From Verrucomicrobiota bacterium (GTDB taxonomy: Bacteria > Verrucomicrobiota > Verrucomicrobiia > Chthoniobacterales > UBA10450), in NCBI GenBank assembly GCA_003218135.1, contig QHNQ01000020.1, positions 1 through 39,102 on the forward strand: a stretch of 39,102 nucleotides of DNA, given 5' to 3'. The translations under genes and the position numbers were made by a program. Shown here piece by piece: positions 1 to 39,102 of the stretch. The notes beneath the pieces are model-generated. The model saw nothing but the letters and a program-made list of their open reading frames with translations, was not told where the DNA came from and did not search any database. Each line of letters begins with the position of its first letter. The first letter of the stretch is position 1.

Positions 1-87
1 AATTTCCGATCAGAACGGCTATTCAACGCTTTCGGAATTTAGGCGCGAACCGCATTTCCAAGTACAGACTTGCACCCTTGAGGTGAG

Positions 88-660
88 TTGTTGGTGCGCG
101 AGATGCAGAGCATATTGGCAAAGTCTATGAAGGATTCTGTCGTCAGAGGATGCCTGCTGCAGCTTCTCTATGAACGTCGAAGCGAAGGTTCCATTCCGTT
201 CGGCCAAGGTGAGCAGGCGGTCCTGCCGCCAGGAGGCATAAATCACCGTGACTGGCTGCGCGCCTTGGCCCAGCTTTCAGAGTATCACCTCATCGACTGT
301 ACCGCTCTTGAGGATCAGACCGGGATGGGCCTGCTGTCCGGCTTTGCTAAGATAAACGACTTCGGAGTCAAAGTGCTCGAAGGTGGTGTCGCGCCCCCGA
401 TTTCGATCTCTATCGATAAGAGCCGGCGAACCACCGTTCCCCGGCGGCAAACGCCGACCGCGCCGAGCACTCCGCAGCAGCAGCAAGTGATTATGAAGGC
501 ACTGGAGAAAGTGATCACTGCGATCAATCAAGCCGATGTGTCGGAGCAAGAGAAAAATGAAGCGAAAACTTTGTTGCGAAGACTGCTGGGTAGCAAAGCA
601 GCGGTTAGCGTATTAGGCCCTGGCGCGCAATCCCTCGCCGCGAAGTATTTCACGGAATAA
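88..660 (+). CDS. Unrecognised protein, winged-helix-like N-terminus, helical C-terminus (190 aa)
   Basis: I do not recognise this family. The frame opens with TTG at 88, preceded by GAGGTGAG, a plausible ribosome binding site; GTG 94 and ATG 103 are alternatives. Residues about 10-75 read as a small helical/winged-helix unit. A low-complexity linker rich in Thr, Pro and Gln (about 115-135) follows, then an amphipathic charged helix (about 135-170) and the ending AAKYFTE. There is no signal peptide or membrane segment. The next frame downstream is a ParE-like remnant, so a role near a toxin-antitoxin locus is possible but unproven. The coding call rests on length, the ribosome binding site and unbroken frame. 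Confidence 0.6.
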   Translation: MLVREMQSILAKSMKDSVVRGCLLQLLYERRSEGSIPFGQGEQAVLPPGGINHRDWLRALAQLSEYHLIDCTALEDQTGMGLLSGFAKINDFGVKVLEGGVAPPISISIDKSRRTTVPRRQTPTAPSTPQQQQVIMKALEKVITAINQADVSEQEKNEAKTLLRRLLGSKAAVSVLGPGAQSLAAKYFTE

Positions 661-691
661 AGCAGACAGCGGGCGTCAAAGATTCGCTCAC

Positions 692-901
692 TTGGCCGTT
701 CGATTGGAAGGCCCGGTTCTTCTAGCAATCGAACAGCTATCTGCTGCGCCGGAGATGGGCCCGAGACTACCACAAAGGCCAAGCACGCGATTCTTTCCAG
801 TCGGTTCCTACCTGATCATTTATCGGCTGGATGAGGGACTACGCGCCGTGCGGATTCTGCGCTTCTGGAACGCAGCGCGCGGCAGACGGCCGACGCGCTG
901 A
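692..901 (+). pseudogene. ParE/RelE-type toxin remnant lacking its N-terminus
   Basis: The translated C-terminal half resembles the ParE/RelE fold: a proline-rich turn, then strands reading VGSYLIIYRLDEG and VRILRFWNAARGRR, which match the usual 'Y-R-x(n)-V-x-I-L-R-x-x-x-x-A-R' ending. The usual first 30 or so residues (two helices before the sheet) are absent; upstream codons in this frame run into the preceding gene without a convincing start. The TTG at 692 is only the first permissible start. No antitoxin gene sits directly upstream. I read it as a decayed toxin, though a short active variant cannot be excluded. Confidence 0.55.
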
Positions 902-912
902 CGGCCCCGGGA

Positions 913-2291
913 TTGCGCCAATCGCCCCTACCTCTTTCGTGTGAAATCGTGTCTATTCGTGGTCGAATAAAAAAGCCTCCAATCGTGGATGGCCTATCGG
1001 TCGTTGTCGTGTGTGCATTGGTAATGTTGAGCGGAAGCGCACGCGCGGCCGACGCGATGAATGCTGTCGCCGAGCGCTACGTGCATCTCGTGCTCGCCCT
1101 CGGGCAACATGATCCGGATTACGTTGATGCGTTTTACGGACCGGCCGAGTGGAAGACCCAGTCGGAGAAGGAAAAGAAATCGCTAGATGTGATCGGCGCC
1201 GAGGCGGCGGAATTGAGCGCGACGCTGGCGAAAACGCCCGACGCGGGAACAAGCGGAGATGAGGTGCTCAAATTGCGGCGCGAATATTTGCAGAAACAAA
1301 TCTCCGCACTCGCGGCGCGGGTGCGGATGTTGAAGGGCGAAAAATTAAAGTTCGACGACGAATCGCGCGCGCTTTACGACGCCGTTGCGCCGACTTATTC
1401 GGATTCGCATTTTATCCAGATCATCAAACAGCTCGAGGCAAAAATTCCGGGTCCGAGCCGGACTGGCGATTCGTTGTGGGAGCGCTACGAGATGTGGCGC
1501 AAGCCGTTTGTGATTCCGAAGGAAAAACTCGATTCTGTGTTTCAACTTGCAATCAAGGAATGCCGCGCCCGACGCTGGCGCACGTTGCGCTTCCGCCGAA
1601 CGAGAGTTTCACCGTCGAGTACGTGACCAATAAGCCGTGGGGCGGTTACAATTGGTACAAAGGCAATTTCCACAGCGTGATTCAAGTGAATACTGATCTC
1701 CCGATCTACATCGATCGCGCGGTCGATCTCGCGGCGCACGAGGGTTATCCCGGCCATCACGTTTACAATTCGCTGCTGGAAAAGAACCTGGTCCGCGATC
1801 GCGGCTGGATGGAGTTTTCAGTTTACGCTCTGTTCTCACCGCAATCGCTCATCGCCGAAGGGACGGCGAATTTTGGCAGAGACGTTGCGTTCCCGACTAA
1901 GATCGAGCGAATGAAGTTCGAGAAGGAAGTCTTGTTTCCCGCCGCAGGAATCGATGCATCACGCGCAGACGAATATTACGCTGTGCAGGATTTGATGAAG
2001 GACCTCAACTACGCGGTAAACGAAGCGGCCCGCAGGCTGATCAACGGCCAGATCGATGAGAACGCCGCGGCCCACTGGTTGCAAAAATACACCGTGGCCG
2101 AGCCGGCGCGCGCGCAGCAACGGGTGAAATTCATCCAGCGTTACCGAGGCTACGTGATCAACTACAATCTCGGCGAAGAGATGGTGAAACGTTACATCGA
2201 GAAACGAAGCGGCGCCGATCCCGAGAAACGTTGGAGCGAATTTGGCAAGCTGCTCGCGTCGCCGCGATTACCGAGCGGGTTAACGGATTAA
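913..2291 (+). pseudogene. DUF885 family metallopeptidase-like protein, frameshifted
   Basis: Two overlapping frames together make one DUF885 protein of about 459 aa. The first half (to about 1570) has a hydrophobic export signal, VVVVCALVMLSGSARA. The best start is probably GTG 985; TTG 913 only opens the frame. The second half carries the family signature AAHEGYPGHHVYN, a putative zinc site, followed by a helical C-terminus ending RLPSGLTD. The reading frame moves by one base near 1571, inside the expected string E-C-R-A-R-T-L-A-H-V: one frame gives ECRAR and the other gives TLAHVALP. A single missing base explains this. It may be a real mutation or an assembly error; both halves otherwise look well conserved. 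DUF885 proteins are exported, poorly characterised hydrolases. Confidence 0.8.
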
Positions 2292-2302
2292 TCAGGAACC
2301 CA

Positions 2303-2345
2303 GGAAACCAGGAAAGTGAATAAATCTCCTGGATTCATGGTTTCC
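2303..2345. repeat. Word-built inverted repeat after the DUF885 gene
   Basis: GGAAACCAGGA (2303-2313) pairs with TCCTGG (2327-2332) and again with GGTTTCC (2339-2345), giving two alternative stems with loops of about 13-29 nt. The flank contains further copies of the word AGGAA/CCAGG. It lies 12 bases past the stop of the DUF885 gene and could act as a transcript end, but there is no clear T-run. It belongs to a class of intergenic quasi-palindromes seen elsewhere in this window. Confidence 0.6.
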
Positions 2346-2484
2346 AGATTCCATCTTCTTTGAGGGAGATCGAAGTGGGGGAAATCAAAGCGGGGTCGCG
2401 TCTATGAGCTCCGACGATCAGGTACTCAACGCCGTGGAAGTTTAGTAACGCGATAAACTCTTTCGAGTCGTTGCTCAGGGGCAT
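2335..2484 (-). pseudogene. Truncated nucleotidyltransferase (DUF6036/MNT-like) remnant, 49 aa
   Basis: On the minus strand an ATG at 2484 opens a frame reading MPLSNDSKEFIALLNFHGVE then YLIVGAH. This is the recognisable N-terminus of small nucleotidyltransferase-fold proteins, whose next residues should give the catalytic G-S/D-x-D region. Here the sequence departs after VGAH and stops at 2335-2337 inside the neighbouring inverted repeat, so the catalytic part is missing. The start overlaps the end of the upstream 58-aa gene, the close spacing expected of a two-gene unit. Family placement rests on about 25 residues. Confidence 0.55.
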
Positions 2485-2602
2485 GGTTTAGGAGTTCGAG
2501 GAGAATTGCCAGACGCTCTTGGGGAGTAAGCCTTTTGTAGAAATTGCCGTCGGCTCTCTCTGCTTCCTCGAAGCTGCGGAATTTCGTAAGCGTCTTCTCC
2601 AT
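2426..2602 (-). CDS. Small conserved-looking protein, 58 aa, partner of the nucleotidyltransferase remnant
   Basis: The minus-strand ATG at 2602 gives a 58-residue highly charged helical protein beginning MEKTLTKFRSFEEAERAD and ending LERVYRVTKLPRR. It overlaps the start of the downstream nucleotidyltransferase remnant by 59 bases in another frame. Small charged proteins of this type are, to my recollection, encoded just ahead of DUF6036-type nucleotidyltransferases in Verrucomicrobiota, perhaps as a partner protein; that memory is unchecked. The gene looks intact although its partner is broken. It faces away from the plus-strand toxin-antitoxin operon starting at 2756. The interval 2603-2755 shows nothing I can name. 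Confidence 0.6.
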   Translation of the reverse strand: MEKTLTKFRSFEEAERADGNFYKRLTPQERLAILLELLNHAPEQRLERVYRVTKLPRR

Positions 2603-2755
2603 TGCTCATCAAGTTTAACATGCGATTGCAGGTGCGCGAAGTTGTCTTTCGAGCTACCGAAGCCGTTTGACATTCGCACGAGCAAGGTAGTGGCAAGTGA
2701 CTCTTTACTCGATTCCACAATTGCTGAGACAATTGCGACGCGGTAAAGTTGGTCA

Positions 2756-2956
2756 ATGAGTTTGGCTGAAATCCAGAGCGCGATCGAGCGACTCTCGTTC
2801 GAAGAGCGGGCTGAGCTTGCGGCGTGGTTGCACGGCTGGAACGATGACGAATGGGACGAGCAAATGAAGCGCGATGTGGCGAGTGGTAAACTCGACACTG
2901 TTCTGCACGAAGTAGAAGAGGACATCAAAGCGGGGCGCGTTCGCGAGATGCCGTGA
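2756..2956 (+). CDS. Type II antitoxin-like protein (66 aa)
   Basis: A short acidic protein starting MSLAEIQSAIERLSFEERAE, then LAAWL. The pattern 'I-x-x-A-I-E-x-L-S-x-E-E-R-x-E-L-A' is typical of small addiction-module antitoxins with an N-terminal helical region and a disordered acidic tail (here about residues 28-60, rich in D, E and K) that wraps the toxin. Its stop codon overlaps the start of the toxin gene (GTGA), the usual translational coupling of antitoxin-first operons. It would neutralise the downstream RelE/ParE-type toxin and probably repress its own promoter. Start is ATG 2756; no strong Shine-Dalgarno is seen. Confidence 0.75.
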   Translation: MSLAEIQSAIERLSFEERAELAAWLHGWNDDEWDEQMKRDVASGKLDTVLHEVEEDIKAGRVREMP

Positions 2957-3228
2957 CCTCCAGAACGCACCGGCGTTTCTGGCACGAGTTCAATCGACTC
3001 CCAGCTCACGTCCAATGTCTCGCTCGAGAGAAATTTCAACTCTGGCTGCGTGACCCGTTACATCCATCGATGCAGTTCAAGCCGCTTATTGGAAACGTCT
3101 GGTCAGTGCGAATAGGAGATCACTATCGCGCGATGGCACAGAAGCACGGCGATCTCGTCGTCTGGTTTTGGATCGGCACCCACGAAGAATACAACAACTT
3201 CGTCAGGCAACTGCGGGTAGCCGGTTAG
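2953..3228 (+). CDS. Type II toxin, RelE/ParE family (91 aa)
   Basis: The protein has the compact RelE/ParE layout: N-terminal helices (RRFWHEFNRLPAHVQCLARE), a region reading HPSMQFKPLIGNVWSVRIGD, and central strands HYRAMAQKHGDLVVWFWIGTH, ending EEYNNFVRQL. Length is normal for the family. The GTG start at 2953 overlaps the antitoxin TGA (GTGA), so the two are co-translated. RelE members cleave mRNA on the ribosome and ParE members poison gyrase; the WFWIGTHEEY ending resembles RelE-like members more, but the target cannot be assigned. Its stop codon abuts the stop of the convergent gene at 3229 with no base between them. Confidence 0.8.
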   Translation: MTSRTHRRFWHEFNRLPAHVQCLAREKFQLWLRDPLHPSMQFKPLIGNVWSVRIGDHYRAMAQKHGDLVVWFWIGTHEEYNNFVRQLRVAG

Positions 3229-3660
3229 CTACTCCGCCATCGTCTCGCCCGATCCCCCAATGGTAGCGGGAAAGTCTTTCATCTTTGGCAGTCCGTCTCT
3301 TATCGGCAGCACCGTTTCCGCGTAATTGAGATGCACCGTTGGCTTGAACGTGAAGTTGCTGAGCGGCACGCGAATATCGGCCAGGCCGAGCGTGGGATGA
3401 TCGATCATCACGTGGCCGCCGCACTTGGTGCAATACCGGCGGTCACTCAACTCGCTGGCGTGGAATTTACCGAGAAATTGCGCGCCTTGGCTAATCTTCA
3501 CAGTCTCGGGTTTCCACAACGTGAAGATGCTGACCGGCGCCGTGCAATAACGCCGGCACTCGTTGCAATGACAGTAACCCATGTCGAGCGGCTCACCGGT
3601 CGCTTCGACTTCCACCGCCCCGCAGTAACATCGGCCTGTATGCCTCTCCGCCATGATCAA
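3229..3660 (-). CDS. GFA/CENP-V domain protein (zinc-binding, glutathione-dependent formaldehyde-activating enzyme-like)
   Basis: A 143-aa single-domain protein of the GFA fold. The zinc-binding cysteines are all in place: CYC near residues 11-13, CHCNEC at 30-35 and CTKC at 77-80, followed by GGHVMIDHP. The family is named after an enzyme proposed to join formaldehyde with glutathione, but most members, including short ones like this, have no proven reaction. The start is ATG 3660 or ATG 3654, which differ by two residues. It is convergent with the toxin gene and ends exactly where that gene ends. No operon partner is evident. Confidence 0.85.
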   Translation of the reverse strand: MIMAERHTGRCYCGAVEVEATGEPLDMGYCHCNECRRYCTAPVSIFTLWKPETVKISQGAQFLGKFHASELSDRRYCTKCGGHVMIDHPTLGLADIRVPLSNFTFKPTVHLNYAETVLPIRDGLPKMKDFPATIGGSGETMAE

Positions 3661-3728
3661 GATATTTAATCAGCAAAATAGGAACGCAGGAAGCGCTTTT
3701 TCTTTATTCCTAAGGTGCCTCATTTTTG

Positions 3729-3752
3729 CTCGACGGCTTGGAAGCCGTCGAG
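3729..3752. repeat. Perfect 11-bp inverted repeat
   Basis: CTCGACGGCTT (3729-3739) and AAGCCGTCGAG (3742-3752) form a perfect 11-bp stem with a two-base centre. It lies in the gap between the divergent GFA and oxygenase genes, about 20 bases before the oxygenase start, and would fold in the oxygenase mRNA leader if transcription began upstream. Function unknown; it may be a repetitive palindromic element or a regulatory hairpin. The word AGGAACGCAGGAAGCGC at about 3681-3697 nearby echoes the repeat at 2303. Confidence 0.75.
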
Positions 3753-3771
3753 CCTTGGTGTAGCGTCGCGA

Positions 3772-4419
3772 ATGCTTTCGATGCTCGAGCTGGAGAAATT
3801 TCGGAACACTCCTCTCACTAGCGAACCATTTGACTTCTTGATCGTCCCTGAATTTGTGAAACCCGACGTGCGCGCTGCGATCGACAAGGATTATCCTGAG
3901 GTGAGTCGACCCGGGAGTTTTCCTTTAGGCGAGGTCAGTTATGGGCCCGCGTTTACAAAACTCGTCGAAGAAATGCGCAGCGACGAATTTCGTCAGGCGT
4001 TTGAGGAAAAGTTCAACGTCAATCTCGCCAACCGGCCGGACATGATCACTGTGCGCGGTTGTTGCAGCGAAAAGGACGGCAAAATTCACACTGATTCGGA
4101 GACGAAGATCATCACGATCCTTATCTACATGAATTCCGGTTGGGAATCTTCCGGCGGCCGGCTTCGGTTACTGCGTTCCGGAAACAATCTCGACGACATG
4201 CTTCTTGAAGTGCCGCCGACGGAAGGCACGCTGCTGGCGTTCCGTCGCAGCAACAATTCGTGGCACGGTCACAAGCCCTTCTCTGGGCCGCGTCGGGTGA
4301 TCCAATTCAACTGGGTGACCAGCGAAGCAGTGGTGCGCCGCGAGCAGAATCGCCATCGGTTTTCGGCATGGATGAAAAAACTCCGCGGCGCGTTCTCGGG
4401 CGAGAAAAAGGCCGCCTAG
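3772..4419 (+). CDS. 2OG-Fe(II) oxygenase superfamily protein (215 aa)
   Basis: The protein shows the double-stranded beta-helix oxygenase signature: the iron-binding H-x-D at HTD (about residues 106-108, in GKIHTDSETK), a distal histidine in SWHGH (about 165-167), and the 2-oxoglutarate-binding arginine in GPRRVIQFNW (about 174). It probably hydroxylates a substrate using Fe(II), O2 and 2-oxoglutarate; the substrate is unknown. ATG 3772 (or ATG 3781) was chosen because an upstream start at 3715 would translate through the 24-base palindrome at 3729-3752. The C-terminus is basic (MKKLRGAFSGEKKAA). The next gene in the same direction is a heptosyltransferase, so a cell-surface sugar role is possible, but the word repeat between them weakens an operon claim. 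Confidence 0.85.
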   Translation: MLSMLELEKFRNTPLTSEPFDFLIVPEFVKPDVRAAIDKDYPEVSRPGSFPLGEVSYGPAFTKLVEEMRSDEFRQAFEEKFNVNLANRPDMITVRGCCSEKDGKIHTDSETKIITILIYMNSGWESSGGRLRLLRSGNNLDDMLLEVPPTEGTLLAFRRSNNSWHGHKPFSGPRRVIQFNWVTSEAVVRREQNRHRFSAWMKKLRGAFSGEKKAA

Positions 4420-4442
4420 TTTTGCTCGCCGACCTCGAAGAA

Positions 4443-4518
4443 AACGCCGAACGCCCAACATCGAACGCCGAACTATCTCAATTTGACGTTGAGCGTTGGG
4501 CGTTGAGCGTTGGACGTT
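4443..4518. repeat. Word-built quasi-palindrome between the oxygenase and heptosyltransferase genes
   Basis: The left arm (4443-4473) is made of near copies of AACGCCCAACATCG, and the right arm (4488-4518) of near copies of GTTGAGCGTTGGGC. The arms are imperfect reverse complements, with about 23 of 31 positions pairing. The spacer is about 14 bases. It sits just after the oxygenase stop. The same frame stays open through it, but its repetitive nature argues that it is not coding. Confidence 0.65.
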
Positions 4519-4541
4519 ACGGTTTTTGTGCGAGACAGCAA

Positions 4542-5723
4542 TTGAAGAACCAAATCGAAAACGCACCGATAAGGAACGCGAAGTCGGAACTCCAATCCGC
4601 TGAGTTCTCGCGCATTTTGCTGATCAAACCATCAGCGCTCGGCGACGTGGTTCATACGATTCCGGTGCTGGTGAAGCTGCGAGCGCGTTATCCGCGTGCA
4701 CGGATCGACTGGCTTATAACGCCGGAGAACGCCGAGGTCGTGCGTCACCATCCGGCGCTATCGAATGTCGTTCTTTTTGCGCGACGCGATTTCTCGAAGC
4801 GCGGCCACAGATGGCGGGCGATGCTGGCGTTTCTCGATCTGCTCAAGCAAATCCGTCGCGCGAAATATGATCTGATCATCGACATGCATGGCCAGGTACG
4901 TTCGGCTTTGTTCGCACTCATCAGCGGGGCGCGTGTGCGCATCGGATTTGATCGGCCCGTGAAATTTTCACGTACGATTTCTGCGGAGCACGATCTCAAA
5001 AATATACCGAGCCACGGCTGGCGCGGGGCGCGTGAAGGTTCATGGATCGCGTACACGCATCGCATCCCGATTCAGACCCTCGATGTTCATGCAATCGATC
5101 GTTATCTTTGGGTCGGAGAATTGCTCGGATTCGATGACAATCCGCCGGACCTGACAATTCACCTTTCACCGGAAACCGTGCGCAATGTGGAACGATTACT
5201 TGAGGAGCGCGGTGTGCCCGCTGGCAAACCACTTGTTGTTTTGGTGCCCGGAACTATTTGGGAAACCAAGCATTGGACCATTGAAGGATTTGCAGGTGTC
5301 GCGCGCGAGTTCCTCCGCGAAGGATTTGCCGTGACTCTCGCGGGAACGAAACGTGACGAGACGCGATGCCGGCTGATCGCTGCGGCCGCTCCCGGAGCTT
5401 GCGATCTTTGTGGCAAGACGACGCCGGCAGATTTGGCGGCGCTGATTCGCCGCGCAGAGGTGGCAGTGACCAATGACTCTGGCTCGATGCATGTCGCCGC
5501 TTCCTTGGGTAAACCGATGGTAAGCGTGTTCGGACCGACGAATCCGGTTCATATTGGGCCTTACCAACGTCCCGAATCGGTGGTTCGCATGAATCTGCCG
5601 TGTTCGCCATGCAATTATAAGCGGCTAAGCCAATGCCCGTTTGATCACGCCTGCATGAAACAGGTTAGCTCCGCAATGGTCGTGGAGCGCGTGCGGAAAA
5701 TTATGACGGTCAAATCAAATTGA
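4542..5723 (+). CDS. Glycosyltransferase family 9 (LPS heptosyltransferase-like)
   Basis: A GT9 protein that would transfer ADP-heptose or a related sugar to the lipopolysaccharide inner core on the cytoplasmic face of the inner membrane. The N-terminal Rossmann domain opens with RILLIKPSALGDVVHTIPVL. The C-terminal nucleotide-sugar domain has the hallmark NDSGSMHVAASLGKPMVSVF followed by GPTNP. A late Cys cluster (PCSPCN ... QCPFDHACM) is common in WaaF-like members. The frame is open far upstream, but that part overlaps the oxygenase gene and the word repeat. TTG 4542 was chosen as the first permissible start after them; no ribosome binding site settles it. Whether it is heptosyltransferase I or II cannot be told. 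Confidence 0.87.
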   Translation: MKNQIENAPIRNAKSELQSAEFSRILLIKPSALGDVVHTIPVLVKLRARYPRARIDWLITPENAEVVRHHPALSNVVLFARRDFSKRGHRWRAMLAFLDLLKQIRRAKYDLIIDMHGQVRSALFALISGARVRIGFDRPVKFSRTISAEHDLKNIPSHGWRGAREGSWIAYTHRIPIQTLDVHAIDRYLWVGELLGFDDNPPDLTIHLSPETVRNVERLLEERGVPAGKPLVVLVPGTIWETKHWTIEGFAGVAREFLREGFAVTLAGTKRDETRCRLIAAAAPGACDLCGKTTPADLAALIRRAEVAVTNDSGSMHVAASLGKPMVSVFGPTNPVHIGPYQRPESVVRMNLPCSPCNYKRLSQCPFDHACMKQVSSAMVVERVRKIMTVKSN

Positions 5724-5831
5724 TCGGTTGCCTTGCGATTCGACGACCGATGTTGTTTACATTGATCGGCTCTGTGTTGCGCGTGATGGGTCGCCGTCAG
5801 CGGCTATGCGCGTCAGCTTCGAGAAACAATC

Positions 5832-7967
5832 TCAATAAAGATCGTACGCTTCGACTAGAGCAACTCCGGTGGTGTTATTTACCCCGCGCACAATCGCGGT
5901 GTAGTTACCCGGTGCCAGGTTTGCAATGATCGCAGATTCGCTCGGGTCGCCTGGAGCATGGCCGCTGTTCTGAATATCGTCGACCTGGTCCTGGGTGATA
6001 ATCCCGCCGATGATGGTAGTCTGCCAGTTATCATTGGAGGCAATCAAAGCTCCATTGCCGTCGTGCAGTTCCAATGTCGGATTGGCTAGTGGATTGGGAA
6101 CGCCATACTGACTGAGCTCAGGCCCAATGGCACGAATAATCACGCTCCTTGGTGTAGTCCCCTGGACAATGAATCCTCCAATCATCACGTTGTCACCTGT
6201 CTGCACCAAGCTGCGAGTGCTGATGTTACCTAGAATTGAGCTAACATCCGGACTAAGATCGTACACCTCCACCAGAGCAACTCCGATCGTGCTGCTTACG
6301 CCACGTACGATCGCGGTGTAGTTACCCGCTGGCAGATTGGCAATGATCGCAGATTCTCTTGAGTCCCCAGGAGCGTGACCGCTATTCTGAATATCCTGGA
6401 CCTGGTCTTGAGTGATGATCCCACCGATGATGGTGGTCTGCCAGTTATCGTTGGAGGCAATCAAAGCTCCATTGCCGTCGTGCAGTTCCAATGTGGGATC
6501 AGCCAATGGATTGGGAACGCCGTACTGACTGAGCTCAGGACCAATGGCCCGAATAATCACCCTCTTTGGTGTAGTCCCTTGCACGATGAAACCGCCAATC
6601 AGCACGTTGTCACCTGTCTGCACTAAGGCGCGCGTGCTGATATTGCCTAGCACTGTCCGATTAAGATCATAACCAATGACGTCCAGGTTGATGCCCTCGG
6701 GCGAGGTAGTCGTGACATCAGAGAATTGTCCCGTGCAAGCAAACGCATTTTGGACATATGGTTGCGTCTGCGGACAGTCCTCACTCAACCAATCGCCGAA
6801 ATCGCCGCTGGAGTCCTGATTGAAACCGACAATGTTGGTGCTGCCGGAGTCGATCGAAAAATACCGTGAGCCTGTCCGACTGACATTTCTTTGTCCGGCA
6901 GACGACCAACTGAACAGGTCTTGTGGTCGGAAGTTAGAGAGCATTGCATTGGATCCAAAACCGATAATTTCATCGATTTCGTGCTCCGTCGAACGTTGTG
7001 CGTCGAAGTAGCCGGCACTGACCGGTCGGCTGAACAGAAATGGGTGCGCTGAATTAAGGGTAACGATGCCATCATACGGTCCGCCCAGATGGCCGTTTTG
7101 AGCAATAGCAGGAGGAGTGTCCAGCCCCACTGATCGCCCGTTCGCACTCGACGGCTTGATGCTTGCAGCTAATGCAGTGCCGGGCAAACTCGCGTTCGCA
7201 AGAAAGTCGTTATTCGTTCTTGCATCCGCCGTCAGAGCATTGACAAACGTGTTCCACGGAATCGTGTACACCGCGAAGTCACTCTCTGAAAGAACCCCAG
7301 GCGGCAAAGGAGTGCCATCTGGAGCAGTGGTTGCGTAGCGAAAAAAAATCGGGATCGTAAATGGATCATCGAACAGCGATTCGTAAATCGAAATGGCCCG
7401 GGTGATCATCGCCTCGATGGCAGCGGCGTCTGGATCATTCGTGATAGAACTGTCAAACGTCGGATTAATGATCAGCCCCGTGGTGGGCGCCGTAGCACCC
7501 CGCATCGGCTGCGAGTAACTGGCCAGACCGTTGTTAGTGTAAGGCCGTACTCGATAATAATAAGTCGTCCCTGGATTTAATCCGGTCACGACTTGCCGAA
7601 TTACATTTCCCACATCCAAATCGCGATAGCCGCCTACGTAAGTAGTGAAGGAGTCGCTCGTCGAGACGTCCAGCAGGTAACCCTTCGCGCCGCTGGCGCT
7701 CTGCCAAGTCGCCGTAAAGGTGCTGCGCGTTGGTGGCGGCGCCGAGAAAGTTCCTACGCCCGCGGCAATTTCGCGTGCGCTTGGAAACTGAAGCGCAAGT
7801 TCTGAGGCAGCCTGGGTTTGGTGTGTCGCGACACTGGGTTCGAAAGACGTGCGAGAAACGAGGTTGTGCTGTGGCAAATTGATGTTGCCAGCGAGTGCGG
7901 CCAGCCCCAGCGCAAAAGCACCAAAAACAACTGAACAAATTATCGAAAAGCCACGCCGCCTGCTCAT
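5832..7967 (-). CDS. Secreted metalloprotease-like protein with FnIII domain and two C-terminal repeats (711 aa)
   Basis: Residues 1-27 form a signal peptide (SIICSVVFGAFALGLAALAG). A fibronectin type III-like domain occupies about 78-160 (LNPGTTYYYRVRPYTNNG). The central domain, about 165-435, resembles the NF038122-type metalloprotease family and has STEHEIDEIIGFGS near 327-340. Residue 333 is Glu where HExxH enzymes carry the second zinc His. The C-terminus is two near-identical units of about 135 residues, each beginning LGNISTR and containing a stretch ending SQYGVPNPLA and a YTAIVRGV strand; such units are common in Verrucomicrobiota exported proteins. Activity is uncertain. It is probably transcribed alone; the transglycosylase gene lies upstream on the same strand, separated by about 100 bases holding a palindrome. 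Confidence 0.82.
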   Translation of the reverse strand: MSRRRGFSIICSVVFGAFALGLAALAGNINLPQHNLVSRTSFEPSVATHQTQAASELALQFPSAREIAAGVGTFSAPPPTRSTFTATWQSASGAKGYLLDVSTSDSFTTYVGGYRDLDVGNVIRQVVTGLNPGTTYYYRVRPYTNNGLASYSQPMRGATAPTTGLIINPTFDSSITNDPDAAAIEAMITRAISIYESLFDDPFTIPIFFRYATTAPDGTPLPPGVLSESDFAVYTIPWNTFVNALTADARTNNDFLANASLPGTALAASIKPSSANGRSVGLDTPPAIAQNGHLGGPYDGIVTLNSAHPFLFSRPVSAGYFDAQRSTEHEIDEIIGFGSNAMLSNFRPQDLFSWSSAGQRNVSRTGSRYFSIDSGSTNIVGFNQDSSGDFGDWLSEDCPQTQPYVQNAFACTGQFSDVTTTSPEGINLDVIGYDLNRTVLGNISTRALVQTGDNVLIGGFIVQGTTPKRVIIRAIGPELSQYGVPNPLADPTLELHDGNGALIASNDNWQTTIIGGIITQDQVQDIQNSGHAPGDSRESAIIANLPAGNYTAIVRGVSSTIGVALVEVYDLSPDVSSILGNISTRSLVQTGDNVMIGGFIVQGTTPRSVIIRAIGPELSQYGVPNPLANPTLELHDGNGALIASNDNWQTTIIGGIITQDQVDDIQNSGHAPGDPSESAIIANLAPGNYTAIVRGVNNTTGVALVEAYDLY
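5835..6650 (-). repeat. Tandem duplication inside the metalloprotease gene (period 417 bp)
   Basis: The DNA at 6234-6650 and 5835-6233 encodes two consecutive copies of one domain, 139 and 133 aa, with only about 20 differing residues by eye. Long stretches are identical at DNA level as well, for example around CCAGTTATC and CAAAGCTCCATTGCCGTCGT in both. This points to a recent duplication or gene conversion rather than ancient domain repetition. Copy one carries a short SPDVSSI linker at its end; copy two ends the protein at EAYDLY. Confidence 0.9.
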
Positions 7968-8049
7968 TTCTCTACAAGATCGGTCAATCTAGATCGGCCT
8001 TCTCGATGCACAAGTCGGAACACCAAGGACCAGGACGTCTTGACGCTCC

Positions 8050-8063
8050 TTGTCGCGCGACAA
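8050..8063. promoter_or_regulatory. 14-bp perfect palindrome between transglycosylase and metalloprotease genes
   Basis: TTGTCGCGCGACAA is self-complementary over all 14 bases. It lies 7 bases past the transglycosylase stop and about 80 bases ahead of the metalloprotease start. It could be a repressor site for the metalloprotease gene or a chance GC-rich palindrome; nothing else in the interval 7968-8069 is recognisable. Confidence 0.35.
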
Positions 8064-8069
8064 CTTTCG

Positions 8070-8669
8070 TCACATCCGACCTCGCCGCTGATAGAATTTG
8101 TAGCGGTCCATGATTGACTCGACGTACTTTCGCGTGGCGGGGAAATCGATGTTTTTGAGAAATGTTTTCACCGGGACGTCGCCGACTCCGTGTCCACTCC
8201 ACCGGTCCACCCGACTGGCGCCGGCATTGTACTCTGCCAACGCGAAAGGAAGCGGATCGGACTCATGTTTCCAATGTCCGACGGCGCGTTGGAGATACCA
8301 CGTGCCTGCCTCCAGATTTGTCCTCGGATCGAAAAGCTGGTCGACATGGAAATTGTTGATCCTGTTTTCCCGCGCCCATTCGTTAGCTGCTTTCTCGGTT
8401 ACTTGCATGAGGCCGCGCTCTCCATGGCTCCCATACTTTCTCGGATGAAATCGGCTCTCACGCCAAACGACCGCTTTCACCAGCATCGGATCCAGGTGAT
8501 GTTCAACTGCCACCGTGCGAATGAGGCGGTCGTATTGTTGAAACCGCGCCGGGCTCATCCATTCGTAAAACGTGTAAAACGGATCCCCGGACACGAGTGC
8601 GAGATAGGCAAAGCCCGCAGCCAGCGCCAGCATCACGCAGAGGATCAGTTTGAACAAAAACCGGATCAT
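8070..8669 (-). CDS. Membrane-anchored lytic transglycosylase, Slt70/EmtA-type SLT domain (199 aa)
   Basis: An N-terminal membrane anchor (FLFKLILCVMLALAAGFAYLA, residues about 4-25) precedes a soluble SLT domain. The catalytic Glu lies in VVWRESRF (E71), followed by the family motifs GERGLMQVT (about 83-91) and ALAEYNAGASRVD (about 148-160). The enzyme cleaves the MurNAc-GlcNAc bond of peptidoglycan, leaving 1,6-anhydroMurNAc, on the periplasmic side. It starts at ATG 8669, divergent from priA. Length fits a minimal SLT enzyme. The exact role (growth, secretion assembly or recycling) is not shown. Confidence 0.92.
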   Translation of the reverse strand: MIRFLFKLILCVMLALAAGFAYLALVSGDPFYTFYEWMSPARFQQYDRLIRTVAVEHHLDPMLVKAVVWRESRFHPRKYGSHGERGLMQVTEKAANEWARENRINNFHVDQLFDPRTNLEAGTWYLQRAVGHWKHESDPLPFALAEYNAGASRVDRWSGHGVGDVPVKTFLKNIDFPATRKYVESIMDRYKFYQRRGRM

Positions 8670-8736
8670 TCAGTTCGTGCTACAATAATCGATGAGGATT
8701 GAGAGCACGAGCACGAGCACGATTTGTGAACAGCGC

Positions 8737-10977
8737 ATGGCAAAGGCCAATTACGTTCGCGTAATTGTCGATCGGGCGATCCATCGCGAACTCGACTACT
8801 CCGTGCCGGAAAGTTTAGCCGAACGCGTGGGAGTCGGTTCGCGCGTCCGCGTGCCGTTCCGTGAGAAATCCGCGCTCGCCACAGTCGTCGCACTTCCAGA
8901 ACAGACCGAAGCGAAAGGAATCCGGCCGATCGAAGCCGTGATCGGCGAAACGCCGGTCTTGAGCGAGCACTTGCTCGAATTGGCAAAATGGATCGGCACC
9001 TACTATTGCTGCCCGATTGAAACAGTGATGCGCAGCATGCTGCCCCAGGTGATTCGGCGCGCAGAAGTGGGATGGAAGAAACAGCTATTCGTGCGGCCCG
9101 GACGCAAGATCGACAACGACGAGCTTGAGAAATTGCGACGACGCGCGCCGCGACAGGCGGAACTCCTGGACGCAATTTCCAAATTAGAAGCGCCAGTGCG
9201 CGCGGCGGAACTCCTCCGCCAGACATCGCTCGATAACCAGACGCTGCGCGCACTGGTGAAACGCGGCCTCGCGGAGTTGCGTGAGGAAGCCGTGGTTCGC
9301 GATCCACATGCGGATGAGCAGTTCATCGCAACGTCCAATCTTGTTTTGAATGAGGAGCAAACGCGCGCGCTGAAGGAAATCACGGATGCACTCGATTCAC
9401 CTGAGAACGCGCGCCCGATTTTACTCCATGGTGTGACCGGTTCCGGTAAAACCGAAATCTATTTACAAGCGATCCGGACAACGCTCGATCGCGGGCGCAC
9501 CGCAATCGTTCTAGTCCCGGAAATTTCGTTGACGCCGCAGACGGTGGAGCGTTTCAAGAGTCGCTTTGCCGACGTGCCGTATGCGGTCGCCGTCCTCCAC
9601 AGTCATTTGTCTGAAGGCGAACGCCACGATGAATGGCACAAAATTCACTCGGGCCGAGCACGCATCGTGATCGGCGCGCGCAGCGCGATTTTTGCGCCTC
9701 TCAAAAATCTCGGGCTCATCGTGGTCGATGAAGAACACGAGACAACCTATAAACAGGAGGAAGCGCCACGATATCACGCGCGCGACGTCGCAGTGGTGCG
9801 CGCGAAGATCGAGAAATGCGCTGTTGTTCTCGGAAGCGCCACGCCTTCGCTCGAGAGTTATCACAACGCCGCGACCGGCAAGTATCGACTCGTGGTCCTG
9901 ACACAGCGTATAGATCAAAAGCAGATGCCGCTCATGCGCATCGTCGATCTTCGCCAGGAACGACGGAAAGAAAAGAAAGCTGCAATACTTTCGGAAAAAT
10001 TGTCGCAGGCAATTGCCGATCGTTTGCAAAAACGCGAACAGACGATTCTGTTTTTGAATCGGCGCGGATTTTCGACGTCACTCCTTTGCAGCGAGTGCGG
10101 TGAAGCGCGGAACTGTCCGAATTGCAGCGTCGCGCTCACGTTTCATCGGCATCCCGCGGTGGCGGGACGCTTGAGTTGTCATTTGTGCGGACATACTGCC
10201 GCCGTGCCAAAGAAATGTCCCGCCTGCGGAAAGGACGCGCTGATTTATTACGGCTTCGGCACCGAGAAAGTCGAATCAACAGTCGCACAGATTTTTGCGA
10301 AAGCTGTGGTGCGGCGCATGGACGCTGATTCGATGACGCGCAAGGAAGCTTATCGCGAGACTTTAAGAGATTTTCGCACTGGCAAGATCGACATTTTGGT
10401 GGGCACGCAAATGATCGCCAAAGGTCTGCATTTTCCGAACGTGACGTTGGTTGGAATCATCAACGCTGATCTTGCCTTGCATCTGCCCGATTTCCGAGCA
10501 GGCGAACGAACGTTCCAGCTTCTCACGCAGGTCGCCGGGCGCGCCGGCCGCGGCGAAACGCCGGGCGAAGTTTTTGTGCAGACTTACACGCCGTTTAGTC
10601 CGTCGATTCAGTTTGCACGGCACCACGATTTCGCCGGTTACTTCCAACAGGAACTGGAGTTCCGTGAGCGTTGCGATTTTCCGCCGTTCAAACACGCGAT
10701 CCTAATCACAGTACGCTCGGCACACGAAGGTCGCGCAAAATTGTCCGCCGAAACTTTAAAACGTCGTTTGAAAGATGCGTTGCCTGAGGAATTCATTCTG
10801 GGCGATGCCACGACCGCGCCGTTGGAAAAACTACAAGGCCAATTCCGCTTTCACATTTTGATCCGCGGCGAAGCCATCATGCGCCTGAGCCGGCTCGTGC
10901 GCGAAACCCTCGACAAATTGCCATTCCCCGAAGACGTCACCGTGACCGTCGACGTCGATCCGTATCAGTTGTTGTAA
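8737..10977 (+). CDS. priA: Primosomal protein N' (replication restart helicase PriA)
   Basis: A full-length PriA (about 746 aa) that reloads the replisome at stalled forks. The N-terminal 3'-DNA-binding domain starts RVIVDRAIHRELDYSVPE. The superfamily 2 helicase core has Walker A GVTGSGKTE, the DEEH box VVDEEHETTYKQE, and later QMIAKGLHFPNV and QVAGRAGRG. Between the helicase lobes sits the zinc-binding insertion with four C-x-x-C pairs (CSEC, CPNC, CHLC, CPAC). The start is taken at ATG 8737, which gives the usual N-terminus. An upstream in-frame ATG at 8692 would add a short run encoded by GAGCAC repeats and is less likely. Divergent from the transglycosylase gene. Confidence 0.97.
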   Translation: MAKANYVRVIVDRAIHRELDYSVPESLAERVGVGSRVRVPFREKSALATVVALPEQTEAKGIRPIEAVIGETPVLSEHLLELAKWIGTYYCCPIETVMRSMLPQVIRRAEVGWKKQLFVRPGRKIDNDELEKLRRRAPRQAELLDAISKLEAPVRAAELLRQTSLDNQTLRALVKRGLAELREEAVVRDPHADEQFIATSNLVLNEEQTRALKEITDALDSPENARPILLHGVTGSGKTEIYLQAIRTTLDRGRTAIVLVPEISLTPQTVERFKSRFADVPYAVAVLHSHLSEGERHDEWHKIHSGRARIVIGARSAIFAPLKNLGLIVVDEEHETTYKQEEAPRYHARDVAVVRAKIEKCAVVLGSATPSLESYHNAATGKYRLVVLTQRIDQKQMPLMRIVDLRQERRKEKKAAILSEKLSQAIADRLQKREQTILFLNRRGFSTSLLCSECGEARNCPNCSVALTFHRHPAVAGRLSCHLCGHTAAVPKKCPACGKDALIYYGFGTEKVESTVAQIFAKAVVRRMDADSMTRKEAYRETLRDFRTGKIDILVGTQMIAKGLHFPNVTLVGIINADLALHLPDFRAGERTFQLLTQVAGRAGRGETPGEVFVQTYTPFSPSIQFARHHDFAGYFQQELEFRERCDFPPFKHAILITVRSAHEGRAKLSAETLKRRLKDALPEEFILGDATTAPLEKLQGQFRFHILIRGEAIMRLSRLVRETLDKLPFPEDVTVTVDVDPYQLL

Positions 10978-11200
10978 TGCTGAGGAACACACGCGCCTCC
11001 TTGGCGCGCCGTAGCACGAGCTTTTCCCAAAGCGGGCGAGGAATCGGATGTCAGGCGCCCAGCCTGCCCTGGCAGGCGGATTCGCCAGGCTAGCAGCCTG
11101 GCGGCCGAGTCGGCAAAGCTGACCAACATCCACAAAAAGCACTTGAAGTCGGCCTCCGAAATTCCCAAAATTCACGCCCTCGATTCCGATTGCATCACTC
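10978..11200. repeat. Hairpin-rich intergenic region between priA and the aspartic protease gene
   Basis: No gene is seen here. The stretch contains at least three perfect short hairpins: CGCGCCtccttGGCGCG near 10991, GCCTGCC-ct-GGCAGGC near 11063-11078, and GCCAGGCT-agc-AGCCTGGC near 11085-11103. The last two are adjacent and share the GCCTGSC word. One of them may end priA transcription, but no T-run follows. The promoter of the aspartic protease gene should lie in 11110-11200; no clear boxes are seen. Confidence 0.55.
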
Positions 11201-12217
11201 ATGAAAAATTTATTTGTTTCGATTCTCGTGGTCGCAGCACTGGCACCGTTTGCCGTTCACTCACAACAAAGCAGCGGCACGCTCGCTGGTCTTCTTTCCA
11301 AACAAGGCCTGGCCGGCGCCAAACTGGAGCGGCGCTCCGGCAACCATCTGTTTGTTCCGGTCTCGATTAACAATCAGCGCGGCGCCTTAATGATCGACAC
11401 GGGATCGCCAAACACCGTCATCGACGTCAATAGCGTGAATACATTTGGTCTCACTGTCGAAAAAAGCGGCTCGAACGTTGGTGGTTTGTTTGGCCGGAGC
11501 TGGGAACGCTTTGGCACCAGCAAGGTAAAAAGCTTAGCAATGGGCAATTGCACCGTGACAAACGTGCCCGTCGCGATCGCAGATTTCTCCGGCATGAATC
11601 CAGAGCACAGAGCTGCCGCAACCGGATCGCATCTTGCCGATTCCAAAGCCCTGGCGCACATCAATGGTGTCCTCGGCGCGCGCGAGATGGTGAAATTTGG
11701 GATGATCATCGACTGCACTCGGCAAATGCTTGACGTCAATCCAAACGGACGCAGTCCCGGAGTGAGCCAGAGCCTCGCAAGTTTTTTGGCCGGCCGCGGA
11801 TTTACGCGAATCCCAATACGACTAAATGCGAATGATCATTTTGACGTCGAAGGCGCGCTCAACGGACATCCAACTCGCTTCATACTGGACACCGGCTCGG
11901 CGAACACGCTCATCGATACGCAAGTAGCGGTGAAATCGGGAACAGGGGTGACTGCCCTTGCCGGATACGGCGCGGGCGGGGCCGGTGGATTGAGTGAAGG
12001 CATCAATCGCACCGGAGTGAAGGAATTGGCGATCGGCAATTTTAAACTCGCAAACGCCGAAGTGGTTGTCGCGCATGTATCAAAAGACGTCCTGCTGTCG
12101 AACTCGGCAGCGGAGTCGAACGCGGGCGTGCTGGGCCAGGAATATCTCGCGTCGAATTTCGCCGTCATCGACATTGGTGGCATGGCGCTTTATCTGCGCC
12201 ACCCCGATTCCCGCTAA
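11201..12217 (+). CDS. Two-lobed retropepsin-like aspartic protease, exported (338 aa)
   Basis: A signal peptide (LFVSILVVAALAPFAVHSQQ) is followed by two copies of the aspartic-protease half. Lobe one has LMIDTGSPNTVID (Asp near 66) and a later flap-distal GVLGAREMVKFGMIIDC. Lobe two has FILDTGSANTLID (Asp near 230) and GVLGQEYLASNFAVIDI. Each repeats the layout DTG ... L-x-I/M-G-N ... V-L-G, so a single chain could form the pepsin-like active site that retropepsins make as homodimers. Both catalytic Asp residues are intact. Likely periplasmic or outer-membrane associated; substrate unknown. It runs toward the convergent LysR gene, the two stops being 7 bases apart. Confidence 0.88.
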   Translation: MKNLFVSILVVAALAPFAVHSQQSSGTLAGLLSKQGLAGAKLERRSGNHLFVPVSINNQRGALMIDTGSPNTVIDVNSVNTFGLTVEKSGSNVGGLFGRSWERFGTSKVKSLAMGNCTVTNVPVAIADFSGMNPEHRAAATGSHLADSKALAHINGVLGAREMVKFGMIIDCTRQMLDVNPNGRSPGVSQSLASFLAGRGFTRIPIRLNANDHFDVEGALNGHPTRFILDTGSANTLIDTQVAVKSGTGVTALAGYGAGGAGGLSEGINRTGVKELAIGNFKLANAEVVVAHVSKDVLLSNSAAESNAGVLGQEYLASNFAVIDIGGMALYLRHPDSR

Positions 12218-12224
12218 GAATCGT

Positions 12225-12953
12225 TTAGCGTTTGATCATTTTCGGAACGGTCGCCTTCGCGAGGGTCGTAAACGCGGCGACGGCAGTGTTTGCTGCTGAA
12301 TCGCTCAGTCGCAACAGGCCAATATCGAGGCCGAGATTTTTACCCCGTAACCGGATGGCTCTTAATTTCAGATTTTCCCGGCCGCGCAATGCGATTTTTG
12401 GCATCAAAGTGCCGGCTTGCGAGGGGCCGAGCGAGCGAAGCAGGGTTTCAATAGCGTTGATCTCAGCAATCACATGCGGACGGACCTGATGCTTTCGACA
12501 AATCTCATCCGTCATTCTGCGCATCACAAAAGTGTCCGGCAATTGGAGCAGGCGTTGCTGGTGCAATTCCGAAAAATCAACTACCCTTCGGTTCACCCAC
12601 GGGTGATTCTGAGCGACGATCAAGGCAAATTCATCTGTGCAAAGCCGCTCGTAGCGCAAGTTTGGAGAGTGCCGGGTCAGAAACCCAAGGCCGACGTCCA
12701 TGCGGCCTTCTTCCAGGGCCGTCTCGATCTCAGTGGAAGATATTTCTTCAACAGTGATACTGATCGCCGGATGCAGAATGCGCTTTCCACGGCGCTGAAA
12801 TAGAGGCACGCGAAGACCTGCTTCCAAATCCCGCATTTGTTGCGACACACTCGGTTGCGAAATTCCGAGCCGGTCGGCTGCGCGGCTGAAGCTTCCCGCT
12901 TCGGCGACCGCGAGAAAATAGCGAAGATGTCGAATATCCAAAGGCTCCGGCAT
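12225..12953 (-). CDS. LysR family transcriptional regulator with internal deletion (242 aa)
   Basis: Residues 1-58 are a normal LysR winged helix-turn-helix (HLRYFLAVAEAGSFSRAADR, ISQPSVSQQMRDLE). The effector-binding domain resumes at HPAISITVEE and runs to the end (GRMDVGLGF, FALIVAQNHPW). Between RRGKRIL and HPAIS about 55-60 residues expected in this family are missing: the linker helix and the first strand of the effector domain. Frame is kept, with the junction near 12775. Typical members have about 300 residues. It is divergent from the ABC importer operon and is the obvious candidate regulator of it. Function may be altered or lost; a rearranged but working protein is also possible. 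Confidence 0.85.
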   Translation of the reverse strand: MPEPLDIRHLRYFLAVAEAGSFSRAADRLGISQPSVSQQMRDLEAGLRVPLFQRRGKRILHPAISITVEEISSTEIETALEEGRMDVGLGFLTRHSPNLRYERLCTDEFALIVAQNHPWVNRRVVDFSELHQQRLLQLPDTFVMRRMTDEICRKHQVRPHVIAEINAIETLLRSLGPSQAGTLMPKIALRGRENLKLRAIRLRGKNLGLDIGLLRLSDSAANTAVAAFTTLAKATVPKMIKR

Positions 12954-13093
12954 GGAGAAGGAATATTGTTCGGGAGAGTTTATAAATGCAATCAGGAGCT
13001 TGACCGCGAAACTGTTCGGGGTTGATTGCGGCCCAAGGTTCTGCTTCCATAGCCCAGACTTATTGGACTATTTACAAAACCTTTAAACGGACA
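12954..13093. promoter_or_regulatory. Divergent promoter region between lysR and the ABC importer genes
   Basis: This 140-base gap must hold both promoters. TATAAA on the minus strand (complement of 12980-12985) is a possible -10 for the lysR gene, without a good -35. TTGACC at 13000-13005 points toward the importer genes, but no matching -10 is clear. The strongest signal is the interrupted dyad listed separately at 13049-13071. Confidence 0.5.
13049..13071. promoter_or_regulatory. Candidate LysR-type operator (interrupted dyad)
   Basis: A 23-base interrupted palindrome: the arms are ATAGCCCA (13049-13056) and TGGACTAT (13064-13071), complementary at seven of eight positions, with a seven-base AT-rich centre. 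This is the size and shape of LysR-type binding sites. It lies 22 bases ahead of the substrate-binding protein start and about 95 bases from the lysR start. The assignment is inferred from structure and position only. Confidence 0.5.
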
Positions 13094-14284
13094 ATGCCTT
13101 CGCGACTTATAACCGCCCTTTCGTTGAGTGTTCTGCTGGTGGCCGGCTGTAATAAAAACTCCAGTCCCACCGTTCGGAATTCAAAAAAAGTCCGCGTGGG
13201 TTACATCGGGCTGACCTGCGAGGCACCGATTTATGCCGCTTACGAGAAGAGTTTCTTTAGGGAGGAGGGACTCGAGCCTGAATTAGTGAAGTGTAACTGG
13301 TCGACTTACAAAGACGCACTGGCCCTTGGCAGCTACGACATTACTCATCACCTTGTGATGTACTTCCTTAAACCTATCGAACAGGGCTTGGATGTGCGAT
13401 TCCTCGCCGGCATCCATCGCGGATGTCTGCGCGTGCAAGCGGGAGTCAAAACGAATATCCACACGATCGATGACCTGAAAGGAAAACGAATTGGTGTGCC
13501 AGGCATGGGCACGCCGCCCTTCGTGTTCGCAAACCGCGTCTTCGGCGTCCACGGGATCGATGCCGGAAAAGATATTACCTGGAAAGTTTATCCGGCAGGC
13601 GAATTAGGTCTGGCGATCGACAAAGGCGAAGTGGACGTCGTCGCTGACGCGGAACCAATCGGCAGCCTTTTGATCGCGGAGGGGAAGGTAAGAAACGTTG
13701 CCGACCAGATAATGGATGCGCCTTACAAAGATGAGTATTGCTGCGAGGTGATAGCGAACGGCAAATGGGTGGACGCCAATCCCGATACTGCAGCTCGAGC
13801 AACGCGTGCCTTGTTGAAAGGCGCCAAATGGGTCGAGACCAATCCAAAGGCTGCGGCGATTATGGCTGTAGAGAAAAAATATCTCGCCTCAACGCCCGAA
13901 CTGAATACGGTCGCCCTCGCGCGTTTGCGCTACATACCAAGCGTGCACCTAGCTGAGGAGTCGGTTCACACTGCCAGCCGGGAAATGAAAGTCGCCAAGA
14001 TGCTTTCCCCGGAGACCGACACCGAAGCGCTGGCCAAGCGAGCCTTTATGCATCTCCCCGGCATTACAGACGAGTGGATCAAGAACCTGGAGGTGGAAAA
14101 AATTGCCGGAGCCCAGGTTTCACCCGACGAAGATATCCGACTAATCGCGGCATTGATCCAGAAAGACACGGCAGATTCGTGCTGCCGAAGAAAAATGTTC
14201 GATCAACCGGACCAGGATGCGCCGAATCTCGCCGACCCTGACGCACCGTGTCTTCAGAAAAATACGATAGCCGCCCAGAAATAA
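13094..14284 (+). CDS. ABC importer substrate-binding lipoprotein, SsuA/TauA/NrtA (NMT1-like) family
   Basis: A lipoprotein signal, LSVLLVAGCNKN, places Cys near residue 19 for lipid attachment. The mature protein has the two-domain NMT1/SsuA fold: VRVGYIGLTCEAPIYAAYEK, a stretch with FFREEGLEPELV, and a second-domain IDDLKGKRIGVPGMGTPPF. It would capture an oxyanion or small organic acid (sulfonate, taurine, nitrate, cyanate or a thiamine precursor) and deliver it to the permease; the ligand cannot be named. The start is ATG 13094; the longer frame upstream crosses the operator. The last 35 residues (DSCCRRKMFDQPDQDAP...) are an unusual Cys/Asp-rich tail. First gene of the importer operon. 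Confidence 0.88.
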   Translation: MPSRLITALSLSVLLVAGCNKNSSPTVRNSKKVRVGYIGLTCEAPIYAAYEKSFFREEGLEPELVKCNWSTYKDALALGSYDITHHLVMYFLKPIEQGLDVRFLAGIHRGCLRVQAGVKTNIHTIDDLKGKRIGVPGMGTPPFVFANRVFGVHGIDAGKDITWKVYPAGELGLAIDKGEVDVVADAEPIGSLLIAEGKVRNVADQIMDAPYKDEYCCEVIANGKWVDANPDTAARATRALLKGAKWVETNPKAAAIMAVEKKYLASTPELNTVALARLRYIPSVHLAEESVHTASREMKVAKMLSPETDTEALAKRAFMHLPGITDEWIKNLEVEKIAGAQVSPDEDIRLIAALIQKDTADSCCRRKMFDQPDQDAPNLADPDAPCLQKNTIAAQK

Positions 14285-14349
14285 GCGAACGAGCAACGCT
14301 GGCTCCATTAGGTTGGCCGAAGACGGCGGAATCCTTCTAATAAATGACG

Positions 14350-14451
14350 TGTCATGTTGAGCGGAGCGAAACATCTCTGTCTATTCCTGCGCGGACGGGG
14401 CTGCAAATGATCCGAGATTCTTCTCCCGCGACCGCGGGATCAGAATGACAT
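14350..14451. repeat. Word-built inverted repeat between the binding-protein and permease genes
   Basis: Left arm TGTCATGTTGAGCGGAGCGA (from 14350, continuing AACATCTC) and right arm from GAGATTC (14414) to ATCAGAATGACAT (14451) are partly complementary at their ends (TGTCAT/ATGACA, catCTC/GAGat). An inner CCCGCG-acc-GCGGG stem sits near 14425-14438. Similar 'GTCAT..TGAGCG..' elements are widespread between genes in several soil phyla. The permease ATG at 14445 falls inside the right arm. Confidence 0.65.
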
Positions 14452-14453
14452 CT

Positions 14454-15449
14454 ATGAAACCAGTTGCAGGGACTAACGCTGTCGGTCTTACCAACAACCA
14501 ATCGACATTGTCTTGGCTGATGCAGCTGGCTGTTCCGGTCGCAACTCTAATTGCGTTCGGAGTTCACTTGCTGTTTGCGAAAAACGCGCCGCCCCTTGAG
14601 ACGCATTCTTATATACTGCTGTTTTGGGAAATTCTCGGCGTTTCAATTGTTCTCGCGATCGCCCAAACATTCTGGGCGGGGTTGCGCCAATGGATGCGGC
14701 ACATGTGGCCGATTTTTACGGCTGCAATCCTGTTACTTGGTGTTTGGGACGCGATTACGTTGGGCTTCCACTTACTTCCGCTGCCGTACTTTCCAGGCCC
14801 CGCAGCGGTTTTACGCAGTTTGATTAGCGATCGCGCGCTGTTGCTCGATAGCACCTGGCACTCACTGGTTTTACTCTTGAGTGGCTACACGCTTGGCGTG
14901 ATCGTCGGACTCATTAGCGGAGTGTGCATTGGATGGTCGAGTTCGGTGCGCTATTGGGGAATGCCGCTGCTCAAGGTTGTGGGACCGATTCCAGCCACAG
15001 CATGGATTCCTTTTTCGATGGTTGTGGCGCCTTCGGCAATCGTGTCCGCAGCAGGATTAATCGCGCTCGCGGTGTGGTTCCCGGTCACGATGTTGACTGC
15101 GTCCGGAGTCTCTAATACTCGCGCGTCCTACCTTGACGTGGCTCGAACGCTCGGCGCCGGACGCGCCTATCTTATTTTTCGTGTGGCGATTCCAGCGGCG
15201 GTTCCGAATATTTTCATCGGCCTGTTCATGGGACTCGGTGCGTCTTTTCTGACTCTCGTGGTCGCGGAAACTGTGGGAGTTAAATCCGGCCTCGGTTGGT
15301 ATGTCAGTTGGGCGCAAGGCTGGGCGGAATACGGCAAAGTCTTCGCAGCCCTCGTCATCATGGCGGCCTTCTTCTCCACCATTATGACTTTGCTCTTCAA
15401 ACTGCGCGATCGAGTCCTCGTTTGGCAGAAGGGAATGATTAAGTGGTAA
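14454..15449 (+). CDS. ABC importer permease, SsuC/TauC family, with N-terminal extension
   Basis: The C-terminal 220 residues are a standard SsuC/TauC/NrtB permease with five to six membrane helices and the cytoplasmic coupling (EAA) loop near YLDVARTLGAGRAYLIFRVA. The family is usually about 260 aa; this one has about 70 more at the front, including two additional hydrophobic segments (WLMQLAVPVATLIAFGVHLL and YILLFWEILGVSIVLAIAQT). ATG 14454 was preferred to ATG 14445 because the latter lies within the conserved end of the intergenic repeat; the difference is three residues. The stop overlaps the frame of the ATPase gene. It forms the membrane channel of the importer. Confidence 0.9.
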   Translation: MKPVAGTNAVGLTNNQSTLSWLMQLAVPVATLIAFGVHLLFAKNAPPLETHSYILLFWEILGVSIVLAIAQTFWAGLRQWMRHMWPIFTAAILLLGVWDAITLGFHLLPLPYFPGPAAVLRSLISDRALLLDSTWHSLVLLLSGYTLGVIVGLISGVCIGWSSSVRYWGMPLLKVVGPIPATAWIPFSMVVAPSAIVSAAGLIALAVWFPVTMLTASGVSNTRASYLDVARTLGAGRAYLIFRVAIPAAVPNIFIGLFMGLGASFLTLVVAETVGVKSGLGWYVSWAQGWAEYGKVFAALVIMAAFFSTIMTLLFKLRDRVLVWQKGMIKW

Positions 15450-15460
15450 CGAGGAATGTC

Positions 15461-16246
15461 GTGGCCGCATCGGCACTCCGCGTTCAGGAAGTCCGCAAGA
15501 GTTTTGCGGTCCCGGACGCGCCGGGCACCATGCGCCTCGTCCTCGACAGCATTTCGTTTTCCGTCGCCGCCGCCGAGCTCGTGTCGTTAATTGGGCCGAG
15601 CGGTTGCGGAAAATCGACGCTGCTTCGACTCATTGCGGGTCTCGATTTTCCCGATGCCGGCAAACTGCTTGTGGGCGAAGAAAAGATCCTCGGACCGAAA
15701 GCCGAGCGGGGTCTTGTTTTTCAAGATCCAAATCTTTTTCCGTGGCTGACCGTTCGCCGCAACATCGAGGCCGGTCTCGTTGCGCGCGGAGTGTTGCAAG
15801 AAAAAAGGACTGAAGTGGACGAATTCATGCGGCTCGTCGGACTCGAAGCGTTTGCCAATTCCTATCCACATCATCTTTCGGGCGGCATGGCCCAGCGCGT
15901 CGCCCTCGCCCGCGCGCTAATCAATCATCCCAAGGTGCTTCTGCTCGATGAACCACTCGGCGCGCTCGACGCCTTCACGCGCATGCGGATGCAGGACGAG
16001 GTATTGCGCCTCTGGGAAAATCGCCGCACCACCATGCTTCTCGTCACCCACGACATCGATGAAGCCATCTACATGAGCGATCGCATCCTCATCATAACGC
16101 CGGCGCCCGGCCGGATCGATCGCAAGATCGATATTGAGCTTATGCGTCCGCGCGATCGCACCAGTGAGTCATTCCTCCGCCTGCGCAGCGAGATTCTCGA
16201 ACATCTCGACTTGGCTGGTAAAACTACCGCTAACGCCTCAGCCTAA
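15461..16246 (+). CDS. ABC importer ATPase, SsuB/TauB family
   Basis: The ATP-hydrolysing subunit of the importer. All nucleotide-binding motifs are present: Walker A GPSGCGKST, Q-loop GLVFQDPNLFPW, signature LSGGMAQRVALARAL, Walker B VLLLDEPLGALD and H-loop LLVTHDID. A short C-terminal part follows, normal for this subfamily. The frame is open from GTG 15443, overlapping the permease stop, but GTG 15461 is preceded at five bases by GAGGA, a proper Shine-Dalgarno, and gives the usual family N-terminus (AASALRVQEVRKSF). It ends the binding-protein/permease/ATPase operon; no sulfonatase, taurine dioxygenase or nitrate reductase gene follows. Confidence 0.95.
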   Translation: MAASALRVQEVRKSFAVPDAPGTMRLVLDSISFSVAAAELVSLIGPSGCGKSTLLRLIAGLDFPDAGKLLVGEEKILGPKAERGLVFQDPNLFPWLTVRRNIEAGLVARGVLQEKRTEVDEFMRLVGLEAFANSYPHHLSGGMAQRVALARALINHPKVLLLDEPLGALDAFTRMRMQDEVLRLWENRRTTMLLVTHDIDEAIYMSDRILIITPAPGRIDRKIDIELMRPRDRTSESFLRLRSEILEHLDLAGKTTANASA

Positions 16247-16264
16247 CGACCACGCCCGATGTTG

Positions 16265-17203
16265 TCAGCGTGATCCCAACAAGCGCGACACGTCGAAACT
16301 TGCAATCCTGAACGGCTCCATCGGACCCGCCTGAACCACCGCGATTAGTAAGGTTTTGCCGTTGTTGCCAGGCGGAAACCATTTCGGGTGCTGAACGTTC
16401 CACGTGCAATCGCTAACTTGTATTGCTGGCCTTGCACCTGCCGCATCTTGAATGAAGATGGCATAGGTGTTGCCGCTAATGTCATTGCAGATCCGATTAG
16501 ACTCAAAGGCAAACCATTTGCCATCGGGTGACCACCATCCGGCACGGGCTTGAAACTTTTGCAGGAATGCCGCGCCTCTCGGCGCATTGCGATCCATCTG
16601 TGCGACTGTGGGAGGCGTCGTCGATCTGTCTGTGACCCAGGTGTAATTGAGATCCTGATTATAATAGTTGCTCTCTGCATTGAACTGGCCCGCAACGGCC
16701 AGACGCTGGCAGTCTGGATACCACGACGGGTAGATCATGCCCGCCGTGTTCGGGAGCAAGACCGGCTGGCCGCCGGCGTCGACGCGATAAGTGCCGTCAC
16801 CATTGCTGAACGCGACCGGGCCACTTGTGAGTCCCCCGCCAGACCTGTTCCAGCACCAATCGGCACGGGCAGACGCGAAGTTAACAAACCGCTGAACATT
16901 GCCGGTCGACAGATCCGCAATGTACAATTTCACATCAGTCGGCGTCGCGGTGGGGTTTCTCTCGAAAATAACCATTCTCCCCTCGGCGTTAAGGACAGGC
17001 CGATAATCGCTGACGTCGGGATTCGCAGGCAGCAAAAAGTTCGGCTCGACAAACCGTGACGGAGGCGGACGTGGCGTTGAGGTTGGACGAGAACCCCTTG
17101 GCATGCCGTGGTGTTGTTGCGCAAAGCAAAATGATCCAGACGCCAATAGGAGAACGAAGATTTGTTTCGTGCGTGTGCACATACCGGGCTGGGTAGAGTG
17201 CAT
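16265..17203 (-). CDS. Exported TolB-like beta-propeller protein (312 aa)
   Basis: The signal peptide is IFVLLLASGSFCFAQQ; the start is ATG 17203 or ATG 17182, the second giving a cleaner signal. A Pro/Thr/Ser-rich linker (about 33-52) follows, then TolB/WD40-type repeats: PDVSDYRPVLNAEGRMVIFE, a segment with YPSWYPDCQRLAVAG, then WWSPDGKWFAFESNR and HPKWFPPGNNGKTLLIAVV. The 'W-S-P-D-G-K-x-x-A-F' blades are typical of periplasmic propellers that bind proteins or carbohydrate. No catalytic motif is seen. Convergent with the importer ATPase gene (18 bases apart), upstream on the minus strand of no obvious partner. Confidence 0.8.
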   Translation of the reverse strand: MHSTQPGMCTRTKQIFVLLLASGSFCFAQQHHGMPRGSRPTSTPRPPPSRFVEPNFLLPANPDVSDYRPVLNAEGRMVIFERNPTATPTDVKLYIADLSTGNVQRFVNFASARADWCWNRSGGGLTSGPVAFSNGDGTYRVDAGGQPVLLPNTAGMIYPSWYPDCQRLAVAGQFNAESNYYNQDLNYTWVTDRSTTPPTVAQMDRNAPRGAAFLQKFQARAGWWSPDGKWFAFESNRICNDISGNTYAIFIQDAAGARPAIQVSDCTWNVQHPKWFPPGNNGKTLLIAVVQAGPMEPFRIASFDVSRLLGSR

Positions 17204-17240
17204 AACCGTGGTGGGAAAGTCCAGATTCGAAAATGAAACG

Positions 17241-17313
17241 AGCCGGCAGTCGGATTCGAACCGACGACCTGCTGATTACAAATCAGCTGCTCTACCAGCT
17301 GAGCTATGCCGGC
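17241..17313 (-). tRNA. tRNA-Thr (anticodon UGU)
   Basis: Read on the minus strand, the cloverleaf is complete: a 7-bp acceptor stem GCCGGCA/TGCCGGC, D-arm GCTCAGCTGGTAGAGC, anticodon arm CTGATTTGTAATCAG with TGT at the anticodon, and T-arm GTCGGTTCGAATCCGAC. The discriminator is T and no 3' CCA is encoded. It serves threonine codons ACA/ACN. It stands alone with no other tRNA beside it. Confidence 0.97.
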
Positions 17314-17420
17314 GAAAGGAAGGTTAAAGGGTTACAAGAGTTACAACGTTAAAACCGAAAGCTCAGAAAGCCATTTAACTTTTTGTACCCTCGGTCGGCT
17401 TTTTGGAAGTAATTCTCCGA

Positions 17421-18116
17421 TTATTCGCGGACGCGCGAGTAAGCGGAAAGTGGTCCGGCCGTCTCCAAATTCTTGATGACAGTGCTGAGATAGACCGACT
17501 CGGGATAGAACGCTTTATATTTTGTGATCTCCGCCCGGTTCAGAACCTTGAACCCGTAACGCTCGAACATTTTTTCGCCGCGCCGGCTTTCGAACGTGAT
17601 GATCTGGCCGCAAACGCGTTTTTCGCCGGAGCGATAGAGATAGCTCAAGTACGCGCTCATCAGGGCGCGTGTGGTCGAAACTTTTCGCGCCTCCGGCAAA
17701 AGGTTGATGTGAAAATGCGGGACACGTCGCGGTTGAGCCGGGACTTCGTGCCACCCGTACATCAGGACCCAGCGAATGAAACGACGGGAGCGTTTGTTAT
17801 AGCGGAAGTAACGGGTCAGCGCGCGGAAAAACAGCCAGACATTTTGGTAAAGCGCGTAGAGCTGATTTTGCAAAGGCTTGCGCGAACCCAGCAGGTAGCC
17901 GCGAATCTCGCCGTCCACCTCCAGAAGAAAACACGATTCCGGTTCGTGATCGGTGTAATAAGTGGTGAGAAAATCAGCAAATAACTCACGATCCTGGTAA
18001 ACCGGATCAATCGGTTCGCCGAGAAAGCCTGTTTCGCAGCATAGCTTTCTTACCGCTTCGCGGTCCGATCTGCGATAGCCACGAATGAGAAACGGCCTGT
18101 GGTCGTCGTCCGCCAT
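17421..18116 (-). CDS. GNAT family N-acetyltransferase-like protein (231 aa)
   Basis: The N-terminus FLIRGYRRSDREAVRKLC and the strand ESCFLLEVDGEIRGYLLGS are the first beta strands of a GNAT domain. The acetyl-CoA region is less typical: HFHINLLPEARKVSTTRALM then the helix, and later GEKMFERYGFKVLNRAEI corresponds to the C-terminal strand. It would move an acetyl group from acetyl-CoA to an amine; the substrate is unknown. Its ATG (18116) directly follows the TAA of the glycosyltransferase gene (18117-18119) with no spacer, so the two are co-translated, suggesting it modifies the same glycan or lipid product. Confidence 0.82.
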   Translation of the reverse strand: MADDDHRPFLIRGYRRSDREAVRKLCCETGFLGEPIDPVYQDRELFADFLTTYYTDHEPESCFLLEVDGEIRGYLLGSRKPLQNQLYALYQNVWLFFRALTRYFRYNKRSRRFIRWVLMYGWHEVPAQPRRVPHFHINLLPEARKVSTTRALMSAYLSYLYRSGEKRVCGQIITFESRRGEKMFERYGFKVLNRAEITKYKAFYPESVYLSTVIKNLETAGPLSAYSRVRE

Positions 18117-19292
18117 TTAAAATCGGCGGTAGTTTGCGCGAACCTCGCGATAAATGCAAAACAGTTCCTCAAACACCCGTGCCCAGCTGTAGAAACTGCC
18201 TGCGCTCTTCGCGGCGCTCCTGCCAACAGCCGACAATTTTTCTACGGGCCAACGCATGATCGCGTTCGCTAATGCTTCCGCACTGTTCTCTCGCGCCCAA
18301 CATTTTTGCTCGTGACAAATGATGCGGTCCATGTAGCTGCCCAGAATTCCCACGACCGGTGTTCCACACGCCTGACTCTCAAGTGCTGCGAGGCCAAATG
18401 TCTCCTGGACACCTGGATGAACGAACAGATCGGCGGCGCGATAGTAACGGGCGAGCTCGTGCGGATCAGCGCAGTAGTGAATCGATGAAACATTTTTATT
18501 TCGTGCCTGCAATTTCCGGAGCTGCGTCCGTTCAGGTCCATCGCCGATCACGAGCAGATGGAATTCGTTCGGACGGCCTCGCTGCAAAATTTTGAACGCG
18601 CCGAACAAAGTCGCTGTGTTCTTTTCTTTCGCCAGACGTCCGACGTAAACAAGTAGCTTTTGAGTTGAATTCAAGGCGAGCGAGTGGCGAATTCTATCGT
18701 TGCCAGACCTGTCGGGGCGAAAAATCTCAGTGTTCACACCGAGACTGAGGACGCGCACGTTACGCACGCCCCATTCAGACAACACGCGCGCCAGCTGCTC
18801 TGATGCGACCAACGTGGCGGCGTGTTCGTTGTACAGTTTCCGCACGTAAGCCCGGGAAAGTTTCATCACCCGGCGGGTCGCCATTTTTCCAAGAAGTCTT
18901 GCGCTGTTTCGCACATAGGCTTCCGGAAAATGGGAATGATAAAAACCGATTACCGGCACGCGCAGCGCGCGCCCGACCTTCACTGCTTTCCAGCCGACTT
19001 GATAAGGATCCCCGGACTCAATCACGTCCGGCTTTTCCTGTTCCAAAATTTCTTCGACAGCGCGCAAATTCAGCAGCGCGCGATATTGCGCCGTGCGCGA
19101 CACCAGAGGAGAACGAATCGTGTAAACGCGCGAGCACCGGTTTGTTTTTACCTTCGTCTTCGGGCCGGGAACAATCAGAACGTGCTCGTCGCGCGGCGCG
19201 TGCTTTTCGATGTAATCGATCTTCTCGTGAAGATAACGTTTCACCCCGCCGCTTACCGGCGAATAGAACTGAGTAAGATCGCAGATCTTCAT
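18117..19292 (-). CDS. Glycosyltransferase family 4 (GT-B fold)
   Basis: A retaining GT4-type enzyme of 391 aa. The N-terminal acceptor domain starts MKICDLTQFYSPVSGGVKRY and contains IGFYHSHFPEAYVR. The C-terminal domain has KLLVYVGRLAKEKN and the diagnostic E-x7-E region ETFGLAALESQACGTPVVG that binds the nucleotide sugar. The closest type is GDP-mannose-dependent alpha-mannosyltransferases (MgtA/PimB-like), but donor and acceptor are not certain. ATG 19292 was chosen because it gives the standard N-terminus; the frame upstream runs into the word repeat at 19330. It is followed with zero spacing by the acetyltransferase gene. Confidence 0.9.
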   Translation of the reverse strand: MKICDLTQFYSPVSGGVKRYLHEKIDYIEKHAPRDEHVLIVPGPKTKVKTNRCSRVYTIRSPLVSRTAQYRALLNLRAVEEILEQEKPDVIESGDPYQVGWKAVKVGRALRVPVIGFYHSHFPEAYVRNSARLLGKMATRRVMKLSRAYVRKLYNEHAATLVASEQLARVLSEWGVRNVRVLSLGVNTEIFRPDRSGNDRIRHSLALNSTQKLLVYVGRLAKEKNTATLFGAFKILQRGRPNEFHLLVIGDGPERTQLRKLQARNKNVSSIHYCADPHELARYYRAADLFVHPGVQETFGLAALESQACGTPVVGILGSYMDRIICHEQKCWARENSAEALANAIMRWPVEKLSAVGRSAAKSAGSFYSWARVFEELFCIYREVRANYRRF

Positions 19293-19329
19293 GTTTTTGT
19301 CATGCTGACCGTAGATGATCCTATCGGTT

Positions 19330-19429
19330 AATGACGAATGACAAAATGTCGAATGACGAAGCAATGACGAAGTCCGAAGAACGCGCGCCGCGATTCTTTC
19401 GCCATTTGGTCATTCGGATTTCGTCATTT
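19330..19429. repeat. Word-built quasi-palindrome upstream of the glycosyltransferase gene
   Basis: The left part repeats AATGACGAA/CGAATGAC four times (19330-19375); the right part (19397-19429) carries the complementary words CATTTGGTCATTCGGATTTC and GTCATT. The two sides are imperfect reverse complements around a GC-rich centre (GCGCGCCGCG). It fills most of the gap between the thioredoxin reductase stop side (19475) and the GT4 start (19292). Confidence 0.65.
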
Positions 19430-19474
19430 GCAACTACATCTCGACGTCGCTCGACATCATGGCACGGGAGTCAA

Positions 19475-20398
19475 TTAGTGTTCGAGCTCCCTTAGATACT
19501 TCTCCGCGTCGATCGCCGCGGCGCAGCCAGAGCCGGCGGCGGTCACCGCCTGCTTGTAAACGCGATCTGCAACGTCGCCAGCCACGAATACACCGGGGTG
19601 CTTGCTCTCCACCAGATTTTTTGTGATCAAGTAGCCCTCGCCGTCCATGTCGAGTTTGCCCCGATACGGTCGACTGTTCGGGTCGTGACCGATTGCCATG
19701 AACACACATGCCACCACCAGTTCGCGTTCTTCGTTCGTCTTCACGTTGCGCAAACGCACGGCACGCATTTCGCCTTTTTCGTCTAAAATATATTCGGTAA
19801 CCACAGTGTTCCAGATCGGCTCGATCTTCTTATTCGCGAATACCCGCTCCTGCATGATCGCCGACGCGCGCATCTTGTCGCGGCGATGAATGAGATAAAC
19901 CTTTGAAGCGAACCGGGTGAGAAATAACGATTCCTCGGCGGCGGAATCGCCGCCACCCACAACGCACACAGGTACATTTTTGTAAAACGCGCCGTCGCAC
20001 GTTGCGCATGAGGTCAGGCCGTGCCCGATCAATTTCTGTTCGTTTTCCAAGCCCAGATACCGAGCTGACGCTCCACTGGCGATGATCAGCGCCTGTGTCT
20101 CCAGCCATTCGTCGTCGGCTTCGATGCGGACGTGTTTGTTGCTTGCGTCGAAATCTGTCACCTCCGCATAAGAGAAACGCGCGCCGAATTTCTCGGCTTG
20201 CCTGTGCATGTTGAGAATGAGCTCCGGTCCGTCGATTCCGTCGGGAAAACCGGGGTAATTTTCCACCAACGTTGTGGTCGAGAGTTGTCCGCCGGGCTGC
20301 CGGCCTTCCAGCACCAGCGGGCTAAGATTGGCGCGCGCAGCGTAAATCGCGGCAGTCAGCCCCGCGCAACCACTCCCGACAATGATCACTTTTTCCAT
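19475..20398 (-). CDS. trxB: Thioredoxin-disulfide reductase
   Basis: A complete low-molecular-weight thioredoxin reductase (307 aa) that uses NADPH and FAD to reduce thioredoxin in the cytoplasm. The FAD-binding GSGCAGLTAAIYAAR is at the N-terminus, the redox-active CATC at about 131-134 lies in the inserted NADPH domain, GGGDSAAEESLFL is the NADPH-binding motif, and GVFVAGDVADRVYKQAVTAA closes the FAD domain. ATG 20398 was chosen over the TTG just before it. It probably stands alone, with a hairpin-containing gap on its upstream side. Confidence 0.96.
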   Translation of the reverse strand: MEKVIIVGSGCAGLTAAIYAARANLSPLVLEGRQPGGQLSTTTLVENYPGFPDGIDGPELILNMHRQAEKFGARFSYAEVTDFDASNKHVRIEADDEWLETQALIIASGASARYLGLENEQKLIGHGLTSCATCDGAFYKNVPVCVVGGGDSAAEESLFLTRFASKVYLIHRRDKMRASAIMQERVFANKKIEPIWNTVVTEYILDEKGEMRAVRLRNVKTNEERELVVACVFMAIGHDPNSRPYRGKLDMDGEGYLITKNLVESKHPGVFVAGDVADRVYKQAVTAAGSGCAAAIDAEKYLRELEH

Positions 20399-20445
20399 CA
20401 ATAAAATTTAGCACACGACGCAAGTTACGGTGCTTACAAACATTC

Positions 20446-20507
20446 AGGCTGCTGTCACTCTTTGCGGGGAGTAAATGCTGGCAGCCTGTGCTCCCCGGAA
20501 ACAAGTC
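20446..20507. repeat. Overlapping inverted repeats between trxB and the molybdoenzyme gene
   Basis: Two interleaved stems are visible: CAGGCTGC ... GCAGCCTG and GCGGGGAG ... CTCCCCGG, sharing the same central bases, so only one can form at a time. They sit just after the stop of the molybdoenzyme gene (minus strand) and before trxB, and could act as a terminator or processing site. No T-run is evident. Confidence 0.45.
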
Positions 20508-22056
20508 ACGCCCTCACGTGCACAACGGTTTGATGCAAGCCGGCCACGCCGGAAAATGGGCCGCGTTCCTCATACCATTCTTGGGTGTCGCCCTTCCCGT
20601 CCGTGGCGCGCACGACAAGCGTGTAATCGCCTGCTGTAGCGGGCGTCCATGATGTCTTCCACAGCGACCAGGCCAAATTGCCGCCGGAATAGTAAATCTC
20701 GGTATCGCGCCATGATTTGCCCCCGTCGAAGCTAACTTCGACTCGTGAGATGCCGCGGTCGCCACCGTAAGCGATGCCTTTCACTTCAATCGGCGCGCCT
20801 AATTGGCCCAAGAAAAATCCAGAGTCATACTCCGGTACATCAATTCTCGATCTCGTCGGAGTGATGAAATCCGGCCCCCAGCCTTGCGTCTCGTAGAATC
20901 CTTTCGCGTTGGCGTCGGCCACTTCGATACGCGTAAGCCATTTCACGTGTTTCTCGCCGAAGTAGCCGGGCACGATTACGCGCAAGGGGTAACCGTGTCG
21001 ATCCGGCAGCGGCACGCCGTTCATTTCGTAAGCGAGCAGCGTAGTCGGTTGCATCGCTTTCTCCAGCGGGATGGTATCGGTGTAATTATCGACACCCTGC
21101 AGGCGGACTCGCGCCGCGCCGGAAATTACGCCGGCCTGGTCCAGCAAATCACGGAGCGGAACACCTTTCCAGATCGCGTTGCTGATCAGGCCCGCGTCCA
21201 AGTCATTGCTGATGCACATGAGCGTTGTTTCCTGCGTGGTCGGTTTAAATCCTGTGAGGTCTTGGAATCGCCAAGTCGCTGGATTTTGCACAAGGCCGCC
21301 GATTTCAAGATGCCAGAGATCAATATTTACCTTCGGATCGATCACATTCTTGGTGACGCAGTAGAATAAATCGTTAGGCGTAATCGGCTGAACGATGGGC
21401 CCTTTATACTGCGTACCGTCATAGCTGAATGCCGCGGCGCGATACAGTTTGCGCGCCAGCGCCACTCCGCCACCCACCGCGGCGAGCCCAATTGCTCCCA
21501 GCACGAATGCGCGGCGTCCCATGGCCGGAGTGAATTCGTAATCGTGGTTTGCAATTTTTCGGGTGGTGAGAAACTGGAAACCCGTTACGAGCGTTCGTTC
21601 GAATAGAAAAACGCAAAGCGCAAAACCAACGAGCGTGACCAGTCGCGCCACCTCAATCGGCAGACCGATGTAGCTTGTGCCAAGAACGGGCCACAGTGCG
21701 ATCGCAAATGCCACGAGCGGGAATAGAACGAAGATCGACATCGTCCAAATCGCCGGAATACGGCTGGGATTCCGCCGCACGAACGAGCCAAAAATTGCTC
21801 CGACGATCGCCGCGACCAGAAGCTGGCCCGCAATTGTTGATCCTACGCCGAGTTGTTTCAGGTGATTGTAACCGCCGACCTTGCCCATGAGCGAAAGGAA
21901 TGGACCCGGTGGAATAAAAACCGAAAGCCGGTCACCGATGATCACTAGCGGCGTCGCCACTCTTAGCATAGCAAGCAATAGCATCGCAGTAGTCATCAGG
22001 ATTCCGCCGAGCAAACCGGCGACCAAGCCGGCGAAGATTGCCTTCGTTCTACTCAC
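20506..22056 (-). CDS. Membrane-anchored molybdopterin-dependent oxidoreductase (SUOX/YedY-like), 516 aa
   Basis: Residues 1-155 hold four hydrophobic helices (about 7-30, 73-92, 104-122, 137-155). A twin-arginine-like segment, AMGRRAFVLGAIGLAAVGGG (about 178-197), forms a fifth. The sulfite-oxidase-type Moco domain follows: TTLMCISNDLDAG supplies the Moco-ligating Cys (about 281), with PLPDRHGYPLRVIVPGYFGE later. A dimerisation-type Ig-like domain closes the chain (YGGDRGISRVEVSFDGGKSW). It would carry out a periplasmic two-electron oxidation or reduction, for example of sulfoxide or sulfite; the substrate is unknown. No heme or electron-transfer subunit gene is adjacent. Divergent from polX. 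Confidence 0.88.
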   Translation of the reverse strand: MSRTKAIFAGLVAGLLGGILMTTAMLLLAMLRVATPLVIIGDRLSVFIPPGPFLSLMGKVGGYNHLKQLGVGSTIAGQLLVAAIVGAIFGSFVRRNPSRIPAIWTMSIFVLFPLVAFAIALWPVLGTSYIGLPIEVARLVTLVGFALCVFLFERTLVTGFQFLTTRKIANHDYEFTPAMGRRAFVLGAIGLAAVGGGVALARKLYRAAAFSYDGTQYKGPIVQPITPNDLFYCVTKNVIDPKVNIDLWHLEIGGLVQNPATWRFQDLTGFKPTTQETTLMCISNDLDAGLISNAIWKGVPLRDLLDQAGVISGAARVRLQGVDNYTDTIPLEKAMQPTTLLAYEMNGVPLPDRHGYPLRVIVPGYFGEKHVKWLTRIEVADANAKGFYETQGWGPDFITPTRSRIDVPEYDSGFFLGQLGAPIEVKGIAYGGDRGISRVEVSFDGGKSWRDTEIYYSGGNLAWSLWKTSWTPATAGDYTLVVRATDGKGDTQEWYEERGPFSGVAGLHQTVVHVRA

Positions 22057-22145
22057 GATGATGGGAGCCTAACGCAGCCCGCGTGGCAGCAACAACACCG
22101 AACAGCATGGCCATCAGCGAATCCAACACGAGGCGAAGGGCATAA

Positions 22146-22159
22146 CGCCGTCGACGGCG
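22146..22159. promoter_or_regulatory. 14-bp perfect palindrome ahead of polX
   Basis: CGCCGTCGACGGCG is self-complementary over 14 bases in the 130-base gap between the divergent molybdoenzyme and polX genes, 28 bases before the polX ATG. It may be a regulator site or a chance GC-rich palindrome. No clear promoter boxes are seen around it. Confidence 0.3.
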
Positions 22160-22186
22160 GCGCAATTCAGGTTAACGGTCTTTGTG

Positions 22187-23950
22187 ATGACCAAGGAGGA
22201 AATCGCGGGAGTGCTGGAGAAGATTGCGACGCTGCTCGAGCTGAAGAATGAGAATCCGTTTAAGATCCGGGCTTACACTAATGCAGCGCGCGCGATTGAA
22301 ACCTTTGGCGGCAACATCGCGAATTTTCAGGACGAAGAAGCGCTGGCGAAAATTCCAGGAATCGGAAAAAGCATCGCAGAGAAGATCAAAGAGCTGGCCG
22401 CGACCGGGTCGCTGAAATACTTCGAGGAATTGAGCGCCGAATTCCCGCCCGGCATCATGGAACTGTTTTCATTGTCGGGCCTTGGCGCCAAAAAAATTAA
22501 GGGTCTCTACGATCAACTCGGGATCAGTTCGATCGAGCAGCTGCAAAAGGCGTGCGAAGACGGGCGTGTTGCTGAATTACCCGGCTTTGGGGAGACCACG
22601 CAGCAAAAGCTCTGCGACGCGATCGCGAAACGCGCATCGCATGCCGGTTCGTTTCAGTTCGGGCAAGTCGCTGCTGAAGCGGAAACGTTGCGTTCTGACC
22701 TGGCGGCGCACAGCGACGCTTCGCAGGTGGATATCGCCGGGAGCTATCGGCGACGAAAGGAGATTTTGCACGATCTCGATCTGTTGGTCGCCACAAAAAA
22801 TCCGGCAGCGATCATGCAATTCTTCGTTTCGCATCCGCTGGTCGAATCGACCATCGCGCACGGGCCGACGAAATCGAGCATGCGGCTTCGCTCTGGAGTG
22901 CAGTGTGATCTGCGCGTCGTGAGCACTGCGGAATACCCTTTCGCGCTTGCTTATTTCACCGGAAACAAGGAACACAACATCGAGCTGCGCAGCCGCGCGC
23001 TTCAGCGAGGCTGGACGCTCAACGAATACCGGCTTGCCCAGGTTCCGGTCGATCCAAAAGCAAAAAAGAAAAGACCGGTGAAAAAAATTCCAGAGGTGCA
23101 TGATGAAGCCGAGTTGTATCGCGCGGTTGATCTCGATTTTATCGCGCCGGAGCTACGGGAAAACTGGGGCGAATTCGAAGCTGCTGTGAAACATTCTCTG
23201 CCGAAGCTGATCGAGAAGGAAAACTTGCGGGGCACGTTTCATTGTCACACCACTGCGAGTGACGGACACAATTCCATCGAAGAAATGGCGGCTGCCGCGC
23301 AAGAACTGGGGCTGGAATATCTCGGCATCGCCGATCACAGCCGCAGCTCAATTCAGGCACACGGAATCGATGAACCGAAACTCCGCGCACAGATCGGCAC
23401 GATTAGAAAGTTGAACAAAAAACTGCGCGGCTTTCGCATCTTCGCAGGTATCGAATGCGACATTTTGCGTGACGGCTCGCTCGATTTGCCAGACGAAGTC
23501 CTCTCACAACTTGATTATGTTATTGTGTCCGTTCATTCCGTCTTCAATTTGAACGAACAGGCAATGACGCAGCGCGTCATTCGCGCGATGGAGAACCCGT
23601 TGGTCACGATGTTGGCGCATCCGACCGGCCGGCTGCTGCTGAAACGCGAGCCGTATCAGATCGACATCCCGGCAATTCTCGATGCAGCAGCGCGCACCGG
23701 CACGTGGATTGAGCTCAACTCTGCACCAAAGCGGCTCGATCTGGACTGGCGCTGGTGGCCATTAGCGAAACAGAAAGGCGTCAAATGCGTCATCAACCCC
23801 GACGCTCATCGCACCGAGCGTTTGCAGGATTTGTGGTTTGGAATTGGCATCGCGCGGAAAGGGTGGCTCACCAAAGAAGACGTTGTGAATTGCTTACCAC
23901 TTGGAAAAATCGAGGCTGCATTACGGGTCAAACGTCAAAGGGTGGAGTAA
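22187..23950 (+). CDS. polX: DNA polymerase X with C-terminal PHP exonuclease domain
   Basis: The usual bacterial PolX order in 587 aa. Helix-hairpin-helix DNA-binding units occupy about 1-150 (LAKIPGIGKSIAEKIKEL and AELPGFGETTQQKL). The polymerase palm, about 170-320, has GSYRRRKEILHDLDLLV with the Asp pair and the third Asp in GVQCDLRVV. The PHP domain, about 345-575, has FHCHTTASDGHN, ADHSRSS, GIECDI, VSVHS, AHPTGRL and NPDAHRT as metal-binding motifs. All catalytic residues appear intact. It fills short gaps in base-excision repair and has Mn-dependent 3'-5' exonuclease activity. ATG 22187 is chosen; a GTG precedes it immediately. Confidence 0.95.
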   Translation: MTKEEIAGVLEKIATLLELKNENPFKIRAYTNAARAIETFGGNIANFQDEEALAKIPGIGKSIAEKIKELAATGSLKYFEELSAEFPPGIMELFSLSGLGAKKIKGLYDQLGISSIEQLQKACEDGRVAELPGFGETTQQKLCDAIAKRASHAGSFQFGQVAAEAETLRSDLAAHSDASQVDIAGSYRRRKEILHDLDLLVATKNPAAIMQFFVSHPLVESTIAHGPTKSSMRLRSGVQCDLRVVSTAEYPFALAYFTGNKEHNIELRSRALQRGWTLNEYRLAQVPVDPKAKKKRPVKKIPEVHDEAELYRAVDLDFIAPELRENWGEFEAAVKHSLPKLIEKENLRGTFHCHTTASDGHNSIEEMAAAAQELGLEYLGIADHSRSSIQAHGIDEPKLRAQIGTIRKLNKKLRGFRIFAGIECDILRDGSLDLPDEVLSQLDYVIVSVHSVFNLNEQAMTQRVIRAMENPLVTMLAHPTGRLLLKREPYQIDIPAILDAAARTGTWIELNSAPKRLDLDWRWWPLAKQKGVKCVINPDAHRTERLQDLWFGIGIARKGWLTKEDVVNCLPLGKIEAALRVKRQRVE

Positions 23951-23973
23951 TGGGGTAGTAGTGCTGAGAATCA

Positions 23974-24807
23974 TTACTCCATTGCTCCAATACTTCTTTC
24001 ATCCAGTCGCTCCCGCTGCGGCATAAACATGGTGAGACATTTGCACGCGCCGCCGGCTTTGATGAATTCGCTCATCGGCAATTCGTGGCAACGATAGCCG
24101 CGCTCCTGCAGTGTAATTACGAGCCGCGGCGCGCCCTGGGGCAAGACGATATCCCCCTCGATAACGACGGCGTTACATGAAAAGTGCATCGCCTCGGCCG
24201 GCGCGACATCGATCAAATCGGTCACGTGTTCCCGGATTGCGCGCTGCCCGTATTCATCGAAGGCATTGGGGAACCAAAATGCGCCGCCGTCAGGCAGCGG
24301 GCAAAAGCAGGTATCAAGGTGGTAGAAGCGCGCATCGACTAATTCTACGGAGACAGCGAGACAACCGAGCATTTCTGCTATGGCCCCGTGCGATTGGATG
24401 TCGGAGCGAAATTTGTAGCCGCAAAAGAGCACGTCGCCGCCGAAGAGCGCATCGCCTTCGCCTTCGAAGTAAAGATTTTCCGGCAACCAGGACACTTCGT
24501 AGCCATGTTGTTTCATCCATTCGGCAAAGAACGGCTGTTCGCCGGCGCGTTCTTTGTGGCGGAAATTACTGGGGATGAATTTGCGGCCGACGGTCAGTCC
24601 GGCGTTGGCGGTGAAAACCATGTCGGGAAGCCCTGGCTGTGGCGTAACCAAATGAACCTTGCAATCCAATTTTGAAAGAGTCGCGTGCAATTGTTTCCAT
24701 TGCTGTTGAACAACCGGCGCCTCGGCGGCGTGGGCGACGCTCATCCATGGATTGATCTCGTACTCGATGCCGTAGTAATCGGGCGGACAAAGAAGCAGCT
24801 CGCGCAT
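23974..24807 (-). CDS. Amidinotransferase/arginine dihydrolase-like protein (guanidine-modifying fold), 277 aa
   Basis: The GME-superfamily fold is shown by MRELLLCPPDYYGIEYEINP, PGLPDMVFTANAGLTVG (Asn near 68), ENLYFEGEGDAL (about 110-121), the catalytic His in FYHLDTCFCPLP (about 163) and the nucleophile Cys in GGACKCLTMF (about 257). Arginine deiminases usually have Asp where this protein has FTANAG; Asn there fits the ArgZ/AgrE arginine dihydrolase type (arginine to ornithine, CO2 and two NH3). The gene upstream on the same strand is the other half of AgrE, strengthening that reading. ATG 24807 was chosen because it starts at the family N-terminus; the longer frame crosses the word repeat. 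DDAH-like activity is the alternative. Confidence 0.82.
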   Translation of the reverse strand: MRELLLCPPDYYGIEYEINPWMSVAHAAEAPVVQQQWKQLHATLSKLDCKVHLVTPQPGLPDMVFTANAGLTVGRKFIPSNFRHKERAGEQPFFAEWMKQHGYEVSWLPENLYFEGEGDALFGGDVLFCGYKFRSDIQSHGAIAEMLGCLAVSVELVDARFYHLDTCFCPLPDGGAFWFPNAFDEYGQRAIREHVTDLIDVAPAEAMHFSCNAVVIEGDIVLPQGAPRLVITLQERGYRCHELPMSEFIKAGGACKCLTMFMPQRERLDERSIGAME

Positions 24808-24814
24808 TTGAAGG

Positions 24815-24896
24815 AGTTGATAGTTCCCGGTTGATAGTTGATGGACGAAAGCCAAACGATGGACTGCTATCAACTATCAACCATCAACTAACAACT
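24815..24896. repeat. Word-built inverted repeat between the two arginine-pathway genes
   Basis: GGTTGATAGTTGAT (24829-24842) is the exact reverse complement of ATCAACTATCAACC (24869-24882), a 14-bp stem with a 26-base loop. Further partial copies of GTTGATAG and TCAACTA flank both arms. It occupies nearly the whole gap between the co-directional COG1915-type and dihydrolase-like genes, so it would be a large hairpin in a shared mRNA. Confidence 0.75.
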
Positions 24897-26111
24897 TCAT
24901 GACGCGAGACGATCGGCGAGTTCGCGAAGAAAAGGTTCCACATCCGTGACCAGGCCGATTGATTGCAACGGCTGATGCCCGACCGCGCGCTCTACTGCCG
25001 AAGGATCGATATCAACGCACACCGTTTTCACCGTTGGCGCGAGCATGCTGGCCACGGCGAGCGAATGCTGAATGTTCGCTAAGAGCAGGGCGTGCGTCAC
25101 GTCGGCGAGTTTTTTGCGCATCATCTTTTGGGCCTCGATCGCATCTGTCGTTACACCAGGAATCGGTCCCTCGTCGCGGATCGAACCCGTCAGCACGATA
25201 TCGATGTTGTGATGGACGCAGGCGTGCATGATGCCACTGGTCAGGATCTTTTTCTCAACAGCGCTGGCGATTCCTCCCGCTTGGCGAATTGCATTGACCG
25301 CTCGGATCAGGTTCTCACGTCCTCCGCGCGCGAAGGCCAGATCGGGATTCATTCCCAGCGAAGTGCCGAACAATGCGCGTTCCACGTCATAAGCGGCAAA
25401 CGAATTTCCGGCAAAGAGCCGATCGACATAACGCGATTCGATGAGGCGCACCAAATGCTGACCGGCGCCGGTTCGGACGATCGCAGGGCCGACGACCACG
25501 GCAATTTTTCCTTTCGCTGCATGCGCACGATACAATTCGCCGGCCAGCTCGCGAATGATGGCCGATTTCGGTTCGTCGGCATCGACGATTGTGTTGATGA
25601 ACTGAAAAACATCCGTGCCCGTGGTTGCGCGCTGCACCGGTACAACGCGCACACCCTGGTGACCGATCACGATCTCGTCGCCTTTGCGAACGTCGAAGAA
25701 CTTAACAGCTCTGGCGGTACCTCTTTTTCGATCGACCGCTATAGCGCTGTCCATCATGGCTGGCTGCACTTCGATTTCCTTGCCGTCGATGCGGACGAAC
25801 GTTTGCTGATTCGTCGTCACGTAGAAATCGGGCGGGAAAACTCCGTCGGCAGAGGCGGCAGCGATTTGCGCATTTGCGCGCTCCAAAACTTCGGCGCCCT
25901 GCTGGCGAAGACGTAGGATCAATTCGTCCAGCGCCTCGCCTGTTTCGGCGGACACCTCAATTCGGGCAAAGCTCTGATCAGCCCGTTTCTTGCCGATGTT
26001 GATCTCAGTGATCTTAAAGTTGGCCCCGTGGGTCAGAATTTGATCCAGCACTTTTGGCAGGATGAGCGAATCAATAATATGCCCGCGCAGCTGGATCGTC
26101 TCGGAAAACAC
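24897..26111 (-). CDS. TIGR00300/COG1915 family protein (LOR/SDH bifunctional enzyme-like; ornithine cyclodeaminase type)
   Basis: A full-length TIGR00300/COG1915 protein (404 aa). The N-terminal region SETIQLRGHIIDSLILPKVL, then the LOR-type beta domain with DFYVTTNQQTFVRIDGKEIE, lead to a C-terminal nucleotide-binding domain with VVVGPAIVRTGAGQHLVRLI, FGTSLGMNPDLA, and HHNIDIVLTGSIRDEGPIPG. Archaeal and cyanobacterial members convert ornithine to proline plus NH3 using NAD; in cyanobacterial AgrE this domain is fused behind an arginine dihydrolase domain. Here the two are separate neighbouring genes in reverse order of transcription (this one first). Start is ATG 26111. Function is inferred from family knowledge. 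Confidence 0.87.
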   Translation of the reverse strand: MFSETIQLRGHIIDSLILPKVLDQILTHGANFKITEINIGKKRADQSFARIEVSAETGEALDELILRLRQQGAEVLERANAQIAAASADGVFPPDFYVTTNQQTFVRIDGKEIEVQPAMMDSAIAVDRKRGTARAVKFFDVRKGDEIVIGHQGVRVVPVQRATTGTDVFQFINTIVDADEPKSAIIRELAGELYRAHAAKGKIAVVVGPAIVRTGAGQHLVRLIESRYVDRLFAGNSFAAYDVERALFGTSLGMNPDLAFARGGRENLIRAVNAIRQAGGIASAVEKKILTSGIMHACVHHNIDIVLTGSIRDEGPIPGVTTDAIEAQKMMRKKLADVTHALLLANIQHSLAVASMLAPTVKTVCVDIDPSAVERAVGHQPLQSIGLVTDVEPFLRELADRLAS

Positions 26112-26431
26112 CTAAAGAATTTACCTGATGAAAACCAACGCGCCAGTGAGGCGAAATTGTTGTGGCGCGGGCTGTGCTCAGCGTTCAAGCTAGTGGATAG
26201 GCGCTCGTTGCGGCGAGCGCCTCTACAATTACCGAGATCGATATGGAAAAGCCTGGCGCCCGCGGACCTTCGCCGAGCCGTAAAGCGCTTCACGCACTGG
26301 GACCCCGATTAAATCGAAAGATGAAGCATCCGCCGCCCCTGCCCGCCTTCGCCCAGGCTACGCCTTCCAAGCCGGCGAAGAAGAGTTTCCGAAACCCGAG
26401 CCGCGCGCCCAACCGTTAGGCGAGCAACAAT
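26112..26431. other. Non-coding gap of 320 bases with a 9-bp perfect hairpin
   Basis: No convincing gene. AGGCGCTCG (26199-26207), loop TTGCGG, and CGAGCGCCT (26214-26222) form a perfect 9-bp hairpin, preceded by CAAGCTAGTGGAT. The remainder is GC-rich and carries the words CTTCGCC/GGCGAAG near 26348-26385, another weak inverted pair. Promoters for the COG1915-type gene and for the small gene at 26432 should lie here; no boxes are clear. Confidence 0.6.
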
Positions 26432-26650
26432 ATGCACGAAGAACTTGGAGCTCTCGCCGCGAAGGCCGCCAAGGTCCTATCACGCAGCTCCGAGTACGTC
26501 GTTACGCAGCCTGCGGAACTGCGGGTTCTTCGACAGATGTCCCACGCAGAGCTGGACGAGTTTGCAAAACGTCACGGCTGGCGCGCCATACGTCGTCTCG
26601 GCGGCAAGCAAATCGAATTCTACAATGACGCCAGCGTGCGTCCGATGTAG
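26432..26650 (+). CDS. Small unrecognised protein (72 aa)
   Basis: I do not recognise this family. The protein is helical, with MHEELGALAAKAAKVLSRSS, then LRVLRQMSHAELDEFAKRHG and a terminal strand-like piece WRAIRRLGGKQIEFYNDASV. The 'M-S-H-A-E-L-D-E-F-A' helix followed by 'G-W-R-x-I-R-R-x-G' suggests a small folded domain rather than random frame. No signal peptide or membrane segment. ATG 26432 follows a sequence with GCGAGCAACAAT, a weak ribosome binding site. It precedes the methyltransferase gene by about 80 bases in the same direction. Confidence 0.55.
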   Translation: MHEELGALAAKAAKVLSRSSEYVVTQPAELRVLRQMSHAELDEFAKRHGWRAIRRLGGKQIEFYNDASVRPM

Positions 26651-26732
26651 CAACGCCAAGCCCAGCTATTAATTGGTTTCCAAAGTAAACGCGAATTTCC
26701 GCGTGAAGTTCATGCAAGTTTGATGTCCATCG

Positions 26733-27536
26733 ATGACAATGACAAGAAGCCGCATGCTGGAAGGGACCTGGTATGACCATCCGGAGTATTACGATATTGC
26801 CTTCCAAGCGTACACTCAACCAGAGGCCGACTTCATCGAGGCCGCATGTCGAAAATATTGTGGCTTTAGGGTCCGGCGTTTGCTGGAGCCTGCCTGCGGC
26901 ACTGGCCGTCTAATCACCGCGTTGGCAGCCCGCGGCTACGAACTGAGCGGTTTTGATGTCAGTCAGCCAGCATTGCGTTACCTTCGGCGGCGGCTTGCAC
27001 GTTGCCGCCTTAATGCCGAAACGTTCGAAGCCGAGATGTCCAATTTTTGGATCGGGCAGGCAGCTGATGCGGCATACTGTGTTGTAAACACGTTTCGTCA
27101 CCTATTAACCGAGCAGGCGGCGCACGGCCACCTGGAGTGTGTTGCCCGTAGCCTTCGTGTGGGCGGTATCTATGTCCTAGGCTTGCATCTGTCCCCCTTG
27201 GGAGGCGACAAAGAGAACTCCGAGTGCTGGACGGAGCGGAGATGCGAAACAGAAGTGACCGTATCGCTCCGGCTAGTACACACCGATCGCCGTAGGCGGA
27301 TTGAGGACGTTCAGGTCTGCCTGATGGCGCGGCGCAGATCGAAGGAATTGCGCCTGCAGGACGCGTTTCAGTTGCGCACGTACAGCCAAAGGCAATTTCG
27401 ACGACTGCTCGATTCGGTTCCGTCGCTGGAACTCTGCGACGTCTACGATTTCCGGTACGACATTCAGCAGCCGTCGGCCCTCAATGACTCAGCGGCTTAT
27501 ACTGTCTTCGTTTTAAAGCGACGCCTGCCGTTGTAA
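26733..27536 (+). CDS. Class I SAM-dependent methyltransferase (267 aa)
   Basis: The Rossmann-type methyltransferase fold is clear: motif I LLEPACGTGRLITALAARGY, motif II acidic end GFDVS, a motif IV-like AAYCVVNTFRHLL, and LRVGGIYVLGLHLS as the strand 5 region. The C-terminal part (ELCDVYDFRYDIQQPS, then YTVFVLKRR) forms the last strands. It transfers methyl from S-adenosylmethionine; the acceptor is unknown. ATG 26733 is the first start; ATG 26754 (MLEGTWYDHPEYYDIAF) is equally good and gives the usual family N-terminus. Not obviously part of an operon. Confidence 0.87.
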   Translation: MTMTRSRMLEGTWYDHPEYYDIAFQAYTQPEADFIEAACRKYCGFRVRRLLEPACGTGRLITALAARGYELSGFDVSQPALRYLRRRLARCRLNAETFEAEMSNFWIGQAADAAYCVVNTFRHLLTEQAAHGHLECVARSLRVGGIYVLGLHLSPLGGDKENSECWTERRCETEVTVSLRLVHTDRRRRIEDVQVCLMARRRSKELRLQDAFQLRTYSQRQFRRLLDSVPSLELCDVYDFRYDIQQPSALNDSAAYTVFVLKRRLPL

Positions 27537-27654
27537 TTAGTTGTGCCTGAACCCAAGGTCGAAGAATCCAGATCGAAATATTGCAAGGCTCGAGGAAAGC
27601 AAACGTTAAACGTTGGCTTGACATTAGTGTAAATGATAGGGTCACATCTTGTGT

Positions 27655-27735
27655 ATGAAACAATATACAGTTCCGCCAAAGCCACCAGAACCGTCGCCAC
27701 CACCGCCACCACCACCACCGCCGCCGCCGAGTTGA
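27655..27735 (+). CDS. Short proline-rich ORF (26 aa)
   Basis: ATG 27655 opens MKQYTVPPKPPEPSPPPPPP and ends with five more prolines and a serine, stopping at TGA 27733. Eleven consecutive prolines would stall ribosomes lacking EF-P. A second 17-codon ORF starts at ATG 27735, one base past the TGA (TTGATG junction), so the pair could be coupled. The rest of the gap 27537-27858 shows nothing else. The TTGACA at 27618 upstream has no matching -10. It may be a real peptide, an attenuator-like leader, or simply a low-complexity accident. Confidence 0.3.
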   Translation: MKQYTVPPKPPEPSPPPPPPPPPPPS

Positions 27736-27858
27736 TGCGACACGTTTGGCATTGGATGGCGCTGGGACCAATGCCACTCGCAGGGTGAGCTAGTTGTGAC
27801 CGGTTTGAGACAAAAGTCTCAATCTGTCTCGCGGTGCTGCGCTACAGGTCGGAGCAGT

Positions 27859-30582
27859 TTACTTCGGCCTGGGTGAAGCAATGAGTTTTTGGAAGCGAGG
27901 ATCCTTTCGGAGCGGATCGAACATCGGATCGAGCCGGAGCAGCGCCGGAGTGAGCGGCATGTATTTCTCCAGTGCGCCCGTGCCCGGTACCGAGAGCACT
28001 TGCTGTAAAGCGGCAATGGCGCGGTCGGGCTCTCCCATCTGCGCTGCAACCCGAGCCAGGGTCTCGATCGGACCGGCACCGCTCACCACGTCTTTCTCAA
28101 TCGGCAGCATGGCTGTCCCCCGTTCCGACAGAACCAACGCCGCCGCTTTGTCGCCAAGGCCCATATTGGTCAAGGCGAGATATCCAATTAGATTAGAATT
28201 TTCCGGCTGCTCCTCGAGGAAAGTTTCCAGTTCGCTGCGCGCTTGGCGCCAAGTTTCCTGTGCGGCGGCATGATCGCCAGCCACTTGTTGCGCCCAACCT
28301 AACCAAAACCGTAGTCCGCCATTGTGATAACCCAACGCTGGATCAGGCTTGGCCAGTATTTCCTTTAGGCGAGAAATGATTTGTGCAGGACGCCGCTCCA
28401 GGATCGCCTGGTAAACTTGTGTTTCCAACGCACTGGTATGGTCGGCATTGGGACGCAGGGGCGTGAGGAGCGCAGCAGCACGCGGCAGATCACCCTCGGC
28501 TTGTGCGATAGCCGCCTTGAACGCGAGCGTATCCACGTCGTCCGGTATGATGTCGAGGACCTGATCAAACTTTCGCAGCGCTTCGGGGAAACGACGAAGT
28601 ACGGAATACGAAAACGCGTGGTTAGTAAGCAGCCGAACGTTGCGTGGGTCAAGCCGCTCGGCTTCGTTAAAATAGGACTCGCTCCGACCCCACTCACCTC
28701 GCCTCCGCGTAACATAGGCTAGGGATTCAGGAATCTGGCTGCTATTTGGCAGGAACTGACCGGCCTGCTCAAAGTAACGCAGCGCGGCGTCGTAATCCTT
28801 TAGACAAGCGTAATGGTAATAGCCCTTGGCCAAGATGGCTTCGCCGAGATCGGGCTGAAGAGTAAAGGCGGTCTCGGCCGCCTGTCGCGCCTCTTCGCGG
28901 AGGGCGACCGTTGGTTGAAGATTCCCTACGAGGTAGCCCCGTGCATCAGCGATTGACAGCAGCGCCCAAGCAAGCGCGAACTTCGGATCCAACCGCACCG
29001 CTTCTCTAAGATATTTCTGCGCGGCAAGAGCGTTCGCGGGGTTGTTGCCAGTTTTGAGCGTATAAGCCAGACCACGCAGGTAGGCATCATAAGCTTCAGG
29101 ATTATCTGTTGGTTTGGCAGCGATGACTTGCTCTTCCTGACCTGTGAGCCTTGCTTGCAATTGATCGGCGACAGCTTTGGCTATCTCGCTCTCAACGGAA
29201 AAGATGTCGGTCAGTTTGCGGTCAAATGTGTCTGCCCAAAGGTGCGAATCATTGTCTGCTTTGATTAGCTGCACGTTCACGCGCACGGCATCGCCGCTCT
29301 TCTGCACGCTGCCTTCCAGGATATGGGCTACACCGAGTTGCCTGGCGATCTCGGGCAGGTTTTCCGGGGCACTTTTATAATGCTGCGTAGAAGTGCGCGA
29401 GATCACCTTCAGATCGGCTATCTTGGACAAGCGCGTCAGAATCTCGTCCTGAATACCGTCGGCAAAATAGGCATTGGCTTTATCTTCGCTTCGATTTTCG
29501 AACGGCAGTACGGCGATTGATTTTTCCGGAATTGCCGCCGCTTGTGGCACTGGTTCAGGCTGCCGCTTCAACATTCCGAGGTACAAGCCAGCAAGCGCAA
29601 GAATCGACAGCATTGCAATGCCACCTATAATCAGCGGTTTTCTGTTTGCTCTGTGGGCAGGTGCTACGCTTGTTCCTGTGGGTGCCGACGTGAGTTGCAG
29701 TCGCTGCGCAACCTCTGTGGCCGACTGCGGACGGCGCGACGGATCTTTCGCCAGACACCCTGCAACCGTATCTTCCCAAATCGGCGGAACCGACGCTGGC
29801 TCGATGTCCAATTCTTTGCGCCGTTCCGTCATCGAAGGAGCAATTCGCTCGCAAATCTGCCGGTCGATATTCCCCGAATAGAAGGGCGGCTTGCTGGCAA
29901 GCAGTTCGTAGATGGTAGCGCCTAGCGAGTAGATGTCGTCCAGGTGCGTGCAACGTTTGCCATTTAGTTGTTGCGGGCTCATATAAATGAGCGTGCCACC
30001 TCGGCCTTGCTGAGCTGTTAACCTGCTTACTGAATCAGTGAGATTACGTGCTATACCAAAATCGGATACCTTGAGACTGCCGCGTTGATTCACCATCAGG
30101 TTTGCGGGCTTCAAGTCACAATGGATGACGTGCGCGTGATGGTGCGCGTAGTTGAGTGCCTCGCAGAGTTGACTGATCCAGGCAGCAATCTCATCCGGCT
30201 CGAAGACCCTCCGCTCTTTCTCAGCTCGCAAGTTCGATAGTGTTTCGCCATCAACGTACTCCATCGAAATGCACCCGGAACGTTCGTCGTGTATGAAGTC
30301 GTGAATGCGCACGATGTGCGGATGCGTCAATTCGAGACAGCGCTTCGTCTCTCGTTTGAGGTCACCGAGCGCTGCATGGTCCTGCATCATGAGGTTGGGA
30401 AGGAATTTCAGCGCAACATCGCGCTCCAGTTCCTGATCGCGCGCCAACCAGACTACTCCCATTCCACCTCGTCCGAGGACCTTGATCAGTGTGTAGCGGC
30501 CAAAGACCTTTTGTCCGCTGACAAACTCACGCGATGTCACCGCTATGACGTTGGCTGCCCCTTCGTCGCTCACTTTGAGCAA
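27859..30582 (-). CDS. Membrane Ser/Thr protein kinase with FlgO/TolB-like domain and TPR repeats (907 aa)
   Basis: The kinase domain (about 30-295) has GRGGMG (37-42), VALKF (Lys59), HCDLKPANLM (154-163) and DFGIARN (174-180); the catalytic Asp is present, with Cys in place of the Arg of HRD. A single membrane helix (LIIGGIAMLSILALAGLYLG, about 317-336) follows. Outside it lies a CadC/FlgO-like region, SIAVLPFENRSEDKANAYFA and EGSVQKSGDAVRVNVQLIK, then about nine TPR motifs to the C-terminus (AQKYLREAVRLDPKFALAWA). The start is TTG 30582, or GTG 30573; there is no in-frame ATG. It would phosphorylate Ser/Thr targets in response to an envelope signal. It is divergent from an FHA-adenylate cyclase gene, a likely partner. 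Confidence 0.9.
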   Translation of the reverse strand: MLKVSDEGAANVIAVTSREFVSGQKVFGRYTLIKVLGRGGMGVVWLARDQELERDVALKFLPNLMMQDHAALGDLKRETKRCLELTHPHIVRIHDFIHDERSGCISMEYVDGETLSNLRAEKERRVFEPDEIAAWISQLCEALNYAHHHAHVIHCDLKPANLMVNQRGSLKVSDFGIARNLTDSVSRLTAQQGRGGTLIYMSPQQLNGKRCTHLDDIYSLGATIYELLASKPPFYSGNIDRQICERIAPSMTERRKELDIEPASVPPIWEDTVAGCLAKDPSRRPQSATEVAQRLQLTSAPTGTSVAPAHRANRKPLIIGGIAMLSILALAGLYLGMLKRQPEPVPQAAAIPEKSIAVLPFENRSEDKANAYFADGIQDEILTRLSKIADLKVISRTSTQHYKSAPENLPEIARQLGVAHILEGSVQKSGDAVRVNVQLIKADNDSHLWADTFDRKLTDIFSVESEIAKAVADQLQARLTGQEEQVIAAKPTDNPEAYDAYLRGLAYTLKTGNNPANALAAQKYLREAVRLDPKFALAWALLSIADARGYLVGNLQPTVALREEARQAAETAFTLQPDLGEAILAKGYYHYACLKDYDAALRYFEQAGQFLPNSSQIPESLAYVTRRRGEWGRSESYFNEAERLDPRNVRLLTNHAFSYSVLRRFPEALRKFDQVLDIIPDDVDTLAFKAAIAQAEGDLPRAAALLTPLRPNADHTSALETQVYQAILERRPAQIISRLKEILAKPDPALGYHNGGLRFWLGWAQQVAGDHAAAQETWRQARSELETFLEEQPENSNLIGYLALTNMGLGDKAAALVLSERGTAMLPIEKDVVSGAGPIETLARVAAQMGEPDRAIAALQQVLSVPGTGALEKYMPLTPALLRLDPMFDPLRKDPRFQKLIASPRPK

Positions 30583-30720
30583 GTATACATCATTAAGGTA
30601 GGAAGAAGTTAAAAGCTAATAGCGCCGTGCCCACAATCGCCAACTTTACGTTTGCCCGTCGAAATTCAGTACATCTCGGATGCTTTGCATCCGGTATTAC
30701 TTTTGGTAGCTTCTTTCCGC

Positions 30721-31584
30721 GTGAACGCACCCCCAGAGGAAGGTGCCTGGTTGGAAGCGGCCGATGGCACACGCCATCCGATCCGCGGTAGTTGTTCGCT
30801 CGGACGCACGGCCGCGAATACAATCGTCCTGGAATCTCCCAAAGTGTCGCGCCGGCATGCCCTCATCCACCTGCAAAATGTCGGCGAACTTTGGCTGATT
30901 GATTTCGGCAGCAGCAACGGAACTTTTTTGAACAAGCGGCGGATTCATCACCCGATTCGATTAAACGACGGCGATCAAATCGTAATCGGCGATCAGACTC
31001 TCACGCTTCGGCACCCCTTCGCTATTTCAAAGGAGTACAGAACCGATTTGGTGCAACGAACATTGCGGGAGATCGAAAATGTTCCGTGCTGGCTTGTCGT
31101 CACGGACATTCGCGGTTTCACACCGCTCAGCCGCTCCATGCAGAGTGAGGATCTGGATGTTCTTCTTGGATCGTGGATTTTTACTTGCAAGGAGGTTATC
31201 GAAAATCATCACGGGATAATTAACAAATATCTCGGCGACGGTTTCCTTGCCTATTGGCCGGAAGCCGCTACGAGCCGGGAGGAGATCGTGGCGGTAATGT
31301 CTGCGCTAAAAGAATTGCAGCAAAGACAGTGGCCGGAATTTCGCTTCGTTGTTCATTTCGGAGCCGTCGCGATGGGGGGCGTCGCGTCGATGGGCGAAGA
31401 AAGCTTGATGGGGGGCGAACTGAATTTGATCTTTCGCTTGGAAAAATTAGCTAGCTCACTGGGCCAGCCGTGCGCGCTGAGCGAATCGGCACACACAAAA
31501 CTTGGCGAATTGGTTCCGGTGCATTCGCTTGGCGAATTTGAACTGAAAGGTTTTCAGACAAAATGTGCCCTTTTCAGTTTCTAA
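30721..31584 (+). CDS. FHA domain-class III adenylate/guanylate cyclase fusion
   Basis: Residues about 20-97 are a phosphothreonine-binding FHA domain: CSLGRTAANTIVL with the key Arg, SRRHALIHL, and FGSSNGTFLNKRRI. The remainder is a class III cyclase catalytic domain: VVTDIRGFTPLSRSM (metal-binding Asp), INKYLGDGFLAYWP (second Asp), and GGELNLIFRLEKLASSLGQP. The 'G-D-x-V-N-x-A-x-R-L-E' region is less canonical (GGELNLIFRLE). It should make cAMP (or cGMP) when its FHA part is bound to a phosphoprotein. GTG 30721 was preferred because it gives a compact start before the FHA fold; the frame is open to TTG 30652. It faces the kinase gene across a short gap. Confidence 0.88.
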   Translation: MNAPPEEGAWLEAADGTRHPIRGSCSLGRTAANTIVLESPKVSRRHALIHLQNVGELWLIDFGSSNGTFLNKRRIHHPIRLNDGDQIVIGDQTLTLRHPFAISKEYRTDLVQRTLREIENVPCWLVVTDIRGFTPLSRSMQSEDLDVLLGSWIFTCKEVIENHHGIINKYLGDGFLAYWPEAATSREEIVAVMSALKELQQRQWPEFRFVVHFGAVAMGGVASMGEESLMGGELNLIFRLEKLASSLGQPCALSESAHTKLGELVPVHSLGEFELKGFQTKCALFSF

Positions 31585-31610
31585 TCCCGGCTGGGAACAC
31601 CACGAATTAG

Positions 31611-33839
31611 ATGAAGTCTGTAATCAGTGGAAACAACATAGTTCCGATTACGCCTGGTCCGCAGAAGAAAGATCTGAAACCACGTGTATCAAAGCCGCGG
31701 CTTTCAGGTCATAAAAGGAGAAGTGTGTGGTTTCGCGCACGCAGCGCGTGGCCGTATCGCGAGGCGCCCGTGCATAAACTGGTACTGGAGAGAAATCGCG
31801 TTAAGCGAGATCTGCCAGTGCCGAAGGCTCGGGCCCGCTGGAGGTGCATTGGACCAACGAACATCGGTGGAAGACTGACAAGCATAGTTTGCCACCCGAA
31901 ACATCCCGATCGGATTTGGGTAGGGGCGGCAGGCGGCGGTGTGTGGCAAAGCAAGGATGCCGGGCAGACATGGCGCTCGCTATGGAATAAACAAGACAGC
32001 TTAAACATTGGTTCGCTTGCGATTGATCCAGCACATCCAAATGTCATCTATTGCGGGACAGGCGAAGCGAACCTTTCACTCGATTCCTACGGTGGAGTAG
32101 GCATTTATGAAAGTAGCGATGGCGGCGCGACTTGGAAGCTGCTGGCTCGAGCATCCGAGCTGGGCATTCCCACGCGCATCGGCGTGATCGCGGTTGATCC
32201 GTTCGATTCAGCACATTTGTTGATAGGGGGCGTTGGCGCGGACGAATCCAGTCCACGAAGCGATGATTTTGGCGGGATGTTTGTCTCGCGTGACCGCGGC
32301 GTGACTTGGCGGCGGGAAACCTTTATTTCTCCGAACAATTACTGGTGTCACGCGATCCTGTTTCATCCCACTAGCCCGGGCGTAATATTCGCCACGTTCA
32401 CTGAGCAGGGCGCAAAAAATGGAATCTGGTTGTCTGAAGACGGTGGCGAACACTGGAGACAACCGCGCAAAGATCTTCCTGCTCCGGAAAATTTTGGGCG
32501 CACCAGCCTGGCGATTAGTCCATCAGATCCGGATGTGATTTATGGTTTCGCTCAAAACACGTTAAGCGATCGGAGCGACCTCGTTCTAGGTGTTTTCCGC
32601 AGCGCCAACAGAGGTGAGAGGTGGAAGGAAATTGGTGGTCGTCATTTCGGAGCGGAAGGTCAGATTTCTTATGGGAATACAATCGCCGTCCATCCGGAGC
32701 ATCCGAATCATGTTCTTTGTGGCGGCGTTGACCTCCATCTCACTACCGACGGCGGCGAAACGTGGACCAGAGCGACGCGATGGAATTCCAATTGCGGAAG
32801 TATTCATTATGCGCATGCGGATCATCATCACCTTCTGATGCCGCCGACTGCTCCGGGCCGCGTGTACGATCCCAATGATGGCGGTCTCGATGTGAGTGAA
32901 GACGGAGGACTGAAATGGTGCAACCGGAGCAAAGGTCTCGCGGTCACGATGTATTACGACATGGACGTAGCACAAAGCAACGGGCGTCATTTTGGCGGAG
33001 GCGCCCAGGATAATGGGACGCTCGTGACAACAAAGGGACGGAGCAATGACCATTTCGAGGTGCTCGGCGGCGATGGAGGTTGGATGATTTATGATCCTGC
33101 CGATGCGAACCATTTTTATGCTTCCTATTACAACATGGCTATTCACCGGTGGCGCAATGGAAGAAGCAGGAATGTGTCACCGCCGGCTTCACAAGACGAA
33201 GCAGATTCGACGTGGATGGTCTATGTTACCATGGATCCGCAGGACCCGGACACGGTGTTCACCGGATCGACGCGAGTCTGGCGTACCAAAAACGACGGGA
33301 AGAAGTGGAGAGCGGTATCGCCGGACCTGGACGGCAGCTCAATTTCAGCCATCGAAGTTGCTCCCGCGGACTCGAAGCGAGTTTACATCGGTACCGAAAA
33401 CGGCGGCTTCTTCCGCAGTCGGGACGGTGGCGAGACGTGGAGCGCGAACCTTGCAAGCGCCACCTTGCCCGGACACTCAATTACCCGGATCGATTCTACT
33501 GAAAAGCTCGGAGCCGATTTTCTGTTCGTCACAGTCGCCAATTTCGGACACTCCCACGTCTTTTGCTCCAGAGATGGCGGGAAAACTTGGGAAGACGTGG
33601 ATAAAGGTCGGCTTCCCGATGTTCCGCATCACGCCGTTGTCATTCGGCCGGACCAGCCGCAAACAGTTTATGTTGGTAATGATGCCGGCGTGTTTGTCTC
33701 ACACGACTTCGGTGTTACGTGGGAGAACATGACTCAAAATCTGCCAAACGTGAGCATCGTAGACTTGGTGCTCCAGGAGAAAGACGGAACGCTCAGTGCG
33801 GCGACATATGGCCGGAGCCTTTGGCGTACTCGGATCTGA
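31611..33839 (+). CDS. Sortilin/VPS10-like beta-propeller protein with Asp-box repeats (742 aa)
   Basis: About eleven Asp-box (S-x-D-x-G-x-T-W) turns are spread over residues 100-740, for example SKDAGQTW, SSDGGATW, SRDRGVTW, SEDGGEHW, TTDGGETW, SRDGGETW, SRDGGKTW and SHDFGVTW. They alternate with strands reading 'I-A-I-S-P-x-x-P-D-x-I-Y', typical of the VPS10/BNR propellers of exported glycosidase-like or adhesive proteins. The basic first 60 residues (PRVSKPRLSGHKRRSVWF...) contain no hydrophobic signal. No glycosidase catalytic residues can be named. ATG 31611 follows the cyclase stop by 26 bases, so the two are probably co-transcribed. Confidence 0.85.
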   Translation: MKSVISGNNIVPITPGPQKKDLKPRVSKPRLSGHKRRSVWFRARSAWPYREAPVHKLVLERNRVKRDLPVPKARARWRCIGPTNIGGRLTSIVCHPKHPDRIWVGAAGGGVWQSKDAGQTWRSLWNKQDSLNIGSLAIDPAHPNVIYCGTGEANLSLDSYGGVGIYESSDGGATWKLLARASELGIPTRIGVIAVDPFDSAHLLIGGVGADESSPRSDDFGGMFVSRDRGVTWRRETFISPNNYWCHAILFHPTSPGVIFATFTEQGAKNGIWLSEDGGEHWRQPRKDLPAPENFGRTSLAISPSDPDVIYGFAQNTLSDRSDLVLGVFRSANRGERWKEIGGRHFGAEGQISYGNTIAVHPEHPNHVLCGGVDLHLTTDGGETWTRATRWNSNCGSIHYAHADHHHLLMPPTAPGRVYDPNDGGLDVSEDGGLKWCNRSKGLAVTMYYDMDVAQSNGRHFGGGAQDNGTLVTTKGRSNDHFEVLGGDGGWMIYDPADANHFYASYYNMAIHRWRNGRSRNVSPPASQDEADSTWMVYVTMDPQDPDTVFTGSTRVWRTKNDGKKWRAVSPDLDGSSISAIEVAPADSKRVYIGTENGGFFRSRDGGETWSANLASATLPGHSITRIDSTEKLGADFLFVTVANFGHSHVFCSRDGGKTWEDVDKGRLPDVPHHAVVIRPDQPQTVYVGNDAGVFVSHDFGVTWENMTQNLPNVSIVDLVLQEKDGTLSAATYGRSLWRTRI

Positions 33840-33875
33840 TTAGGTCAAGATAACCCTGCACTGATTCGCATCACA

Positions 33876-34772
33876 TCACATGCGATCACCGGAATGTTTT
33901 TGGCGATCTTTGAAGGTGAGCTCGGCGATGCCGGATTTATCGAGCTCGCCCAAGCCGTCGGCGACCATGCGGTCGTATTGCTCTTTCGTCGCACGTGCGA
34001 GCGGCAGGTCGAGGCCGAGACTGCGCGCCAGGTCGAGCGCGATCCCACTGTCTTTCGCAGCATGCGCAACAGAGAAAAAGCAACTGTGCTCGCGGTTTTG
34101 CATATCTTCGCCATCGGTCTCCAACACGCGCGAGTTCGCGCCGGTCTGCGAAAACACTTCGCGCAGCATCGTTAAATCCAAGCCGAGCGCGGCGCCAAGG
34201 CCCAGTCCTTCAGCGAGACCTGCGGTGTTGATGTTCATCACCATGTTGACGAGCGCTTTTACCTTCGCCGCTTCCCCGGCTTTGCCGATGAATCGAATCT
34301 TTGCAGCAAGCTCCTTCAAAATTGGTTCGGCCTTGTGGAATGTCTCTTCGTTCCCGCCGCACATCAGGTAAAGTTTTCCTTCGCGCGCCTGCGTAATGCT
34401 AGAGGCCATGCAAGCTTCGAGCGTTTCAGCGCCGGCACGGTGCGCGAGTTTTTCAACGTTGACGTGGACCTGTGGCGAGATCGTAGCGCAATTAATGAAG
34501 AGCTTTCCGCGCGCGTTCACGAGCAGGTTATCGCCGGTTCCTGCGAAAACTGTTCGCATTGCGTTATCGTCTGTCACGACGGTGAAAATCACGTCACACG
34601 CCGCAGTAACTTGCGACAAATCTTGCGCAGCCGCGCAGCCAAGTTCGGCCGCGAGCGATATAGCGGCTGCGCGATTGGTATCGTAAACAGCCGTTATGTG
34701 AAACTGCCGATCTTTTAACCTGCGCGCCATGTTCGCGCCCATGCGGCCGACTCCAACAAAACCAATGTTCAT
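33876..34772 (-). CDS. NAD(P)-dependent beta-hydroxyacid dehydrogenase family (HIBADH/GarR-like)
   Basis: The N-terminal Rossmann fold starts MNIGFVGVGRMGANMARRLK (G-x-G-x-x-G). The helical domain contains KALVNMVMNINTAGLAEGL with the catalytic Lys near 172, and the C-terminus has HAAKDSGIALDLARSLGLDL, a family signature. In place of the usual substrate loop 'D-A-P-V-S-G-G' the sequence is EACMASSITQAREGKLYLMC, so substrate use may differ from 3-hydroxyisobutyrate or tartronate semialdehyde. ATG 34772 lies 5 bases after the stop of the MBL gene, so it is the last gene of the ruvC-lipB-MBL operon. Confidence 0.9.
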   Translation of the reverse strand: MNIGFVGVGRMGANMARRLKDRQFHITAVYDTNRAAAISLAAELGCAAAQDLSQVTAACDVIFTVVTDDNAMRTVFAGTGDNLLVNARGKLFINCATISPQVHVNVEKLAHRAGAETLEACMASSITQAREGKLYLMCGGNEETFHKAEPILKELAAKIRFIGKAGEAAKVKALVNMVMNINTAGLAEGLGLGAALGLDLTMLREVFSQTGANSRVLETDGEDMQNREHSCFFSVAHAAKDSGIALDLARSLGLDLPLARATKEQYDRMVADGLGELDKSGIAELTFKDRQKHSGDRM

Positions 34773-34776
34773 GAAA

Positions 34777-35595
34777 TCAGATTTTGCCCGCGAAAAACGG
34801 ATTGTGCTGTTTCTCTTCGCCCACTGTCGTCATCGGGCCGTGTCCCGGGCAAATGATCGTCTCGTCGGGCAACGTGAGTATTTTCTCGAGATTGTTTCGT
34901 AACGCATCTTGGTACGACACGTTTCCGCCTCCCATAGATCCGGCAAAGAGAGAGTCGCCCACGATTGCGATGGGGCGCGCGAGCCCGGTCACCACATACG
35001 TCATTCCGCCCGGCGAATGACCCCACGTCAGTCGGGTATCGATTTTTAGATTGCCGAGCGGAAAGCTTTTTCCCTCATCAATTACCTCCGCACCAGGGAC
35101 TAGTTCTCGTGTTGGGGTAAAAACATCCGCACCGGTTTCTTCGCGGAGGCATGGCAGATCTGCAACGTGATCAGCGTGAGCATGCGTAAGAAGAATCAGT
35201 TGGACATTCAGCTTGTGGCGGTTCGCAAAGTGCACCATTTCCTTCGAATCAGCGCCTGTATCAAAGGCCGCCGCCACGCGAGTGGCCGGGTCCCATGTGA
35301 GATAGGCATTAACAGCCATGCCGCCATAATCCGTGTTGAATTGCGCGAGTCCCTCGAATCCTTCAATTTTTTTCGGATGCCATTGTCCCCTGGCGAGTTC
35401 GCAAAGCGCGCTGCCGCTGAGATCAAGAACCGGCGCAATGCTCAGGAGCGCCGGCTCGTCAAAATTGCCACCCCTCATTTGGCGAATTGTTTCCGAACCG
35501 ACTCGCGCCTTTTCAGCCAGTTCAGAATCGGAAATGCCCAAGCCGCGTTGCGCTTTTCCAATGATGTCACCGACGTTGTCTTCAAGCGGAATCAT
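34777..35595 (-). CDS. MBL-fold metallohydrolase with N-terminal helix-turn-helix domain (272 aa)
   Basis: Residues about 1-70 form a small Cro/C1-type HTH: VGDIIGKAQRGLGISDSELA, EKARVGSETIRQMRGG. Residues about 80-272 are a metallo-beta-lactamase hydrolase with the metal motif LLTHAHADHVADLP (H138, H140, D142, H143), GHSPGGMTYVV, GDSLFAG and GHGPMTTVG. Glyoxalase II-like enzymes and persulfide dioxygenases share this fold; no substrate is evident. Fusion to a DNA-binding-like domain is unusual. Stop and start distances to lipB (14 bases) and the dehydrogenase (4 bases) show it is in the operon. Confidence 0.88.
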   Translation of the reverse strand: MIPLEDNVGDIIGKAQRGLGISDSELAEKARVGSETIRQMRGGNFDEPALLSIAPVLDLSGSALCELARGQWHPKKIEGFEGLAQFNTDYGGMAVNAYLTWDPATRVAAAFDTGADSKEMVHFANRHKLNVQLILLTHAHADHVADLPCLREETGADVFTPTRELVPGAEVIDEGKSFPLGNLKIDTRLTWGHSPGGMTYVVTGLARPIAIVGDSLFAGSMGGGNVSYQDALRNNLEKILTLPDETIICPGHGPMTTVGEEKQHNPFFAGKI

Positions 35596-35609
35596 GGCAC
35601 TTCGATTTC

Positions 35610-36287
35610 TTAAATACTGATCGGTTCTGGTTCTGCCGAGATGCGCAAATCGCCAATCCGATTCAGCGCCAATTTTTCAACGGACGCAGCAATCTCTCCA
35701 ACGAAAAATCGCACGCCTGTTTCTTTTTCCATAGATGTGATTGTGACGTCGTTGATGCCGCACGGGACAATGTGATTAAAAGGCGACAGGTCGCCGCAAA
35801 CATTCAACGCAAATCCGTGCATGGTGATCCAGTGGCGAACACCCACGCCGATAGACGCAATCTTGCGATTGCTGACCCAAACGCCAGTGAGCGATTCGCG
35901 CCGAATCGCAGCGATCTCGTATTCGGCCAGCGTTTCGATGAGCAACTGCTCCAGCCACCGCAAATACCTGTGTAAATCGTGTCCGCAGCGGCGCAAATCG
36001 ATAATCGGATAACCGATTAGCTGGCCGGGCCCGTGATAGGTCGCCTGTCCGCCGCGATTAATGGGGAAGAGTGGATACGGCAAATGCGCGGACCCTAACA
36101 AACTGGATTGATCAGGAGTGCGCCCGATTGTGTAAACCGGTTCGTGCTCGAGCAGAAGCAACTCATCTTTCGATACGCGCTCGTTGCGCTTTTTGGCCAC
36201 AATCTCTTCCTGCAGCGCGAGCGCGTGAGCAAATTCCATTCGGCCGAGCCAACGCACATTAAGCGAATAATCATGGGCGACGTTCAT
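35610..36287 (-). CDS. lipB: Octanoyl (lipoyl) transferase LipB
   Basis: A complete LipB (225 aa) that moves an octanoyl group from acyl carrier protein to the lipoyl domain of 2-oxoacid dehydrogenases and the glycine cleavage H protein. Visible motifs are RGGQATYHGPGQLIGYPIID, the Lys in NRKIASIGVGVRHW (Lys142), MHGFALNV and the catalytic Cys in IVPCGINDVTITS (Cys176). The ATG at 36287 overlaps the ruvC TGA by four bases (ATGA), so translation is coupled. lipA is not in the window. Confidence 0.97.
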   Translation of the reverse strand: MNVAHDYSLNVRWLGRMEFAHALALQEEIVAKKRNERVSKDELLLLEHEPVYTIGRTPDQSSLLGSAHLPYPLFPINRGGQATYHGPGQLIGYPIIDLRRCGHDLHRYLRWLEQLLIETLAEYEIAAIRRESLTGVWVSNRKIASIGVGVRHWITMHGFALNVCGDLSPFNHIVPCGINDVTITSMEKETGVRFFVGEIAASVEKLALNRIGDLRISAEPEPISI

Positions 36288-36787
36288 ATTTGCGTACCTC
36301 CGGAAAGTCCTAGCGCGGCTGCTTCCTGTGCGCGCAAATGTGTAAGAGCGATTGCCAGCGCGTCCGCGGCATCGGCCTCCGGCGTTTCCGTCAAACCGAG
36401 AAGCGCGCGCACCATAAATGCGACCTGATTTTTTCCGGCCGCGCCGCGCCCAACGGTGGATTGTTTGATTCTTCTCGGTGGATATTCAAAAACTGGCAAT
36501 CCGTTCTCGGCGGCGGCGAGAATCGCCGCGCCCCTCGCCGCTCCCAGGACAATCGCGGTCTTATGGCTTTGCACATAAATAACCGCTTCGAACGCGCAAC
36601 AATCCGGTTCGTGTTCCCGGATAAGCTGAACCAACCGATCACGAATTGCTACGAGGCACGATGAAGGACGCACCGAGCTCGCATTGTGAATCGTCCCGAA
36701 ATAGATAGAACGCGGTTTGCCATTGTTCGCATCGACAATTGCGACACCGGTGTTGCGCAAGGAAGAGTCGATGGCAAGCACGCGCAT
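36284..36787 (-). CDS. ruvC: Holliday junction resolvase RuvC
   Basis: A normal-length RuvC (167 aa) that cuts Holliday junctions during recombination. The four catalytic acidic residues fit the family positions: Asp7 in VLAIDSSLRNTG, Glu67 in CCAFEAVIY, and Asp139 and Asp142 in EADAADALAIALTH. GKNQVAFMVRALLGL and YPPRRIKQSTVGRGAAGK are also typical. It is the first gene of the minus-strand operon with lipB; ruvA and ruvB are not present nearby. Confidence 0.97.
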   Translation of the reverse strand: MRVLAIDSSLRNTGVAIVDANNGKPRSIYFGTIHNASSVRPSSCLVAIRDRLVQLIREHEPDCCAFEAVIYVQSHKTAIVLGAARGAAILAAAENGLPVFEYPPRRIKQSTVGRGAAGKNQVAFMVRALLGLTETPEADAADALAIALTHLRAQEAAALGLSGGTQI

Positions 36788-36864
36788 TGTCGCAATCTTA
36801 AAATCGCCCGGCGCGCGTTCAACATGGAATCGACAAATTCCTAAATAATGGTTTTACTCGCGCC

Positions 36865-37563
36865 GTGTTGAACGGGTTACATAAGCCAGCTGCGAGCAAC
36901 AAGCTAACCGATTTCACGACGCTCATTCTGGCGATTGGCGTTTTTCTTTTGAGCACCTCTTCGGCCTTCGCAACGACAAAAGGTTTGAGCCAGATCGTGA
37001 CCCCCGATTTGCAAGGAGAAGGCGATCTCTCGTTAAGTCTACAAATTCAAGACAAGCGCATTGCGAACCCGTATGAATTGCAAGCCGAGTTGGGCCTGAC
37101 GAAATGGGCTGAAGTAGCGGTGTTTCGCGGATTCCAACCGGACGATTGGATCTTCGCGACGGAGATCGGCTTGTTAACGAAAGAGCCTTTTCTTCTGTCG
37201 GTTGGCTTCGTGAATTGGTCGCCTCACTTAAACGTAGATCCTCAACCGTATATCGAAGCTGGCTACTGCACCGAGCATAACAAGGTGTTCGTCGGCGGCA
37301 TTCATGCCGGCTACAAAAACGAAGCAATCCTCGGCTATGCCTACGACTTCAATAAGAGATGGCGGGTGCAGGTTGATTGGCAAAGCGGTTCCGAAAACTC
37401 ATCGACAATCGGTTTCACCTGCAACGTCACACCAGACTTCCAGTTCAATCCCGCGCTCTACGTCAGCAACGGTCCGAAGCACGATCTGTTTGGCTACATT
37501 GTCTTCACCTACACGTTTCATCTTTGGGGACAGAAAGCGAATAGCAGGCCTTCTATAAAATGA
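36865..37563 (+). CDS. Unrecognised exported protein, barrel-like strands (232 aa)
   Basis: The start is GTG 36865. A signal peptide lies at about 18-37 (TTLILAIGVFLLSTSSAFAT). The mature chain is rich in alternating hydrophobic/aromatic strands: LSLSLQIQDKR, YELQAELGLTKWAEVAVFRG, FLLSVGFVNWSP, VFVGGIHAGYK, AILGYAYDFNKRWRVQVDWQ, LFGYIVFTYTFHLWG. This suggests a small outer-membrane beta barrel, though the family is unknown to me. Its stop lies inside the end of the convergent Nramp gene (11-base overlap). Confidence 0.7.
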   Translation: MLNGLHKPAASNKLTDFTTLILAIGVFLLSTSSAFATTKGLSQIVTPDLQGEGDLSLSLQIQDKRIANPYELQAELGLTKWAEVAVFRGFQPDDWIFATEIGLLTKEPFLLSVGFVNWSPHLNVDPQPYIEAGYCTEHNKVFVGGIHAGYKNEAILGYAYDFNKRWRVQVDWQSGSENSSTIGFTCNVTPDFQFNPALYVSNGPKHDLFGYIVFTYTFHLWGQKANSRPSIK

Positions 37564-38827
37564 ACATCGCGGCAGCTGCGCCGAACATTACCATTGTGAT
37601 GATTGCGACGGCGATGCGCGACAACCAAGAGCTGGGTTGACCCTGCATGAGTTTGCGGTCGGACGCCGCGATCAAAACTCCAACGAGTAAAAATGGCGCG
37701 AGCACGCCATTGATGATCGCCGTCCAGAATAGTGCCTTGATCGGATTGATTTGAAGGAAGTCCATCGCGATACCGACCAGGATCGAGAAAATCAGCACAG
37801 CGTAAAACGGGATTGCCCCACGAAACGGTTCATCCAGCCCCTCTTTCCACGAAAACGTTTCCGCGAATGCGTAGGCGGCAGAGCCGGCAAGTGTCGGAAT
37901 CGCAAGAAATCCTACGCCGATGATCCCGACCGTGTAGAGCAGATATGCGAAGGTTCCAGCCAGCGGTCGCAGCGCCTCGGCGACTTGCTTCGATGTTTCG
38001 ATGTTGCTGATGTCGTTCTTGTGCAACGTGAGCGCGGTCGTAAGGATGATGAAATACATGACGAAATTGGAAAAGAATGTGCCGACGCCGACATCGATTT
38101 TGCGGTCAATAATTTCCCATTTGGTTGCGCCTCGCCGTTGCCGAAGCAAACGTCGCCCCATCGCTTTTTCCTCTTCAACTTCCTCAGACGCCTGCCAGAA
38201 AAATAGATAGGGACTGATTGTCGTCCCGAGAATCGCGACCAGATTTTCCCAGGCAGCATGGCCTTTGGGCAACGATGGAATAAAAGTGTCGCGCAACACG
38301 CGCCCCCAATCAGGGCCAGCTATAAAAGCAGTAATGACGTAGGCGAACAGAACAGCCGCCAGCCACTTCATGATCATCGCGATTTGATGATAACGAAATC
38401 GGATAGTCGCGTAGGCGATGCCGATACCGAAAATCACTACGTAGATGTGCGAATTGATTCCGCTGAGCATCTCGGCCGCGTCCGCCATGCCGGAAAGATC
38501 GGCCCCGACGTTGATCGTGTTCGCGGCCAGCAATCCGAACGCGCCACCAAATAATAGCCAGCGCGGATCTTTTCGCCGAAGCGCGTCGCCCAATCCCATA
38601 CCGGTGACCATTCCGATGCGCGCGCACATGAATTGAACGCACCCCATGAACGGCCAGGTGATAAACGCCGTCCAGAGCATGGCTGTGCCCATCTGCGCAC
38701 CGGCGATGGAATAGGTCGCAATACCCGAGGGATCGTCATCCGCCGCGCCGGTGATCAACCCCGGTCCGAGTAGCGAAAAGAATCGCCTAACGAGATTCCG
38801 CTTGCTTGAAGCAGCTTTTTTCGTCAT
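37553..38827 (-). CDS. Nramp (SLC11) family divalent metal transporter with altered metal-binding motifs (424 aa)
   Basis: An integral membrane protein with about 11 helices of the LeuT fold, as in MntH. The first-helix motif is DDDPSGIATYS (Asp32 to Gly35) where manganese/iron transporters have DPGN. The sixth-helix motif is GTTISPYLFFWQ (205-207 SPY) where they have MPH. The methionine and asparagine that bind soft transition metals are therefore absent, which fits Nramp-related transporters of other ions, such as magnesium. An acidic stretch, ASEEVEEEKAMG, lies in the loop after helix six. ATG 38827. No metal regulator gene is adjacent. Confidence 0.88.
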   Translation of the reverse strand: MTKKAASSKRNLVRRFFSLLGPGLITGAADDDPSGIATYSIAGAQMGTAMLWTAFITWPFMGCVQFMCARIGMVTGMGLGDALRRKDPRWLLFGGAFGLLAANTINVGADLSGMADAAEMLSGINSHIYVVIFGIGIAYATIRFRYHQIAMIMKWLAAVLFAYVITAFIAGPDWGRVLRDTFIPSLPKGHAAWENLVAILGTTISPYLFFWQASEEVEEEKAMGRRLLRQRRGATKWEIIDRKIDVGVGTFFSNFVMYFIILTTALTLHKNDISNIETSKQVAEALRPLAGTFAYLLYTVGIIGVGFLAIPTLAGSAAYAFAETFSWKEGLDEPFRGAIPFYAVLIFSILVGIAMDFLQINPIKALFWTAIINGVLAPFLLVGVLIAASDRKLMQGQPSSWLSRIAVAIITMVMFGAAAAMFIL

Positions 38828-38900
38828 GGCGCCAGCCTTTTCGACTTGTTTGCTCCGCCAGGCAAGACTCAGATTCTTCTAATAAAGCAAGGGTGCCGCA

Positions 38901-39102
38901 ATGGACTTCACTCATGATAACGAATCTTCAAAGTCTTCGCGAAGTCGGATCAGTGCTGGTCTGCTGATGTTCCGGCGGAGGAATGATGAGATCGAAGTTT
39001 TGCTAGTTCACCCCGGCGGCCCCTTCTTTACGCGCAAAGACGATGGCGCGTGGACAATCCCGAAAGGCGAGGCGGCTCCAGGAGAAGATTTACTAACGCG
39101 CG
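38901..39102 (+). CDS. NUDIX hydrolase, N-terminal part (runs off the window)
   Basis: ATG 38901 opens a frame that continues to the last base without a stop. It begins MDFTHDNESSKSSRSRISAG, then LLMFRRRNDEIEVLLVHPGG, and later GAWTIPKGEAAPGEDLL, which is the strand leading into a NUDIX box. The full catalytic Nudix motif (GX5EX7REUXEEXGU) lies outside the window. The HPGGPF...GAWTIPKGE pattern is typical of NUDIX proteins that act on nucleotides or dinucleoside polyphosphates. No Shine-Dalgarno is obvious; the upstream GGGTGCCGCA is weak. Confidence 0.85.
   Translation, partial: MDFTHDNESSKSSRSRISAGLLMFRRRNDEIEVLLVHPGGPFFTRKDDGAWTIPKGEAAPGEDLLTR

Follow-up and report, generated by a model that had tools for sequence, protein, structure and literature searches.

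The window analyzed here, a stretch of 39,102 nucleotides from a member of the Verrucomicrobiota (order Chthoniobacterales) belonging to a lineage of soil bacteria, carries a conserved two-gene operon that, judged by homology, is the split counterpart of the cyanobacterial AgrE/ArgZ proteins. On balance we consider it probable that the dihydrolase-like protein of the pair (DH) makes ornithine, that the ornithine cyclodeaminase (OCD) domain of its partner lost or changed its function after synthesis of the nickel-pincer nucleotide (NPN) cofactor was lost, and that the small LOR domain was kept as a partner or regulator of DH. The pairing itself is real, correctly placed and far beyond chance, with two adjacent same-strand open reading frames of the families named in an earlier note on this DNA found where that note had located them:

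24897-26111, minus strand: COG1915/TIGR00300 gene with LOR/SDH and OCD domains; 404 amino acids, GTG start
25884-26111, minus strand: LOR/SDH domain (PF04455), residues 1-76 of the COG1915 protein
24900-25883, minus strand: OCD catalytic part (PF21571 and PF21570), residues 77-404; 26 of 82 superfamily-invariant positions changed
24808-24896, minus strand: intergenic stretch between the COG1915 and DH genes; 89 bp, short GTTGATAGTTGATGG-type repeats
23974-24807, minus strand: arginine dihydrolase-like (DH) gene, the ArgZ/AgrE N-terminal domain as a stand-alone protein; 277 amino acids, ATG start
24604-24606 and 24037-24039, minus strand: codons of DH active-site residues N68 and C257; the third residue is H163

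The best start for DH is the ATG at 24807, as nearly all relatives begin at the corresponding methionine; a TTG start at 24873, the one in the list of open reading frames, is disfavored because its upstream codons run into the intergenic repeats. The gap between the genes, which holds several short GTTGATAGTTGATGG-like copies, is longer than in most relatives, where it measures 1-35 bp. On the opposite strand a PolX-type gene (22184-23950) faces the operon, and such a gene adjoins it in about 38 related loci.

Both proteins find their counterparts among structures of the cyanobacterial enzymes (ArgZ, PDB 6juy; AgrE, PDB 6lrf). When compared with AgrE (Anabaena Alr4995) and ArgZ (Synechocystis Sll1336), which are described by NF052231, DH is 47% identical to ArgZ and has the same Asn/His/Cys active site, while LOR-OCD is about 37% identical to AgrE, and its LOR domain is placed relative to OCD as in that protein. 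The window, however, encodes LOR-OCD and then DH as two proteins, separated by stop codons and the intergenic gap, whereas AgrE is one DH-LOR-OCD chain; the single-chain arrangement that defines NF052231 is therefore absent. A further difference from AgrE/ArgZ is that the window OCD is without most of the superfamily-invariant histidines and that none of larC, larE and larA was found in the window genome.

The distribution of the pair is concentrated in the window's own family. DH and OCD occurred in only 6 and 5 of 337 genomes drawn evenly across the phylum, and are nearly universal within the family (73 and 72 of 83 genomes, respectively). Both genes share one locus in approximately 60 family genomes, with the OCD/LOR gene always first, on the same strand and 1-179 bp before DH, so that the conservation in relatives proposed as a test in the earlier note is borne out. 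Outside the family the same operon order was found nearby in 26 of 61 loci, including those of Planctomycetota, Nitrospirota, Deltaproteobacteria and Armatimonadetes. A scan of named genomes returned 80 diverse loci and no fusion, although their ranking by similarity to a dihydrolase from the Verrucomicrobiota means that they are not an unbiased census. Among the genomes searched, the fused form appeared only in two members of another family of the phylum (G194 and G211), in the order DH-LOR-OCD. As far as sequence comparison can tell, the pair represents a split AgrE that occurs widely, and the two-gene arrangement is a widespread form in itself. The earlier description of a split AgrE/ArgZ pair thus stands for the homology and conservation of both halves, while the order of the domains, LOR-OCD followed by DH, departs from that of AgrE.

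NCBIfam places DH between two families and below the cut-offs of both: a full-length match to the arginine dihydrolase profile NF052232 reached 288 bits where the cut-off is 450, and the next-best match, to the dimethylargininase profile NF045659, scored 247 bits against a cut-off of 300. The NF052232 cut-off was also missed by all stand-alone relatives tested, including those from Planctomycetota and Nitrospirota. Despite the difference in score, DH shares with the NF052232 domain its active-site residues, and the active site appears intact, as N68, H163 and C257 align with chain positions 73, 170 and 266 of 6juy, which we take to be ArgZ N71, H168 and C264 on the assumption that the chain carries a two-residue offset from the published numbering. 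This alignment confirms residue 68 and Cys257 as the DH residues to compare with AgrE. All 64 family members compared have the Asn/His/Cys set, as do nearly all of the 61 relatives from outside the family. The PDB title of 6lrh describes an AgrE C264A mutant with arginine, and 6juz has Ser at the Asn position, showing that C264 and the Asn position have both been targets of published mutagenesis.

The earlier note had read Asn in place of the deiminase Asp as a mark of the dihydrolase. Asn68 is indeed present, but actinobacterial homologs annotated as dimethylargininase carry the same residue, which consequently does not separate the two activities and is ruled out as proof of dihydrolase activity. 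This shared Asn, together with scores below both the arginine dihydrolase and the Mtb-type dimethylargininase cut-offs, leaves room for DH to be a dimethylargininase (DDAH) or another guanidine hydrolase, an alternative that we regard as unlikely: identity falls from 47% for ArgZ to 36-37% for two actinobacterial proteins annotated as dimethylargininase, the family DHs break 2-5 of 62 ArgZ-clade invariants as opposed to 11-12 in the annotated dimethylargininases, and the operon partner is the same as in AgrE. Arginine dihydrolase is most likely the function of DH, which, given its family membership and intact active site, would convert arginine to ornithine, CO2 and two NH3 with neither urea nor citrulline being formed.

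In most bacteria with the operon, the partner of DH would be an ornithine cyclodeaminase, probably NPN-dependent. The window COG1915 protein aligns over its full length with the TIGR00300 OCD (described by NCBIfam as NPN-dependent) and archaeal 3c2q, shares their LOR and Rossmann architecture and also matches PF04455 and PF21570/PF21571; it differs in falling just under the TIGR00300 equivalog cut-off of 410.8 with 401-402 bits. Scored in one run, the window protein reached 402, those of loci L101 and L104 reached 413 and 484, and outside relatives reached 529-562. We defined 82 invariants of the OCD catalytic domain from 36 outside proteins, all from larC-positive genomes, together with AgrE, archaeal 3c2q, G211 and G194. 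The number of invariants broken was 3-4 in genus g182, 6-17 in the type B group that has no lar genes, and 22-30 in the window clade, the window protein itself having lost 26. Among the six invariant histidines only H349 is kept, the others being changed as H213R, H241Y, H265R, H267N and H268L. Replacement of H241 by Gln in g181, Arg in g183 and Tyr in others, and of H213 by Gln in g181 and Arg in the window clade, indicates that the invariant histidines were lost more than once. The changed positions are probably catalytic or cofactor positions.

The OCD domain of the window clade is nevertheless no decaying pseudogene, a reading that a dN/dS of 0.08 and an intact predicted fold matching AgrE (Z 38) rule out. 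Purifying selection and fold together indicate that the domain still does something, possibly as an OCD whose residues have changed. The OCD part (24900-25883) also resembles the deoxyhypusine synthase fold (VIA Z of approximately 16-19 at 9-13% identity); deoxyhypusine synthase is another NAD-dependent enzyme, with a polyamine substrate. In two g177 genomes (G359 and G360, loci L076 and L084) a window-type (type A) OCD lies beside a g177-type DH, which looks like the outcome of an exchange of the OCD module.

The cofactor genes were sought in the family, the genomes of which are mostly incomplete metagenome assemblies. NCBIfam describes TIGR00300 as NPN-dependent, and no paper linking the two was found in the literature collection searched. 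Approximately 15% of surveyed genomes, including many cyanobacteria, have larB, larC and larE without larA, and unknown NPN proteins have been inferred from such larA-less genomes (PMC11796402). In the window's family, larC was found in 5 of 83 genomes and larE scored over cut-off in 4 of 32 genomes tested, all of them in genus g182. No larC was detected in the window genome (assembly 87% complete) or in 77 other family genomes, no larE in the window genome, G013 (100% complete), G166 or G358 (98%), and no larA (PF09861) in any of the 32 family genomes tested, g182 included. The g182 genomes (G374-G378, larC loci L045-L049) have larC in five of five and larE in four of five, and since larA is missing there, OCD is the only recognized candidate NPN user in this genus.

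Whether OCD and NPN synthesis are linked more generally was assessed in 50 DH-bearing genomes outside the family, where 36 had both OCD and larC, 5 OCD only, 3 larC only and 6 neither (Fisher p = 0.0018; larC in 36 of the 41 OCD genomes), with the proviso that LarA-like genes are present in most Planctomycetota of this set and confound the co-occurrence there. Five outside OCDs from genomes with no detected larC break 0-5 of the 82 invariants. Four outside genomes (G431, G441, G443 and G465) encode a well-conserved OCD with neither larC nor larE detected, and may be incomplete assemblies or may have an NPN-free OCD. Within the family, G373, which is sister to g182 on the DH tree (support 0.998), is without larC and larE and has 15 invariants broken; genus g177 has no larC and still retains the majority of invariants (9 fixed changes), and G337 has only 6 broken. 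The association between lar loss and OCD decay rests on few independent contrasts, the number of independent lar losses being small. In two Omnitrophota genomes (G454, locus L156; G462, locus L166) larC and larE are present and neither OCD nor LarA was detected, and these may have another NPN user.

In 11 genomes of three genera the COG1915 protein is reduced to residues 1 to approximately 76, encoded by a small gene of about 80 codons that immediately precedes DH (loci L050-L060; genomes G339-G343, G166, G347-G350 and G352). This mini LOR gene occurs in all five g175 genomes with matches, in five of g176 and in g3, and no OCD fragment was found elsewhere in the 11 genomes. The encoded protein matches PF04455 (Saccharop_dh_N, the LOR/SDH domain) alone, and is predicted to fold as a beta-alpha-beta-beta-alpha-beta sandwich resembling AgrE residues 283-361 (Z 12.4) and 3mgj (Z 11.9). 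It is thus that domain, but encoded by a gene of its own next to a dihydrolase and joined to neither OCD nor LKR/SDH. Its pairwise dN/dS of approximately 0.07, equal to that of DH, identifies a working gene, and its occurrence in 11 genomes of three genera, ending at the domain boundary and under this selection, rules out an assembly artifact. None of the seven LOR-domain invariants is broken in any of the proteins. On trees built with FastTree, the DH sequences scatter the mini-LOR genomes, and g176 contains a mixture of full-length and mini forms; the LOR sequences, by contrast, group the mini forms together. Either repeated truncation or module exchange is a possible origin. As the constant partner of DH in the family, LOR suggests itself for an assembly or regulatory role, and its ferredoxin/ACT-like fold would fit a domain that senses a ligand, although a shared fold shows no function.

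These observations bear on whether the pair could act as AgrE does. The earlier note proposed that the two enzymes turn arginine into proline, which for the window genome is doubtful in light of the changed OCD invariants, the five altered histidines, the score under the TIGR00300 cut-off and the absence of larC, larE and larA from this genome and its close relatives. For both enzymes to be active, OCD would have to use NAD(H) as its cofactor and to tolerate the residue changes. The crystal structures contain NAD+ and no NPN, the title of 6lrg being that of an AgrE ternary complex with ornithine and NAD+, and the AgrE-like predicted fold, the purifying selection on the OCD domain and the tight operon are likewise as expected of a working pair. 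An active split AgrE nonetheless seems improbable to us given the invariants and histidines lost, the low profile score and the 11 relatives that dropped the OCD domain and kept LOR and DH. Nor is OCD the family's only route to proline: the window genome has proC, and with it another route, and in 46 of 83 family genomes proC scores over cut-off.

A further possibility, which overlaps with our preferred explanation and which we hold as serious if somewhat short of probable, is that OCD was repurposed, either as an NPN-independent enzyme acting on another substrate or as a pseudoenzyme subunit controlling DH. The window clade has a low dN/dS although catalytic-looking residues were lost, OCD is retained next to DH throughout the window's genus, and the type A module replaced the resident OCD in two g177 genomes, all of which is consistent with such a role. 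Against it, relatives do without the domain, and no positive evidence points to a new substrate.

In the explanation that we prefer, NPN synthesis would have been lost throughout the window's Chthoniobacterales family with the exception of one genus, after which OCD would have diverged at otherwise invariant positions, as in the window, or been deleted to leave the ferredoxin-like LOR. As LOR was kept under purifying selection next to DH, its lasting job is probably the assembly or regulation of DH, an interaction that we infer from this pattern. The pathway in the window genome most likely stops at ornithine, which can re-enter arginine synthesis, while proline would come from ProC.

The family might be viewed as a natural experiment in which OCD would have decayed or been deleted where NPN synthesis was lost, with LOR and DH being kept. 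It offers a comparative test, with material ready for experiments, between g182, which has larC, larE and an intact OCD but no larA, its lar-less sisters with a damaged OCD, and the LOR-only relatives. We tentatively propose, while rating the combined claim at somewhat less than an even chance, that LOR acts as an independent subunit regulating or assembling DH and that the COG1915 OCD is the missing non-LarA NPN user. As to which protein uses NPN in larA-less genomes, NCBIfam already names TIGR00300. If true, this proposal would account for possible failures of OCD assays in hosts that have no lar genes, and would single out LOR as a small candidate for regulating an enzyme that breaks down arginine without releasing urea.
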